A stretch of 64,000 nucleotides of DNA, from contig OX291561.1 in assembly GCA_946406115.1 (NCBI GenBank), forward strand, positions 3,960,273 to 4,024,272, in the 5' to 3' direction. The position numbers were made by a program, and so were the translations under genes. Shown here piece after piece: positions 1-64,000 of this stretch. The number at the start of each line of letters is the position of its first letter. Position 1 is the first letter of the stretch. Source of the stretch: Apoda limacodes. Its lineage: Eukaryota; Arthropoda; Insecta; Lepidoptera; Limacodidae. The notes beneath the pieces are model-generated. The model was not told the origin of the DNA and made no database searches. It worked only from the letters and a program-made list of their open reading frames with translations.

Positions 1-98
1 CGTTAAGTGTGAGTCGATTTTTTTCTATATTAGGTGAGTTGCCGTTAATTCCTACACCGATAACCAAATTTAGGGCGGGTGAAAAAGCTTGTAGCTAG
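1..98 (+). mobile_element. Helitron 3' terminal fragment
   Basis: The sequence matches the 3' part of the short non-autonomous Helitrons seen whole at 38600-38822 and, inverted, at 8493-8737. It has the shared block resembling 'ccgataaccaaatttagggcggg' in sense and ends in CTAG (95-98) followed by T, the expected Helitron 3' boundary. The 5' part lies outside the window. Confidence 0.55.
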
Positions 99-205
99 TC
101 AACGGTTACAGTGAAAACGTATTGTCAAATAATATCAAAGAGAAAGTCTTGCACCATCTATCAGGCATAAGTCTATGTTTATAATAAAAATTTGGAAATT
201 AAAGA

Positions 206-272
206 CTGGGTATTGAACTTAGAACATTCGACTCGGCAATCCAACGCACTACCAATACACCACTTCGTTAGA
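206..272 (-). repeat. tRNA-derived SINE head or tRNA pseudogene
   Basis: On the minus strand this stretch has a pol III A-box-like segment (TGTATTGGTAGTGCG) and, about 30 bases later, a B-box-like segment (AGTTCAATACCC). I could not fold it into a clean cloverleaf, so a functional tRNA is unlikely. It resembles the tRNA-like head of a SINE. Confidence 0.4.
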
Positions 273-686
273 CAAGTGAATTCTATGAAATTAGAAGGAT
301 ATTTTTTAAATCTGTCACTTTTTAAATTAAAAACCTAGTGGTTATCAACCCTTTTGTTGAAAATTAAATGTAACAAGAAACCCTGTGAAGACAGTTTCTT
401 GAGTTTCTGAATATATTTCGTCGTTCGGGACGTCATATGATTTATATTCTCGAAGGAAACTCCGAAATACAAAATGATACTTTAATTTGTTTCTTGTTTA
501 TGGATGTTTATTTGATTACCTGATGGGATAACTCTGATAGAGGGCATCCTGCATGAACACGTACAAAGCTAGCAAGTACAAAAACGGAAACACACGTAAA
601 TCAAGCAGAAACGCGTTTACTATTGTTCTTTTCTGTAATTTAATTTTCATAGTTTACTTTACTTAATTTCATTTTATTTATTTATG

Positions 687-907
687 TGCAGAGTGTGTGG
701 GTTCGATTCCCGCACTGGACAAACATTTATGTGATAAGACATTTGTGTTTGTCTTGAGTCTGGGTGTATTTATGTATGAAATGTATGTATTTACAAAAAA
801 AAATTAATATATATGTATTTGTATCGGTTGTCTGGTTACCATAACACAAGCTCTGTTTACTTTAGGGCCATATAGCGCTGTGTGTAATGTCCAAAAACAT
901 TTATTTA
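687..907 (+). repeat. tRNA-derived SINE, 5'-truncated
   Basis: This belongs to the SINE family seen more fully at 30768, 44318 and 60755. The B box (GGTTCGATTCCC) is present and the A box is missing. The shared body follows: a 'tttgtcttgagtctgggtgt' block, a 'cataacacaagct' block, and the 3' end 'gtgtgtaatgtccaaaaaca' running into an AT tail. It encodes no protein; such elements are mobilised by a LINE in trans. Confidence 0.75.
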
Positions 908-2848
908 TAATTTTTTTACATAATAAAAAACTTAAGCCCCTAGGTAGGTTAACAATATTTCTAAAAAACTAGCTTATGACCATGAGTCCGCCCGCGCTAA
1001 ATATCTATGAACGTGGTATTTCGTCCTTCGTCCTGGAAAACTGTTATAAGTACTTCTGCGGTAACATTTCAATTAATTCCGGGGTAAAAAGTAGCATTTG
1101 TCCCTTTCTGTCTCTTCAGTTATCGCTTTGCCAAATTTCACCGCAATTAGATGCATCGTATATAGCAACGCTAAACAATAACAAACATACAAACAGACCT
1201 TCACAAATATTTATTCGTTTGCATATACAACTGGGCTAAGATATTATATTAAATTTATATAAAAAACTATTACTGCGCATAATAACTTAGAAAACTTCAA
1301 CAGCCAGCAGCAAACCTGAGAACTATTAATTAACGTGCGACTTGTTTGAACACGTTCGCTGACGACTCGTTAAAACTTGTAACCAACGTAATACAAAATA
1401 TTAAATAAGTACATAAAATTAACCCTATACAAATAAAGCTGTCTTTACACTGTGGTAACGGAGTATTTTAAGATAAGGTTAATAATATTTTACCGCATGA
1501 ATAATATTTTAGTAAGTTGTATGATAAAGGTTGTGACGCAGAAAAAACTATTTAAAAAGAGAAATATAGGTACACAGTTAAATATACAGTCGTTAAATTT
1601 GTTGTACCTACTTGAGAAAGCTCTTTGCAGCAAGCTGTTTAGTTGCAGCTTGGTTCAAACTTCAGACACGGCGAACTTCAGTACTCATCATATTACATCA
1701 AAACGGATTTAATTAATCTCCGTTTAATTATTTACTACATTAGGGATCGATTGCGTCGTACCTTATTAAATCTGTTTTCACACGAGCGGAGTTAACGAAG
1801 TGTTGATTTTAAAGCGGATCTACATAATTTGGCAAACCGGTCAAGTGCATGCCGTATACGTATGCATAAAGTTAGGGTTCAAAAATGTAAAGGGATTTTG
1901 TTGGATATCATTTTCTTTAAAAAACCTTTATCCTATATAATGTTGTATTTTTGTCATTTTCTTAGATTCCTAAAACCTATGGGTAACAAGTTGGAGGAAT
2001 TATAGGAGAACACAGATTTTTTATTACTTTGATATTAAGCACTCTCCAAACATTGGATGATGTAATAGGCATATATGAACATGTCAATTATTTTGAAACT
2101 AATAATCCAGGTATATGTAAGAACTTAAACAAACACAGGAGACACGACGAAATATCTTTGTTACCGAAATAAAATGTCAGCTCGTGGCTCACGGATGTGA
2201 CACAGCTTAGGCTGGCTACGAATGGAATATCAAGCCGGTTGGATATCTGACGTACTTAGGCTGATACACTGTCAAAAAAGAGCGTTAAGCCACAAATACG
2301 CGTACCAACTTTTACGTCTATCACCCACTTTACAGGCGTTATAAATAAAGGACATTGACCAATATAATTTTATAATTCTCATTTATAGTTTTTGCGAGTG
2401 CAATTAATTACTTTCAAATAACTCAAGAAAATTTAATTTTAAACCAAAGATAAGCCGAAGCATAGCCGCAACACGGTCAACTAACAATGGTTTTTCTTTT
2501 TAACTATATACATATTTTATTTTTAAACTGTGATAAATTATTTTAAACACATTTTTTTTTCAAATATTGCTCAGGGGACCATCTCAACTGCAGGTGTTCA
2601 TGACGACCTTTAATAAATAGTTTCTGTAAACTTGTCTAACATTTATTAAGCCTCGGGCTCACAATCTCATTTTATTCTTAATTTATATTTACATCAAATT
2701 TACTTGAGCTTTATATAAATTGATTGGACCTAGGTGTTTGTAATATTTTATATATAATATTGTTTGTAATCGACTCGGTCGATCGAAAAAATCTCGGTCG
2801 TAATGACTGTCCACAAACCTCCCAAACAATGCTGGCTCCCCTCTCCAT
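908..2848. other. AT-rich stretch, nothing recognised
   Basis: I see no supported gene here. The open frames are shorter than 90 codons with compositions typical of chance frames, and no repeat family from elsewhere in the window is recognisable. Confidence 0.5.
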
Positions 2849-3517
2849 CTCCAAGAGCATTGTAATCCTTGGCATTGACATTTCCAGTGATGTTCAGTTC
2901 TGAGATCATTTGCAAGACAAGATGAAGCTGGAAGCGTCTGGCTCAACAGAGCGAGGCAGGACTTCACGTCGGGGTAGAGGTTGCTGCTTTACAAGTCGCA
3001 AGTTCGGCCCCATATGGAATACTGCACCCGGTTACCCGCTTGGCCCTTTTGACCGGTACAACGACGGGCGGTGGGAATTGTCGACGATCCCAAACTCACT
3101 TGCCGTATCGAACCCTTAAGTCTGAGGAGAGACTTTCCCTCCCTGTGTGTGTTCAACTGCTTGTACAATGGGATGCGTTCTGAGGAATCGTTCGAAATGA
3201 TGTCCACGGCTACTTTTTACCATCGCACCGCTCGCCATCGGCAGGGAATTCATTCTCACACTTTACAATCGAAATGGTTGCGTACAGTGCGGTTTCAAAG
3301 AAACTTCCTCCCGCGAACGCTTGGGTTTTGGAATGAGCTCCCTGCCAAGGTTTTCTCTAATGACTTCAGTATGGGGTTCTTCAAGAAAGAAGTTATTGGA
3401 TTTTTAAAGGGTCGGCAACGAGCGAGTGATACCCCTGGTGTTACAAGCGTCCATAGGCCATGGTGACCGCTTACAATCAGGCGGATCGTGTGCTTGTTCC
3501 ACCACCTTAGTGGTATA
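2849..3517 (+). pseudogene. Old 3' copy of the jockey/CR1-like LINE
   Basis: This is a diverged copy of the last roughly 200 codons of the LINE open at 10920-13472. It contains counterparts of the segments 'SIxILGxDIS', 'RPHMEYC', 'IEPLSLRRDF', 'TARHRQGIHSHTL' and 'GRQRASDTPGV', split between frames by small indels. It ends with the family's 3' sequence 'gtggtataaaaaaa'. 5' truncation is typical of target-primed reverse transcription. Divergence and frameshifts mark it as the oldest of the longer copies here. Confidence 0.85.
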
Positions 3518-4258
3518 AAAAAACATTTGGTGGGCACCTATACATATAAAAAATAAAACAACACGACAAATATAATTGTTCGTGAACATATAATTTGTTC
3601 TTTCGCAAAAAAATAAAGATAACCTAATCGAACCTATGGAAAACCTTTTTATCTATTTATTTCACTTATACAGTAAGCCATTAAAGGCATCATAGAGCAA
3701 TCATGAGGTGCGGTGCGTTGTGACACGGGGGACTGAACGTGGAAGCCTATGGACTAGCCTATGTCAACCAACACCAAGTCATTACATACTCGTATGGCCA
3801 TTGTTCAGCCAGTAGGTACGTTTGGTCGAGGCGCGGCGTCATCAAAGACTAGACGGTGTCGGATATTCCTTTAACACCGACTATGTGAATAAAAGTTTTA
3901 CAAACTAATATGTTTTGTTGTTTGTGCCTACGTTCTGAGATAACTGCGGGCCATCTGTGGACAGACAAACTACCGCTGTACCACTTTCGTAGTTAATATC
4001 CCTGGACATATACTATTATCTGTGGTCAATATTGGTATGTTTACACATGTATCAACATGTTGTCAAAGCACATAATTATAGGGGCTTTTAATAAACTTAC
4101 AGATTAATATAAAATTTAGTTCGCTATTATCTCGAAAATGGTTTTTTATTGAAGCAACAAAATCCCCGCCATAAAAGTGGGTGTCCTAATAGATGAAATG
4201 GAATGAGATCTAAGAGGTCTATCACTAGGGAATACCAATTTTTTTTCGTACACTCTGC
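3518..4258. other. Unannotated AT-rich stretch
   Basis: No gene, RNA or repeat family is recognised between the LINE remnant and the TTAA-flanked MITE. Confidence 0.5.
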
Positions 4259-4262
4259 TTAA

Positions 4263-4629
4263 GAGGATACATTTCGCGGTCCCTCGCAGCGGGCTTCATA
4301 CAAACGAATTTCTCATTTATTTTTAGCATTTATTGATCAATCACTGTGAAATTTCTTAGTCATAATCCCAAGCCGAATACCTACGTCTGTGGTTTTTTCA
4401 AAATCTTGTAAAACGTTTTATTACCTAGAAATCTTTTAAAAACAATTTGTATGAAAAACTAGAATCCTATATAACTTTTGAACCATAAAATTTGATAGAA
4501 AACTGGCACACTGCAGACCTAGGGATTTATCACTAGAACATGTCTTTAAAATTTCGTGGTGTTTGATCACCAAGTGTGAGAAATACGTTTGTATGAAGCC
4601 CGCTGCGAGGCGCCGCGAAGTGTATCCTC
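4263..4629. mobile_element. TTAA-flanked MITE with 53-bp terminal inverted repeats
   Basis: The element is 367 bp long. It starts GAGGATACATTTCGCGG at 4263 and ends in the reverse complement at 4629. The left (4263-4315) and right (4577-4629) ends match at about 49 of 53 positions. Both sides are flanked by TTAA (4259-4262 and 4630-4633), the target duplicated by piggyBac-type transposases. There is no coding frame inside, so this is a non-autonomous element. Mobilisation by a piggyBac-like enzyme is inferred only from TTAA. Confidence 0.8.
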
Positions 4630-5736
4630 TTAAGTACTAAAGATATCTTTACTCAAGATTGCGAACGCTGGCGTTTTAGACGATATAGTTTCATGCAGTA
4701 GATAAACCTGAAATTATTCATATTGTGTACAACGAAATTTAGATACTTTGTATTGTGCACATTGGAATTTATCTATTTCTAAGACTGCAGACAAATATGA
4801 ATATACACATTTACGTAGATTTATTTTGTTTGTTTGATTAATAAAAATGCCAACGTGAGATGTAGATTGAATGTTACTTCCAAATACAACAGAAAGAGCT
4901 ATTACAGCGTGAAATATTTTGCTTGACGTTAAGTTTTGGCATTTACATGAAAAATTTCATAAGTAGCGGCACTCTAGCAATGTGCAAATTGACATTTAGA
5001 CACTTCGTATTGTGCACACTAGAATGGTTTTGCAGTTTTGCATCTAGACATACATAGGAAGTTGTAGGTTTTCAATCCACCACTTTTCCTACATCCTGTG
5101 ACAAACACAGCAAATTCTAATATTAAGTAAGAAATCGTAGTAATTTTATTTTAAATTTTTTTTAATGCCTTATAATCAAAAAAAAAATCATTTATTCATT
5201 TACAGTCACTGGCATGTGAATACTACCACTGAATCAGTTGCAAACTAAAGAGAAACTTTGCTGCAGCTGAAACTTTGAGTACGGAAATGTACAGCGAAGT
5301 TCCAACACGTTGTTCCTAGTACTCGTGTATCCATGTCCTAGATAGAAGAGAGAATAAAAATTATTCGAGCTTTATTTGCCACGACGAATTGCAGACGGGA
5401 CTAATAAAAGTCTTTTAATTTTGTAGCGAGGTGAAAATATCGTAAAGCCAACTCCTTTTTCAACATTATTTTAAAATACTTAAAATCATTTGCCGGCGTA
5501 GCGATAGAAAATTTGTAGTCATTAGACACTTTACTATTAACTTCTATTTTTGGACTATATACTATATCACATTAAATATTTATTATCTACTCCTGTTTCA
5601 AAATGTTTGCTAGTGTTGTGTTTTTCTATAAAGTATAAAGTAAAGAAAACAGAGAAAGCAAAAAACAAAAGAGAAAAACAAGAAACAAAATGAACAACTG
5701 CATTGCTTCGAAACCTCCTTAGAACGAGGTGATGTC
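4630..5736. other. Unannotated stretch with a weak short repeat
   Basis: No gene is supported. Three similar segments around 4715-4760 and 5000-5020 share 'tagayacttygtattgtgcac', suggesting a decayed local repeat. Nothing else is recognised. Confidence 0.4.
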
Positions 5737-5856
5737 ATCGTGATAGAGCGCGTCTCAAGAAAATTTGAACGATTTTTGGATTCAAAAAGGTATGGGATCG
5801 TGATAGAGCGCGTCTCAAGAAAATTTGAACGATTTTTGGATTCAAAAAGGTATGGG
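5737..5856. repeat. Exact 60-bp tandem duplication
   Basis: Two identical 60-bp units (5737-5796 and 5797-5856) lie head to tail, each starting ATCGTGATAGAGCGCGTCTC. I see no mismatch between them, so the duplication is recent, fixed by conversion, or an assembly effect. Confidence 0.95.
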
Positions 5857-5929
5857 TTCTATCCTTATTTGTAACCATCTTTTTTTATCGGGTATGGTGG
5901 GCTTGAATATTCTAGAGTTCAAAAGGATG

Positions 5930-6003
5930 GACTACTGCAGTTGGCTGATGCAGCCATTACTACTCCACCGGGCTTTTGGGGCGAGATTCTGAAGGAAGAA
6001 AGT
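5930..6003 (-). repeat. Fragment of poly(A)-ended retroposon family B
   Basis: This segment matches the 3' end of the family seen at 19031-19262, 32306-32760, 32905-33070 and 59768-59942: a 'gcagttggctgatgcagcc' block and then 'ttttggggcgaga'. It is inverted relative to the poly(A)-bearing orientation. Confidence 0.65.
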
Positions 6004-6440
6004 GGCCTCTGTGGTGAAGTGAAGGCTATATAGGTGCGTCGTAGGATATTAGAAAAATAAACGATTTTTATTGCAAAAATCCCAGGACGTTTGCAAATGA
6101 CCGGATGATTGGAATTGGAGAAATTTGTAATATTCTTAGCAACTTCCAGTAGCATTGAAAGAATCCGAGTTTTTTTAGGTAAATCGCGAATAGCTATACA
6201 CCTTACGTTAATAATGAACATTGATTGGCTGGTATCAACATATTGAACTAAAAAAGCTTGGCTTCAGCTTACGACGATGTTCTTGATTAATAATAAAACT
6301 TATTTTATTGTCAAATTCTTCTATCTAGTGTTTTCATTACTATTTTCTAGGCAGGAAAGGAATAGAATTTTTACGTAAACCAATATGTTGTCTCTGCCTG
6401 TGTCTTTGTGGTCCGGGTCGTCATTGCCTATCAAAAAACC

Positions 6441-6480
6441 GGCCAAGTGCGAGTTGGACTCGCGCACTGTGGGTTCCATA
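6441..6480 (+). repeat. Head fragment of dispersed repeat family A
   Basis: This stretch reads ggccaagtgcgagt and then 'actcgcgcac...gggttcc', the same head found at 17068 and 58745. The rest of the element is absent. Confidence 0.6.
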
Positions 6481-6523
6481 CCCACCACCATTTACGTAAT
6501 TTACGAACACAAACAAAAAAAAG

Positions 6524-6582
6524 TATGCCGCTAAGCAGTCACCTATCCAAGTACTGACCAAGCCCGACATTGCTTGACTTTG
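6524..6582 (-). pseudogene. 5S rRNA-derived fragment (pseudogene or 5S SINE head)
   Basis: Read on the minus strand, this matches the middle of animal 5S rRNA: AAGCAATGTCGGGCTTGGTC and then AGTACTTGGATAGGTGACTG. These correspond to the box A, intermediate and box C region of the 5S internal promoter. Only about half of the 120-base gene is recognisable, so it is not a functional rRNA gene. It could be the head of a 5S-derived SINE (SINE3 type) or a lone pseudogene. Confidence 0.7.
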
Positions 6583-7321
6583 AATATTGTTTCCAACAAA
6601 CAAATGGGTAACTGTTCATCTTAATAATCGCTAGATGGCGTTGATACGGTAACTTGAGATTGAGATGCTTTTGGCTAGACCCCGTCCTATACTCGGCCGG
6701 TTATTTGTTGTTATACTTTACAGCCTATTTAATTACCTAATTTGATTACAACTTAGTCGAAACAGAGTTCTGTAAGTATGAGTGTGGTAAGGTAAAAGAA
6801 TGAACTGGGAGGTGGAGGAGGAAGTTGTATGAAATTGATCGTAGTTTCGATGAACCGATTACGCTGAGCATATCGCGTACATCGTTCAATACACAAGAGT
6901 CTGGAAAACATTTTATCTGTGTCAATCATTGGTATAGACATATGTATATTGAATATTTAATATTTAGAACATGTTAACGTAGGACATATTACTAATAATA
7001 AATTGTTATTCTAACAGTTGAACTTGTTAATTAAATCATACAACATGTTTGTGTTTACCTGTTTCAGATTGTTATTTCCTTAAAATCAAGGTTAGGTTAC
7101 CTGTTTACCGAGTTAAAGGGAAATCCAATTTCCAGCGCATTCTCATTCAAATCTCGCAGCGAATTAAAACAAGATGAGATAGCTCCCTGAAATGTTGACG
7201 AAACTCACTTACATACTTATTTACCGCTCATCCTGCGACTTATATACATGCAAATCAAAAGATATATTTGGTAGCTGTTTGTTGTTGTTGTATTATCTTG
7301 TGTTTTTCTATATAACTGTTA
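6583..7321. other. Unannotated stretch
   Basis: No gene or recognised repeat. It begins just after the 5S-like fragment and may include the uncharacterised body of a 5S-derived SINE. Confidence 0.4.
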
Positions 7322-7400
7322 ATTAGGGTTCCGTAAGCCCTATTACTAAGCCTACGCTATCTGTCTGTCAGACCATTAAAGGGCTCTGTCTTTTAGACCG
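7322..7400 (-). repeat. Tail fragment of dispersed repeat family A
   Basis: It contains 'gggttccgtaagccctatta' and then 'ctgtctgtcaga', matching the tail region of the family A copies at 13624 and 17068. Confidence 0.5.
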
Positions 7401-7964
7401 AAACAGGTAGAAGGTAGAAGCAGGTAGGAGCCTGAAATTATAATTATTTATAATGATCTATCGCAAAAACAGGAAAACATTCAAGCGTCAAACTTGCTGT
7501 TATTATAGTGTGAGCTCTAAATAATAAAAACTAGCCAAGTGTGAGTCGGGCCCGAGCCATTACCATCTTAAATTACCGTATCATCATCTAGTTATTATTT
7601 TTTTTATTTTTATAAACCAATTTATTTAGATAAACCAATAAATAAGTTATTATAAATAGAAATAAAATAAATACATAGTTATTTATGTTAAAATTAATGC
7701 TCCAATGCCTTCTTCAAAGGATTCTGGCTCCGTTTTCACAACCAAGGGATCTAATTTGTCTCATTGTGCCTCTTAACCGTATGAAAACTGCTCTTATCAA
7801 AAATATTTGTACTTTCATTCTCAGCCAGAAAAATATTAATTCGAGCGGTAATATAAAGTATCAGCATAAGTTAAGTACATAAGTTGTGTGTACTAAGATG
7901 TCCGAGTTAATATGGTTTTTTAACTATCTCACGAGAACCCTTTAATTTTCCAGAATAAAAAGTA

Positions 7965-8105
7965 TCTAAGATGTTGAAGATGATATAAGGTATCACCATG
8001 CAAAATTTCATTGAAATCGGTCCAGCCATTTCGGAGATTAGCCCGTACAAAAAGACAAACCGACAAACAGACAAACAGACAGAGAAACAAAAAATTTAAA
8101 AAAAA
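7965..8105 (-). repeat. Helitron-like 5' region fragment
   Basis: It contains 'atgcaaaatttcattgaaat' and then 'cggtccagccatttcggaga', followed by runs of 'acagacaaacagac'. These resemble the subterminal region of the Helitrons at 8493-8737 and 29860-30120. The terminal TC is not preserved. Confidence 0.4.
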
Positions 8106-8492
8106 CATGTTTTTGTATTTTCCCTCTTTTTACATTCCCCTGACTTGGTTTTAAGCATTTTTTTTTCTATGTACAGACATTCGACCTCCACAGTTTTATT
8201 ATATGTATATAGATACTCTTTTAAATCAAAAGATTCCATAAGAATTAAACGAGTATCTTAGCTTACGGCAAAATAATACTTGAAACTCCGTACTTTTATT
8301 GGTACATTTGTCATGCTAATTATCTTCTGCAGGTACATAAGTTCAGGTAAAAGTGTATGTATATGTATGTATATGTATGGAAGATGAGTATCAGTAGGTA
8401 GAGACTGTTTACAATTAGCTCTCTGCTTCTTAGATACCAGAATTCTTTCTTTTTCATACGAAAAGTAAATAACTTTAACCTTTATTATAAAA

Positions 8493-8737
8493 CTAGCTTT
8501 TACCCGCGGTTCCACCCTTAATTCGGTTATCGGTGTAGAATTCAACGGCAACTCCTTAATAATAGAAAAAAAAACGACTCGTACTTGACGTTTTCAGGTA
8601 GCCTATGTCCTTATCCGGGACTTAAACTATCTCCATGCCAAATTTCATCCTAATCAGTACGAAGGTTGACGCTTTAATACATTACAGACAGAGACAGACA
8701 GATAGAGTTACTTTCGCATTAATAATATTAGTATGGA
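8493..8737 (-). mobile_element. Short non-autonomous Helitron, both ends present
   Basis: On the minus strand the element starts TCCATACTAATATTAATGCG at 8737 and ends AAAGCTAG at 8493. It is preceded by A and followed by T, as Helitrons insert between A and T. There are no terminal inverted repeats and no target duplication. At 245 bp it is far too short to encode a Rep/helicase protein. Confidence 0.8.
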
Positions 8738-10449
8738 TTAACAATTATATATGGATGCAAAACAAGTTGACTTTACAACAAAATTGAATATTACACGGTA
8801 CATAATTTAATTAGTTACGGTTCCTGTTCTTCGAACGTTCAATTTCAGACTGAAATTGTTTTTCAGATATTCTAATATCTTATGGAATCACAGGATATTG
8901 ATCCTACGTCGTGTATTTACTACGCTGCACATTTCCGTTCACAAAGTTTTAACCCCAGCGGATTTCCTGTTTTTAGTTGTCACTTGTTAAATACAAAGCG
9001 AGAGTTTAATTATGACCCACTTTAATATGATTGAGACTTGGGAAGTGGATAGAGTGGATATAGAATAAATACATATATGGGGGCATAAATTTAGGGAGCG
9101 AGAGTTGTCAGAAAACTTTGTTAAATACAGTCAAATCCTACACAATAATAATTATCTCAACTTTGCTAACGCCACAAAGTAGCATTTTGTTTTTTATTAA
9201 TATATCCAACCCATCAAGCACCGATTAGGTAACGTATTCATTTACACTGAATATATGCATTTTAAAAATCTCACATGAGATTAGATAGGATTCGAGCTAA
9301 ATCTCAGGATATCTCACCAAAGGGAGTGGGGAGTCGAAAAATTACCAAAATCACCTCACAAAATTTATGGACGCCCTTTATAAAAGCGAACTTCATTGAC
9401 ACATTAATGACAAAATTTAATAAACTATATTTTAACTAAAACTTTAGTAACAATACATATTGTCTAAAAAGTGAAAAATAAGCCCCTAAAGCTGATTTCT
9501 ATGACAGAACATTTAGCTACATGCTATATTCGCCTAGATGTCGATTGCCAAAAATAAAGACAAGTAAAGACAGGTAAAAAAGGTCTGTTAGCAGCAAAGA
9601 AACTGTAGCTTTATGTTTTGCCAGTATGTCTGCTAAAGGGGCATTTTATCGGGGCATAATGTCGGGGCATTGGCAACCGACTTTCAGGCGAATAAAACAC
9701 TTTAGGAGGTTTATTTTTTATTTTTAGTGGATTTCATGGGAACGAAACTGAAACTTGGCAGGTAGGTATTGAAGAATGTGGACATTCACAAAGATAGGAT
9801 TTTTCGACAGGGTTGTAGTAACCCTATATATCTAAACTATTACACAAATACGATAAAACATCATTAATTGGCAAAATCACTATTCCCAGAAAAATCAAAG
9901 TTCGTGTTCCCTGCTTCAAAGTACCTTCCTAATTTGCTCCTTAAGAGCGTATAATAAACGTAGAGAAATGTTTCTTTATGCATGAAATAAGAAGTTTTAT
10001 TTTCAAAGTACAATTTTATTTTTATCCATAAACCCATTTTTATTCTCAAAGTTTTTTCCTTGAAAAAACTCAAAATATTCAATGTCGGTTGCGTATGCGC
10101 CGATTACGGCGCGGCGCGGTTTTCTATTAGTATTTTGTTTAGATTGACATTTTTAAATTCGTAATATCTTTTGAATGGAATGTCCGATTTGAATAATTCT
10201 GACTTTGGTCGTCATTTCTATTAACCTTTTAAATGTCAAAAAAAGTTATAGTCACATAACTACAATAGTTGGACACTGGTACAACGAAGTTTTTTGTAGA
10301 TATTGATATGTTCTTTAATATTGTAGAACAGTTTAGTTCTATCGTCAATAGTTACCGCAGCACATGCGATGAAAGACATTTATTGGTAAATTTTTTACAC
10401 CTTGGGTTACATTATTGAAGATTAGTAGGGATTTCTAATTTTACCTAAT
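8738..10449. other. Unannotated AT-rich stretch
   Basis: No gene is supported. I see no repeat here that recurs elsewhere in the window, apart from decayed Helitron-like sequence near the right edge. Confidence 0.45.
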
Positions 10450-10580
10450 AATAAATATAGCCTATGTTAATCAGGGATAATGTAGCATTCTAATAGTTAA
10501 AGAATTTTTGAAATCGGTCCGTTTATTCGTTACAAACATACAAAAATACAAATCTTTCGACTTTATAATATAAGTGTAGA
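10450..10580 (-). mobile_element. Helitron 5' terminal fragment
   Basis: On the minus strand the sequence starts TCTACACTTATATTATAAAG at 10580, preceded by A, and continues with the 'acaaacatacaaaaatacaa' and 'aaatcggtccg' blocks shared with the copy at 29860-30120. No CTAG end was found, so it is truncated or decayed. Confidence 0.5.
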
Positions 10581-10735
10581 TAAAAATAAATAAATATAAT
10601 ATAATTACATCATTATTTTATTAGTCTAATAAAACAATTTGTCACATTAACCCCAACAATTAAACTAATTAAAATTAATTTTCATATCAATTGCTGTTTT
10701 ATTTCGGTGTCGTAGGTAGGGAGTGCAATCTCGTT

Positions 10736-10800
10736 CTCGCGAGACCTCGGCCTTTTTTAGCGAGATTAATTTCGGACTAAAAAGGGCGAGATCTCGCGAG
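10736..10800. repeat. 24-bp imperfect palindrome beside a LINE insertion
   Basis: The arms CTCGCGAGACCTCGGCCTTT (from 10736) and its near-reverse complement ending ATCTCGCGAG at 10800 could form a stem of about 24 bp around a 16-base loop. The stem ends 10 bases from the LINE poly(A) tract. Confidence 0.7.
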
Positions 10801-10807
10801 TTTAACG

Positions 10808-10810
<3 letters not shown>

Positions 10811-10873
<63 letters not shown>

Positions 10874-13440
10874 CCACTAAGGTGGCAAACAAGCCTACGG
10901 TCCGCCTGATGGTAAGCGGTCACCGTAGCCTATGGACGCTTGCAACACCAGGGGCATCACTCGCGCGTTGCCGACCCTTCAGCAATCTAATAACTTCTTT
11001 TTTGAAGAACCCCATACTGTAGTCCTTAGAGAAAACCTTGGCAGGGAGCTCATTCCACAACCCAAGGGTTCGCGGGAGGAAGTTTCTCTGAAACCGCACT
11101 GTTCGCGACCATTTTGGTTCCAAAGTGTGAGAATGAATTCCCTGTCGATGGCGAGCGGTGCGATGGTAGAAAGTAGCCGTGGGCATCATTTCGAACAATT
11201 CCTCAGAACACAATCCATTGTACAAGCGGTAGAACACACACAGGGAGGCAAAGTCTCTCCTCAGACTTAAGGGTTCGATACCGCAAGTGAGTTTGGGATC
11301 GTCGACAATTCTCACAGCCCGTCGTTGAACCGAGTCAAAAGGGCCAAGCTGGTATCCGGGTGCACCCGCCCAGAGATGGCAGCAGTACTCCATATGGGGC
11401 CGGACTTGCGACTTGTAAAGTAGCAACCTTTGCCCCGACGTGAAGTACTGCTTCGCTCTGTTGAGTACACCAAGTTTTTTGGACGCCAGCTTTACCTTGC
11501 CTAGCAAATGATCTCGGAACTGAACATCGCTGGAGATGTCAACGCCAAGGATCCCAATGCTCTTGGAGATGGAGAGGGGAGTGTTCTGGAATTGTGGGAC
11601 TACAGTGAATGGGGTTTTCTTAGCGGTGAACGCGCAGACTTGTGTCTTTGAAGGGTTGAATCGGACCAAGTTTTCCCGCCCCCAGTCAGAGACCTTAGAC
11701 AGACCGATCTCGATTTGAGACACAAGTTCTTCACGCTTTTCCTCCACAACGGAACGTGGGATGCTTGCACGGCCCGTGTAATAAGCGTCTCCAGTACTGT
11801 CATCTGCATAGCAATGTATGTTGTTGATGTCCAACATATCATTGATGTGCAGTAGAAACAGCGTAGGAGACAGCACAGAGCCTTGCGGGACACCAGCATT
11901 AATGTCCATGCTATCAGAGCAACTACCGTCAACTACGGCTCGTATGCTTCTGCCGGACAAAAAGCTAGCCACCCATTTGCACAAACCCTCGGGCACTCCG
12001 TAAGAAGGCAACTTCGATAGAAGACCCCGGTGCCAGACCCGATCGAACGCCTTCGCTATGTCTAGGCTACATGCCAATGCCTCCCCCTGACTCTCAATGG
12101 CTAGTGCCCATCGGTGTGTGAGATACACTAGAAGGTCACCAGTTGAGCGACCGTGGCGAAAGCCATATTGACGGTCACTGATCAGGTCGTGTTTTTCTAG
12201 GTATCTCAAAAGCTGTGTGTTGATCACACGCTCCATCACCTTGGAGAGGAGAGAGGTTATAGCGATAGGCCTGTAATTCGATGGATCTGATCTATCGCCC
12301 TTTTTGGGCACCGGGTGCACATTTGCAGTCTTCCATGAAGACGGAAATTGCCTAGTGTGGTAGGAAAGCGTGAAGAGGCGCGTGAGTACAGGACATAACT
12401 CAGGAGCACACTGCTTAAGCACCACTGCTGGTATGCCGTCTGGCCCACTCGACTTATGAACGTCTAGGGAAAGCAACGCCCGCCGGACCTCGCGCTGTGT
12501 TATAGTGATTTCCGGCATGGTCTTACCGCACCACGGTAAAGTAGGTGGTACAGCGCCTTCGTCGTTCACATTCGAGTTAGAGGCAAAGAGACTGCCCAAT
12601 AGATCGGCTTTCTCTTTTGCACTGTGGGCCAAGTCACCATCGGTCTTTCGCAGTGGTGGTAATGACGACTGGCAGAAGTTCCCCTCGGCAGCTTTAGCAA
12701 GCGACCAGAAAGCACGACTCCCAGAAGGATAGCTCGCAAGTCGCCCACCTATTTTGCCGATGAATTGGAATTTTGCTCTGGCAGTTGCTTTCTTACTGAA
12801 CCTCGAGGCAGCATTTAATTTGCGTTTTAACTCAGAAATATTCGGATCCTTATTATTACGAGCCGTGGTCCAAGCCTCATACGCAGTTTGCTTAAGAATT
12901 TTAGCTTCTCTGCAAGGCCTATTAAACCACGGTCGTTTTTTGACGCCGGCAGCTACTCGCAGGTTAGGAATGAAACATTCCATACCAGCGAGGATTGTCT
13001 CAGTGACTGCGGCTGCGCAGACGTCAGGATCTTCTGAGCTATAGCAGATCTGCCTCCACGGGTACGATGCATAAAATTCTCGCAATCCATCCCAGTCTGC
13101 CGACTTATAATGCCACACACGACGCCAATTAGTTGGCCCAGAAGGATCGGGTTGTGTGCATGACAATCGAGTCCGGATGAGACAGTGGTCCGAGGAGCCA
13201 AGAGGCGCATCCACTGAGACGGAGTATCCATCCGGACGTGTAGTCAGCAGAAGGTCCAGTAAGGAGCTTGTATGGTCCTCTATATCTGGTATTCTCGTTG
13301 GAGAAAGTACCAGCTGAGAGAATCCATAGGTCAGAGCAAATTCATGAGCAGATATCCCTGCATAGTTATTGGTTCGAGAACTGAGCCACTCACGATGGTG
13401 GGCGTTAAAGTCTCCCAAAATAAATAAAGATTGCCTATAT
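10811..13440 (-). mobile_element. Young 5'-truncated non-LTR retrotransposon (jockey/CR1-like)
   Basis: The element runs from about 13440 (5' truncation point, where conserved endonuclease sequence begins) to a 60-base poly(A) tract, read as poly(T) at 10811-10870. Its 3' UTR is only about 50 bp and ends 'gtggtat' before the poly(A), shared with the copies at 3517, 14780, 18128, 20470 and 47692. The uninterrupted frame and pure poly(A) indicate a recent insertion. I did not find a convincing target-site duplication. Confidence 0.9.
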
Positions 13441-13472
13441 AAAAACGTCTTATTCGAAGCGCGGACTGACAA
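10920..13472 (-). CDS. LINE endonuclease (partial)-reverse transcriptase polyprotein
   Basis: The 850-codon frame encodes the end of an apurinic-like endonuclease and a complete reverse transcriptase; together these nick target DNA and copy the element RNA into it. Visible motifs are GDFNAHH at residues 20-26 and SDHCLI at 94-99 (endonuclease); SSGPDGIP near 341; the RT core NYRPIAI near 399; catalytic DIAKAFD at 471-477; GVPQGSVLSP at 527-536; and YADD at 555-558. A long C-terminal thumb-like region follows, with RPHMEYCCHLW near 690. The N-terminal half of the endonuclease and any ORF1 are missing. The first dozen residues probably come from flanking DNA, so the annotated start is only the first ATG of the open frame. 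The copy cannot retrotranspose as it stands, though its RT is open throughout. The clade (jockey or CR1/L2 group) is not settled by eye. Confidence 0.9.
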   Translation of the reverse strand: MSVRASNKTFLYRQSLFILGDFNAHHREWLSSRTNNYAGISAHEFALTYGFSQLVLSPTRIPDIEDHTSSLLDLLLTTRPDGYSVSVDAPLGSSDHCLIRTRLSCTQPDPSGPTNWRRVWHYKSADWDGLREFYASYPWRQICYSSEDPDVCAAAVTETILAGMECFIPNLRVAAGVKKRPWFNRPCREAKILKQTAYEAWTTARNNKDPNISELKRKLNAASRFSKKATARAKFQFIGKIGGRLASYPSGSRAFWSLAKAAEGNFCQSSLPPLRKTDGDLAHSAKEKADLLGSLFASNSNVNDEGAVPPTLPWCGKTMPEITITQREVRRALLSLDVHKSSGPDGIPAVVLKQCAPELCPVLTRLFTLSYHTRQFPSSWKTANVHPVPKKGDRSDPSNYRPIAITSLLSKVMERVINTQLLRYLEKHDLISDRQYGFRHGRSTGDLLVYLTHRWALAIESQGEALACSLDIAKAFDRVWHRGLLSKLPSYGVPEGLCKWVASFLSGRSIRAVVDGSCSDSMDINAGVPQGSVLSPTLFLLHINDMLDINNIHCYADDSTGDAYYTGRASIPRSVVEEKREELVSQIEIGLSKVSDWGRENLVRFNPSKTQVCAFTAKKTPFTVVPQFQNTPLSISKSIGILGVDISSDVQFRDHLLGKVKLASKKLGVLNRAKQYFTSGQRLLLYKSQVRPHMEYCCHLWAGAPGYQLGPFDSVQRRAVRIVDDPKLTCGIEPLSLRRDFASLCVFYRLYNGLCSEELFEMMPTATFYHRTARHRQGIHSHTLEPKWSRTVRFQRNFLPRTLGLWNELPAKVFSKDYSMGFFKKEVIRLLKGRQRASDAPGVASVHRLR

Positions 13473-13623
13473 ACAAATCTTTCATTTGATTGGTATATTT
13501 TGTTAATTATTCTGTAATATCTAATAGATCTACTGAGTAGATATAGTTTTATTTAATTGATAATAATATCTCACTTTAATAGTCAACTCAACTAAGATTA
13601 TAGGTTTAATTTTTTTGACTTCT

Positions 13624-14060
13624 CGTTTTAGAGTTCCGTAGCCGAAGGGTAATTAGCGGAACCCTATTACTAAGGCTCCGCTGTCCGTCCGTCCGTCCGT
13701 CTGTCTATCACCAGGCTGTATCTCATGAACCGTGATAGCTAGACCGTTTAAATTTTCACAGAAGATGTATTTCTGTTGCCGCTATAATAAAAAACAGAAT
13801 AAAATAAATATTTGAGGTGGCTCCCGTACAACAAACGTGATATTTTGCTCGATTTTGCTCGATATTGATAACGGCAACAGGTAGACGCTTAAAATATGCA
13901 CAGAATATTAAGTGTATAGTCAATTTAAAAATAAATAATTAAATTAAAATAAAACAAATATATTTAAGGGGGGCTCCCATAAAACAAACGTGATTTTTTG
14001 CCATTTTTATAGATAATGGTACGGAACCCTTCGTGCGTGAGTCCGACTCGCACTTGTTTT
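13624..14060 (-). repeat. Dispersed repeat family A, near-complete copy
   Basis: In the opposite orientation it matches 17068-17440 and 58745-59030: head 'caagtgcgagtcggactcac', a middle 'aaacgtttgttttatggga'-like block, a (GACG)n-type tetranucleotide tract (here ccgtccgtccgtccgt), and a tail ending in 'cggaaccct'. It encodes nothing. It is a common lepidopteran repeat type whose class I cannot assign. Confidence 0.7.
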
Positions 14061-14779
14061 TGTTTGTTATAAAAGAACTGTTTTATTACTAAAAGATTTT
14101 TTATTTGATAGATTCGTACGTCAAACAATGTTTGATGCATAAAATTCTTTTGAAAAAGATCGTTAAAATAAATGTTTATCTTATAATACTTATAATTTTC
14201 ATTTTTTTCCTTATTTATTCAAATATTCCCTATTCGTAGGTTTTACGAATGTTTAGTAACAATTTCACCCATAGGATTGTAAATCTAGGGTTAAGAGGGG
14301 CCGAAGGTGGTTTGAAGGCTGAACAAAGTCCTGTTTTTTTAATGTTAGGGACAATGACGTCGGTATTTAGGGGAGAAAACGGAAATGAGTCTGATATCTG
14401 AAACGAACTTTTATATCTCAAATTAAAGAAGGACGGGTCGACAATACAAAATTCTTACTTTTTCAGGGGGATTTACGATATGAAGCAATTTTGTATAATT
14501 TAATGATAATAAAATACAGTCGTGCGCTAGCTCGGCTAAAAGTTGCCCTGCTTGCAAAGCCCTTCGCCACAGAACCGCCCACACACACTAGACATGTAAA
14601 TCCATGCTGACCTGAATCATACGCTTCACGCGGATGTCAGGATAAACTTCTCTCTACATTTACTAAATTCTGAATCAAGTAATACGTTTTTATTCCTTAA
14701 AATAAATGAATATGGTTTTCTTTATGTATCTTTTAAACTATCCTTTAAGGTAACCTTTAGGTAAATATAAACAAAATGT
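14061..14779. other. Unannotated stretch
   Basis: No gene or recognised repeat lies between the family A copy and the LINE fragment. Confidence 0.45.
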
Positions 14780-15118
14780 TTTATACCACTAAGGTGGCAA
14801 AGAAGCTTACCGTCCGCCTGATGGTAAGCGGTTACCACAGCCTCTGGACGTTTGCACACCTGGGGCCTTCCTGGCCCTTCAAAAATCTAATGACTTCTAT
14901 CTTGAAAAACCCCCACACTGGCAATGAGCTTATTCCACAACCCAAGTTTTCACGGTAGGAAGTTTCTCTGAAGCCACACTGCACATAACCATTTAGGTTC
15001 TAAGGTGTGACAGACAATGAATTCCCTGATGGCAAGCGGTGCGATGGTAGAAATAGCTGCGGGCATCATTTCTAAGAACTCCTCAGAACATATGTCGTTG
15101 TACTATCGGTAGACTTAA
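14780..15118 (-). pseudogene. Decayed LINE 3' fragment
   Basis: It starts on the plus strand with 'ataccactaaggtggcaaag', the reverse complement of the LINE 3' end, and continues through 'gcctgatggtaagcggttac', 'caatgaattccctgatggca' and 'agcggtgcgatggtagaaat'. Several internal deletions are evident against 10870-11230. There is no long frame. Confidence 0.8.
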
Positions 15119-15561
15119 GCGGTACATAAATACAGAAGATTTACATCTGCGTATAACTTCTTCAACCTATGATAAAGCTATTGTCCATGCTCATGGATTC
15201 CACAGACCAGTTACCATCACGTCTTCGTACGTCTCGCTTATTCATATGCTTTTTATTTTAATTTTTACTGATCTCTGGTATAAAATTACCCAAAAAAGCA
15301 CATAGGTATAGCAGCTTTTATGATATAGAAACTGCTTGAAACCGCTGAATCAAAAAAAAAAATTGAACCGTTCTTAGGAATTACACCCCAAGTTGACGTG
15401 GGAACACACTTTTATTGTAAAAAACCCATAGTTATTAATCGATATAGGATTAGTTTTCTGGATAACTTTAATTTTAATTTAATTTTATTATTTTATACAC
15501 TATTTTTTTTTAAATAATAAATAGCCTAAAAATCCCACAAAAAAATAAAATAAATCAAACA
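15119..15561. other. Unannotated AT-rich stretch
   Basis: Nothing recognised apart from A/T runs. Confidence 0.45.
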
Positions 15562-15813
15562 CTAGATTTCTCCCGCGGTTTCACTCGTCCTAAATTCGGT
15601 TACCGGTGTAGGATTTCAACGACAACTCCTCAATTATAGGAAATAAACTGATTCACTCTTGACGGTTTCAAGTAGCCTATGTCCTTTTACGGGACTCAAA
15701 CTATCTCAATGCCAAATGTCAACTTAATTGGTACAGCAGTTTAAGCGTGAAGAGATAACAAACAGACGGACAGACAGACAGAGTAACTTTCGCAATTATA
15801 ATATTAGTATGGA
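15562..15813 (-). mobile_element. Short non-autonomous Helitron, both ends present
   Basis: On the minus strand it starts TCCATACTAATATTATAATT at 15813 and ends CTAG at 15562, with A on the plus-strand side of CTAG and T beyond the other end. It is 252 bp long and closely matches 8493-8737 across the 'ccgataaccgaattt' block. Confidence 0.75.
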
Positions 15814-16372
15814 TAGCGGACCCGGCAGACGTTGTCCTGCCCGGAAAAGCAGCGCCTTCATTTAAAAATTTTCGAACGTACACAAAAAATATTATTAAAA
15901 TCTTCCCTGTCGTTTAGGAAAAGATCAGTGATGCACCGACTACAGCACCACCTACCGGGGCTCAATTGTGTTATCAAACCTTGCAGGGACCCACTCGAAC
16001 GTACACAAAAAATATCCCTTAAATCTTACGTGCCGTTTAGGAGAATATCAGAGACACACCAACTGCAGCGCCACCTACCGGGTCCAATTGTGTTTTGAAT
16101 CCATACCGGAAACCATTGAAATATTCAGATAAAATTATAATCCAATCCTTCCAGCCGTTTAGGAGGAGTTAGGTGACAAACCCACGTACTGAAGAATTAT
16201 ACGTAGAAAAAATACCGACTTACACTTGACGTTTTCAAGGAGCCTATGTCCTTTCCCGGGTCTCAGACTAACTCCATGCCAAATTTCATCTTAATCTGTT
16301 CTGTGGTTTAAGCGTGAAGAGGTAACAGACAGACATACAGAGTTACTTCCTCATTAATAATATTAGTATGGA
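15814..16372 (-). mobile_element. Second Helitron-type element with a 123-bp tandem pair
   Basis: On the minus strand it starts TCCATACTAATATTAATGAG at 16372. It keeps the 'ggcatggagttagtctgaga' side of the family and then carries a different interior with two head-to-tail copies of a roughly 123-bp unit. These begin cgaacgtacacaaaaaatat at 15873 and 15996. The end abutting 15813 lacks a clean CTAG, so it is a chimaera or truncated against its neighbour. Confidence 0.5.
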
Positions 16373-16885
16373 TTGAGGTAAGTGTTTTCTACTCTGAAGA
16401 TAGGAGACAATAATTTATTGGTTACCGATTTTAAGAAGAAGAAAACACTTAGCTTTATGTGCTATCTGCTTAATGGGTTGATTTTTACTTTTTAGTGAAG
16501 TTTCAAAATCGGTATATTTTTTTTTCCTAATTTGTATTAGGTTCCTTAAAATAATATATTGATCACCTTCATTAAAATTGGCTCACAAAAGTGAAGATGA
16601 CGGAGAAGAGAAGAGATTAAGTCATTGCCTAGAAATCGGTGAACACACATAAAAAATACGTGTGTAGAAGAAACCTACATATTTGAAATCGGTTAAAAAT
16701 GAATTGACGGTGTAAGGATAAACTCTTATTAAGTATAAAAAGTGCATTTTTTTAAACTTAAGTTTAGATCAAACTAGACCTAAAGCTATATTGTGCCATT
16801 ACAGTGTAATCTCTCTTGTGTATGATCGAGTATGTATGCATGTCATTGGTTACTTATACCATCCCAGCTCCCTCTCTCATGGTTT
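16373..16885. other. Unannotated stretch
   Basis: No gene or recognised repeat lies between the Helitron pair and the LINE C-terminal remnant. Confidence 0.4.
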
Positions 16886-17036
16886 GTGGATTTTTAAGGA
16901 GCTTTGTCCGTTGGTCGCTCATGCTTTTGCAATGTGGCACCACGTAAGGTGCCTGCCTGGCTTCCATGCAGCCCCTGCATAGAGGACTGTTGGTGACGCC
17001 GATATTGAAAAAGTGATTGCTTAGCGGGCAGTGACC
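16886..17036 (-). pseudogene. Remnant of a LINE C-terminal zinc-finger region
   Basis: On the minus strand one frame reads GHCPLSNHFFNIGVTNSPLC and then RGCMEARQAP...PHCKSM...QRTKLL. The spacing of C-x2-C followed by H-C, after a GH-hydrophobic segment and 'SPLCRxC', fits the C-terminal cysteine-histidine region of insect R1/jockey-type LINEs. It is a different LINE family from the one at 10811. No upstream RT was found, and the ends are arbitrary. Confidence 0.5.
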
Positions 17037-17067
17037 TTTTATTATGCCAAAATAAAAAAATTGCGAT

Positions 17068-17440
17068 AGGCCAAGTGCGAGTCGGACTCGCGCACGAAGG
17101 GTTCCATACCATTATCTATAAAAACGGCAATAAATTACGTTTGTTGTATGGGAGACCCCTTAAATAAATTCTTTATTGCAATTTAATTATTTATTTTTAA
17201 AGTTAATGTATAACTAAATATTCTGTGAATATTTCAAGCGTCTACCTGTTGCTGTTTTGTATGGGAGCACGCCTTAATATTTATTTTATTCTGTTTTTTA
17301 GTATTTGTTGTTATAGCGACAACAGAAATACATCTTCTGTGAAAATTTCACGGTCACAGACGGACGGACGGACGGACGGACGGACAGCGGAGTCTTCGTA
17401 ATAGGTTCCCGTTTTTACCCTTTGGGTACGGAACCCTAAA
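17068..17440 (+). repeat. Dispersed repeat family A, complete-looking copy
   Basis: It starts 'aggccaagtgcgagtcggac', has five GACG units, and ends 'gggtacggaaccctaaaa'. It matches 13624-14060 (inverted) and 58745-59030. No coding capacity and no obvious terminal repeats. Confidence 0.75.
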
Positions 17441-18127
17441 AAAGGTATTTATACCTATTCCTTTATACCTATTATATATAATTTTGTTTTCGATTATTTA
17501 CTGTGAAAATATATTGAATTAGATAAACTATTTAAATTCAAAAGCGTGTTTATATATTCCAAGTTTGATTAAAGACGTGGCTTTTACGTTATTTCGGTAT
17601 ACTCGTTGCCTTAACTATACGCTCGTAAATTTAGCCGTTTTAGAGTTAATAGCGTATTAAATTTTGTATTGTACTGTTAGTTTACTGGAACATCAAAGGA
17701 AAATGGCGAAGTTTGATGTAGGTGGACGTAGGATATCTATATACCCTAATATCTTAGACCGTAATGATTTTAAATAAATAAATATTACTGGGCATTTTAC
17801 ACAGCGACATCTAGTAACAAACTAAGCTTGTAGTACCATGTAGGTATACAAGAAAAAGGATACAAATACGTGTATATACATATATTTTTTTTGTCTAAAT
17901 TCATACGGGTACAGCCTTACCAAGTGCGAGTCTGGTTCGCGCACCGAGGGTTCCGTACAGACTTATTATATGTAGATAGATAGTTCCTACATCATGAGAT
18001 CGTTACAAGTTTATGCCTTAATTACCAGTTTTTGGATTTTTTTCTATATTTGAGATGTAACATCTTGCTTTTAGCCAAATGTCATGATTCTAGGTCAACG
18101 GGCAGTACCGCATAGGTTTTGATTTTT
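17441..18127. other. Unannotated stretch with a short family A head
   Basis: At 17925-17960 there is another truncated family A head ('ccaagtgcgagtctggttcg'). Nothing else is recognised. Confidence 0.45.
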
Positions 18128-18292
18128 TTTCTACCACTTAGGTGGCAAAGAAGCACATGGTCCGCCTGCGGTCACCGTGGCCTATGGACGCTTGTAACAC
18201 CAGGGGTATTACTCGCGCTTTGCCGACCCTTCAAAAATTCAATAACTTCTTTCTTGAAGAACCCCATACTGCAGTCCTTGGAGGAAACCTTT
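18128..18292 (-). pseudogene. Short LINE 3' fragment
   Basis: This is the last roughly 165 bp of the LINE family: 'taccacttaggtggcaaaga' at the 3' end, then the reverse complement of the codons for 'GRQSASNTPGVTSVHRPR' and 'CSMGFFKKEVIEFLK'. It has a small deletion where other copies carry 'gatggtaag'. Confidence 0.85.
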
Positions 18293-19030
18293 ATCTTTAC
18301 CTTAAACTTTATTTGATTTATTGTAGTCGCAATATGCGACAAAAATAACCGTATTTTAGGCATATTTTTTATTGCATTGACTTATTTGAATCTTTAGTTA
18401 AATTAATAATTTTGTAAACTTTACCACCATACTTTAAGCGTTTTTTTTTTTTTATTCTAAATATTTTTATTCTAAAAAAACTTTTTTTAATGACTTCAAA
18501 AAAAAAAGGAAGAAGTAAGCATTCTGGCTGTTTTGTACTAAAAAAGACTCCAAAAGTCATACGACAACATTACGACAATAATGTCATATTATTCTGGTTT
18601 CCTTGCCTCCGAAAATTCAAAAAATTATAAGAATTATATCCACATTTAAACCTCTAGCTTATCAAAACACAGTTTTAATCAGAGTCGATGCAAACCGATC
18701 CTCATTGTAGTAATTAATTAAACCGGGGATTAATTAAACGATTCCAATCCGATGTAATGTGACGCGGACTGCAATTAACCGTGTTTGTGGGTTTGTGCTA
18801 TTAAGTTTCGACTAAACTTTCATCTAAAAGCTTTTCCCGGTTGCTACAACGTATAGCAAGCTTCATTGATTTTAAGTGACTATAAATTTCACATAGAACT
18901 TATGGTTCTCTTTCTGAAGCGCTTTTGCGTAAAAAGACTTTATTCCGCGTCACATAATTCGTACTCGAATTTCATACCTGATAGTTTTTTAGTTTGTGTT
19001 ACTGTTTATTTTATATGTATTGGATATGAT
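18293..19030. other. Unannotated stretch
   Basis: No gene is supported. A 'tgacttcaaaaaaaaaagga' segment near 18490 resembles the terminus of the candidate element at 37637-38168. Nothing else is recognised. Confidence 0.4.
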
Positions 19031-19262
19031 TTTTTTTTCTAAACTGTCTTCTGCAGTTAGCTGATGCAACCACTACAGCTTCACCGGACTTTTTGGGGCG
19101 AGACTCTGAAGGAGTCTCAGCCCATATAGCACCCAACGCTAAAGGGCTCCCCGCGGGGGGAGCCTCGGCTTGGGTTGTCGCTCTTGGGGTCGTCCCTTCG
19201 ACCAGCGTGAGCCTCAAACCCGAAGGTGAGTCAGCGCCAGGAGGGGAGTTCCCCGGATATGA
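19031..19262 (-). repeat. Poly(A)-ended retroposon family B, 3' fragment
   Basis: The plus strand starts with a T run, then 'ctgcagttagctgatgcaac', 'ggggcgagactctgaaggag' and the GC-rich block 'ctccccgcggggggagcctc'. On the minus strand this is an element ending in poly(A), like the copies at 32306, 32905 and 59768. Conserved open sequence on the minus strand suggests LINE-derived coding or UTR material, which I could not classify. Confidence 0.65.
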
Positions 19263-19734
19263 ATTTGACTACACGAATAGCGTGAACACATATTACACGT
19301 AGCGCGTTACGTGTAGTATGTGTTGTTACAGCTTGCTGATCCGAAGGGCGTGGGTTCATACAGGTCGAACATTTATGTAACGAATAACAATAAACTTTTG
19401 CGTTTGTCTCGAGTTTTAATTAATTTATTAATGTATTGATTGATTAGTTGATTTATTTATTCATTTATAAAATCGTTAATCTATTTATTATGTAATTAGT
19501 CCTTTTGCACAAACAAACTCTATAGTGGCGAGCTTAATTCCATATGGGAATCTCTACCAACTAAGCACAAGCTAAATAGACAACTTAAATGGCGGTACAA
19601 TAAAGCTAGGCTTAACTTACTAGATATTAAGTTTAAAAAATGTACTTACTTGAATATGAGATAAATACACTGTCAAAAATACATATAATTATATACTTAT
19701 ACATTTGTTAATACCTAAATCATAACTCCATTCA
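19263..19734. other. Unannotated stretch
   Basis: Nothing recognised. A short inverted repeat 'tacacgtaacgcgctacgtgta'-like sequence lies near 19296-19316. Confidence 0.4.
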
Positions 19735-20466
19735 CTGTAGTCCCACAATTCCAGAACACTCCCCTCTCCATCTCCAAGAGCATTGGGATCCTTGGTGTCG
19801 ACATCTCCAGCGATGTTCAGTTCCGAGATCATTTACAAGATAAGGTGAAGCTGGCGTCCAAAAAACTTGGTGTACTCAACAGAGCGAAGCAGTACTTCAC
19901 GTCGGGGCAAAGGTTGTTACTTTACAAGTCGCAGGTTCGGCCCCATATGGAGTACTGCTGCCATCTCTGGGCAGGTGCACCCGGATACCAGCTTGGCCCT
20001 TTTGACTCGGTTCAACGACGGGCTGTGAGAATTGTCGACGATTCCAAACTCACTTGCGGTATCGAGCCCTTAAGTCTGAGGAGAGACTTTGCCTCACTGT
20101 GTGTGTTCTACCGCTTGTACAATGGGTTGTGTTCTGAGGAATTGTTCGAAATGATGCCCACGGCTACTTTCTACCATCGCACCGCTCGCCATCGGCAGGG
20201 AATTCATTCTCACACTTTAGAACCTAAATGGTCGCGTACAGTGCGGTTTCAGAGAAACTTCCTCCCACGAACGCTTAAGTTGTGGAATGAGCTCCCTGCC
20301 AAGGTTTTCTGCAAGGACTACAGTATGGAGTTCTTCAAGAAAGAAGTTATTAGATTTCTGAAGGGTCGGCAACGCGCAAGTGATACCCCTGGTGTTGCAA
20401 GCGTCCATAGGCTACGGTGACCGCTTACCATCAGGCGGGCCGTAAGCTTGTTTGCCACCTTAGTGG

Positions 20467-20512
<46 letters not shown>
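19735..20512 (+). pseudogene. Recent 5'-truncated LINE 3' end with poly(A)
   Basis: The copy begins inside the RT C-terminal region (VPQFQNTPLSISKSIG) and stays open to the stop at 20420, giving about 227 codons in the same frame as residues 620-850 of the 10920-13472 protein. It differs there by only a few residues. The 3' UTR is intact and is followed by a poly(A) run of about 43 bases at 20470-20512. The close match makes it a sister insertion of the young LINE; it lacks the catalytic RT motifs. Confidence 0.9.
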
Positions 20513-20515
<3 letters not shown>

Positions 20516-21468
20516 ATTGACCGGAATAGAATAATTTCACTATAAAAGTGAAAGTTTTTTTTTATTCATGTCGCTTTTTTTATTTAATCAACGATTTGTA
20601 CATAGACAATGTAAACAGTTTACCTAATAGGTTCATAGATGGCGTTATTTACATTAAATTAACTTTATATTTTGATAACATTACAACATTATATTTATCA
20701 CAACCGACAGTAACGTAACGCGTAATGTCGACATCTCCAATCTGACGAAACGGTATGCTAGATTATTTTTTAAATGCTTTATGGACTATAGAGTTGTCAT
20801 ATCAAAACTAGACTTTTGCACTTTGGCTCTTAAAATATTAGAATTGCAGTAAAAATTCGTCACCCAAATGAATTGTGACACAAAAGTAAAAGCTAATTAT
20901 TTTTACCTATTAATGAAACACATTAGTATCAAGTTATTTTACAACAAAGCTAATTTTAAATAGAGGTCAGAAAGCTATAGATTAAATGTAAATACATATT
21001 AATAAGGTTCACTTAATTTTTTTTTAAATATTTCTACAAATTCCTCTGACTTTACCGAAATAGGACAAAGAGTCACACAAAAAATTTGACAATTTCGACG
21101 GCCATACCCAAATGATGTTAACACTCGTGACATCGGAAATATTTTAGAGTACACTATCATAAAATTCATCGTTCCATACTGTAACTCGCCTCAACACAGG
21201 TGACGTCAATGAGCGCCATGGCATCGGTATATTTTACAGTGCAGAGCCTTCACATAAGGTACTCTAATATGTTGTAAAATCGAATGCGCGATATGCGCTT
21301 ACGCACTTTGAAATGTTTCTGATCCCATCACCGCGCTGTGTCATATGTAGGTGAGATTATCTGTCTCATAATCATTCTGTTTCTTGTCGCTCGCAACGCA
21401 AGACGATACGAAAATAATTCGTTGGTTTACATTTCATTGACGACATGTTCGAATTAATTAGTAACTAT
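20513..21468. other. Unannotated stretch left of the DD82E transposon
   Basis: No gene or repeat recognised. Confidence 0.45.
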
Positions 21469-21495
21469 ACTCTATCCACCGAAACGAGTTAATAG
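21469..21495 (+). repeat. Left terminal inverted repeat of the DD82E transposon
   Basis: It reads ACTCTATCCACCGAAACGAG and then TTAATAG. It is identical over 27 bases to the reverse complement of 23551-23577. Confidence 0.95.
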
Positions 21496-21739
21496 AGCAT
21501 TGTCTCTGTCGCACAATCCCTTACAAAAGATAAGGACACAAAAAGGTGAGTGGGCGTCAACTATACTGATAAAAAGTTAAGGTGTGTTCATATGCGATGA
21601 TTTTGTGCGCTCAATAGTAAGCACTAAAACCACTTAAGTATTTTGTATTGAACTTAGAGAAAGAAAGAAAAATATTAAGACAATGTTTTAAAATAAAATT
21701 ATGTATATTTAAATAGTTTAACATATACAATTAATTAAA

Positions 21740-23278
21740 TTATTCCGACGTATCACTACTGTCGCTGTCACTTCCCACGTTTATTATGAATGTTTCGGTC
21801 ATTGTTTCCACATTTCTGTCCATGGCATTCATTTTCGGTTCTACTATCTCTTCGACATGTTTTATGCATTTTTTCCATTTTGCAGCGTCAATATTTTGAA
21901 TTGAGTTGTTTAATAACATTTTTAATTCTGCCATCTTGTATGTTTTGTTGCGGGATGCGACATGTCCTTTAACTTGAGCCCAGATCAACTCTATCGGATT
22001 TAATTCGCAGTGATACGGCGGAAGTCGTACCACAGTTTTATTTTTAGCTTTCGCCATTTCGTCTACGACACGCGCCTCGTACTGCTCCTTATGATTTTTT
22101 ACGATATTCAGTAGCTCTCGTTTTAATAAATCATCCTGAAAGGGGATTTGTTTTTCTTTCAACCAATTAATTATCTCTTGTTTTTTATTTTTTTCAGTCG
22201 GAATTTGCTCTACTTTTCTTGAGTGGTACGAAGCGTTGTCCATTACAATAATACAATTATCATGTAACTTTTCAAGAATATTTTTGAACCAATTCTCAAA
22301 CACTTCGGCATTCATATCTTGATGGTAATCTCCTTGCTTTTTTGACTCGAACACGTGTAAGCCCCCTTCTACAAATCCATCATCACTTCCAATATGAGTA
22401 ATTATTAACCTTTTTCCTTTTCCTGGAACAATAAAAAATTGTATTGAATGATCTGATACAAAGTTAACGCTCACACAGTTTAAGATAACATAACAAACAA
22501 TAAGTGCCGCCAATTAAGGATCGCTCAGGTACATTCAAACCTTTTCAAAGAATTGCATTAATGACAAAGACAGTTTTAACAATGGAATTATGTTAAAGAA
22601 CTTACCGGAAGGATTTTTTAATCCAGTTGTCAGGCCATCAAGGAATGCGTCGCGTTTATTTTTCACATTTGTATCAGTCCATACGTTTGTAGTAGTATGG
22701 CCTTCATTGAGCCAAGTCTCATCCAAATAATATATTTTTTTCTTTTCTTCTCTTGCCATTTTCATTGTCCGCAAATAATTCCTCCGCCAAAAAAATATGT
22801 CGTCACGATCAATCAATAAGCTGTTCCTGCATCTTTTAATGTACCTAAATCCAATCATTTTAAGGATTTTATGAAGTGTTGATCTTTTGAATGTCCCCAA
22901 AGTACCATCTTCATTTATTGAATTCATTATTTTGTCCAATGTCGGTATCTCATTTCGGGAAAATAAATCGTGAACTTTTCTTCTTATAGCACATTTAGTT
23001 AAGTCGTCGATTGTGTCTACAATGAAAGTACGTTTTCTTGTTTTTTTGGGTGAATTTAAAACATTTTTAGTTTCTTTCTCTTTCAGAATTCTATAGATGG
23101 ACATCCAATGAACACCCATAGATGATGCAACAGCTTTCATGACGTCATTGTTTGAAGGGGATTCCATGGAACTCCTCATAGATTGATACATGTTCCATAT
23201 CATTGTTTTTTCAGTCGAGGAAAAGGCTCGTCGTCGCCTTTTTTCCACAGAGTTACCTCCATGTAAACTGTCGGCCAT
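21740..23278 (-). CDS. DD82E transposase, two exons
   Basis: This is a cut-and-paste transposase that would bind the 27-bp ends and move the element into TA sites. Exon 1 is 22606-23278 and exon 2 is 21740-22422; joined they give 451 residues. The N-terminal region (about 15-150) holds two helix-turn-helix-like DNA-binding segments. The catalytic triad is D186 in YYLDETWLN, D286 in IVMDNASYHS and E369 in ELNPIELIW, with exactly 82 residues between the second D and the E. The PPYHCELNPIELIW block is the usual IS630/Tc1 signature. The tail is acidic (SDSDSSDTSE). I chose the ATG at 23278 (MADSLHGG); another in-frame ATG lies 10 codons upstream at 23308. Without splicing, the two halves are separated by stops. 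No frameshift or internal stop was seen within the exons. The family is secure; the Sailor assignment rests on the spacing alone. Confidence 0.85.
22423..22605 (-). other. 183-bp GT-AG intron in the transposase gene
   Basis: The minus-strand donor is TTCCG|GTAAGT and the acceptor is TTATTGTTCCAG|GA. The intron is phase 1: G plus GA makes a glycine codon and gives NPSG-KGKRL. Both sites have good consensus, and the join restores one frame across the transposase fold. Confidence 0.85.
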
Positions 23279-23550
23279 CTCACTTAGGCAAATCGACAGT
23301 AAACTCAAAAAGTCCGTTATACAAGCGCCAAGTCTTTAGGAATGCAATCAATCACAAAGCCGGGTCACACGTAACAAAATTATCCAGAGTCCAAATAACA
23401 AGCCGAGTCAAAAAATAAAATAATAGATTGCACTAGCACAGTGAGCACGTCTGAACAGTACGAGTCGCACGAACAAACTAAAAAAACTCGCGCTGTGAAC
23501 ACAGCCTTAACGTCATTGTTCGACCAATCACATGCCAGTTCATTTTTCCC

Positions 23551-23577
23551 CTATTAACTCGTTTCGGTGGATAGAGT
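23551..23577 (-). repeat. Right terminal inverted repeat of the DD82E transposon
   Basis: It is the exact reverse complement of 21469-21495, read CTATTAACTCGTTTCGGTGG and then ATAGAGT on the plus strand. Confidence 0.95.
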
Positions 23578-23689
23578 TATAGAAGCCTGAGACTGGAAAC
23601 AGAAACATTCAACCTTATAACTATATATAACACAAAGACGCAACAGTCACAAATCGGTTGAAAACAAGGATCGAGTCTGAAATTTTTTA

Positions 23690-25135
23690 AAGGGATCGGG
23701 AAACTTTGGTCCTGGGCCACTCTAAATAACTTCGATATAAATCTACTTAATCAACACTTCTCTCCTTCAGCTAACTTTAAAGCTAGCATGAAAAACCAGA
23801 CTATTAATAATCTTTTAATGATCCCAACGCCTGATTATTACGCTTTTAATTTTAAGCAATTTGCCGTCTGTGATGTTAAAAAAAACATGCAATCAATTGC
23901 ATCCAACGTCGAAATCGACAGCATAAACCGTAATGTGTTAATTCCAATCCTAGATATTATCTTCCCAACTATAACACAAATCCTTAACGCATCCAGCTTA
24001 CCTGGTAAATTCCCCGACTTATAACAAGCAAAAATAATTCCAATGCCAAAAAAAAATTAATCCTACTTCATTTTCCGACTACCGTCCAATATCTATTCTT
24101 CATTTTCTGTTTAAAGTCCTAGAACGTCTTGCACACCAGCAACTTGCTCTCTTCCTTACAAAAAAATCTTTCCTACACCCTTTTGAATCCGGTTTTCATC
24201 CATGGTATAGTACGTTTCCTACTCTTACAAGAATTTCCGATGATATATGGCTAGGCATGGATCGGACTTAGCTCACAGTTCTGTTTTTACTGGATTTCAG
24301 TAATGCGTTCCACACTGTAGATTTTGATATCTTATTGAGTCTGTTACGATACATTAACATTTCTCCAGCGGCAATCTAATCGTTTTGCAATTACTTGCAA
24401 GGACACCGGCAACGGATTTAAGTAGAGGACTTAAAAAACAAACAAAATCGTACTTTTCTTGGTGTGATATTCGGGTAAATGTTCCACAAGGCGGCGTGCA
24501 CTCTCCTCTTCTGTTTTTAATATTCATTAATGCAATTTATCAAAGTATTTCTTCTCCACCTGACATTTGGGTGTAAATTTGACACATCTTCAAATTTACA
24601 CCCAAACATCGCTTCACGATTTTCATAAAACTTTCGATTCTATAAATGCTAACTTAGATAATGTCACAGAATTAAAATAAATCCTTCGAAAACACAGGTA
24701 ATAAATTATTTGGAGTACAAAGTTAATATCGAGAATCGACTTCACAAAACTACCTCCGATTGAACTTAATGTCGCTGTAAGGGACAGCGAAAATGTCAGA
24801 AAACTTGGCATCATTATAGAACGTACTATTTTCTTGGGTGCCACCTGCAAGAGTTAAGTGGAGTTCGCTGAGGCGATTACGTAATTTTCTTCCAATAACC
24901 ACTAAAATTGCGCTGGCACAATCATTGCTTTATCCTATTCTCGACTATGCTGAGGCCAGCTTTTTTCTCAAGGAGGACCAACTTAATAAACCTAAGCGTC
25001 TTCAGAATTTATGTATACGTTTTATATTTGGACTTCGTAAATATGATCATATTTCTAGTTTCCAACAACAACTTGAGGACTTCCAATTCGTGGGATATTT
25101 AATATATGTCAATATTTCGGCATTTTTCAAAATAT
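23690..25135 (+). pseudogene. Dead jockey-type LINE reverse transcriptase
   Basis: RT segments can be followed in order through several frames: FKASMKNQTINNLLMIP and NVLIPILDIIFPTITQILNA; then IIPMPKKN...FSDYRPISIL (fingers); then LLDFSNAFHTVDFDILL (motif A, with the second acidic residue changed to H); then VPQGGVHSPLLFLIFINAI (motif B); and finally LRRLRNFLPITTKIALAQSL...LDYAEASFF (thumb). In-frame stops and frameshifts are frequent. Where YxDD should be, a 17-bp perfect palindrome (24566-24606) sits and the catalytic box is lost. The sequence is distinct from the LINE at 10811. No 3' tail is recognised. Confidence 0.8.
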
Positions 25136-26412
25136 GCTGAATTTACTAGAAAATTTGTAAATACGCTTTTTAAAACAATACATGAATGAAGAATTTCGGG
25201 GTTTTTAAAAATGAAACCAAAAGGGGAAAAGAGGGATGGCATAGTTTGTTTGTGATTGGGAAATTTATTTTAATAGTCGAATTTACTAGAAACTGGGTAT
25301 CGATGCTATTCGACATAAATCAAAAATATTAATTTTGTTGTTTTAAAGAATTCTACTCTAAGGTAGTAAAAAAAGGGGAGGGGGTTACATATAATGCTAT
25401 CGCCGGTTTACTTAAAATGTGGATAAATATGATTTTCAAGACAGTTAAAAAACAGTTCTCTTTTGTAGTTTTTAAAAAACAGTATATATTTAGCCCCTAT
25501 GGGGAGAAAAAGGGTAGCAAAGCTTGGTGGACATGTTCTTTAACACAATTAATGAAACGTTACATATTTCATGGACATAAAAACTATAAACCCTAAGGAG
25601 AGTAAAGGATGGCAAACTTAGTGTGCAAAATAGTATTTTTTAATGTTAAAATTTACTTAAAATCCGGTATTAATAGATAATTAGTTAATCAAACATGCTT
25701 TCGGAGTTTTTAAAAGTCAATCGTCAATATTTAATATATATATTAATATATATATATGATGAAACATGTCCAAATCGGTGAAAATTTGTGAACAAAAAAA
25801 ACAAGATTAAAATAATTAAATTTTAAACTTCTCAGTTTGTTGAATATAAAATTGTACAAACCTTAAAGTATATGCGATGAAGCTGCGGGAGAAAAGCGAG
25901 TTTATTATAAATTAAGTTTCTATTATAAAAGGTAAATATTGAAAAATAACCACGAAACCCTAAGAGAGGCCTTTTCATAATAATATCGTAGTATATATTG
26001 ACACAATCAATCTGCAACACAACTTCAACATCTGCTTAAATTGTTGAATAGATAACAGTTATCCACGGTTTTTCTCTGCCAAATAAAAAACACATTAAAA
26101 AGTAATTTGTGCTTTGGCGGTTCTTTACTGAATTTTATTTACATGTGACGTCCCCGTATAAGATATTCAGAAACTTTAAGAACCTTTCTTCACATGACTT
26201 CGTGCCACGTTTATTTTCCAATAATAGAATTGGTCTATCATTAATTCGCGTTACTCGTAAAGAGGGCAATTTAAGTCAGAAAACTTAATTGTGTAAAACT
26301 AATAAACGATATGTATGTAATTATACTAAATATCATTACACAATGTCATATACATAAGAATTAGGATGTATTTTGTCCTTATAAGTAATTTATACCATAA
26401 TGATGGTTTAAA
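25136..26412. other. Unannotated AT-rich stretch
   Basis: No gene is supported. An (AT)n-like tract lies at about 25730-25760. 'ggggaaaagagggatggc'-type segments recur loosely (25215, 25505, 25600), suggesting a decayed local repeat. Confidence 0.4.
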
Positions 26413-28975
26413 AACTTCCAATTTTAAAAACAATTATATTTTTTGATTTTTCGCTAAAAGTTACAATTTTTTTGCAAAAGTAATGTAACAATAGTCACTT
26501 CCAATTTTTTTAACAAGCGATGTAACAAAAGTCACTTCCAATTTTTTGCACAAGTAATCTAACAATAGTCACTTCAATTTTTTGCACAAGTGATGTAACA
26601 GAAGTCACTGGCAAATTTTTGCAAAAGTGATGTAACAATAGTCTCTTCCAGTTTTTTGCACAAGTGATGTAATAATAGTCACTCCCAGATTTCTGCACAA
26701 GTGATTTAACAATAATCACTTCCAGTTTTTTGCACAAGTGATGTAGCAATAGTCACTCCCAGTTTTTCAACCAGTATTGGAACGATAGTCACTCCCAGAT
26801 TTCTGCACAAATGATTCAACAATAGTCTCTTCCAGTTTTAGCACAAGTGATGTAACAGTAGTCACTTCCAGTTTCTTGCAGAAGTGATGTAGCAATAGTC
26901 ACTTCCAGTTTTTTGCAGAAGTGATGTAGCAACAGTCACTCCCAGTTTTTCAACAAGTATTAGAACAATAGCCACGCCCAGATTTCTGCACAAATGATTT
27001 AACAATAGTCACTTCCAGTTTTTTGCACAAGTGATGTAACAGTAGTCACTTCCAGTTTTTTGCAGAAGTAATCTAACAACAGTCACTTCAATTTTTTGCA
27101 CAAGTGATGTAACAGAAGTCACTGGCAATTTTTGCAAAAGTGATGTAACAATAGTCACTTCCAATTTTTCTCACAAGCGATGTAACAAAAGTCACTTCCA
27201 ATTTTAAAAACAATTATATTTTTTGATTTTTCGCTAAAAGTTACAATTTTTTTGCAAAAGTAATGTAACAATAGTCACTTCCAATTTTTCTCACAAGCGA
27301 TGTAACAAAAGTCACTTCCAATTTTTTGCACAAGTAATCTAACAATAGTCACTTCAATTTTTTGCACAAGTGATGTAACAGAAGTCACTGGCAAATTTTT
27401 GCAAAAGTGATGTAACAATAGTCTCTTCCAGTTTTTTGCACAAGTGATGTAATAATAGTCACTCCCAGATTTCTGCACAAGTGATTTAACAATAATCACT
27501 TCCAGTTTTTTGCACAAGTGATGTAGCAATAGTCACTCCCAGTTTTTCAACCAGTATTGGAACGATAGTCACTCCCAGATTTCTGCACAAATGATTCAAC
27601 AATAGTCTCTTCCAGTTTTAGCACAAGTGATGTAACAGTAGTCACTTCCAGTTTCTTGCAGAAGTGATGTAGCAATAGTCACTTCCAGTTTTTTGCAGAA
27701 GTGATGTAGCAACAGTCACTCCCAGTTTTTCAACAAGTATTAGAACAATAGCCACGCCCAGATTTCTGCACAAATGATTTAACAATAGTCACTTCCAGTT
27801 TTTTGCACAAGTGATGTAACAGTAGTCACTTCCAGTTTTTTGCAGAAGTAATCTAACAACAGTCACTTCAATTTTTTGCACAAGTGATGTAACAGAAGTC
27901 ACTGGCAATTTTTGCAAAAGTGATGTAACAATAGTCTCTTCCAGTTTTTTGCACAAGTAATCTAACAATAGTCACTTCAATTTTTTGCACAAGTGATGTA
28001 ACAGAAGTCACTGGCAATTTTTGCAAAAGTGATGTAACAATAGTCTCTTCCAGTTTTTTGCACAAGTGATGTAATAATAGTCACTCCCAGATTTCTGCAC
28101 AAGTGATTTAACAATAATCACTTCCAGTTTTTTGCACAAATGATTCAACAATAGTCTCTTCCAGTTTTAGCACAAGTGATGTAACAGTAGTCACTTCCAG
28201 TTTTTTGCAGAAGTGATGTAGCAATAGTCACTTCCAGTTTTTTGCAGAAGTGATGTAGCAATAGTCACTCCCAGGTTTTCAACAAGTATTAGAACAATAG
28301 TCACGCCCAGATTTCTGCACAAATGATTTAACAATAGTCACTTCCAGTTTTTTACACAAGTGATGTAACAGTAGTCACTTCCAGTTTTTTGCAGAAGTGA
28401 TGTAGCACAAGTCACTTCCAGTTTTTTGCAGAAGTGATGTAGCAATAGTCACTCCCAGTTTTTCAACAAGTATTGGAACGATAGTCACTCCCAGATTTGT
28501 GCACAAATGATTTAACAATAGTCACTTCCAGTTTTTTGCACAAGTAATGTAGCAGTAGTCACTTCTAGTTTTTTGGACAAGTGATGTAGCAACAGTCACT
28601 CCCAGTTTTTATACAAGTATTGGAACGATAGTCACTTCTAGTTTTTTGCAAAAGCGATGTGACAATAGTCACTTCCAGTTTTTTGCACAAGTGGTGTAAC
28701 AATATTCACTTCTAGTTTTTTGCACAAGTGGTGAAACAATATTCACTTCCAGTTTTTTGCAGAAGTGGTGTAACAATATTCACTTCTAGTTTCTTGCACA
28801 AGTGGTGAAACAATATTCACTTCCAGTTTTTAGCAGAAGTGGTGTAACAATATTCACTTCTAGTTTTTTGCACAAGTGGTGAAACAATATTCATTTCCAG
28901 TTTTTCAACAAGCATTGGAACAATAGTCACATTCAGTTTTTGCACAAGTATGGTAGCAATAGTCACTCCCTGGTT
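26413..28975. repeat. 37-bp minisatellite array with a 780-bp internal duplication
   Basis: About 65-70 units of roughly 37 bp have the consensus GCACAAGTGATGTAACAATA and then GTCACTTCCAGTTTTTT, with variant units such as 'caacaagtattggaacgata'. Each unit contains a dyad (GAAGTGA...TCACTTC, 11-base spacer). The block 26413-27160 is repeated almost exactly at 27193-27940, offset 780. The second copy includes the non-repetitive left edge ('ttttttgatttttcgctaaa'), so a segment carrying the array start was duplicated. Because 37 is not a multiple of 3, apparent minus-strand proteins rich in LVQK and CYIT are frame-rotating translations of the repeat, not genes. Confidence 0.95.
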
Positions 28976-29859
28976 TTCACTCAATAAGCTTAAGCAAAAG
29001 AAAAGCAAGATTTGCTACATGCTTATATTTTTTAAGTCATTTAAATCCTTCATAGCCTGTAGTTTTGCTATGAAATCCGCAAAAAACTGACTATTTACCT
29101 ACCTAGTCTAAATCTAAGCCTTAACGTCAGTATTTAAGAATTGCTAAGAATGCAAAGTCACGGTAGATCTTTTCATAAATAAGATATCGCTTTCAGATCT
29201 CTACTATTATTAAAAAAAATAACTACTAAACCCAGCAAACCGTAATCAACAACTGTTTCTTTAATCTTTAAGACAGGCTTAAGCAAAACAGTTAGGCGGC
29301 CTTAATTACCATGTGTTGTAAACAACCGGCTTTAATGTTACAACAAGTTCCTTTACGTTCTGTCATAAATAACAAAACGTCTTCCAAGGATCACGAATTA
29401 TATAAACTTCGCAGTTCGTATCACAAAATGTATGAACGTACTTGCATTATGGGCTTTTAACTAGAGCTACAATAAAGTCATAATAGACAAAAACATCAGC
29501 TGTATGTTTAATCCTTTATTAAATACGACCATTCTCTACAATTTCCATTTTCATCTCACTAGCTCGGAAAGGCTTTGTTCAAAATCAGCGCGCAAAATCC
29601 ATTTAGTCCGTAAGCATGGATTTTTGAGGTTATTAAAAATTTAAAATGTAATTTTTTATACTACCAACTGTAGTAATATTTCATTTTAGTTTAAGTATAC
29701 TTAATGCATATGAAAATCTAAACGCTAAATAATTATATTTTAACTTATATTATTGCATTTACAATTTTCCTCGCTGTAGTAAGATGAAAATGTTTGCACA
29801 ACTGCAAAATTATATCTCGTGCCTCTTGCTCATGCTAATACTTAATGGCATAATACATT
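28976..29859. other. Unannotated stretch right of the minisatellite
   Basis: No gene, RNA or repeat recognised. Confidence 0.45.
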
Positions 29860-30120
29860 CGTGGCTTGAAACCAACGAAATACTCAACCCAATCTGTCAA
29901 GCCGTTTAGACGTTATGTTAAAACGATAAGTACGGAAGGACAATTCTTACTACCCGTTGTCCTATTACCCGTTTTCCCGTAGGAATGAAGCATTTTCCCG
30001 CGGTAAAATGTCGGCTTCTAATGGTAAAAGAATTTTTCAAATCGGTGCAGTAGTTTCGGAGCCTATTCAATACAAACATACTTACATACAAATCTTTCCT
30101 CTTTATAATATTAGTATAGA
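29860..30120 (-). mobile_element. Helitron-type element, 5' end present
   Basis: On the minus strand it starts TCTATACTAATATTATAAAG at 30120, preceded by A, and continues through 'acaaatctttcctctttata' (plus-strand sense), 'caaatcggtgcagtagtttc' and 'gtaaaagaatttttcaaatc'. No CTAG was found at the other side, so the left limit is approximate. Confidence 0.55.
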
Positions 30121-30767
30121 TTACTAATGTAGTACTTGGTCTGGATATGACATGAATCTTATTTTTTAACGAATGTTTGACAAAAAAATGTGAAAACTAT
30201 TGAAGTTGGTAAATTTAATTTATTGCCTAAAGTGTCATTAGTATTTATAATAATACTTTTATAACTTAACAGTTAATATCGATTGACTTGCGTATTTACT
30301 TTAAGGAGTGGGCGTTACAAAACGTAAACAGTCTCTCAGACTCAGTAACTACCTATTGTTCCAACAACAGCTTTTTCGTTTTATTTTCTTATTAAAACTA
30401 TTTATTTTATGTAACTGGAAACTGGCTAATGTTGCGTTAACAAAGTGTTTATCGAAAGCCCTTATTTAATTTAGTACGGTAACAAACAGCTATCCAGTTT
30501 TCATTATATTCGGTGTAATTCACTCTTTAATTGGCCGGCAGAAATGAAGTACATTTTAGGTACGTAACGGTAAACCAACAAATTTATTTATTTAACGACA
30601 ACTTGATATATTCCAGATATAATAAAGAATAAAAGCTCTATACTCAGACGTAAAAATAAGTTTGTAGAACGAAGTATTAAAAAAAATCCAAGCCTTTCGC
30701 ACAAGGATAGTTCAATAGACGGAAAACGATATAAGTTACTTATAAAAATTCCGTAAGGCTCCTTCCC
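30121..30767. other. Unannotated stretch
   Basis: Nothing recognised between the Helitron and the SINE. Confidence 0.4.
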
Positions 30768-31015
30768 AGCCTACTTGGTAGAGTGGCCGACTGCTGCGCA
30801 GAGGGTGTGGGTTCGATTCCCGCATTAGACAAACATTTATGTGATAAAAACATTTGTGTTTGTCTTGAGTCTGGGTGTATTTATGTATAATATGTATGAA
30901 CAAAAAAGTAATATATATGTATCTGTATCCGTTGTCTCTGGTATCCATAACACAAGCTTTGCTTACTTAGGGGCCAGACGGCGCTGTGTGTATTGTCCAA
31001 AAATATTTATTTATT
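30768..31015 (+). repeat. tRNA-derived SINE, full-length copy
   Basis: The A box (CTTGGTAGAGTGGCCGACTG) and B box (GGTTCGATTCCC) are correctly spaced. The family body follows, then 'cggcgctgtgtgtattgtcc' and an AT-rich tail of 'atttattt' units. It matches 44318-44556 and 60755-60990 closely. Pol III transcription is expected from the boxes; transposition would need a partner LINE. Confidence 0.85.
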
Positions 31016-32305
31016 TATATTTAATTATCACCCAATACCACGTGCACAAACTATAGCTTACTAAAGTAAACTTTCTTCTATAATCAAAGAACGACCGAAT
31101 CACACATCGAATAACCTATAGCGACGAGCAAAACCGCAGGCAAAATCATTTTATTTTTATTAGACGAGCAATGTTTAATACTTAACTTAATATAAGTAAT
31201 CGCTCAAGAAGATTAGAAACTAGTTTCGAAAGCTGATATTGTTAAACGGAAGCTGCTAAAGTTTCGTTTCTAATAGGAAAACCCCTAACTATTTAACTGC
31301 TAATTGTTTTAGATATTTTAATTAGGGAACATAATATACGTTAACCAAACTATGCAAGCACAAAAAAAGTGGTGGATCAAATTTGAAAATCAATTTAAAG
31401 GGTTTCTGTGCTTACCAAATCTGCACCTTGTATATTAGACGCTCCATACAACATACAACACGTACTTAATATTTCTATATAAATAGCTATTTAAAGGAAA
31501 GGAAAGTTGTGAAGTGATCTTCCACACCTTGAGTTTCATAGTCAACAAGGAACCCTTATAGTTTCGCCATATTCGTCAGTCTGTCCGTTTTTTTTTTTTC
31601 TCGTCTGTTTTTTTTTTCTCGTCTAACCCATAATTTTGGGTGTCATTGGATAACTCATTTAAAAATATTGAGGATGGGAGACACCCATTTTTAAATTTAG
31701 TGATGCTTTTGCGAAATAATAAGCTTTAAAGTGCAAATTTTTGTTGGAGTCCAGTGTCAACTGCCAGCTCAATGACTGTTCTTGGGTGTGTGGAAAAAAA
31801 CATGGGAATAGCATATATAACAAAATTAAAGGAAAATTACTATTATAGCTAAGTAGGCTTTACAACAGTCGACTAACTTCAAAATGTGTTCGGAAAAGTT
31901 AAAATCTCGTACAGATGCCATCAAAAGTACTTAGATGAAGTTAGTACTTGTGTAAAACAGGATACATTTCATATAAGTTTATGAACTTCTGATTTTATAA
32001 CCTATTATAACCTTATATGATATATGAATTAGAACCTTCTGATTGAATAATATGAATAAAATGATTTTAAACTACGATCATATACACATACACATTTGTT
32101 AGTACCAGAATATATCTTAAGAGCTAACGTTAGTAGTACACAATATAACAACGGTTAATAGATTTTTAATTTTCAGTATGTGAACCATCAAACAGTGGTT
32201 CCAGTGCTCATGCGAATAAGTTTTTCAGCTGGTAAAAGCGAGGGGTTCCACTAGTGAAAATAAATTATCCTCCTTTCCTTAGTACAAATTACATAAAATA
32301 AGCTT
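31016..32305. other. Unannotated stretch
   Basis: No gene is supported. A T-rich doublet 'gtccgtttttttttttctcgtctg' lies near 31580-31622. Confidence 0.4.
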
Positions 32306-32760
32306 GTATTTTTTTTTTCTGACTGACTATGCAGTTGGCTGTTGCAGACATTACTGAACTCTGAAGGAGCCTCAGCCCATATAGCACCCAACGCTCAAGG
32401 GCTCCACGCGGGGGGAGCCTCGGCTTGGGTTGTCGCTCTCGGGGGCGTCCCTTCGACCGGAGTGAGTCTTGAACCCAGAGTAAGTCACCGCCAGGAGGGA
32501 AGTTCCCCGTTACGCGGGTGCAGTTGCGATTGAGTGGGGGCGAGAAGCGCCTCGGCACTCTTTGATACCTCGTGTATCCTTTTGGGCGCCGACGAACCCG
32601 GGGACGTCGGCGTTGTGTTTCGAGGGAGGCCCTATTAGGGGAGGTCGTTGAGACTAATCTCGCTATCCGGATAGCGAGATCGTCATCTGGGCCGTAAGTA
32701 CGTGCGGAAGCCACCTAACGATGGTTTTACGACCATGCCGAGGTCGGTCGGGGGTTTTTT
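32306..32760 (-). repeat. Retroposon family B, longest copy
   Basis: A T run on the plus strand marks a minus-strand poly(A) end. The body includes the GC-rich block near 32400-32420 and continues about 300 bp further than other copies. A minus-strand frame (32289-32714) is open for 141 codons and rich in Arg and Pro. It ends in a region shared with the other family B copies, so I take it as LINE-derived sequence rather than a host gene. Confidence 0.6.
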
Positions 32761-32904
32761 TCTTATATTTTTGGTAAGCTATTTATTTCGACGTAACAAA
32801 CTACTACTACTTTTTAAAGTTATTGAACTACAAAAAACAGATATATCATTCTTGCATAAGTTATAAATATAAACTTAGTTTGCGTTAAGGTGTGGCATAC
32901 CCAA

Positions 32905-33070
32905 ACGAACGGCTAGAGCGACAACCCAAGCCGAGGCTCCCCCCGCGGGGAGCCCTTGAGCGTTGGGCGCTATATGGGCTGAGGCTCCATCAGAGTCTCG
33001 CCCCAAAAGTCCGGTGAAGCAGTAATGGCTGCAACAGCCAACTGCATGGTCAGCTCAGAAAAAAAAAATA
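32905..33070 (+). repeat. Retroposon family B, inverted partner copy
   Basis: The sequence is the near-reverse complement of 32306-32450. It contains 'gagcgacaacccaagccgag', 'gttgggcgctatatgggctg' and 'cagccaactgcatggtcagc', and ends in a run of ten A. With the preceding copy it forms an inverted pair separated by about 450 bp. Confidence 0.75.
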
Positions 33071-36000
33071 CCCAAACGAGTTAAGTTTGCAAGAATTTAA
33101 TTAATTTTGTTACAGTTGTGAGTAGACTTTTTGACGTGAAAATATTATATTTTATAGTTTGACCTCAATTAAATGGATTTGCTAATAATATAATAATTTG
33201 GCTATTAAATATAATGATTTGGCTATTAAATATAATAAGTTGGCTATTAAAACAGTCAGAAACAAAATCTGAAACTATTTTTGGGCTTTAATTCAGATTG
33301 TTAGGAAAACTAAGAGTAAAAACTCTTGATTCTTATTTCATAAAATATATATTAATATGACCGAGTGAGTTTGCTAATTTCATAGTTTTAAATAAATTTT
33401 TGAATTTAATACCGACAAAAAATCGAGATTTTCAACGTGTGGTCACGTGCTAGCGCCTATCGTACGTGGAACTGTGTCTTTGCATGCTTCAATAGTGTAA
33501 TATGTCTTTGTAGACTGCTAGAGACGGCACGCTTTTGCTAGGCTAAGTCGATGCAAAACCTTTAGACGTGAATATGTTAGGTGAGTATTTTAAGTTCGTG
33601 GCCCTATTTGCATTATTGAGTGCATGTTCCGACATAGATTTGAGCTCTTCAAACATGCTTCTTACGTTGTTTATATTCGAATTACAAAGCAAAATTAGTA
33701 TACAGATTTCCGGCAAAGGCAAAGGGTCAGGAACATCTAAAGATAACAAAATCTTAACCAACGTCTTATAAACAATATATGTTACTAGATGCCCCCAAAC
33801 GTTGTTTCTCTTTAAACCAACTGGCGCGCCACCTATGTGAAAGGGTTCCGCGGCGTATACACAGCAACTAACCAAAATTTTATTGCAATCTGTTTACCCT
33901 TACTCCGACTCTCACTTGAACATTTCGTTTTCTTTCTCTAACAATAATGAACCCAACAAAAAAGGAATGATTCAATTTGGTACAGACGTTTGGATGTTAT
34001 AGCGTGACCAAGGGAAATAGGGTTTTTCATATATATGTATGTATAGATTTATACATAGATATAAAGCTTTATTCAATCTATACTTGCTTGCTTTCCGCCA
34101 TTTTCGTAGGCAAAGTCAAAATCACGTAAAAGTATAGTACATTCCATTTATGACAAAAACAACCACTCAAAAATTTTTATCCACATTTAACCTCTAAACC
34201 AAAAAATGGATTGAAAACGTTGCCCAATTTAGAACTGTGTAATTTTATATTTAAACTATTACAAATAATAAATTTATATTAAGCAGGGGATCAAGTTTCA
34301 TATGTACGCGGTTTATATCCATTTTAATAAGATATATTTTCGTACTGTGAGCTGAAGCTAAAATAAAATGAAGCATATACATTATTGCTACAAACTTAGC
34401 GTTTTTAGAAGTTGTAAATTTCATAATGTAACATTTATTTTATAATCAGTAGAATCTAATAAGACTACTGTAGCAACATAATTGAGTTGGCAACATTATA
34501 AGTACGGCCCTGAAGGAAAGGGAACCGACCAATGCTACAAAAGGCCGATTCAGTACTCAGAGCACTCACTTATGTGTCGTCATTTACTGTGTCGTAATTC
34601 TGCTGGCCACGTGTCAGGTAATTAACTGTTAGGTTATAATAGTTCTGTACTGATATAAATAAAAGTATTTTTCTCTTGAAACTTAAAATTTGTTTAAATC
34701 AAGGAAAATCTAGAAGCCTACATCTTTCACAATAATAATTTTTCTAATAGTTTAGGAGATTCGTACAAACAAACGAACAAAACATTATAGAAAATATTTT
34801 CAATGTACAACAATACAGTTTGATTGTTTAATACGATATCATTTCTCACCGAGAACCGATTTTGATAAAACCTATATGTAACTTCAAATTAAGATAAAGG
34901 CAGAGGTGACAACTCCATAAAAATTTGTCTAGTAGTTTTGGAGATTATCCTGAACAGACACAACAGTTATAGAGTAAAGATAGAGAAAATGCATAGATAG
35001 ATGATGAAAGATAGATATAAGATGTACTTAATACCCAAAGTTCGTTTATTAATCAAGTTTCTAATTTGAAACTTATTATATTTAAGTTCAACTGACAAGT
35101 TTCAACATTAATAAAGTGAAGATCTGACAAAGTGAACTTCAGATAATTAAAAGTTGGAAAGAGCACTAGGTGGGATGAAAATTAATTTTTGATTTGAATG
35201 ATTAGCCCTTTTACTAATACAGTTATAAGAAGTTTTAAATTTATAAAAAAATTAGCACTTTCTCGACTTCATTCTCACTATCATACAGAACCTTAAGCTT
35301 TTCAAAATTAAACATGATCTATAACTATCTAAAATATTATAGCTTTTTAAAGTCGTTCCACTAATTTCGAAGATGTAAGGTTGCAAAAAAGTACACATAA
35401 GTGCATTGCAGTGCGCGAGCTAAGTTTTCAAAACAGGTGAAGTACGCATGCTATAATATACCATACACAACATTCCACGTTGCCATGTACCTCTCAGTAT
35501 ATATTTTAAAGATGCAGATTAGTTTTTACACGATATGACACAGTAGTAGGCATTTTGTATGAGAACAATACGAAATTAAGCTATTGAAATTGATACCTGT
35601 TATTTCAAAATTAAAATTTTCAATTTCAGAGAAAAAAATCTCGTCGATGATTCTAAGTTTAAATAAAACGTTACTTTTACAATTCGTTCGTTATAGTCTT
35701 ACTCAAATAGCTTAATAATTTTAGGTACAGGTTTTTTTAAGTTACGATTTAGTAAGTATTATTAAGCATAAGAAACTGAAAAAGCGCGAATTGGGTAAGC
35801 GACTGAGTAATACAATATATATATGCACTTAATTATTTTTTTCAGTAAATATGGGTTGAACTCTACCGTAAAATGAATGTCGAAAAGAGGTATTTTAGGT
35901 TTTTTTGGAACTGGTAAAAGTTCAACATTTTTCCGATAAATTCAACTTAAAAATATTATAAAAAGAAATCATGTGTATAAATTAAATAAACCCGCAGAGT

Positions 36001-36792
36001 TTAAATTATTATTATTTTCTGCATTTTAAAATCAACGCATGGAAATTTATTATGAACCTGTCAGTGATATGGAATTCAATGCTTTGGCTAGTCCAATATT
36101 TGTCCAGAAGGAACTTGGTCCTTTTTACATTCAAGATTTTGATGACCTTAACTTTACAAATCAGTATTTGTTTACTACGTTTTTTTCGTCTTCAGCAATC
36201 AGAAAAGAAAAATACAATAAAAACAAACAAAGAAATATTTCATCACCAGACAGACTACCTAACGTAGGCAATGTGTTAGCAAATATTCAGCGAGCGACAA
36301 ACTTTTCTGAATAGTAAAATTGATGTACCTTCTTCAAGAAGTGTAATCATATTTACGCTTCGATCTTCAATAGGTTAGAATTGCGTGTTTCAACAAAAGA
36401 GCGATGTCTTGGTTTATTTATAAATATGCTTTAATAAGAATATTTTTGTATTATTGAATTTATTCGGATTGTACGAGCACACCTGTTCGTGATTTGGTTC
36501 AGGGTAATAACATCATGGCCGTAGAAAGGAGGAGGTTTGGGGGTTAAATTTCCCCCCCTAAATCTCGAATAAGGTTAACATCCTTTTAAGTTATTATAGA
36601 ATACGACCACCTATTTTAATGCTTGCGTTGTTTCCGCTCGCAGGTGATAGAACCCTGCACAGAACTCTCACATTTTTTGTGTTTCCTATATGTGACTCGT
36701 TCTTTGAGTGTTTGCAGTAGATGGGATTACACTGTAATGTAATGAAACAGTACTAATATAAGTCATTGGTGAAATAAAATAACAAAAATATT
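33071..36792. other. Long unannotated AT-rich stretch
   Basis: No gene is supported over about 3.7 kb. A short inverted fragment of the family A head lies at about 33898-33917. Open frames at 33543-33875 and 36039-36314 were examined and not accepted. A 'gggggttaaatttccccccc' palindromic segment lies near 36538. Nothing else is recognised. Confidence 0.4.
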
Positions 36793-37262
36793 TGTAATGC
36801 CCGGCTGCTAAATCGAGGGGCTTGGATTCGATTCCCGCACAAGGGAGTTTTCCATATATAATAGTTTTTTGTATGCCGCTAAAGCTAATGCTTTGCCTGA
36901 TGGTAAGCGGTCACCGCAGCCTATAGATGCTTGCATCACCAGGAGCATCACATCGCGCGCTGTCGATGTCGTTAATATGCAGTAGAAACAGCGTAGGAGA
37001 CAGCACAGAGCCTTGCGGGACAACAGCAGTAATGTCCATACCATCAGAGCAACTACCGTCAATTATGGCTCGTTTTCGTCAGCTGGAGAAAAAGCAAGCC
37101 ACCCATGCATAAACCCTGGGGCAGTCCGAATTTACATACTGCATTTACAAAAAATGTGTAGGTAAGTATTTGTATCCGTTGTCTGGTATCCATAATACAA
37201 GCTTTGCTTATTTGGGACCAAATTGACGTTGTGTTTTATGTCCAAGAATATTTATTTATTTA
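36793..37262 (+). repeat. SINE interrupted by a LINE fragment
   Basis: A tRNA-like head (B box GGATTCGATTCCC at about 36827) is separated from the usual SINE tail (from about 37145: 'gtatttgtatccgttgtctg', 'cataatacaagctttgctta', '...tttatgtccaagaatattta') by a LINE-derived insert. The SINE is otherwise recognisable from its family members. Confidence 0.65.
36885..37130 (-). pseudogene. Internally deleted LINE fragment inside a SINE
   Basis: The LINE 3' terminal region ('tgatggtaagcggtcaccgc' to 'gcatcacatcgcgcg') is joined directly to a segment from the RT core region ('gttaatatgcagtagaaaca' to 'caaaccctggggca'-like). The intervening roughly 0.85 kb present at 10970-11830 is missing. No poly(A) was seen. 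Confidence 0.75.
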
Positions 37263-37636
37263 TTTATAGTAAAATAACTGTAAATAGAATTAACTTATAT
37301 TCACAAAAACATAAAGAAAAATAATTTATTATTATTTGGTCCATAACATATAAATAAACAAAAACAGGTAAAAAAGGAATTATTCAACTTAATTACTTAC
37401 TAGTAACTTATAAGTTATGCAATGCCAAAAATGCTTCTTACTCAGCACTACGCTAATTTTGAGTGAGAACCTTCCATGGTCGATGGAGTCGACAAAAAAA
37501 CTTCTACTTACTCCATTAATAATTTTCCAGGAATATTGCTAGCATCAGCTTTAAGCAAACAACTTAAATATTTCTGATTCTGTTCTGATTAGACAACACT
37601 AGCGGGTCTATTTTGTCATGATGAGCCGCTAGTTTT

Positions 37637-38168
37637 AACCGACTTCAAAAAAGGAGGAGGCTCTCTAATCGGATTTTTATACATTTTTTTATGAATGTTC
37701 GGGCATAACTCCGTCATATATAGACGGATTTGCAAAAGTCTTTTTTTATTTAAAAGGGTATACTTCCGTGGTGGTCCCATATAAATGTAGTGAATTTAAA
37801 ACTTAAACTTTTGTTGAAAAAAATAATTGGTGTTAATTTGTAACTGATGAAATGCCTTTTATGTTGATGATTGTTTACAATTTTGTTACGAGTATGAATG
37901 TTTTTAGTGTACGAAAAAAACAATTCGTCACTCAAAAAAAAAAATAAAAACTTTTTAACAAAAAAAACAACAGGATTCAAAAAGATGCACTAAAAAGGTA
38001 CAAATTAATTACTTATTTACAGTGTGAAATTGGTTTTATGCAAGTGAAGTGTGTTACAAACTGTTACGAGTAGGTACATAGAAACCAACTTCAGACTGTA
38101 ATTCAGATCAGATTTTTGGAAATAAGTAATTTATTTGTCGGTCTTAGTGCATCTTTTTAAAGCCGGTT
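37637..38168. mobile_element. Candidate MITE-like element
   Basis: The left end reads AACCGACTTCAAAAAAGGAG. The right end, reverse complemented, reads AACCGGCTTTAAAAAGATGC. This gives an imperfect terminal inverted repeat of about 15 bp over 532 bp. An internal 'attcaaaaagatgcactaaa' near 37974 repeats the right end. Elements beginning 'aaccgacttcaaaaa' are common in Lepidoptera as far as I recall. Target duplication not resolved. Confidence 0.4.
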
Positions 38169-38599
38169 GTTTTTTTTTTGTTAATAAGTTTTTCTAAAAG
38201 CTTCGTTCTTTTTCAAAATATACCTACAGCTTTCTTTGTGGTCGCCGCTTGGTTTATAAAGGGACAAGGCACGAATACACTCAACGAACGTAAACATGTA
38301 ACGATTAATAAGGTTTTTACTACTGGGTCTGTCTGTAACATTAAAACCTCGCTGTATGATATAAGTGTAAAATGTTTGTTCATAAAATGCCTTTCTTACA
38401 CTAAAACGTGCTCTGTATTATGAAATAAACCCTACCCTGATTTCGCCTACGTGATTACATAATGCCTGAAATGTCAGGCGACAGGCGTTATTCAGACGAG
38501 TGGAATAAATATGGAGTTAAAAAGATTAGAAATAATTACGCGATTACATTTGGTCACACTTTTGGTGTTCATCTGTAGTTAGCATAGATATCTAACTAA

Positions 38600-38822
38600 T
38601 CCATACTAATATTTTAAATGCGAGAGTAGTTTTGTCTGACTGTCTGTCTGTTACCTCTTTACGCTTTGAAACCGCAGTACCCGAGTTTGAGTCCCGAGAA
38701 AGGACATAGGATACTTGAAAACGACAAGTGTGAGTTGTTTTTTTCTATAATTGAGGAGTTGCCATTGAAATCCTACACTGATAACCGAATTTAGGGCAGG
38801 CAGAAACGCGGGTATAAGCTAG
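38600..38822 (+). mobile_element. Short non-autonomous Helitron, precise ends
   Basis: It starts TCCATACTAATATTTTAAAT after A and ends GGTATAAGCTAG before T. At 223 bp it is the cleanest plus-strand copy in the window and defines the family's ends. Confidence 0.85.
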
Positions 38823-39079
38823 TATTATAAATGTGAAAGTTTAGGTGTTTGTAACTCGATCACGCTTCAACCACTGGACGGATCGGAATGAAACTTGGCA
38901 CACATATAGGTTTGGTCCTGGAATAGAATATAGGCTCCTGCGGGAATAACTACAACTGAGCTTAAACGAACTATAAATATAGCTATAGCTTGCTAAAGCA
39001 AACATAATCATGAGGTTTGCTAAGGAGTTCCACGCCGATAACTGAATTTAGGGCGGGTGGAGTTGCTGGCAAAGTCTAG
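38823..39079 (+). mobile_element. Second Helitron-type copy, head-to-tail, 5' end lost
   Basis: It begins inside the usual 5' sequence ('tattataaatgtgaaagttt') immediately after the previous element's CTAG. It carries the 'gaatgaaacttggcacacat' block and ends GCAAAGTCTAG before T. Its first bases (TCCTACTTA...) are missing, as if the upstream element had replaced them. Confidence 0.6.
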
Positions 39080-40249
39080 TTTTAATATAAAACAAGAATC
39101 AATTCAACAGGAACATCAGACCAAGTGTGTGTCTTCCACGCATTACGTTTGGGTTTTGTAAAATTAAGTTAACTGCAGTTATTTCAAAAACATGTGAATT
39201 AAGTCACAATTTTATTACAAAACTACATGTACCATATACTATATATGGCATATGGCGGTTTACATAAGATGCCGTTTTGGAAAACGTGATCAGAATTGAT
39301 CCTTAGATTTTCTAACTGTAAGACTATGACATAAAGACGGCTGGAGGCCATATTTTTACCATTTGGTAAGGGATACCTAAAATAAGAGGTCATTGTTTGG
39401 TTATAACCGGTCGTCTTGGCGATACTATGTATAGTCGCCGTCGGCCTGACCATCTATTCGTTTAGTTGATTTTAAACTTTCATGTCAGTAGTGTGTACCT
39501 AAGGAACATTCAGAAAATGTAAGGATAGTAAAAGAAACTGCGCGGGCGGTCAGAAGGCGACGCTGGGCATTCAAGACATTCTTGCCCCAAAAAAACTTTT
39601 ATTTTTGTGTATCTACTTGTCTGTCTCTTCATACTTCTTTATAAGTACAAAAGTCCATCTATCTCTCCAACCGTTTATTCGCCAGTCACTCCACCTGTCA
39701 CCCTATTTATATGTCCGTTTGTCTTTTTTTCCTTCAGCTAAATCGTTCGTTTAGGGTACATAAATATACATATGTACATATAAATTTATCCGATTGCTTG
39801 ATTACTCGTTTCAAAGACATTTTTTTTATAATTTGACTAACGCGCTTCTTGTTGTTTATTTTTCAAAAACCCATAACGTAACGTCAAACATATTAATAAG
39901 CATTAGAATAAAATATCAAGACATTAAAATCTCTTTAATGAAACGATACGTTTGTCCCAAAAAATGCCGGAGCCGGAAATTAGTAGAAGATAAATTCGGA
40001 TATAATTTGGTCGGTTAAATCGTGACATTTTCATGAAAGGACGAACGATGTAGATTTTGAACGAGCGATCGACAGTAGCTTTAATTACTTTTTTTTTATA
40101 AAGTTAGATCTCTGCTGTGGAATATTAGCTTATCCCACTGTTACTTAGATAGTTTCCGTAGTCAGGACTGGCGGGAGTGCCGGGGATCAGGATAAGGAAG
40201 GTTAAGGAACATACGCTGCTTAAAAAATATTAACGTAAAACGTTAAGTA
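39080..40249. other. Unannotated stretch
   Basis: No gene or recognised repeat. Confidence 0.4.
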
Positions 40250-40314
40250 ATTGCTCTAGGAATCCCACATCGATAACCGAATTGAGCCCGGGCGGAGTCG
40301 CGGGCAAAAGCTAG
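40250..40314 (+). mobile_element. Helitron 3' terminal fragment
   Basis: It contains the 'atcgataaccgaattgagcc' block and ends GGGCAAAAGCTAG before T. The 5' part is not recognised. Confidence 0.6.
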
Positions 40315-40773
40315 TACAGATAGAAATACTCTCATTTCTATACAAATGCGAGTTTGTCTTTTTGTTACATTTCACGGGCTAACTACTCAACCTACTTTAA
40401 TTAACTTGTTATGAAGATTTCATTCTCATCTCAGATTCAACCATAGGAAAGCACATAGACTTATTAAAAAAAATGGTCAAGTGCGAGACTGATCAGCGCA
40501 CTGATATATTAGAGCGCAGGTATATGCCGGACAATTTATGCAGAATTCATTACCATTTCGCCGAAGCAGGCTCGCGCACGAACACACTCTGGTGGCTAAC
40601 TTTACGTCACTTTACCAATACGATAGAAATTCGTGCTAACGAGCCTTTTGGTTTAATCTGCGATGTCGTATTCAAAGTGATAAATAAAGTGATGATTCTC
40701 TACGGTCGCAAGTTCTACACAGATATTCGCTTAAAACAAATAATAATCTGTTTCTTAATAGAGAAGTTTTAAA

Positions 40774-40843
40774 TGTGTATTTGTGTACGTAAGCCTTGTC
40801 TACACTTTTGTGTATTTGTGTACGTAAGCCTTGTCTACACTCA
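40774..40843. repeat. 35-bp tandem duplication
   Basis: Two copies of 'tgtgtatttgtgtacgtaag' and then 'ccttgtctacact' lie 35 bases apart (starts 40774 and 40809). Confidence 0.9.
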
Positions 40844-41112
40844 AACAAAAATTTGTAATATTATTAATTTATAAACACACAAGTTTAAATAAACTAAGCT
40901 CTTAGCATTTCATTAATTTTGTAGCATTAAAAATAGACTAGAATTATAATTAAAAAAGTGCTCGTACAAACAGCAGACGGTGCGTTAAAATAATCCCTTA
41001 AGGCGAAACAGTTTGTCTCCCTGATGAGTTCAGCGTAAGACAAATGGAAATTATGTTGTGCTAATCTACTTTGTATTTAATTATGATTATGTAAGAGCTC
41101 ATGGCAACAGTT

Positions 41113-41185
41113 GCTACCGAAAACGATAAGTATTGTACGGCGTAGTAAGGCTTTATCAGTACTTGAATGGGTGACCCTCTAGGTG
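41113..41185 (+). pseudogene. Second 5S rRNA-derived fragment
   Basis: The plus strand contains 'ttatcagtacttgaatgggt' and then 'gaccctctaggtg', matching the intermediate-element/box C region of 5S rRNA. A weaker upstream match ('ctaccgaaaacgataagtat' against the 5S box A side) precedes it. It is too diverged to be functional. It is in the opposite orientation to, and differs in sequence from, the fragment at 6524. Confidence 0.55.
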
Positions 41186-41384
41186 TGTTTAATTATCGGT
41201 TCTGGCTATGTTGTGTTGGCAGCAGTCGTTGAAATAATTTGAGCAGCTCAATGTACGTCCGCCGATCCACACTGGCCTATAATAATATGACCTAAGCCTC
41301 TATCTCCAAGCACTTTACCTTTACTCTGTTACTGTGGGGCATACAACAACTGAGGAATCTATTAAGAAAGTGTGTTAATAAATT

Positions 41385-42308
41385 GGGATATACCCAGATT
41401 AGGTAGCAGATTAGGTATACCCAGATTATTTTATGTACATAAATGATATAAAAAAAGCTATCATACACTCTAAGTCTCTACTTTATGCTGATGACACTAA
41501 GATTTATAGAATTATCCGTAACAGCAGAGATTTTGAATTATTACAGAAAGACCTTCACGATTTAGAAAATTATTGCAAGAATAATAACTTATTCTTAAAC
41601 TTTAATAAATGTTATGCAATAAACTTTTCTAAAAAACGCAATATTCTTCATTATAACTATAAATGAGGTGGTGTATGTCTGGAGAGAGTAACACAAATTC
41701 GCGACCTCGGCGTTATATTAGACTCTAAGTTAACATTTGTTCCTCATATTGACTACATGCTGGAGAAATCATACAAACAATTAGGTTTTATACTTCGTGT
41801 TGGGAAGCCCTTTAAAAATCCCTTAACCTATAAAATATTATATAACAGTTTTGTTCTTAGTCGTCTGGAATTTGCCTGTGCTGTTTGGAAACCCAACTAC
41901 AAAGTACATATCGACCGTATCGGAAAAGTCCAAAAAAGATTCATAAAAACACTCGATTATAGAACTGGCCACCTTTATTCCAATTACGAGGACTCACTAA
42001 AATATTATAAAGTCATTTCTCTAGAGCTTTGTCGTGACTGCGTAGATTGTACTTTACTTTATAAAATTATACATAACCTTTTTGATGCCCCTACACTACT
42101 ACACGATATTTCCCTCAAAGTGCCTCGAGTAGTTGAGCGTCAATGTTGCAAAAAAAAATTATTTCATATACCTAACAGCAAGACTTGCTATTCCCAAAAC
42201 ATGTTCATAAAGCGTGCCTGTAAACTTTTGAATGAAAAAAACAATTTAGAAAAAATAGACATATTTTGTTGCACAGTATCTGCACTAAAGAAATTATTTG
42301 TTGAATAA
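41385..42308 (+). pseudogene. 5'-truncated LINE reverse transcriptase with one stop codon
   Basis: One frame runs from about 41415 to 42308 and is broken only by a TGA at 41664-41666. It reads MYINDIKKA...LLYADDTKIY (YADD catalytic box near 41483) and LNFNKCYAINFSK. After the stop come LERVTQIRDLGVILDSKLTF, a thumb region with YNSFVLSRLEFACAVWKPNY, and a C-terminus to residue ...ALKKLFVE. The upstream fingers and palm motif A are absent. The GVPQGS box is replaced by a small duplicated segment ('tacccagatta' twice, 41391-41427). It is a different LINE family from that at 10811. Mostly open, hence fairly young, but inactive. Confidence 0.8.
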
Positions 42309-43285
42309 AATATTAAGTGTATTGGACGCACTGTAGACTATAAGTGGTTACCTATAAACCCACCAGCAACGCACTATGATTTGTTCTTCTCTTGAAAAAA
42401 AAAACATGTTAAGTATATTTGTATGTATTTTATGTAATATCTAAGATTAATGTTTTCTAATATAAAATTAAGAAAACTATAGGTCCATTTTTTGGTCAAT
42501 GTAATTTTGTAATTATAATATGTGAGACCGTTTGTTTCTAATAATAACTAAATAAAATTAGTTTCTTTTTGCCCTTTTGGAAGGAAAAATTTATGAACAG
42601 CGGTAATTTTTTTTAATCGAATCAATGAAATTGTTAGGATTGTAGATCAAGATAGATATACATAGATTTTCTAGGCAAATTCCCAATTTCCTAAGTTGTT
42701 AAAATATGGTACGCAGCCTGAACCACTAATCTAGAAATAGGGTACGGAACATTGTCACACAGCCTGAACCACTAGTCTTGAAATAGTGTACGGAAGTTTG
42801 TCGCGTAAGTAGCCTAAAGCACTGGAATAGAAACTCGATAGGTCCTAGCTTATTTTTGCGTCAGCACAGTTCCAAATTCAACATCTAAGGCATTATAACG
42901 GGCATGTAATATTTGTATGGAACACAAAAAATGACGCTAAACCACCAGCCCAGTTAAATATACATTGGTAAAATATTAAATGTATTAAAGTTTTGCTGCA
43001 AATATGAACAGTTAAAATGTTTTTGAAAGGTTTTAAGCACCGCTTTGAGTTATACCTACGCATATACCTAAATGCGTACAAGTTATAACTTCTCGGGAAA
43101 ACCTCACAAGTTGTAACGACTATTTAATGCATTGCAATTTTTTACATTTCAGATTTAAATTACTTTAGATTAGCCAATTTATACATTTTATAAGTTAATG
43201 AAAAAAGTTTGTGGCAAAATTGAATTTCTTCTAATGTAGCAAAAATAAAATTTTTTTGTTGTTTTGTTTGTATTCTTATACTAAA
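42309..43285. other. Probable LINE 3' region, then a 46-bp tandem pair
   Basis: The first 200-250 bases may be the 3' UTR of the preceding LINE. At 42711-42802 two units of 46 bp repeat ('cagcctgaaccactartct', starts about 42714 and 42760). Nothing else is recognised. Confidence 0.45.
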
Positions 43286-43535
43286 CTAGCTTTTGCCAGC
43301 GGCTTCGCGCGTCTTAAATTTGGTTATCGGCGTAGGATTCTAACGGCAACTTGAACCCCCGTTTAGGGGTTGAGTATTGAAAAATCCTATCTTGGCGCAC
43401 GCCTACATCATAATAGCTATATGTGTGCAAAATTTCAGCTCGATCCGTCAAATGGTTGGAGCTGTGCGTTGATAGATCAATCAGTCAGTCATTCAGTCAG
43501 TAATAGTAACTTTGGGTTAACACTTATTTTAACCC
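43286..43535 (-). mobile_element. Helitron-type element, CTAG end present
   Basis: On the minus strand it ends GCAAAAGCTAG at 43286, with A beyond. The plus strand continues 'cggcttcgcgcgtcttaaat', 'ggttatcggcgtaggattct' and 'ccccgtttaggggttgagta'. The other terminus is not clear. Confidence 0.55.
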
Positions 43536-43994
43536 GCGACTTTATTTACGTAGTAGGTGAAAATATTTTTAAATAATATGTACCGCCCTTCCTTCTCACG
43601 ACTGTCCGCCGCCCTTGCACATCATAAATGCGCGTGCAGTACTTGATCAGTATTTTGCTGCGATGTTAATTTAAAACTGCGATATGTCCTAAGATATTCA
43701 TTCAAATCAAATTATGTAAAGGGCAATTTTGTTTTAAATTAAATACTTGTGATGAATTCGATAAGGATTACTGTCATGTTTATAAAAACAACGTCGCAAA
43801 TAATGCATTATTTTAGAACAAATTTGGTTTGTTTACATTGGTATAGAAGAAGATTTGCTTATGTTTTTTTGTGAGTTTAACATTTTTTGAATAAAATCGA
43901 ATTCAGTTGTCAAACATGTGTCAAAATAAAATGTTATTTAAATCAAAAGCACTAAGGAGTAATGATATCAAATTCGAAGCAAATGACTGCCAAA

Positions 43995-44245
43995 ATAACT
44001 TTTTAACCCCGTTAGGGGATGAATTTCAATAAAATAAGAAACACGTCATCGACCAATTCTGTTAAAACAGGTTTATGCAAAATTTTAAGGAGATTGGACC
44101 AAGCAATCACTTTGTCCCATACAAAATTTGCCCTCCTTTTTCACCCCGTTATAGGTAGAATTTCGGAAAATCTTTCTAAGTTTCGGGCCTCTACGATGAG
44201 CGGTTTAGGCTGTGCGTTGATCGATCAGACATTCAGGACAAAGCA
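43995..44245 (-). repeat. Decayed relative of the 43286 element
   Basis: It shares 'aaccccgttaggggatgaat' and then 'gcggtttaggctgtgcgttg' and 'atcgatcag' with 43355-43480 in order, with a longer middle. No termini are preserved. Confidence 0.4.
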
Positions 44246-44317
44246 TTTTATATGTATTATATATTATATATGTAAATATATATGTCTCACACAGTAGTGA
44301 CTTTTGACTCTATCGCA

Positions 44318-44556
44318 GCCTAGTTGGTCGTGTGGCCAGCTGCTGTACAGAGGGTGTGGGTTCGATTCCCGCACTGGACAAACGATTTGTGTTTGTCTTG
44401 AGTCTGGGTGTATTTATGTATAATATGTATGTATTTATTAAAAAAAAAAAAGTAAAATATATGTATTTGTATCCGTTGTCTGGTATCCATAACACAAGCT
44501 TTGCTTACTTTGGGGCCAGACGGCGCTGTGTGTATTGTCCAAAAAAATATTTATTT
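44318..44556 (+). repeat. tRNA-derived SINE, full-length copy
   Basis: The A box (CTAGTTGGTCGTGTGGCCAG) and B box (GGTTCGATTCCC) are present, with the full family body and tail. A TTAA-flanked element begins within its AT tail at 44559. Confidence 0.85.
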
Positions 44557-44558
44557 AA

Positions 44559-45066
44559 GGCTGCGGTATATGCTAAAGCGCGAAAATACGCCGTTATTGT
44601 GCAAATTTTTTGGCTAAACTATTTCAAACTAAAGGATTGAAAAAAATATATGTTATACGATTGGCTTTTGTCAAGTGCATTACCTTACTGAATGATTTTC
44701 ATTTATTGTATTTAATGCAATAAAAAATCTGGAAGTGACCATTGTTTCAACACTTGTGCAAATTTTTAAAGCGTGTTTTGCATTTGTTTGTAATAAAAGT
44801 TGGTTAAATAATTAGAATAGCTTATTATATAGTGCCTGGACTCTAAGTTGTAGCAAAAAGTCAAAAAATGTGACTACAAAACGTTAATAACGTTAAATTC
44901 CATACAAAAAATTAAAAGTTTCAAGGCGTCGTTACGGTATAAATTACTTAAGAAGTATATAACATATATATCTCATAGTAATATGACATTATTTAATGAT
45001 TTATAGTGCATTTACATACACAACGTTAGAATTACAGAAATTAGCTTTCTGACCTATATCGCCCTC
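44559..45066. mobile_element. TTAA-flanked 508-bp repeat, copy 1
   Basis: The sequence starts GGCTGCGGTATATGC after TTAA (44555-44558) and ends ATATCGCCCTC before TTAA (45067-45070). It is closely similar along its whole length to 52604-53096, which has the same two boundaries. No open frame. Terminal inverted repeats are weak at best (GGCTGCGGTATA against GAGGGCGATATA). A piggyBac-type origin is inferred from TTAA only. Confidence 0.7.
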
Positions 45067-45459
45067 TTAAATATATTTTATCATTAAAATACGCCTAGTT
45101 CTATATGTATGTTTATCTTTACTGTTTTTATTAGAAAGTAGAATTATTAGAAAAGGCTTAATACACACCCACACCACAATGTAGAAACACCCTCTTTCCA
45201 CCAATCACTTTAGTCCTGCGTGCAGGGGGTGAGCCTGTCGACGCCACATTGCTTCTGGTGCAATGTATCTGGACTAAGTTGTGTTAACCGACATGGTAAC
45301 ACTTGGACTGCTTTGTTACAAACAAAAGGAACAGTAAAAAATAGCTTTAATATGTTAAAGATCTAGATCTAATTTCCATGAAGCATATCTAAATTTAACA
45401 CTTGCAAATAAATCAACGTCTTTGGTACTAAACGATTATTATTCCTATATTAAGTACTA
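45067..45459. other. Unannotated stretch
   Basis: Nothing recognised. Confidence 0.4.
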
Positions 45460-45794
45460 AACTTTGCCAGCGGCGCCGCTCGCCCTAAATTCGGTTATCG
45501 GTGTGGAGCTCCTTAATTAACCCTAATTAATTAATTAATTAATTAGTTATACTAATGAATTGCTAGAGCATGCTATAGGTGCAGCAATAGTTTGTTTAAC
45601 TCTGTTATAGTTATTCCCGCAGGAACTTTTGAATTTTCAGGGATAAAAAGTAGCCTTTATGCTATTCCAGGACCTAACCTGTATGTATGCCAAGTTTTAT
45701 CCCGATCCGTTTAGTGCTGCACTGGTTGAAGCGTGATTGAGTAACAAAAATCCATCCAGACATACATACTTTCACATTTATAATATAAGTAGGA
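45460..45794 (-). mobile_element. Helitron-type element with clear 5' end
   Basis: On the minus strand it starts TCCTACTTATATTATAAATG at 45794, preceded by A. It carries 'cgcttcaaccagtgcagcac', 'cttggcatacatacaggtta' and 'gttcctgcgggaataactat', and ends in a decayed version of the CTAG terminus ('actaaactttgccagcggc' on the plus strand). An internal (TTAA)n tract lies at about 45515-45545. Confidence 0.6.
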
Positions 45795-47318
45795 TTGGCT
45801 GTATATATTACTATGCAATGAGATTGTAAAGTGAATCATCAGACATCTATATTACATGCTCCACTTGATTTCAAGTAAGCGACTAAATTTCTGAATTTGA
45901 TATGCAAGATGCAAGAACGTGAATGTTACAATTTTCGCACCATATTTGCTCTATGTCTCTAATGTGTAAATTGTGTGCCGCTTATTTGGTTAATATCGGC
46001 GATGTCTGTTATTTTGTGTAACATTCGAAATAAAAAACTAAATAGAATTTAAAACTGCAATCTTGTATCTTGACGTTTTGAGGCTAGCCCTGACCCGTAA
46101 CCGAGAGGTCACTGATGTAATCGTTTTTAATATATGGTGTAGTAAAGTCGCGTATATAATGCAAAAAAATAACTGAACTGTTAAGAGCCACAGACATTAT
46201 TAAGAAACTATATAAAACCTTCTAAAAGTAACTTATGACAAGTTTTTTATTTCCAACATTTGGATTCTAGAAATTTGTTTTCTACGAAGAGAAAATTGAG
46301 GATATCTGATGGCGGCGCTAGTTAGTTGCTATATGCCCCTTAAGTGCCAAAAGAGTTTTTAACCATCATGGAGTAGAGCCAGCTGTATTTAACAGCGGGA
46401 TACACTGACGTCAGCCCACTACGAATCAGGCAAAATGTCTGGTTGTGCATTTTTTGTATTATTTAATAGGTTACACTTTTTTTTTGTTTCCTCTCAGTAA
46501 GGCTCGTTATGCTTTCGTTAATTGTTTTATATATTATAAAACATATATGTGTAGGTACCACCGAGTCGTACACCACGAAAAGGTCTTTTTGATTTTCTCT
46601 TTTGACTAAATTTGACTTATAACTAGTCTATATATTATTAATAACAATTATCTTGTGGTTTTACTTAATTTAGAGTTAAATTTTTAAAACTTAAAACTTT
46701 TTAAATTAGAATAAAACTTTTTAGAGTAGAAGTTTTCATAAAATCATGGGGGTTAAAGACTTATTTTAAAATTATGTTTGAAAACGAACAAATTGAAGAG
46801 TTCCAAGCACTCGTCAATTTCTTCGTCTTTACAGCACAAAAACGCGTAATAGCAGTCAGAAGCAAGCAATATGGAAACTACCTACTTTGTACATTTTAAT
46901 TTTTATAACCACTTTTTTAGCTTTAAAGGTGCGATAAGGACAGCATCATCCCACGTTTTGCTGCATGTAAACTGTAATAGTCTTCGGGGAGATACAAAGT
47001 GTAATGAACGCTGTACATAACAGTCACACACATACAAAGTTTGGAATGAACGTCGCCCTCTTTGTTCTGATTGAAATAGTGAGTCTTGTAGACGAATTTA
47101 TCGAAAACTCTTAAATTGAAATCCCAAACCGTTTTATGAAGAATAAAGATTGTGGCATCATTTTATTTTGTACCGTAGAATTGGTAATAAAGTTTCTTTG
47201 GCTCAGACCTAAAGGTTCTACTTATATGTACTTACTGAAGTTCTTTTAAAAAATCGTTGTGAGGTGATAAAGCTTTGTTTGGATAAAAAAGGGGGATATA
47301 GTCGTCGAAACTTATACG
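45795..47318. other. Unannotated stretch
   Basis: No gene or recognised repeat over about 1.5 kb. Confidence 0.4.
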
Positions 47319-47430
47319 TCTATACTAATATTATTAAGAATTAAACTGTTTACGTTAGTTTGTATGTATGTATGGGGTAAGCTCTGCAAATACCGATTGT
47401 AATATTTTTTTCACTTATAGAAAGCTCCAC
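47319..47430 (+). mobile_element. Possible Helitron 5' fragment
   Basis: It starts TCTATACTAATATTATTAAG and continues 'gtttgtatgtatgtatgggg', like other family 5' ends. The preceding base is G rather than A, and no 3' end is seen. Confidence 0.35.
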
Positions 47431-47691
47431 TATAATATTATATCAAGAATACTGTTGAAAATGCAGAGTATATATTGATAATATAATATACCTACTAAAG
47501 ACGTGACTGCATGGCACAGTCCTTGCCCCCTGACCTTTCAACAACGATATATCCAGATTAAGAAAAATAGAGTCCCTAGAGACTAATGATACACTTTACA
47601 CTGCCTACAATGTACTATAATGACATACTTTTAGGGCATGAGAAGTGAAAGCTATATTATTACTGTGATAAATACTTAAACTTGTTTTTTT

Positions 47692-48373
47692 TTATACCAC
47701 TAAGGTGGCAAACAAACTTGCGTTCTGCGTAAGCGGTCACCCCAGCCTATGCACGCTTGCAACACTTGGGGGATCACTCGCGCGTTGCCGACCCTTCGAA
47801 TATCTAATACCTTCTTCCTTGAAGAATCCCATACTGTAGTTCTTAGAAAATTCCTTGGCAGGGAGCTCATACCACAACACAAGCGTTCGCGGGAGGAAAT
47901 TTCTCTGAAACCGCACTGTACGCGACCACTTCGGTTCCAAACTGTAAGAATGAATCCCCTGCTAATGGCGAGCGGTGCCATGGTAGAAAGTAGCCGTGGG
48001 CATCATTTCGAACTATTCCTCAGAACACATCCTAGTGTAAAAGCGGTAAAAAACACAGAGATAGGCAAAGTCTTTCTCAGAGTTAAGGGCTCGATACGGC
48101 AAGTGAGTTTGGGATCGTCGACAATCGTTACAGCCCGTCGTCGAACCGAGTCAAAAAGGCCAAGCTCGTATCCGGGTGCACCGGCATAGAGATGTCAGCA
48201 GTACACCATATGGGGCCGGACTTGCGACTTGTAAACCAGCAACCTTTGCCCCGACGTGAAGTACTGCTTCGCTCTGTCGAGTACACAAAGGACGCCAGTT
48301 TCACCTTGTCTTGCAGATGATCTCGGAACTGAACATCGCTGCAGATGTCAACACCAAGGATTCCAATGCTGAA
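47692..48373 (-). pseudogene. LINE 3' copy, about 680 bp
   Basis: It is 5'-truncated at the segment encoding SIGILGVDIS and runs to the family 3' end ('ttataccactaaggtggcaa' on the plus strand) with a short T run. Several frameshifts and a deletion near 48285 break the reading frame. It is intermediate in age between the copies at 2849 and 19735. Confidence 0.85.
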
Positions 48374-49268
48374 AACGTCAAATTTTCGGATAGATTCAGT
48401 TTATTTTATAAACCACTATTGACACCATTGGATAGAGTTCGTAAACCACTTTCAGGATTAATAATCAGTATTTCGATATCGTGTATGGTTTAGCAATAAT
48501 CGAGTGAGATCACTTAGCGTTTCCCCCCTTTTTTACCGTTTCGTTCCATTACCGAGGATAGTGACATAATTTTTGTTCTGAGGGATTGCTCCGTACCTAT
48601 ATACAGTAACATCATTTTTCGTCCTTCTTATTCTTTATTTAGTAATCTATCTATCTCATTCTTTTCTACACATTTTTTACTATAATAATACTATAGAACT
48701 GTCGTGTTTGTACATTAAGATAATAGAAAATAAAAATAACCAAAAATTTATGGGGGGTAATATAGGAAGAGTAAGAAAATATAAAGAAACGAAATTTTAA
48801 TTTTTTATCTGTCTGTACTTAATCTTCAAAGCAACTTAACTAATTTTCATAGAATTTTACAGGTAACTCTGTTTTAGTGCGAAGCAAAATAATATAGAAG
48901 AAAATATATACTATTTAACGATGAAACGATGAAACTGTAGTACTTACTGATGATGTTTTACTTATGATGTTTTATCTACCTCTTCCTGTCAATATTACTC
49001 TACGCAAAGGTTGCCTGGTAGAGATCGCTTTTAAGCGATAAGGCCGCCTTATTGTGCTTTTTAATTTTAATTGTGCAATAAAGAATATTGTATTGTACTT
49101 ACTGTCGTGTCCATACATTGCAAATATTTGCCAAAAAATGCGGGTTGATGAAGGAAGAGTAATAGTTAAAACTTCAAGCTCCTAAACTACTGCACGGATC
49201 TTTATGCGGTTTTCGAAAGTTACTCAGGCTAAGGTTGTAGCAACATATAGGCTTCATTTCATCGAGAA
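48374..49268. other. Unannotated stretch
   Basis: No gene or recognised repeat. Confidence 0.4.
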
Positions 49269-49461
49269 ATCATCCGTTCATTTGACCGGCGACCCTATCT
49301 ATCATCCGTTCATTTGACCGGCAACCCTATCTATCATCCGTTCATTTGACCGGCGACCCTATCTATCATCCGTTCATTTTACCGGCGACCCTATCTATCA
49401 TCCGTTTATTTGACCGGCCACCCTATCTATCATCCGTTCATTTGACCGGCGACCCTATCTA
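49269..49461. repeat. 32-bp satellite, six units
   Basis: Six head-to-tail units of ATCATCCGTTCATTTGACCG and then GCGACCCTATCT start at 49269, 49301, 49333, 49365, 49397 and 49429. Each differs by at most one or two bases. Short plus-strand frames here (DRPYLSS, PAILSIIRL) are translations of the repeat. Confidence 0.95.
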
Positions 49462-50655
49462 TCTTATTAATCCGAGTATAAAGAGCGCACGCATTGCATT
49501 TGATTCTCTGTTAGATAGTACTATGTATTAGTATTTTTTGTTTGCCACATTTTTCCTCTTACACGTAGAAAATTATCTATTAACATTTTTTAACCTAAAA
49601 ACAAGCAAGGGACTAAAAAAGACAATAATTCTTTGTTATTTTTTTGCCATAATAACAAAACAGTGTCACATAATTAAAAACAAAAACAAATCTATTTATA
49701 ATTAATTCTACTTTCGAATTTCCGTCTCCATTTCCAAAAAACAACAAAAAAATTCTTTAATCCATTTTATAATTTTGGTGCGAAACCTTTAAACAAAAGA
49801 TCACATTGGGCAATATTCTACTGTCTCAAGTTAATGTGATTGCATTGAAAAGAACTAGGTTTTGTGGTTTTGTAAGGAGTGATATCGGGAACTGGGAAAT
49901 AGTCTTATGACTGGTTGAAGACACTCTCGTCGACAACGTGATGGTAGCCAAACCATAACAGGCATATAAGGTAATACTTGCTCATTCATCTACCTACATC
50001 TCTCTTATCTAATTTTTTTTTATAACTGTGCATTTGTGCATTACAACGTTTACGGTTAACATTTCAAGAGGAGTTTCAATCAGTGGTATATTTTAAAGCA
50101 ATTATTCTATGAAAGAACTGTTCCTGTGTCATGAAGGCCAGAGTTAGCGCGTGTTGCCCTATATGTGAAATAAATTCGTAATTACTTAGCTTACTTACCC
50201 AAATTAAATCAGGCAGCCTGTAGTTGTTTATTGTTGAACATAGGCCTATACCAAAGAACGCCACTGTACACGGTGCTTCACTTTCCTCTTTCAGTCGAAG
50301 TGGCTGCCTGTCTGGGTCATAGTTCCATCTACATTGCTTTAGAAAAATTTGCAATTTTTGTCACACAACATTTATGTCTTATATTTCACAGAGGAACTAA
50401 AAGTAATTTTATTCGAGTATTTTTTCATAAGAGAACTAGACGATCAGCTGACTCACTTTTATCGACACAAGCACACTTCTGAAGTCCCCACTCTACACTT
50501 CGTCGTTTGAACTTTTCTGTAAAACGCACTTCGGATAAGATCAAGGAATTTCTTTTTTCCAATATCTTTGTGACGTTAAATCTTAAGTTTTAGATAACGG
50601 TTAATGGTTATATATTTTTCCCACTTTACTGACTACCAATATATACAGAAATACG
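49462..50655. other. Unannotated stretch
   Basis: No gene or recognised repeat. Confidence 0.4.
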
Positions 50656-50925
50656 GTTCGGTGGTGGGCTACAAGTTTTGGTGTCTGCCTTGCGTTCTGA
50701 GGGGCGGAGGTTCGAGCTCGGCTTGCACCGATAAGTTATTTTCATAATTTCTCAATAAAATTGTTTTCACTACTTGCTTTTCGGTTAAGGAAAATTTCGT
50801 GAGAAAACCTGCATACGTTAAAAATACTTATGTGAAGTCCACGATCCCCACTGGGCGCGTGATGGACTATAAGCCCAAATCGTCGTGGCCAAAGGTGAGG
50901 CTGGTATGGTACTAATATAAGTTTA
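50656..50925 (+). repeat. tRNA-derived SINE of a second family
   Basis: The tRNA-like head (about 50656-50728) has a clear B box (GAGGTTCGAGCTC). The body has 'aattttcgtgagaaaacctg' and then 'catac', 'gtgaagtccacgatccccac', 'tgggcgcgtgatggactata' and 'agcccaaatcg', a body type widespread in Lepidoptera as far as I recall. It is unrelated to the 30768 family. Confidence 0.65.
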
Positions 50926-51194
50926 TTAATTTACTTAAAATTTAAATTATTATTATTAAATATTAATTATTATTAAATATTAATTTTATTAAAAAATAAT
51001 ATTATATTTATATATTAATATATTACTCAAACGACTAAAAATATCCACTAACAAGCAAAGCCCCCGAAATAAAGAATAAAACACAATGTTTAATGTCTGT
51101 TTTAGGGGCTATTTTTTTGCTTTTTAGTGTTTATATAAATTAGTTTATATTTTGATAAAATTTTATTTCAGAGTTTAAACATTAGAACATAGGG

Positions 51195-51440
51195 TGAGGT
51201 TGCCATACCTGAGACCTGCAGTAAGGATTCTTAATAAAACTGGCTACTATGTGCCATTGATAGCTCCCACTGTAAACCCTGTATGTGGGCAAAAGAAACG
51301 CCATCTCATGTAATGCTGCATTACGAAAAGGTAAAACATCACAGGTTAAAATCCATAGCGACCTCAGAGATGCACCAGCAGTATGAGTCACTTGTTGATC
51401 TTGCGGATGAAACGAAGCCTATCAGCGGCCGTTACCCCAG
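51195..51440 (+). pseudogene. Possible remnant of a LINE C-terminal cysteine-histidine region
   Basis: One plus-strand frame reads CAIDSSHCKPCMWAKETPSH and then VMLHYEKVKHHRLKSI. It has C-x2-C and a downstream H, and the 'ET.SHVML' segment common after the zinc knuckle in insect LINEs. The final cysteine is changed. Weak evidence; ends approximate. Confidence 0.3.
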
Positions 51441-51799
51441 CTAGTGCAACTCTTACTGTAAGAGATTTTAAAGCCCACACATAAGCCTATGAATTTGCTG
51501 AACGACTTTTATCATATGCCAACTCAACCAAGACCGGCCTTCCGAGGCACGGCGAAGCACAGACTCAGAAACTGTTGAGGGCTAGACTCCTTGCGCGTGT
51601 AATTGGGAAGTGGAAAACCGATATCTGAAGTCCACTTCCACACGTTCCGTCACGAGACATAAAAAGCAAGAGCCGTGTTTTGTTTGCTACTTGATGCTTT
51701 CAATGTCATTCATCCCCATTCATCAGTCAGTCATCACCCAGCCAAGTTAAAAATACGTAAATCGGTATGACAGCTTAACAAATTTTGGTTAATTTTTAT

Positions 51800-51845
51800 A
51801 GTCGGATTATAGACATTAAGCGCATAATGTCAACAAAACACCACT
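51800..51845. repeat. Half of a small MITE
   Basis: 'gtcggattatagacattaag' and then 'cgcataatgtcaacaaaaca' matches, inverted, the left end of the element at 56716-56881. The other half was not found. Confidence 0.45.
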
Positions 51846-52058
51846 GCTGTAAATAACGTGCGTTCAAATTAGGGACTCAAATGACTCAATCTATAAAACA
51901 CATTGTTTTATTGTAAAATATTTTATTATTTAGAGTATTTCATTATAAATAAATAATCATCCGATTCACACATCTAGATCCACAACATAAATAAATATTA
52001 TAATTTTTTCTATATGTACAACTTACCTGAAATTTATCTGGTATATCATATTTTGACA

Positions 52059-52064
52059 TTTATT
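52059..52064 (-). promoter_or_regulatory. Candidate polyadenylation signal of the receptor gene
   Basis: AATAAA on the minus strand, 49 bases after the receptor stop codon. It is short for a 3' UTR, so a distal signal may be used instead. Confidence 0.35.
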
Positions 52065-52112
52065 TACTGATCATATTAGTATTGATATTTAAATAAAATG
52101 AGTAAAAATTAA

Positions 52113-52473
52113 TTAATCTTCTGAAAACGTTATATGGATTTCGCGAGATTTTTTATTTCTGTCAATTGAAACTTTATTTTGCTCTGTATTTTCTAGCATT
52201 TTTTTATTTTCTTCTATACAATTTGTATCCCATTTAATTTTGTGTTGGTAACATTTTGAGCCTCTCGTACTGTATAAGCTAGATCCTCTGTAGATCCTGT
52301 GCTCAATTCGGTTTGGATCCTTTTGACTGAGCGACTGTACTCTAACCACGTGAGTAGCTTCGGAGAAATGATTTATAGATGTTTCGCGAATGCTAGAGTT
52401 CTCTTTGTATTGCTTGGTTTTTGAGTTCTTAATTTCACCGCAGCACAAAGTCTCCCGAAATGCTTTTCTGTAC
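52113..52473 (-). CDS. Receptor last exon: helix 8 and C-terminal tail
   Basis: It begins after the acceptor GTTGTATTCCAG and completes the split arginine of MSRR. It then encodes [12 protein letters not shown] (helix 8 with likely palmitoylated cysteines) and a Ser/Lys/Glu-rich tail ending in SED and TAA. Lepidopteran PBAN receptors are known to have alternative C-termini of different lengths, so other 3' exons are possible. Confidence 0.85.
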
Positions 52474-55400
52474 CTGGAATACAACTAAACATCAATCAAT
52501 CAATCAACTCAAGTTAAAAGATTTCGAACTAGTAATGCACTGATCGCGCTCTGCTCTAGTCTAAATTTATTGTGCTGATAGTGCTGTGCCTACATTTATT
52601 TAAGGCTGCGGTTATAGGCTAGACCGCGAAAATACGCCGTTTTTGTGCAAATTTTGTGGCTAAACCCTAAAGGATCGAAAAAAATATATGTTATAAAACT
52701 GGATTTTATCATTATCTTACTGAGTGATTTTCATTTATTGTATTTAATGCAATAAAAAATCTGGGCGTGACCATTGTTTCAACACTTGTGCAAATTTTTA
52801 AAGCATGTATCGCATTTGCTAGTAAAGAAAAGTGGTTAAATAATTAGAATAGCTTGTTATCTCGTGCATTGATAATAAGTTGTAGCAAAAAGTCCAAAAA
52901 TGTGACTACGAAACGGTAATAACGTTAAATTGAATACAAAAAATTAAAAGTTTTAAGGCGTCATTACGGCATAAATTACTTAAGAAGTATATAACATCTC
53001 ATAGTAATGTATATGACATTATCTAATGATTTATAGTGCATTTACATACACAAAGTTAGAATTACAGAAATTAGCTTTCTAGCCTGTATCGCCCTCTTAA
53101 GTTAAAGGTTTTCGAACAAGTAATGCACTGATTGTGCTGTAGTCTAGTCTTACTTTATTTAAGTTAAAGGTTTTCGAAATTTTTTTTTATTTTGATTCTT
53201 TATTAAGATTAAGAAGCATATTAGCAAGAAGATAAACAGAAAGCAAATGTTTTCTAATATAACCAATGATATGCACGTGGATATACTTAAATATTACACA
53301 ATGTCATACACATGTAACTAGTCGATCGCAGCGAACTGTTATTAGCGACTTTCTATATCTACCCATTGGTGGGTGGATAACTGAAGTACCTACATACCTT
53401 CTTTATTAATTAACATCCATAAAGGCATCTATTATTACTTACATAAAGAGCATCAGATCAGTTTTACAGTATGTAATTCAAAAATAGACTAGAAATTGTT
53501 TTCTACTATCTTTATTGATATGGAGCTATACTTACAACAGTATTTTCTAAAATAATGAATTTTAATTATTTAAAAGCACTAAATCTATGAGCGAAATTCA
53601 ATACAACAAAACGGAGCGCTCGATTGTGACGTCACACAGAGAAGTACACTTTTTATTGTATACTTACACTTGCGTACAAAACAAAACTTTAACAGTAGTT
53701 TTGGTTTCTTACTAAGGTCTATTTAGTTGCAATTACAAAATTGTAAGTATTAACTTTTAGACGAGGTTGTACAATTTACAGTTTACATAAAGTGTCAACC
53801 TCCGAAATCAGTTAGAAGTTTCAAATGTTCATTTCCTTACCAAATAATGCTGTTTTCCTCAATGATTTATTTATTTATTGTTCTTTATGAAAGTTTGTAA
53901 TTGTATAACATTACAAAACAATACTTGCATATACCCTATTATTATTACTTGTACCCCACTGGTGCATATTTGTTTTGTTTACTTTGTTTGCTCGACCGAT
54001 TCTGCGCATGTTCTAACCCCAAAATTTTATTGGCCTAAATTACAGCGTGTTTAAAAACCATAAAGATCGGAACAACGGTACTCAAGTTGTCGTCAAACAA
54101 ATATGCAAAGTTATACAAACGCCGCAGCCTCTCATTACTTAGACCACACTCGCTTCGCTCGCTTGGTAAATTATTGCCAAAATAACGTCTTTAAACTTTT
54201 GAAGGTTTGTAAGTAATTTATCGTTTTTATCGGTATAAGTCTTTTTTTTTTAATTTTAAGTTACAAACTTTAGGTAATCCACAAGATAAACTTTTTTATT
54301 ATGTTTAATAAAATGTTTGGGAGTCGGTCCTTCGCCTCCGTTGTGAGCTTAAGTGCGCCTCGCTAAGGTTTTTGTTAGATACGGAACTTAAGAATAATTA
54401 CAGGTAAAAATTATTGAAACTTGCCTGCGACTCATAACATTGTACAATATAGGGTTGACGGTCGCGGAGACGTAGTACAATATCCCGGTGATTGTGAAAA
54501 GATAGTGGTTGATGACGTGGTAGTGCGGACTGGCGACGCCGTAGATATAAAACAGCCTCTGGAAGTGGAACGGCGCCCAGCACACGAAGAATGCTATCAC
54601 CACCGCCACTATAAGAATATACACTATTTGATAAAATAGATTTGAACATTATGAAGTCGTCAAGTTTCCATGACCATCTGTTGCAATAACCGCGGCTGTT
54701 CTCATAAGACAGCAGTCATTAAGCCGTCAGTAAGTGGGTTTGTGGGTTGCTTGAAAATTTGACGTTCAAGTATTCACTGGCTCGACATTCTGCCGATTCA
54801 AACAGGGCCAGCACGATGAACCAAGGGCTAATGCTGCTCTTTCAAGGACAGACCTGTGCTCCTGAGGCAGACATATACGATCATCACCGTCCTCAAACTT
54901 CTGTTACAATTATGTAACCAAAGCAAAGCAGTCATTGCAGTAACTAACACTCGTTGCTTTTATTTGTGAACAGTAATAAATAAAACGCCATTTCAGCTGA
55001 ATCTCGGCGACACATGTGAGCGAGATGGAAATGAGTTTTGCTTAATAACACTTTTTTTAGCCAGCACAAAGGAATCTCCAACACAGTTTTGTGACTGTTT
55101 TTTAGTCCAATATACATAAATAAATATGAAAATCATTTGAATTTGACAACTGTTTATTTTCAAGCAACATCAGTTATAACATAAAAGAGAAAAATAAAAT
55201 AAAATATACGATGATATCTGTTGAAACAGGTTACTAAAAACTACTTAAAAGTGGGTAATAATTTGCAACAAAACAAGTATATTAAATTTCTGTTACTAAC
55301 TGGTAACTATAGCAAGCTAAGGGTAGGGCGTGCCCCAACAGTAGGGACGTATAAGGGCTGGTAGGAAAGTTACACATACCCAGCATCCTGACGATGGTTT

Positions 55401-58400
55401 TTTTGGAGTGGGCTCGTCGCGCCTCTCCGTGAACACTGCCATTGACACCCTTCAGCGTGCTTTGCTGGCCGCGCTTTGTCACTTGTGACCTACCAGTAGA
55501 AAGAGGTTAATAAACCTTGTCCAGAAAAAGCGAATTCGCAGTTTCCACTTGCGTGACGACACACTCTTGAAGGCGAGGTACTAGGCGTCGATATAAATCG
55601 CGCACAGTGACTGGCTAAGTGCGATTCTATTCATAGCTATGCAGCGACACTCTAGAGCCACCATTGGTGCTGCCACTACAAACACCCGTGTCGAACCGCG
55701 GGGAATCAGCTTTTCTGGACACTTTCTTATGGGCATGTTGGTACTTCTTAAATAATATAATATAACTATTAAATATATATTGATGTTCATTATGTCTGTT
55801 AGGCCCCGTTGAGAACCCTTTTAGACGTACCAATGGAATACTAATGAGAATATTGATTATGGGGTCACTTGAGATATCGCTTAAAAAGACTACTTAATAT
55901 GCAAATGAAAACTCAATGATGTAATGCGACACTAAGGAGACCCATGTCCAGCAGCGAACCTTAAATTCAAATCCTATAAAAAAATTGATAAACTATAGGT
56001 GATGGTATAAAACTCAGCTAAGAATGAGAAAGAAAAAAATAACAATTGAATGAAGTCTGCAGTACAGTAGTATAAAGCCCTTACCTAATCCTCAAACCGA
56101 TCCTAACATAGAGACACATGATGACGATACCCGGCAGCAGAAAGAACCACAGGCTGCTCAGCTCCCAGATGTACCATGAGGGCATCTGGAGCATTCCACA
56201 AAACGCAGAGTTGAGGGACACGTTCCCGGATCCTGGTTAATAAGATACACAAACACGTAACATAACATCTCCAATATATATACATGATATAATAACTTAA
56301 ATATGAATATGTCGCGGCCCGATCTTAAAATTGATCACTTCATGATGTTTCCGACCTTTTCATGATATGGTCGTATTTCATGATATACAACAGTACACGC
56401 TGACCACATCAAGATATGGTCTAGCCAGATCAGATAGGATAGTTTTTCGTAATTTGGTACATACTTAACAACTTACATGATCATTTTAAAGACGATTTTT
56501 TTAAATTTTTAAAAATGACGTTGTAATTGACTTTATGTGAAAATCTGATTCAAAGCTGATAAAAATTTGTAATAAAGATACTCGGTGTATTTAGACTTTT
56601 GGCAACAATACTTTATCCTTTGTCACTCTTGAGACGATTTTTGTAGTCATCTTTACATTTATCTCAGAGAGTTAACCGAGCACGCCCTTCAATTATAAAT
56701 TTTTCTTCAAGTAAAGTGGCGTTTTGTTGACTGACATAATATACATTATGTGCTTAATGTCGATAATCCAACTAAAGAGAATGAGCTAAGATTTGTAGTG
56801 TGTCATAAATAATTTATGTCTATTTAACTTAGCTGGATTATGACATTAAACGCATTGAAGCAATGAACAAAACGCACCTTAAATAAGCTACTCAGCTACT
56901 AATCACATGTTAATAAGAGGGGCGCGTGGAACCTTTAATCTGCCACCCGCTTATCCTTTACGCTTGCGACCGACCGCGCGACAATACGTTCGCGCGAACA
57001 AATTCAAACATTCGTGTTGAATGAATTCCATGCTGATGGCGAGCGGTGCAATGGTAGAAAGTAGCCGTGGGCATAATTTCGAACAATACCTCGAAACACA
57101 TCCCATTATACAAGCGGTAGAACACGCAAAGGGAGGCAAAGTCTTTTTCGATACGGCAAGTGAGTTTGGGATCGTCGATAATTCTCAGACAGCCCGTCGT
57201 TGAACCGAGTCAAAAGGGCCAAGCTGGTATCCGGGTGAACCCGCCCAGAGATGGCAGCAGTACTACATATGGGGCCGAACTTGCGACTTGTAAAGCAGCA
57301 ACCTCTGCCCCAACGTGAAGTACTGCTTATCTTTGTACCTACATTAACGATACATATGAAATAAAGGTATCGTTAACTTAATTTAAAAAAAAATAATGCA
57401 CCTTTTATATTATTTTATATTTATATTATGGTCATGCTACATTATGATGTGGCCAAACGTTGATTGACATATCATCAGATAGTCAGTTATATCGGGCTAT
57501 ATCATGATATACGACCATTTCATGAAATAGTCGGAAAAATCATGAAGTCATCAATTCTAATCGGGCCGCAACATATACACATAATATACGAACTCCATTA
57601 CGTGCACATAATACAAGGTGCCAATTTTTTTTTTTTTAAATCATCATCATCGATTATCTTTTTCTTTTTTGCCTCACACGTCCCCACCGTTTTTTGAGCG
57701 TGACTGTGATTTGAGCCAAAGTCCATTACGCGGGCCTAGTTTGGATTGTGGACTACACATAGGTACGTCTTTCTTTTAGACGTACGCAAGATTCCCGCGA
57801 TATTTTCTTTACCAATATATATACATAATGTTAATTCCAATATGCATTCATAATACAACAGTTCCAATCCTATATGAATATATAAAATTTGTTGTAGAAT
57901 GAGGCTGTCACTTCTGGTGATTAAATCCGTGATGTATACATACATATATATACATAATATAACAACTTCAATGTTGTTCTGTGCCCGGAATAATTTGAGT
58001 GTTCATTAGTTACAAATAACGAACGGATTATATTCGGGTGTTCATTATTGAACCGAATTTTGCCGATTACAATTTTTAAGATAAAATGAAACTTCTGAAG
58101 TGTTTAAAATGATTTGTAAATAATAACATAAACTTTGGTAAAATAATTTGTTTTAATAAACTACCGGACATACGCGGTTTGACTTACGTGTTGGTTTGTC
58201 TAAGCTCTTGCTCGACTTATTACGTACGGGCCTTTTCCCCCTTATTCATTCATATGCGGTGGTGACGATTTTGTATATTTATAGTAGTCAGTCGTTGTCA
58301 AACATTTTCGCCATACAAAAAATATACAGTTTAATTGCGTATTTCCTTTTTGTTAAAAATCAGCACACCTGACCTGGTGGGTAGTCATGGTAGCTGATGG

Positions 58401-59606
58401 TGGTGTAATAAGCGAAGGGCGAGGCAGCGCTGAGTGCGAGCGGCCACAGCGCAGCCAGCACGCGGCGCGCGCGGCGCAACCCCACCAGAGAGTGCAGTCG
58501 GAGCGGGCGACAGATCGCGAGGTACCGCTCCAGTGAAAACGCCACTATCGTCAACACTGATGCATACGACGATCTAAACCACAGTAGACGTCATAAAATA
58601 ATTTATTTTTTATATGTACCATGCTAAAGACACACACTCACATGCGTGCAAATTATGCTTATTATGTCATAAAAAAGTCAATATTTCTTAACTAATATTT
58701 TGTAAATACTATAGTAAACGTTAGGCCCGTTTAGTTTTTATAAAACCAGCCAAGTACGAGTCGGACTCGGGCACGAAGGGTTCCGTTCCATTATCTATAA
58801 AAACGGCAACAAAATCACGTTTGTTGTTTCGAAGCCCCCTTAAATATTTATTTATTTTGTTTTTTAGTATTTTTTGTTATAATGGCAACAGAAATAGATC
58901 ATCTGTGAAAAATTCAATTGTCTATCACGGTTTATGAGACTGGCCTGGTGACAGGCGGACAGATGGACGGACAGAAAAGTCTTAGTAATAGGGTCCCGTT
59001 TTTTACCCTTTGGGTACTGCACCCTAAACACTAGGGTTACAAGTGATAATTATTATCGATAAATTATCTTTGATAATCTACCTAAAATAGTAGACCATCA
59101 AAATCATATTTAATTTAAATGTAGATTATAGATTCTTCAGATATACAACCCTAATACGATTAATAATGTTTTGAGTATGAGATTAATTATTTTCTCACAA
59201 TTTTTGTCTATAGTTTTGGTCTTATAGATTTTCAATTACCAAATTATGGCCAGTAAAAAGATTACATTGATCTTTAAATCCGTATGATTTATTGCTAAAC
59301 GTTCTATGTTCATAGAATTGACAGGTATATGGTGTTTGATGAATGATCGGGTAAATATATGTCAATTCTATCATGATAATTATTATCAACCGCATATTTA
59401 TCATCATAATTTCTAACTGAAACAAGTTACAAATATTACGCTACATTGTTCAGCTTTCGAGATAAAAAAATATTTACAATTAAAAATGAAATATTATAAT
59501 AATGAAAATACTCACGCTTCAGAGATGAGCGCTCTCAGCTTGCAGAACACGATGCCAAGAGAATAAGGGTACTGGTGCCAGTAGATGGACAGGTCGTTTG
59601 GAAGAC
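52113..59606 (-). CDS. Pyrokinin/PBAN/CAPA-type neuropeptide receptor (class A GPCR), 3' six exons
   Basis: This is a G-protein-coupled receptor of the plasma membrane, related to the vertebrate neuromedin U receptors, whose insect ligands end in PRL- or PRV-amide. Six exons join in phase and give about 363 residues plus stop: 59516-59606, 58374-58573, 56085-56232, 55380-55489, 54425-54608 and 52113-52473. In order they show extracellular loop 1 with the TM3 cysteine ([11 protein letters not shown]); TM3-TM4 with ERY in place of DRY; loop 2 with its disulfide cysteine (AFCGML); TM5; an intracellular loop with [18 protein letters not shown]6 [11 protein letters not shown]7 [11 protein letters not shown]; helix 8 [11 protein letters not shown]; and a tail of about 110 residues. 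The SVHGE...RML segment and CWAPFH point to this receptor group; which subtype is not decidable by eye. The N-terminus, TM1 and TM2 are missing from the window. No frameshift or stop interrupts the exons, so the gene looks functional. Confidence 0.9.
52474..54424 (-). other. Receptor intron with GC donor
   Basis: The donor is CGCAG|GCAAGT, the typical consensus of GC-AG introns, and the acceptor is TTCCAG|GT. Using the GC donor (phase 2) gives [15 protein letters not shown]. The nearest GT, three bases later, would throw the helix-8 exon out of frame. The intron holds the TTAA-flanked repeat at 52604-53096. Confidence 0.8.
52604..53096. mobile_element. TTAA-flanked 493-bp repeat, copy 2, in a receptor intron
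   Basis: It starts GGCTGCGGTTATAGGC after TTAA (52600-52603) and ends TATCGCCCTC before TTAA (53097-53100). It matches 44559-45066 throughout, with scattered substitutions and small deletions. It sits between two similar local segments containing 'agtaatgcactgat' (about 52532 and 53121), as if it inserted into a short tandem repeat. Confidence 0.7.
54425..54608 (-). CDS. Receptor exon: TM6, loop 3, TM7
   Basis: The acceptor is TATTCTTATAG|TG and the donor is the GC site at 54424. It encodes [20 protein letters not shown] (TM6), [16 protein letters not shown] (loop 3) and [20 protein letters not shown] (TM7, with NPxxY), then NVMSR. Phase 1 in, phase 2 out. Confidence 0.9.
55380..55489 (-). 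CDS. Receptor exon: third intracellular loop
   Basis: The acceptor is TCTACTGGTAG|GT and the donor is GCTGG|GTATGT. It encodes [20 protein letters not shown] and then [17 protein letters not shown], the basic loop before TM6 that contacts the G protein. SVHGE followed by S/K-K-I/V-RML is characteristic of pyrokinin-type receptors. Confidence 0.85.
56085..56232 (-). CDS. Receptor exon: loop 2 and TM5
   Basis: The acceptor is TTATTAACCAG|GA and the donor is ATTAG|GTAAGG. It encodes [20 protein letters not shown] (loop 2 with an N-x-S sequon and the disulfide cysteine), [20 protein letters not shown] (TM5) and YVRIGLRIR. Confidence 0.9.
56716..56881. mobile_element. Small MITE nested in the composite element
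   Basis: The left end 'gcgttttgttgactgacata' to 'gataatccaacta' and the right end 'tagctggattatgacattaa' to 'acaaaacgcacct' form imperfect inverted repeats of about 50 bp over 166 bp. A half copy lies at 51800-51845. The flanks suggest a TAA-type duplication, not proven. Confidence 0.5.
57010..57332 (-). pseudogene. Internal LINE fragment lacking the 3' end
   Basis: It matches 11128-11450 of the young LINE (from 'gaatgaattcc' through 'ccgtgggca' to 'cgtgaagtactgctt') with one 20-base deletion near 57146. Both the LINE 3' terminus and the poly(A) are missing, unusual for direct target-primed insertion. Confidence 0.8.
58374..58573 (-). CDS. Receptor exon: TM3, loop, TM4
   Basis: The acceptor is GGTTTAG|AT and the donor is CCACCAG|GTCAGG. 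It encodes [20 protein letters not shown] (TM3 with the E-R-Y ionic-lock motif), [21 protein letters not shown]4 and YHDYPPG. It is much more GC-rich than the surrounding introns. Confidence 0.9.
58745..59030 (+). repeat. Dispersed repeat family A copy in a receptor intron
   Basis: The head is 'ccaagtacgagtcggactcg', the middle is 'aaaatcacgtttgttgtttc', and the tail is 'ggacagatggacggacagaa' then 'ggtactgcaccct'. It is in the intron between the loop-1 and TM3 exons, antisense to the gene. Confidence 0.7.
59516..59606 (-). CDS. Receptor exon: extracellular loop 1
   Basis: The acceptor is TCTTTATAG|GT and the donor is GAAGC|GTGAGT. It encodes [20 protein letters not shown] and then [11 protein letters not shown], including the TM3 disulfide cysteine. 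This is the most 5' exon found. The upstream exon must end in phase 1 and encode TM1-TM2. Confidence 0.9.
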
Positions 59607-60754
59607 CTATAAAGAAATTAAAGTCATTTACTCTTACTCAATAGCACGCATACACATTCTTTCTAAAAACATTTAAGAAAACTTTATTAAGGGAGTAGTT
59701 AAATTTTTAAAGTGTCTGCAACACGCGAGTAATAATACCACTAGCATTTACGTGTTGAGTTATTTCTGGTCGAAGGGACGACCCCAAGAGCGACAACCCA
59801 AGCTGAGACGCCCTCCCCTGCGGGGAGCCCTTGAGCGTTGGGCGCTATATGGGCTGAGACTCCTTTAGAGTCTCGCCCCAAAAGCCCGGTGGAACAGTCA
59901 TGGTTACATCAACCAACTCCGTAGTCAGTCAAAAAAAAAAAAGATTTTTGATCTCGACTGTTGTAACTATTTTTAGAAATTATAGATAGTTAGATAACTC
60001 CTTATGGATTACCAGTATTTAAAAGTAATTAACAAACATAAATATTTAAATGACGTTACAATTTAGGCGGTCTTATCGCTGTTTAGCCATTTCTTTCAGA
60101 CAACCCTGTTCTTATAGTGAATAAATAAATTTCGTGCTTCCTAGTTAGTGAATTGCATGCACAGCAAAGTATTATACATGTATATTATTTATACATACAT
60201 TGTACATGTATAAATTATACGTGTAAGATATGCGGAGATTTCGAATAATACAAAACCATAACACAATAACATTGAGTTAATTTATTTTCACCCCGGGCGT
60301 AAAGACGGTAGGTATTTCCTTTCATTTTTAGACACAAAGCCGCAACTGTGATGTGAAATTTAGATTTGTGTTTTTGGAGTGGTCAGTAAACATCATTTTA
60401 TTTACTTTATAAAACCTCCAATGAAATGTATCCTGTTCAGGTGATATTATACACAACGTTTAAGGGCTGCGGTTTTAAGACGTATTTAATTTAGACGTTG
60501 TACCAAATACACACTACAATTTTTAAAAAAAAAACCACAAAGACAACTCTACTCAGACCTAAAAATTTTAACACAGAAATTCGTGCAATTTTTACCTCTA
60601 CAGAAAACAAACCTCGAAAGAGCAATAAAAAAATAGTTATGTTTATGTTGTCATTTTATTATTCTGTAATTAATTGAGATCTAATCCTGTAATTTTTTTA
60701 AATACATAGATGCCGTTATAGGCAACGCCAATCTTATTTCTTATTTGACTCCCT
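59607..60754. other. Upstream receptor intron, family B retroposon at 59768-59942
   Basis: At 59768-59942 there is a plus-strand family B copy ('ggacgaccccaagagcgaca' to 'ccaactccgtagtcagtcaa') ending in about 13 A. The rest is AT-rich. I looked for a minus-strand exon encoding TM1-TM2 here and found none. Confidence 0.55.
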
Positions 60755-60990
60755 CGCAGCGTAGTTGGTAGTGTGGCCGACTGCTGTGCACAGGGTGTAG
60801 GTTCGATTCCCGCACTGAACAAACATTTATGTCATAAACATTTGTGTTTGTCTGGAGTCTGGGTGTGTTTATTTATGATATGTATGTATATCCAAAAAAA
60901 AAGTAATTGTATGTATTTGTGTCCGTTGTCTGGTATCAAAACACAAGCTTTGCTTACTTTGGGGTTATGCTGTGTGTAATGTACAAAAAT
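60755..60990 (+). repeat. tRNA-derived SINE copy
   Basis: The A box (GTAGTTGGTAGTGTGGCCGA) and B box (GGTTCGATTCCC) are present. The body and the 'gctgtgtgtaatgtacaaaa' tail match the copies at 30768 and 44318, with small deletions near the 3' end. Confidence 0.8.
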
Positions 60991-61141
60991 ATTTATTATT
61001 ATGTATTATTTACCAACGAGGCTTAACCTTTAATGTGTAACATTTGGCTGGTCGAAAGTGACCAGTCAATATAAAAAAGCGTCACACGAACGTTGGACCT
61101 TTTTGATAACTGGAGAGTATACTACCGAGCAGCGGCGACAC

Positions 61142-61380
61142 ATTTTACATCACTCTAATTTCACATCACTCTAATTTTAAATCACTCTAATTTTACATCA
61201 CTCTAATTTTACCTCACTCTAATTTTATATACTCTAATTTTACATCACTCTAATTTGACCTCACTCTTATTTTACTTAAATTTTACATTACTCTAATTTC
61301 ATATTACTCTAATTTTACATCACTCTAATTTTAAATAACTCTAATTTTTCATCACTCTAATTTTACCTCACTCTAATTTT
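61142..61380. repeat. 16-bp satellite
   Basis: About 14 units of TTTTACATCACTCTAA occur in tandem, with variants (ttaaat, ttacct, tttcat) and a few shortened units. Confidence 0.9.
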
Positions 61381-62503
61381 GTCAACAGCCATGAATAGAG
61401 AAAGAGAAAAAAACCGTTTCCTGATTAAGCTATTAAGGTATTGCATGAACATTGTCGAGACTTTTAACCTTAATTTATTTTTCTCATTCGTGTTTTCTCT
61501 AACAGTTGATATCACCATTTTGTTAGTTTTCCTGACCTAGGCTATTTATTTTCGTTTTCCCTGTTTAGGTTAGGTAAACTAACAATGGATATGCTGTAAC
61601 ACTATTGTATTTTCAGGATTCGTAGTCGGGCGAAAAAACTCCTGGATCATCAGCCAGAACTCAGAACAGAAATAGAACAACAAGACACCTCTAGCGTTAA
61701 TTGGATTTTTTTACAGGAATTCACAGAGTTTCTGCTGTTTCTCACCAGACCGCAACCAAGAGAAAAGTCGTCCGCTACCACCGACAAAGACTGTTTTTAT
61801 TACTTCTTCTTCTTCCTACGAAAATAACTTTTTTAATCCTCTTTCTTCTTGTTTATTTCTGTATTACGCGCCTCTGGAATCGAACCCACGAACTTCAGAG
61901 GGAGCCGTAACAATGTACGCTATTCACATTTTACGAACGTAAAAAACGTGTTAGGTGATGAGTAGCCTATATCTCCGTACTGGGTACAAGCCAGATTCTG
62001 TACAAGTTACAATTACAACTATTGGTTGCCCCATACCGGCAACTGAACCTGGGACCTAACGTTCTACCACTGCGCCACTAGGCCCTAGATAATGCAGAAT
62101 ATTAATAAACGATATAATTCAGAATACATTCTATCTAAGGAGCTTAGACAAATTTTTGACGAGGCCTAGGAAGGCAGAATAATCCGTTGATTCTGGCTGC
62201 TATTGTTAAGCCATATTAGAGGCCTTCGGGCGGTTTGACCAAACAAATCCGTAACCTAAGATTAGGTCTGATTCCCTCAGACTTGCGAAGTCAAGTCAGT
62301 CGCTTTATATAAATACCAGAACCTTCGTCAAATTGTTTGGGTTCGGTAACCGACCCCGAGAAAAGCTGTTTAAGAGTTAAGTCCATAAAGAAGTTAAAAG
62401 CTGGTTATCTTGGACGTGTACTGAGCCACGACGGAAATAAAGTTAAAAGAAAATGTCGAACTAGATGACGAAAAATGGTTATGTCAATTAATGTAAAGGC
62501 GCC
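61381..62503. other. Stretch with two tRNA-like segments
   Basis: At 62027-62086 (minus strand) a tRNA-like segment has CCTAGTGGCGCAGTGGTAGA (A-box type) and CAGGTTCAGTTGCC (B-box type). At about 61868-61912 (minus strand) only a T-arm-like piece, GTGGGTTCGATTCC, is seen. Both look like SINE heads or pseudogenes. No protein gene is supported. Confidence 0.45.
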
Positions 62504-62755
62504 TTAACCCTTTACCGCATGTCGTTTCAAATTTGACGCACTATCATATTGTGTTGAAATATCCGCTTCACAGCATCTGTGATACGTGATGTGAGCTACC
62601 ATGATTAGCATGGGTAAAACGGAACGTAACAGAAACACTGGCGAACTCTATCTTATATCTGGTTTGATATTTTTATAATAGAACTTGTCGTTCGGACATT
62701 TTTTGCGGTGAGTGATATTGAATAGTTTGCTAAAACTATTTCGATTGCTTTTTGA

Positions 62756-64000
62756 ATGGAAATAAATAAGTTATTTGAGTTTTCTGGATGGAAAATGGAT
62801 CCCGCAAGATTCTACAGTAGAACACGTAAGTATTATGATCCATATCTTATTGAAAATATTTTTCCAACTTTGTTCCCAAAATGGAACAGTATGAACTAAG
62901 GGCAAGTAAAATATCGACAAATATGGAACTATATGCTTTACCGTTTGTATTAATGCTTGACCAAATATGGAACTCTATGCAGAGGTACTAAAGTAGTATT
63001 AAATATTATTATTAGTATATAATTATGTTATGAAATCTTTATAACTGAGCAGTAGGCAAAGTATTTTTTACGTTTCGTTTTACTTTAAACAGTCTGTATA
63101 TTCAACTTACAGTTATATATTGTTATTGTCATACAAAAACCGTTAGTAGATCTTTTTTTAATTACAGGCATAATTAAGAATCGCGGGCGTAATATTTCTT
63201 TGTTTCCTGAAGAAAGTGAAGATGAAAACCTGTCAGATGTAGATGATTATAACTTACCTCTTAGGACAGCTGCTACCATTGAAGAAACAGACAATGAATC
63301 TGATTATTTTGAAGAAGATGGAAACATTATGTCAGATATAGATGTTATATATTTGAAAGAAGATACTCAAACCGATACTTTTTCTGACGAAGTTGAAGAA
63401 GCGAAAAACTTAGAAGAACCATCAACATCTACAAACATAAAGAGCAGTAACAGAAAAAAGGCACAAAAGAAAACAAAAGAGACACAACAATGGACTAAAC
63501 TGACATGGACCGAGAAATCAATTGATTATGAAAGCCAAAATACCAGTTTCTTAGGTTGTGAAGATCTCCCAGAAGAAATCATGAATTTGCAAACCCCAAT
63601 AAATTTTTTAAGTATCTTTTTCCAACAGAGGCTTTAAATCTAATGCACGAACAAAGAAACCTGTACGCACAACAAGTTCAGATTGAAAAAGCAAATTATA
63701 TAGCTAGGGATGACATCAGTAAATTTATAGGAATTATCATTTATATGTCTGTTGTTCAGTTGCCGCCTACGCACCATTATTGGAGAGAAGGAACATATAT
63801 AGAAAAGGTAGCTTCAACTTTAACTTGTAACAAATTTGAAGAAGTGAAGAGATTTTTGCATTTCTTTGATAAAACCGAAGAATTTAAACCGAACGAACCT
63901 AGTTATGATAAACTACAAAAAATAAGATCATTCCTTGACATTCTGAGACTTCAATTATTGAAGGTCCCTAAAGAAGAGCACTTGGCAGTAGACGAACAAA
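62756..64000 (+). CDS. piggyBac-like transposase, partial, with intron and frameshift
   Basis: This is a cut-and-paste transposase acting at TTAA sites. Exon 1 (62756-62825) encodes MEINKLFEFSGWKMDPARFY and then SRT. It joins in phase 1 to exon 2 at 63168 (R-IIKNRGRNISLFPEES). An acidic, low-complexity N-terminal region follows, then the start of the conserved domain. After a one-base deletion in a T run at 63604-63609 the frame continues as KYLFPTEALNLM, RNLYAQQ, ISKFIGIIIYMSVVQLPPTH and HYWREGTYIEKVASTLTCNK. It reaches VDEQ at the last bases, where the aspartate (63991-63993) should be the first catalytic residue. As read, translation would stop about 10 codons after the shift (stop at 63637). 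The domain order and the FIGIIIYM, HYW and F.E..RFLHFFD segments are diagnostic of the family. Confidence 0.8.
62826..63167 (+). other. 342-bp intron in the piggyBac-like transposase
   Basis: The donor is ACAC|GTAAGT and the acceptor is TTTTTTTAATTACAG|GC; phase 1, C plus GC giving arginine. Without it, exon 1 runs into a stop and the long frame has no ATG near its start. Confidence 0.6.

Follow-up and report, generated by a model that had tools for sequence, protein, structure and literature searches.

Structure of the element and its surroundings

The window, which is the whole 64-kb stretch of DNA that was analysed, carries a transposon with terminal inverted repeats and a transposase gene in two exons (Table 1). 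The inverted repeats at 21469-21495 and 23551-23577 (27 bp each) were 100% complementary, and no further match to the 27-bp repeat was found elsewhere in the 64-kb window with up to 8 mismatches tolerated. The ends were at first given as these 27 bp, with the element spanning 21469-23577. Empty sites decided for 28-bp ends that include a terminal TA, and once they are considered, the window element is 21468-23579. The alignment score of the two possible subterminal repeats was 26, a weak result reached in 4 of 500 shuffles. A bacterial promoter scan of the element was discarded as meaningless for an insect host.

Table 1. Coordinates of the element and its parts in the window.
Feature	Position	Strand	Basis
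Left target-site duplication, TA	21466-21467	.	Letters here and empty sites of three other insertions
Left terminal inverted repeat, 28 bp, starting with the element's own TA	21468-21495	+	Repeats and empty sites
Possible left subterminal repeat, inverted partner of 23483-23512	21576-21604	+	Weak alignment
Transposase exon 2 (second D, E, stop)	21740-22422	-	Reading frame, spliced translation
Catalytic E369 codon	21989-21991	-	Spliced translation
Helical insertion in the interval from second D to E, characteristic of the long spacing	22046-22216	-
Catalytic D286 codon	22238-22240	-	Spliced translation
Intron, 183 nt, GTAAGT...TTCCAG, phase 1	22423-22605	-	Position conserved in relatives
Retained-intron reading frame, 247 aa, lacking D286 and E369	22535-23278	-
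Transposase exon 1 (helix-turn-helix part and first D)	22606-23278	-	Reading frame, spliced translation
Catalytic D186 codon	22721-22723	-	Spliced translation
Possible right subterminal repeat	23483-23512	-	Weak alignment
Right terminal inverted repeat, with an extra T at 23577 before the terminal TA in the window copy	23551-23579	-
Right target-site duplication, TA	23580-23581	.	Letters here and empty sites

Other mobile elements lie in the same window. The longest other frame, 10923-13481 (-), is uninterrupted over 853 residues and belongs to a non-LTR retrotransposon (RVT_1, endonuclease). The named proteins nearest to it come from Lepidoptera (Euphydryas editha, 83%), named crab and beetle proteins standing at 44-46%, and 3' fragments of it recur at 3038-3523, 18123-18292, 19991-20477 and 47676-48165. 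At 63562-63999 (+), a piggyBac-type transposase frame (DDE_Tnp_1_7, E 6.2e-19) begins and runs past the window end, and the frame before it, 63089-63634, had no Pfam match.

Transposase and assignment to Sailor

The spliced transposase has 451 residues with the catalytic residues D186, D286 and E369, and 82 residues separate the second D from the E. The initial annotation had read the same continuous frame after removal of a GT-AG intron, with all catalytic residues and the same spacing; both readings were confirmed, and in-frame stops appear if the intron is retained. In Pfam, the protein matched DDE_3 at E 3e-12, the sole other match up to E 1 being at 0.56. Helix-turn-helix families were found by Pfam in the N-terminal part of relatives, so that the helix-turn-helix N-terminus and RNase-H-type DDE domain of the IS630-Tc1-mariner group are both present. 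For the predicted model of the Helicoverpa armigera relative described below (mean pLDDT 88.4), the top Foldseek match was Mos1 (5hoo_B, E 7.5e-10), and identity in its structure matches to Tc1/mariner was about 11-15%.

The protein search gave 1,187 proteins related at E <= 0.001 from 4,095 candidates, and the initial description of DD82E as a "minor" branch was therefore too modest. Among the matches listed, the best named relative was an uncharacterised Helicoverpa armigera protein (71% identity over 96%), and the nearest named transposase relatives came from Helicoverpa, Cydia and Battus. Together with the lepidopteran relatives of the retrotransposon frame at 10923-13481, these names support a lepidopteran as host. 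A Callosobruchus maculatus protein (P0037) was 54% identical to the transposase; this species is counted among the Sailor-rich species in the main text of PMC8533490. Of the 120 relatives listed (1,187 in total), 68 were hand-picked, mostly near full length, and aligned; DDE was present in 68/68, and the D-E spacing was 82 (50 proteins), 81 (8), 83 (8) or 80 (2).

Sailor, or DD82E, has been described as a superfamily of IS630-Tc1-mariner (Shi et al. 2021, PMC8533490). According to the main text of that paper, the second D and the E of its members are separated by 78-111 residues, most often 82, and the motifs are I/VVYLDET, VIIMDNA and HCELNPIEL. The transposase here has a spacing of 82 (80-83 in relatives) and carries IYYLDET, CIIVMDNA and HCELNPIEL. 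The spacing, the motifs and the relatives thus support the assignment to Sailor already proposed in the initial annotation. Elsewhere, Sailor is mentioned in passing in PMC9777934 and PMC10379824, and in the literature searched only PMC10140906 brings together Sailor, transposon and Lepidoptera.

There is next to no chance that an ordinary Tc1/mariner (DD34-type) element was misread as DD82E, which had been named beforehand as an outcome that would overturn the assignment. The DDE_3 domain is common to both, and the model of the relative has a Mos1-like fold. However, Tc1/mariner transposases have 34-41 residues from the second D to the D/E against 82 here, D286 and E369 lie within a single exon, all 68 aligned relatives are DD80-83E, and the best PDB sequence match, Sleeping Beauty, reached only E 0.08.

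The spacing is 82 instead of 34-41 because of a helical insertion between the second D and the E. Ish1 matched this insertion below the Pfam threshold in 4 of 6 peptides, and among the 68 relatives Ish1 did so in 9 and HeH in 6; Foldseek with the insertion folded alone gave no match. It was therefore not assigned to a known domain, and an Ish1/HeH-type helix-loop-helix is kept as a hint.

Copies in the host genome

The copy searches covered the 800-Mb, 31-contig host assembly. The exact 27-bp end occurred 279 times (100 listed) and its reversed control 0 times, which is more than chance would give. The first 43 bases of the intron occurred 147 times with up to 3 mismatches tolerated (control 0), and 100/100 of the matches listed were exact. 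The whole-element search returned 234 candidates, of which 40 were scored, and all 41 full-length matches listed were 100% identical.

We read 55 copies: the window copy, 41 full-length copies, 8 with a single exact end, 4 shorter pairs and 1 on C10. Over 2,107 bp, 50 of the 55 were identical, 1 had one substitution (L086) and 4 were internally deleted. The eight single exact ends were at first taken for broken copies, and this was rejected: 7 are full, with an identical 2,107-bp core and one different junction base, and the eighth is L086, whose substitution lies in the right repeat. The first element search may favour identical copies. This bias, except for copies without the intron 43-mer, was largely removed by a census of C1-C8, in which 49 of the 51 listed intron-bearing copies were read (C1:20434913 and C8:13738252 were left out); 47 were identical, 1 had a substitution and 1 was a deletion derivative. 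C9, C14 and C15 hold no copies; they are very small (190,521, 48,439 and 33,497 bases), so this absence calls for no explanation.

The flanks vary between copies, which are therefore separate insertions, and identical copies with differing flanks indicate a recent burst. The mutation rate was set at 2.9e-9 per base and generation. At this rate, zero substitutions in 50 copies gave a mean age below about 9,800 generations (95%), with L086 left out and a star tree without gene conversion assumed. The four deletion derivatives measured 591, 956, 1,311 and 1,804 bp; the matching parts at their junctions overlapped by 2, 2 and 0 bp, and one junction had 5 unmatched letters, a pattern consistent with interrupted gap repair following excision. 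The copies (57 copies, 335 Mb) were slightly clustered, with 2 neighbours within 20 kb versus 0.15 expected (p 0.0095) and 14 within 1 Mb versus 8.0 expected (p 0.011); clustering at 100, 300 and 500 kb was not significant.

The initial annotation had called the element a good candidate for an active one, and the 50 identical copies among the 55 read support this strongly; they equally contradict the alternative set out with it, that all copies are old and diverged. The burst could also be recent and yet finished, with young copies that have since been silenced or no longer undergo splicing. We consider this rather unlikely. The four deletion derivatives favour it, whereas hardly any substitutions and many intact copies place the burst within roughly 10,000 generations at the above rate; this age estimate does not separate present-day from just-past activity.

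Target site and irregular junctions

In 38 of the 50 identical copies, TATA directly flanks CTCTATCC and GGATAGAG. The main text of PMC8533490 gives TATA as the predominant Sailor duplication, though not as group-defining. If the duplication were this 4-bp TATA, the ends would begin CTC. The window copy has TATA at the left and T-TATA at the right. Empty sites read differently. The satellite that contains L009 has units of about 117 bp; 8/8 printed empty units read CATAC-TA-GAC, while the filled site reads CATAC-TATA...TATA-GAC. For L045, the repeat has five other copies in the window; the two closest (95%, 92%) and one distant copy read CTAATA, the remaining 2 read CAATA, and all five are without extra letters. 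For L011, the comparison with window 30963-30744 (83%) was ungapped at the junction, with a single TA. The comparisons for L039, L088 and L034 were uninformative.

The single TA at the empty sites of these three insertions indicates that TA is duplicated, as in the rest of the IS630-Tc1-mariner group, and that the second TA belongs to the end of the element, giving a terminal repeat of 28 bp; this is the simplest reading. We believe that a TATA duplication is very unlikely, given the satellite of L009, the two closest copies for L045 and the repeat of L011, all with TA only. What speaks for it, besides the TATA flanks and the published predominance, is that the empty sites are other copies of the same repeats rather than the same locus before insertion, and that 2 of the 5 relatives of the L045 repeat read CA at the site. 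As a separate observation, L001 1-1499 and 3611-5109 consist of a satellite of about 117-119 bp, with 12.7 units on either side of one insertion.

After the 38 canonical sites were collapsed to TA, 28 read CTAG, 5 TTAG, 4 CTAA and 1 GTAG. Among the 5,984 TA sites of the window, CTAG accounts for 2.2% and YTAR for 24%. CTAG is thus strongly preferred as the insertion site.

A junction other than TATA/TATA was found in 12 of the 50 identical copies, including the window copy. The right end carries an extra T in the window copy, L038, L043, L081 and L085. Of these, L043 also has an additional base on its left side, and TATA is missing from the left side of L081 and of L085. L080, L082, L083 and L084 have a deviant right end, and both ends of L087 are deviant. 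At L042 (C2:11757424-11761641), two identical copies follow one another head to tail, separated by a single TA, and their junction is a perfect palindrome. The single TA in this pair fits 2-nt self-complementary TA overhangs, and we speculated that the cut ends carry such overhangs and are able to join each other, and that ends may sometimes be cut or repaired one base off. If the ends carry TA overhangs, excision scars would be expected often to read CTATATAG.

Conserved intron

Relatives with and without the interruption were found. In 21 aligned relatives, the protein runs through the intron point without extra sequence; these may represent DNA that has no intron, or else cDNA after splicing. 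A search with exon 1 in its unspliced frame gave 79 related proteins, 30 of which depart from the family sequence at the same codon, directly after the glycine of NPSG, TPSG, NPTG or NPAG. The residue after the break was K in 13, E in 5, M in 4, N in 3, R in 2, I in 2 and V in 1. K by itself is weak evidence because it is also the family residue; the next residues match GTAAG, GTGAG, GTATG and similar donors read in phase 1. An intron at this codon thus appears in relatives of about 45-86% identity, and one of the 30 proteins is from Callosobruchus chinensis. In a quick exon-1 tree of Sailor-like relatives only, with a long-branch outgroup, 25 of the 30 fell into two clades of 12 and 13, and the intron would be either ancestral to both clades or gained twice.

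In the main text of PMC8533490, supplements apart, "intron" occurs once, within the reference list. Neither a Sailor intron nor an empty-site test was found in the open literature searched, outside which subscription papers and supplements lie.

An intron kept at one codon raises the question of splicing control over the element. The P element of Drosophila limits its own mobility through intron retention. There, as here, the retained intron leads to a truncated protein without the full catalytic domain; the P element belongs to a different superfamily. By analogy, the intron might be an old conserved switch of this Sailor branch, with the retained form as repressor. The retained-intron protein would still have its DNA-binding part and the first D, but neither the second D nor the E; it could bind the ends and restrain mobility, and the burst seen here would be a new invasion from a time when intron control or host silencing had yet to set in. 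We regard this as an improbable, speculative reading.

Origin and distribution

We give an even chance to the view that the copies come from horizontal transfer of one founder rather than from a reawakened resident element. Only a single sequence is present, with every listed intron start exact although 3 mismatches were tolerated, and a protein from a 2,020-bp contig (P0008) is 99% identical to exon 2 with intron read-through. On the other side, that contig may come from the same or a sister species, the intron search reached divergence up to about 7%, and the first candidates (234) outnumber the copies found through the intron (147). The 2,020-bp contig itself represents this element, or one nearly identical to it, in a different sample.

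Two strict motifs were scanned against 84,980 prokaryotic species genomes, a search that could miss distant members, and gave 14 stretches with one true relative. This sole relative is a 425-aa frame (L049 438-1715, 35% identical) on a 3,270-bp Bathymodiolus gill symbiont contig, for which a host origin is plausible; if true, this bears on the published bacteria-to-animal Sailor transfers. In viral contigs, the exact element end had 0 matches, and the motif scan matched 7 stretches, none of which encodes a relative. The plasmids and phages searched gave no match. Carriage by viruses, phages or plasmids was accordingly set aside, with no relative in any of the three.

Interpretation and comparison with known systems

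In our view, the element is very probably an autonomous cut-and-paste transposon of Sailor type (DD82E), complete and with a very recent multiplication in this lepidopteran genome. Identical copies occupy separate sites, insertion is at TA mostly in CTAG, deletion derivatives are present, and the frame with one intron is intact. From these sequences, we speculated that the transcript is spliced at the conserved intron, and that the 451-aa transposase binds the 28-bp ends, excises the element and inserts it at TA. The element type is already known; what is new is that TA is duplicated, with CTAG preferred, and that the intron is conserved. Because this natural Sailor element keeps intact ends and frame in many identical copies, Sailor transposition can be tested directly without reconstruction. 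The published TATA duplication needs to be rechecked against empty sites, because the target here is TA.

Compared with Sailor in the main text of PMC8533490, the element is alike in its DDE with 82 residues, its YLDET, MDNA and HCELNPIEL motifs, the length of transposase and element, end repeats tens of bp long, TATA next to each end and an arthropod host. The end repeats of Sailor usually start with GT or CC and those of arthropods are 18-61 bp long; the 28-bp repeat here is inside this range but begins TA-CTC, that is, with TA, or with CT when TA is left out. The element also differs in the TA duplication at empty sites, the other TA being its own, and in its one intron, undescribed in that main text. 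Tc1/mariner elements (DD34-41D/E; for example, Mos1 and Sleeping Beauty) share the TA target, DDE_3 and the Mos1-like fold seen in the model of the relative, whereas their D-E spacing is shorter. Similarly, the fire ant mariner (PMC6307670) is a recent expansion of an IS630-Tc1-mariner group element in an insect genome. That element is a mariner with germline expression according to the title of the paper, whereas the present element is of Sailor type.
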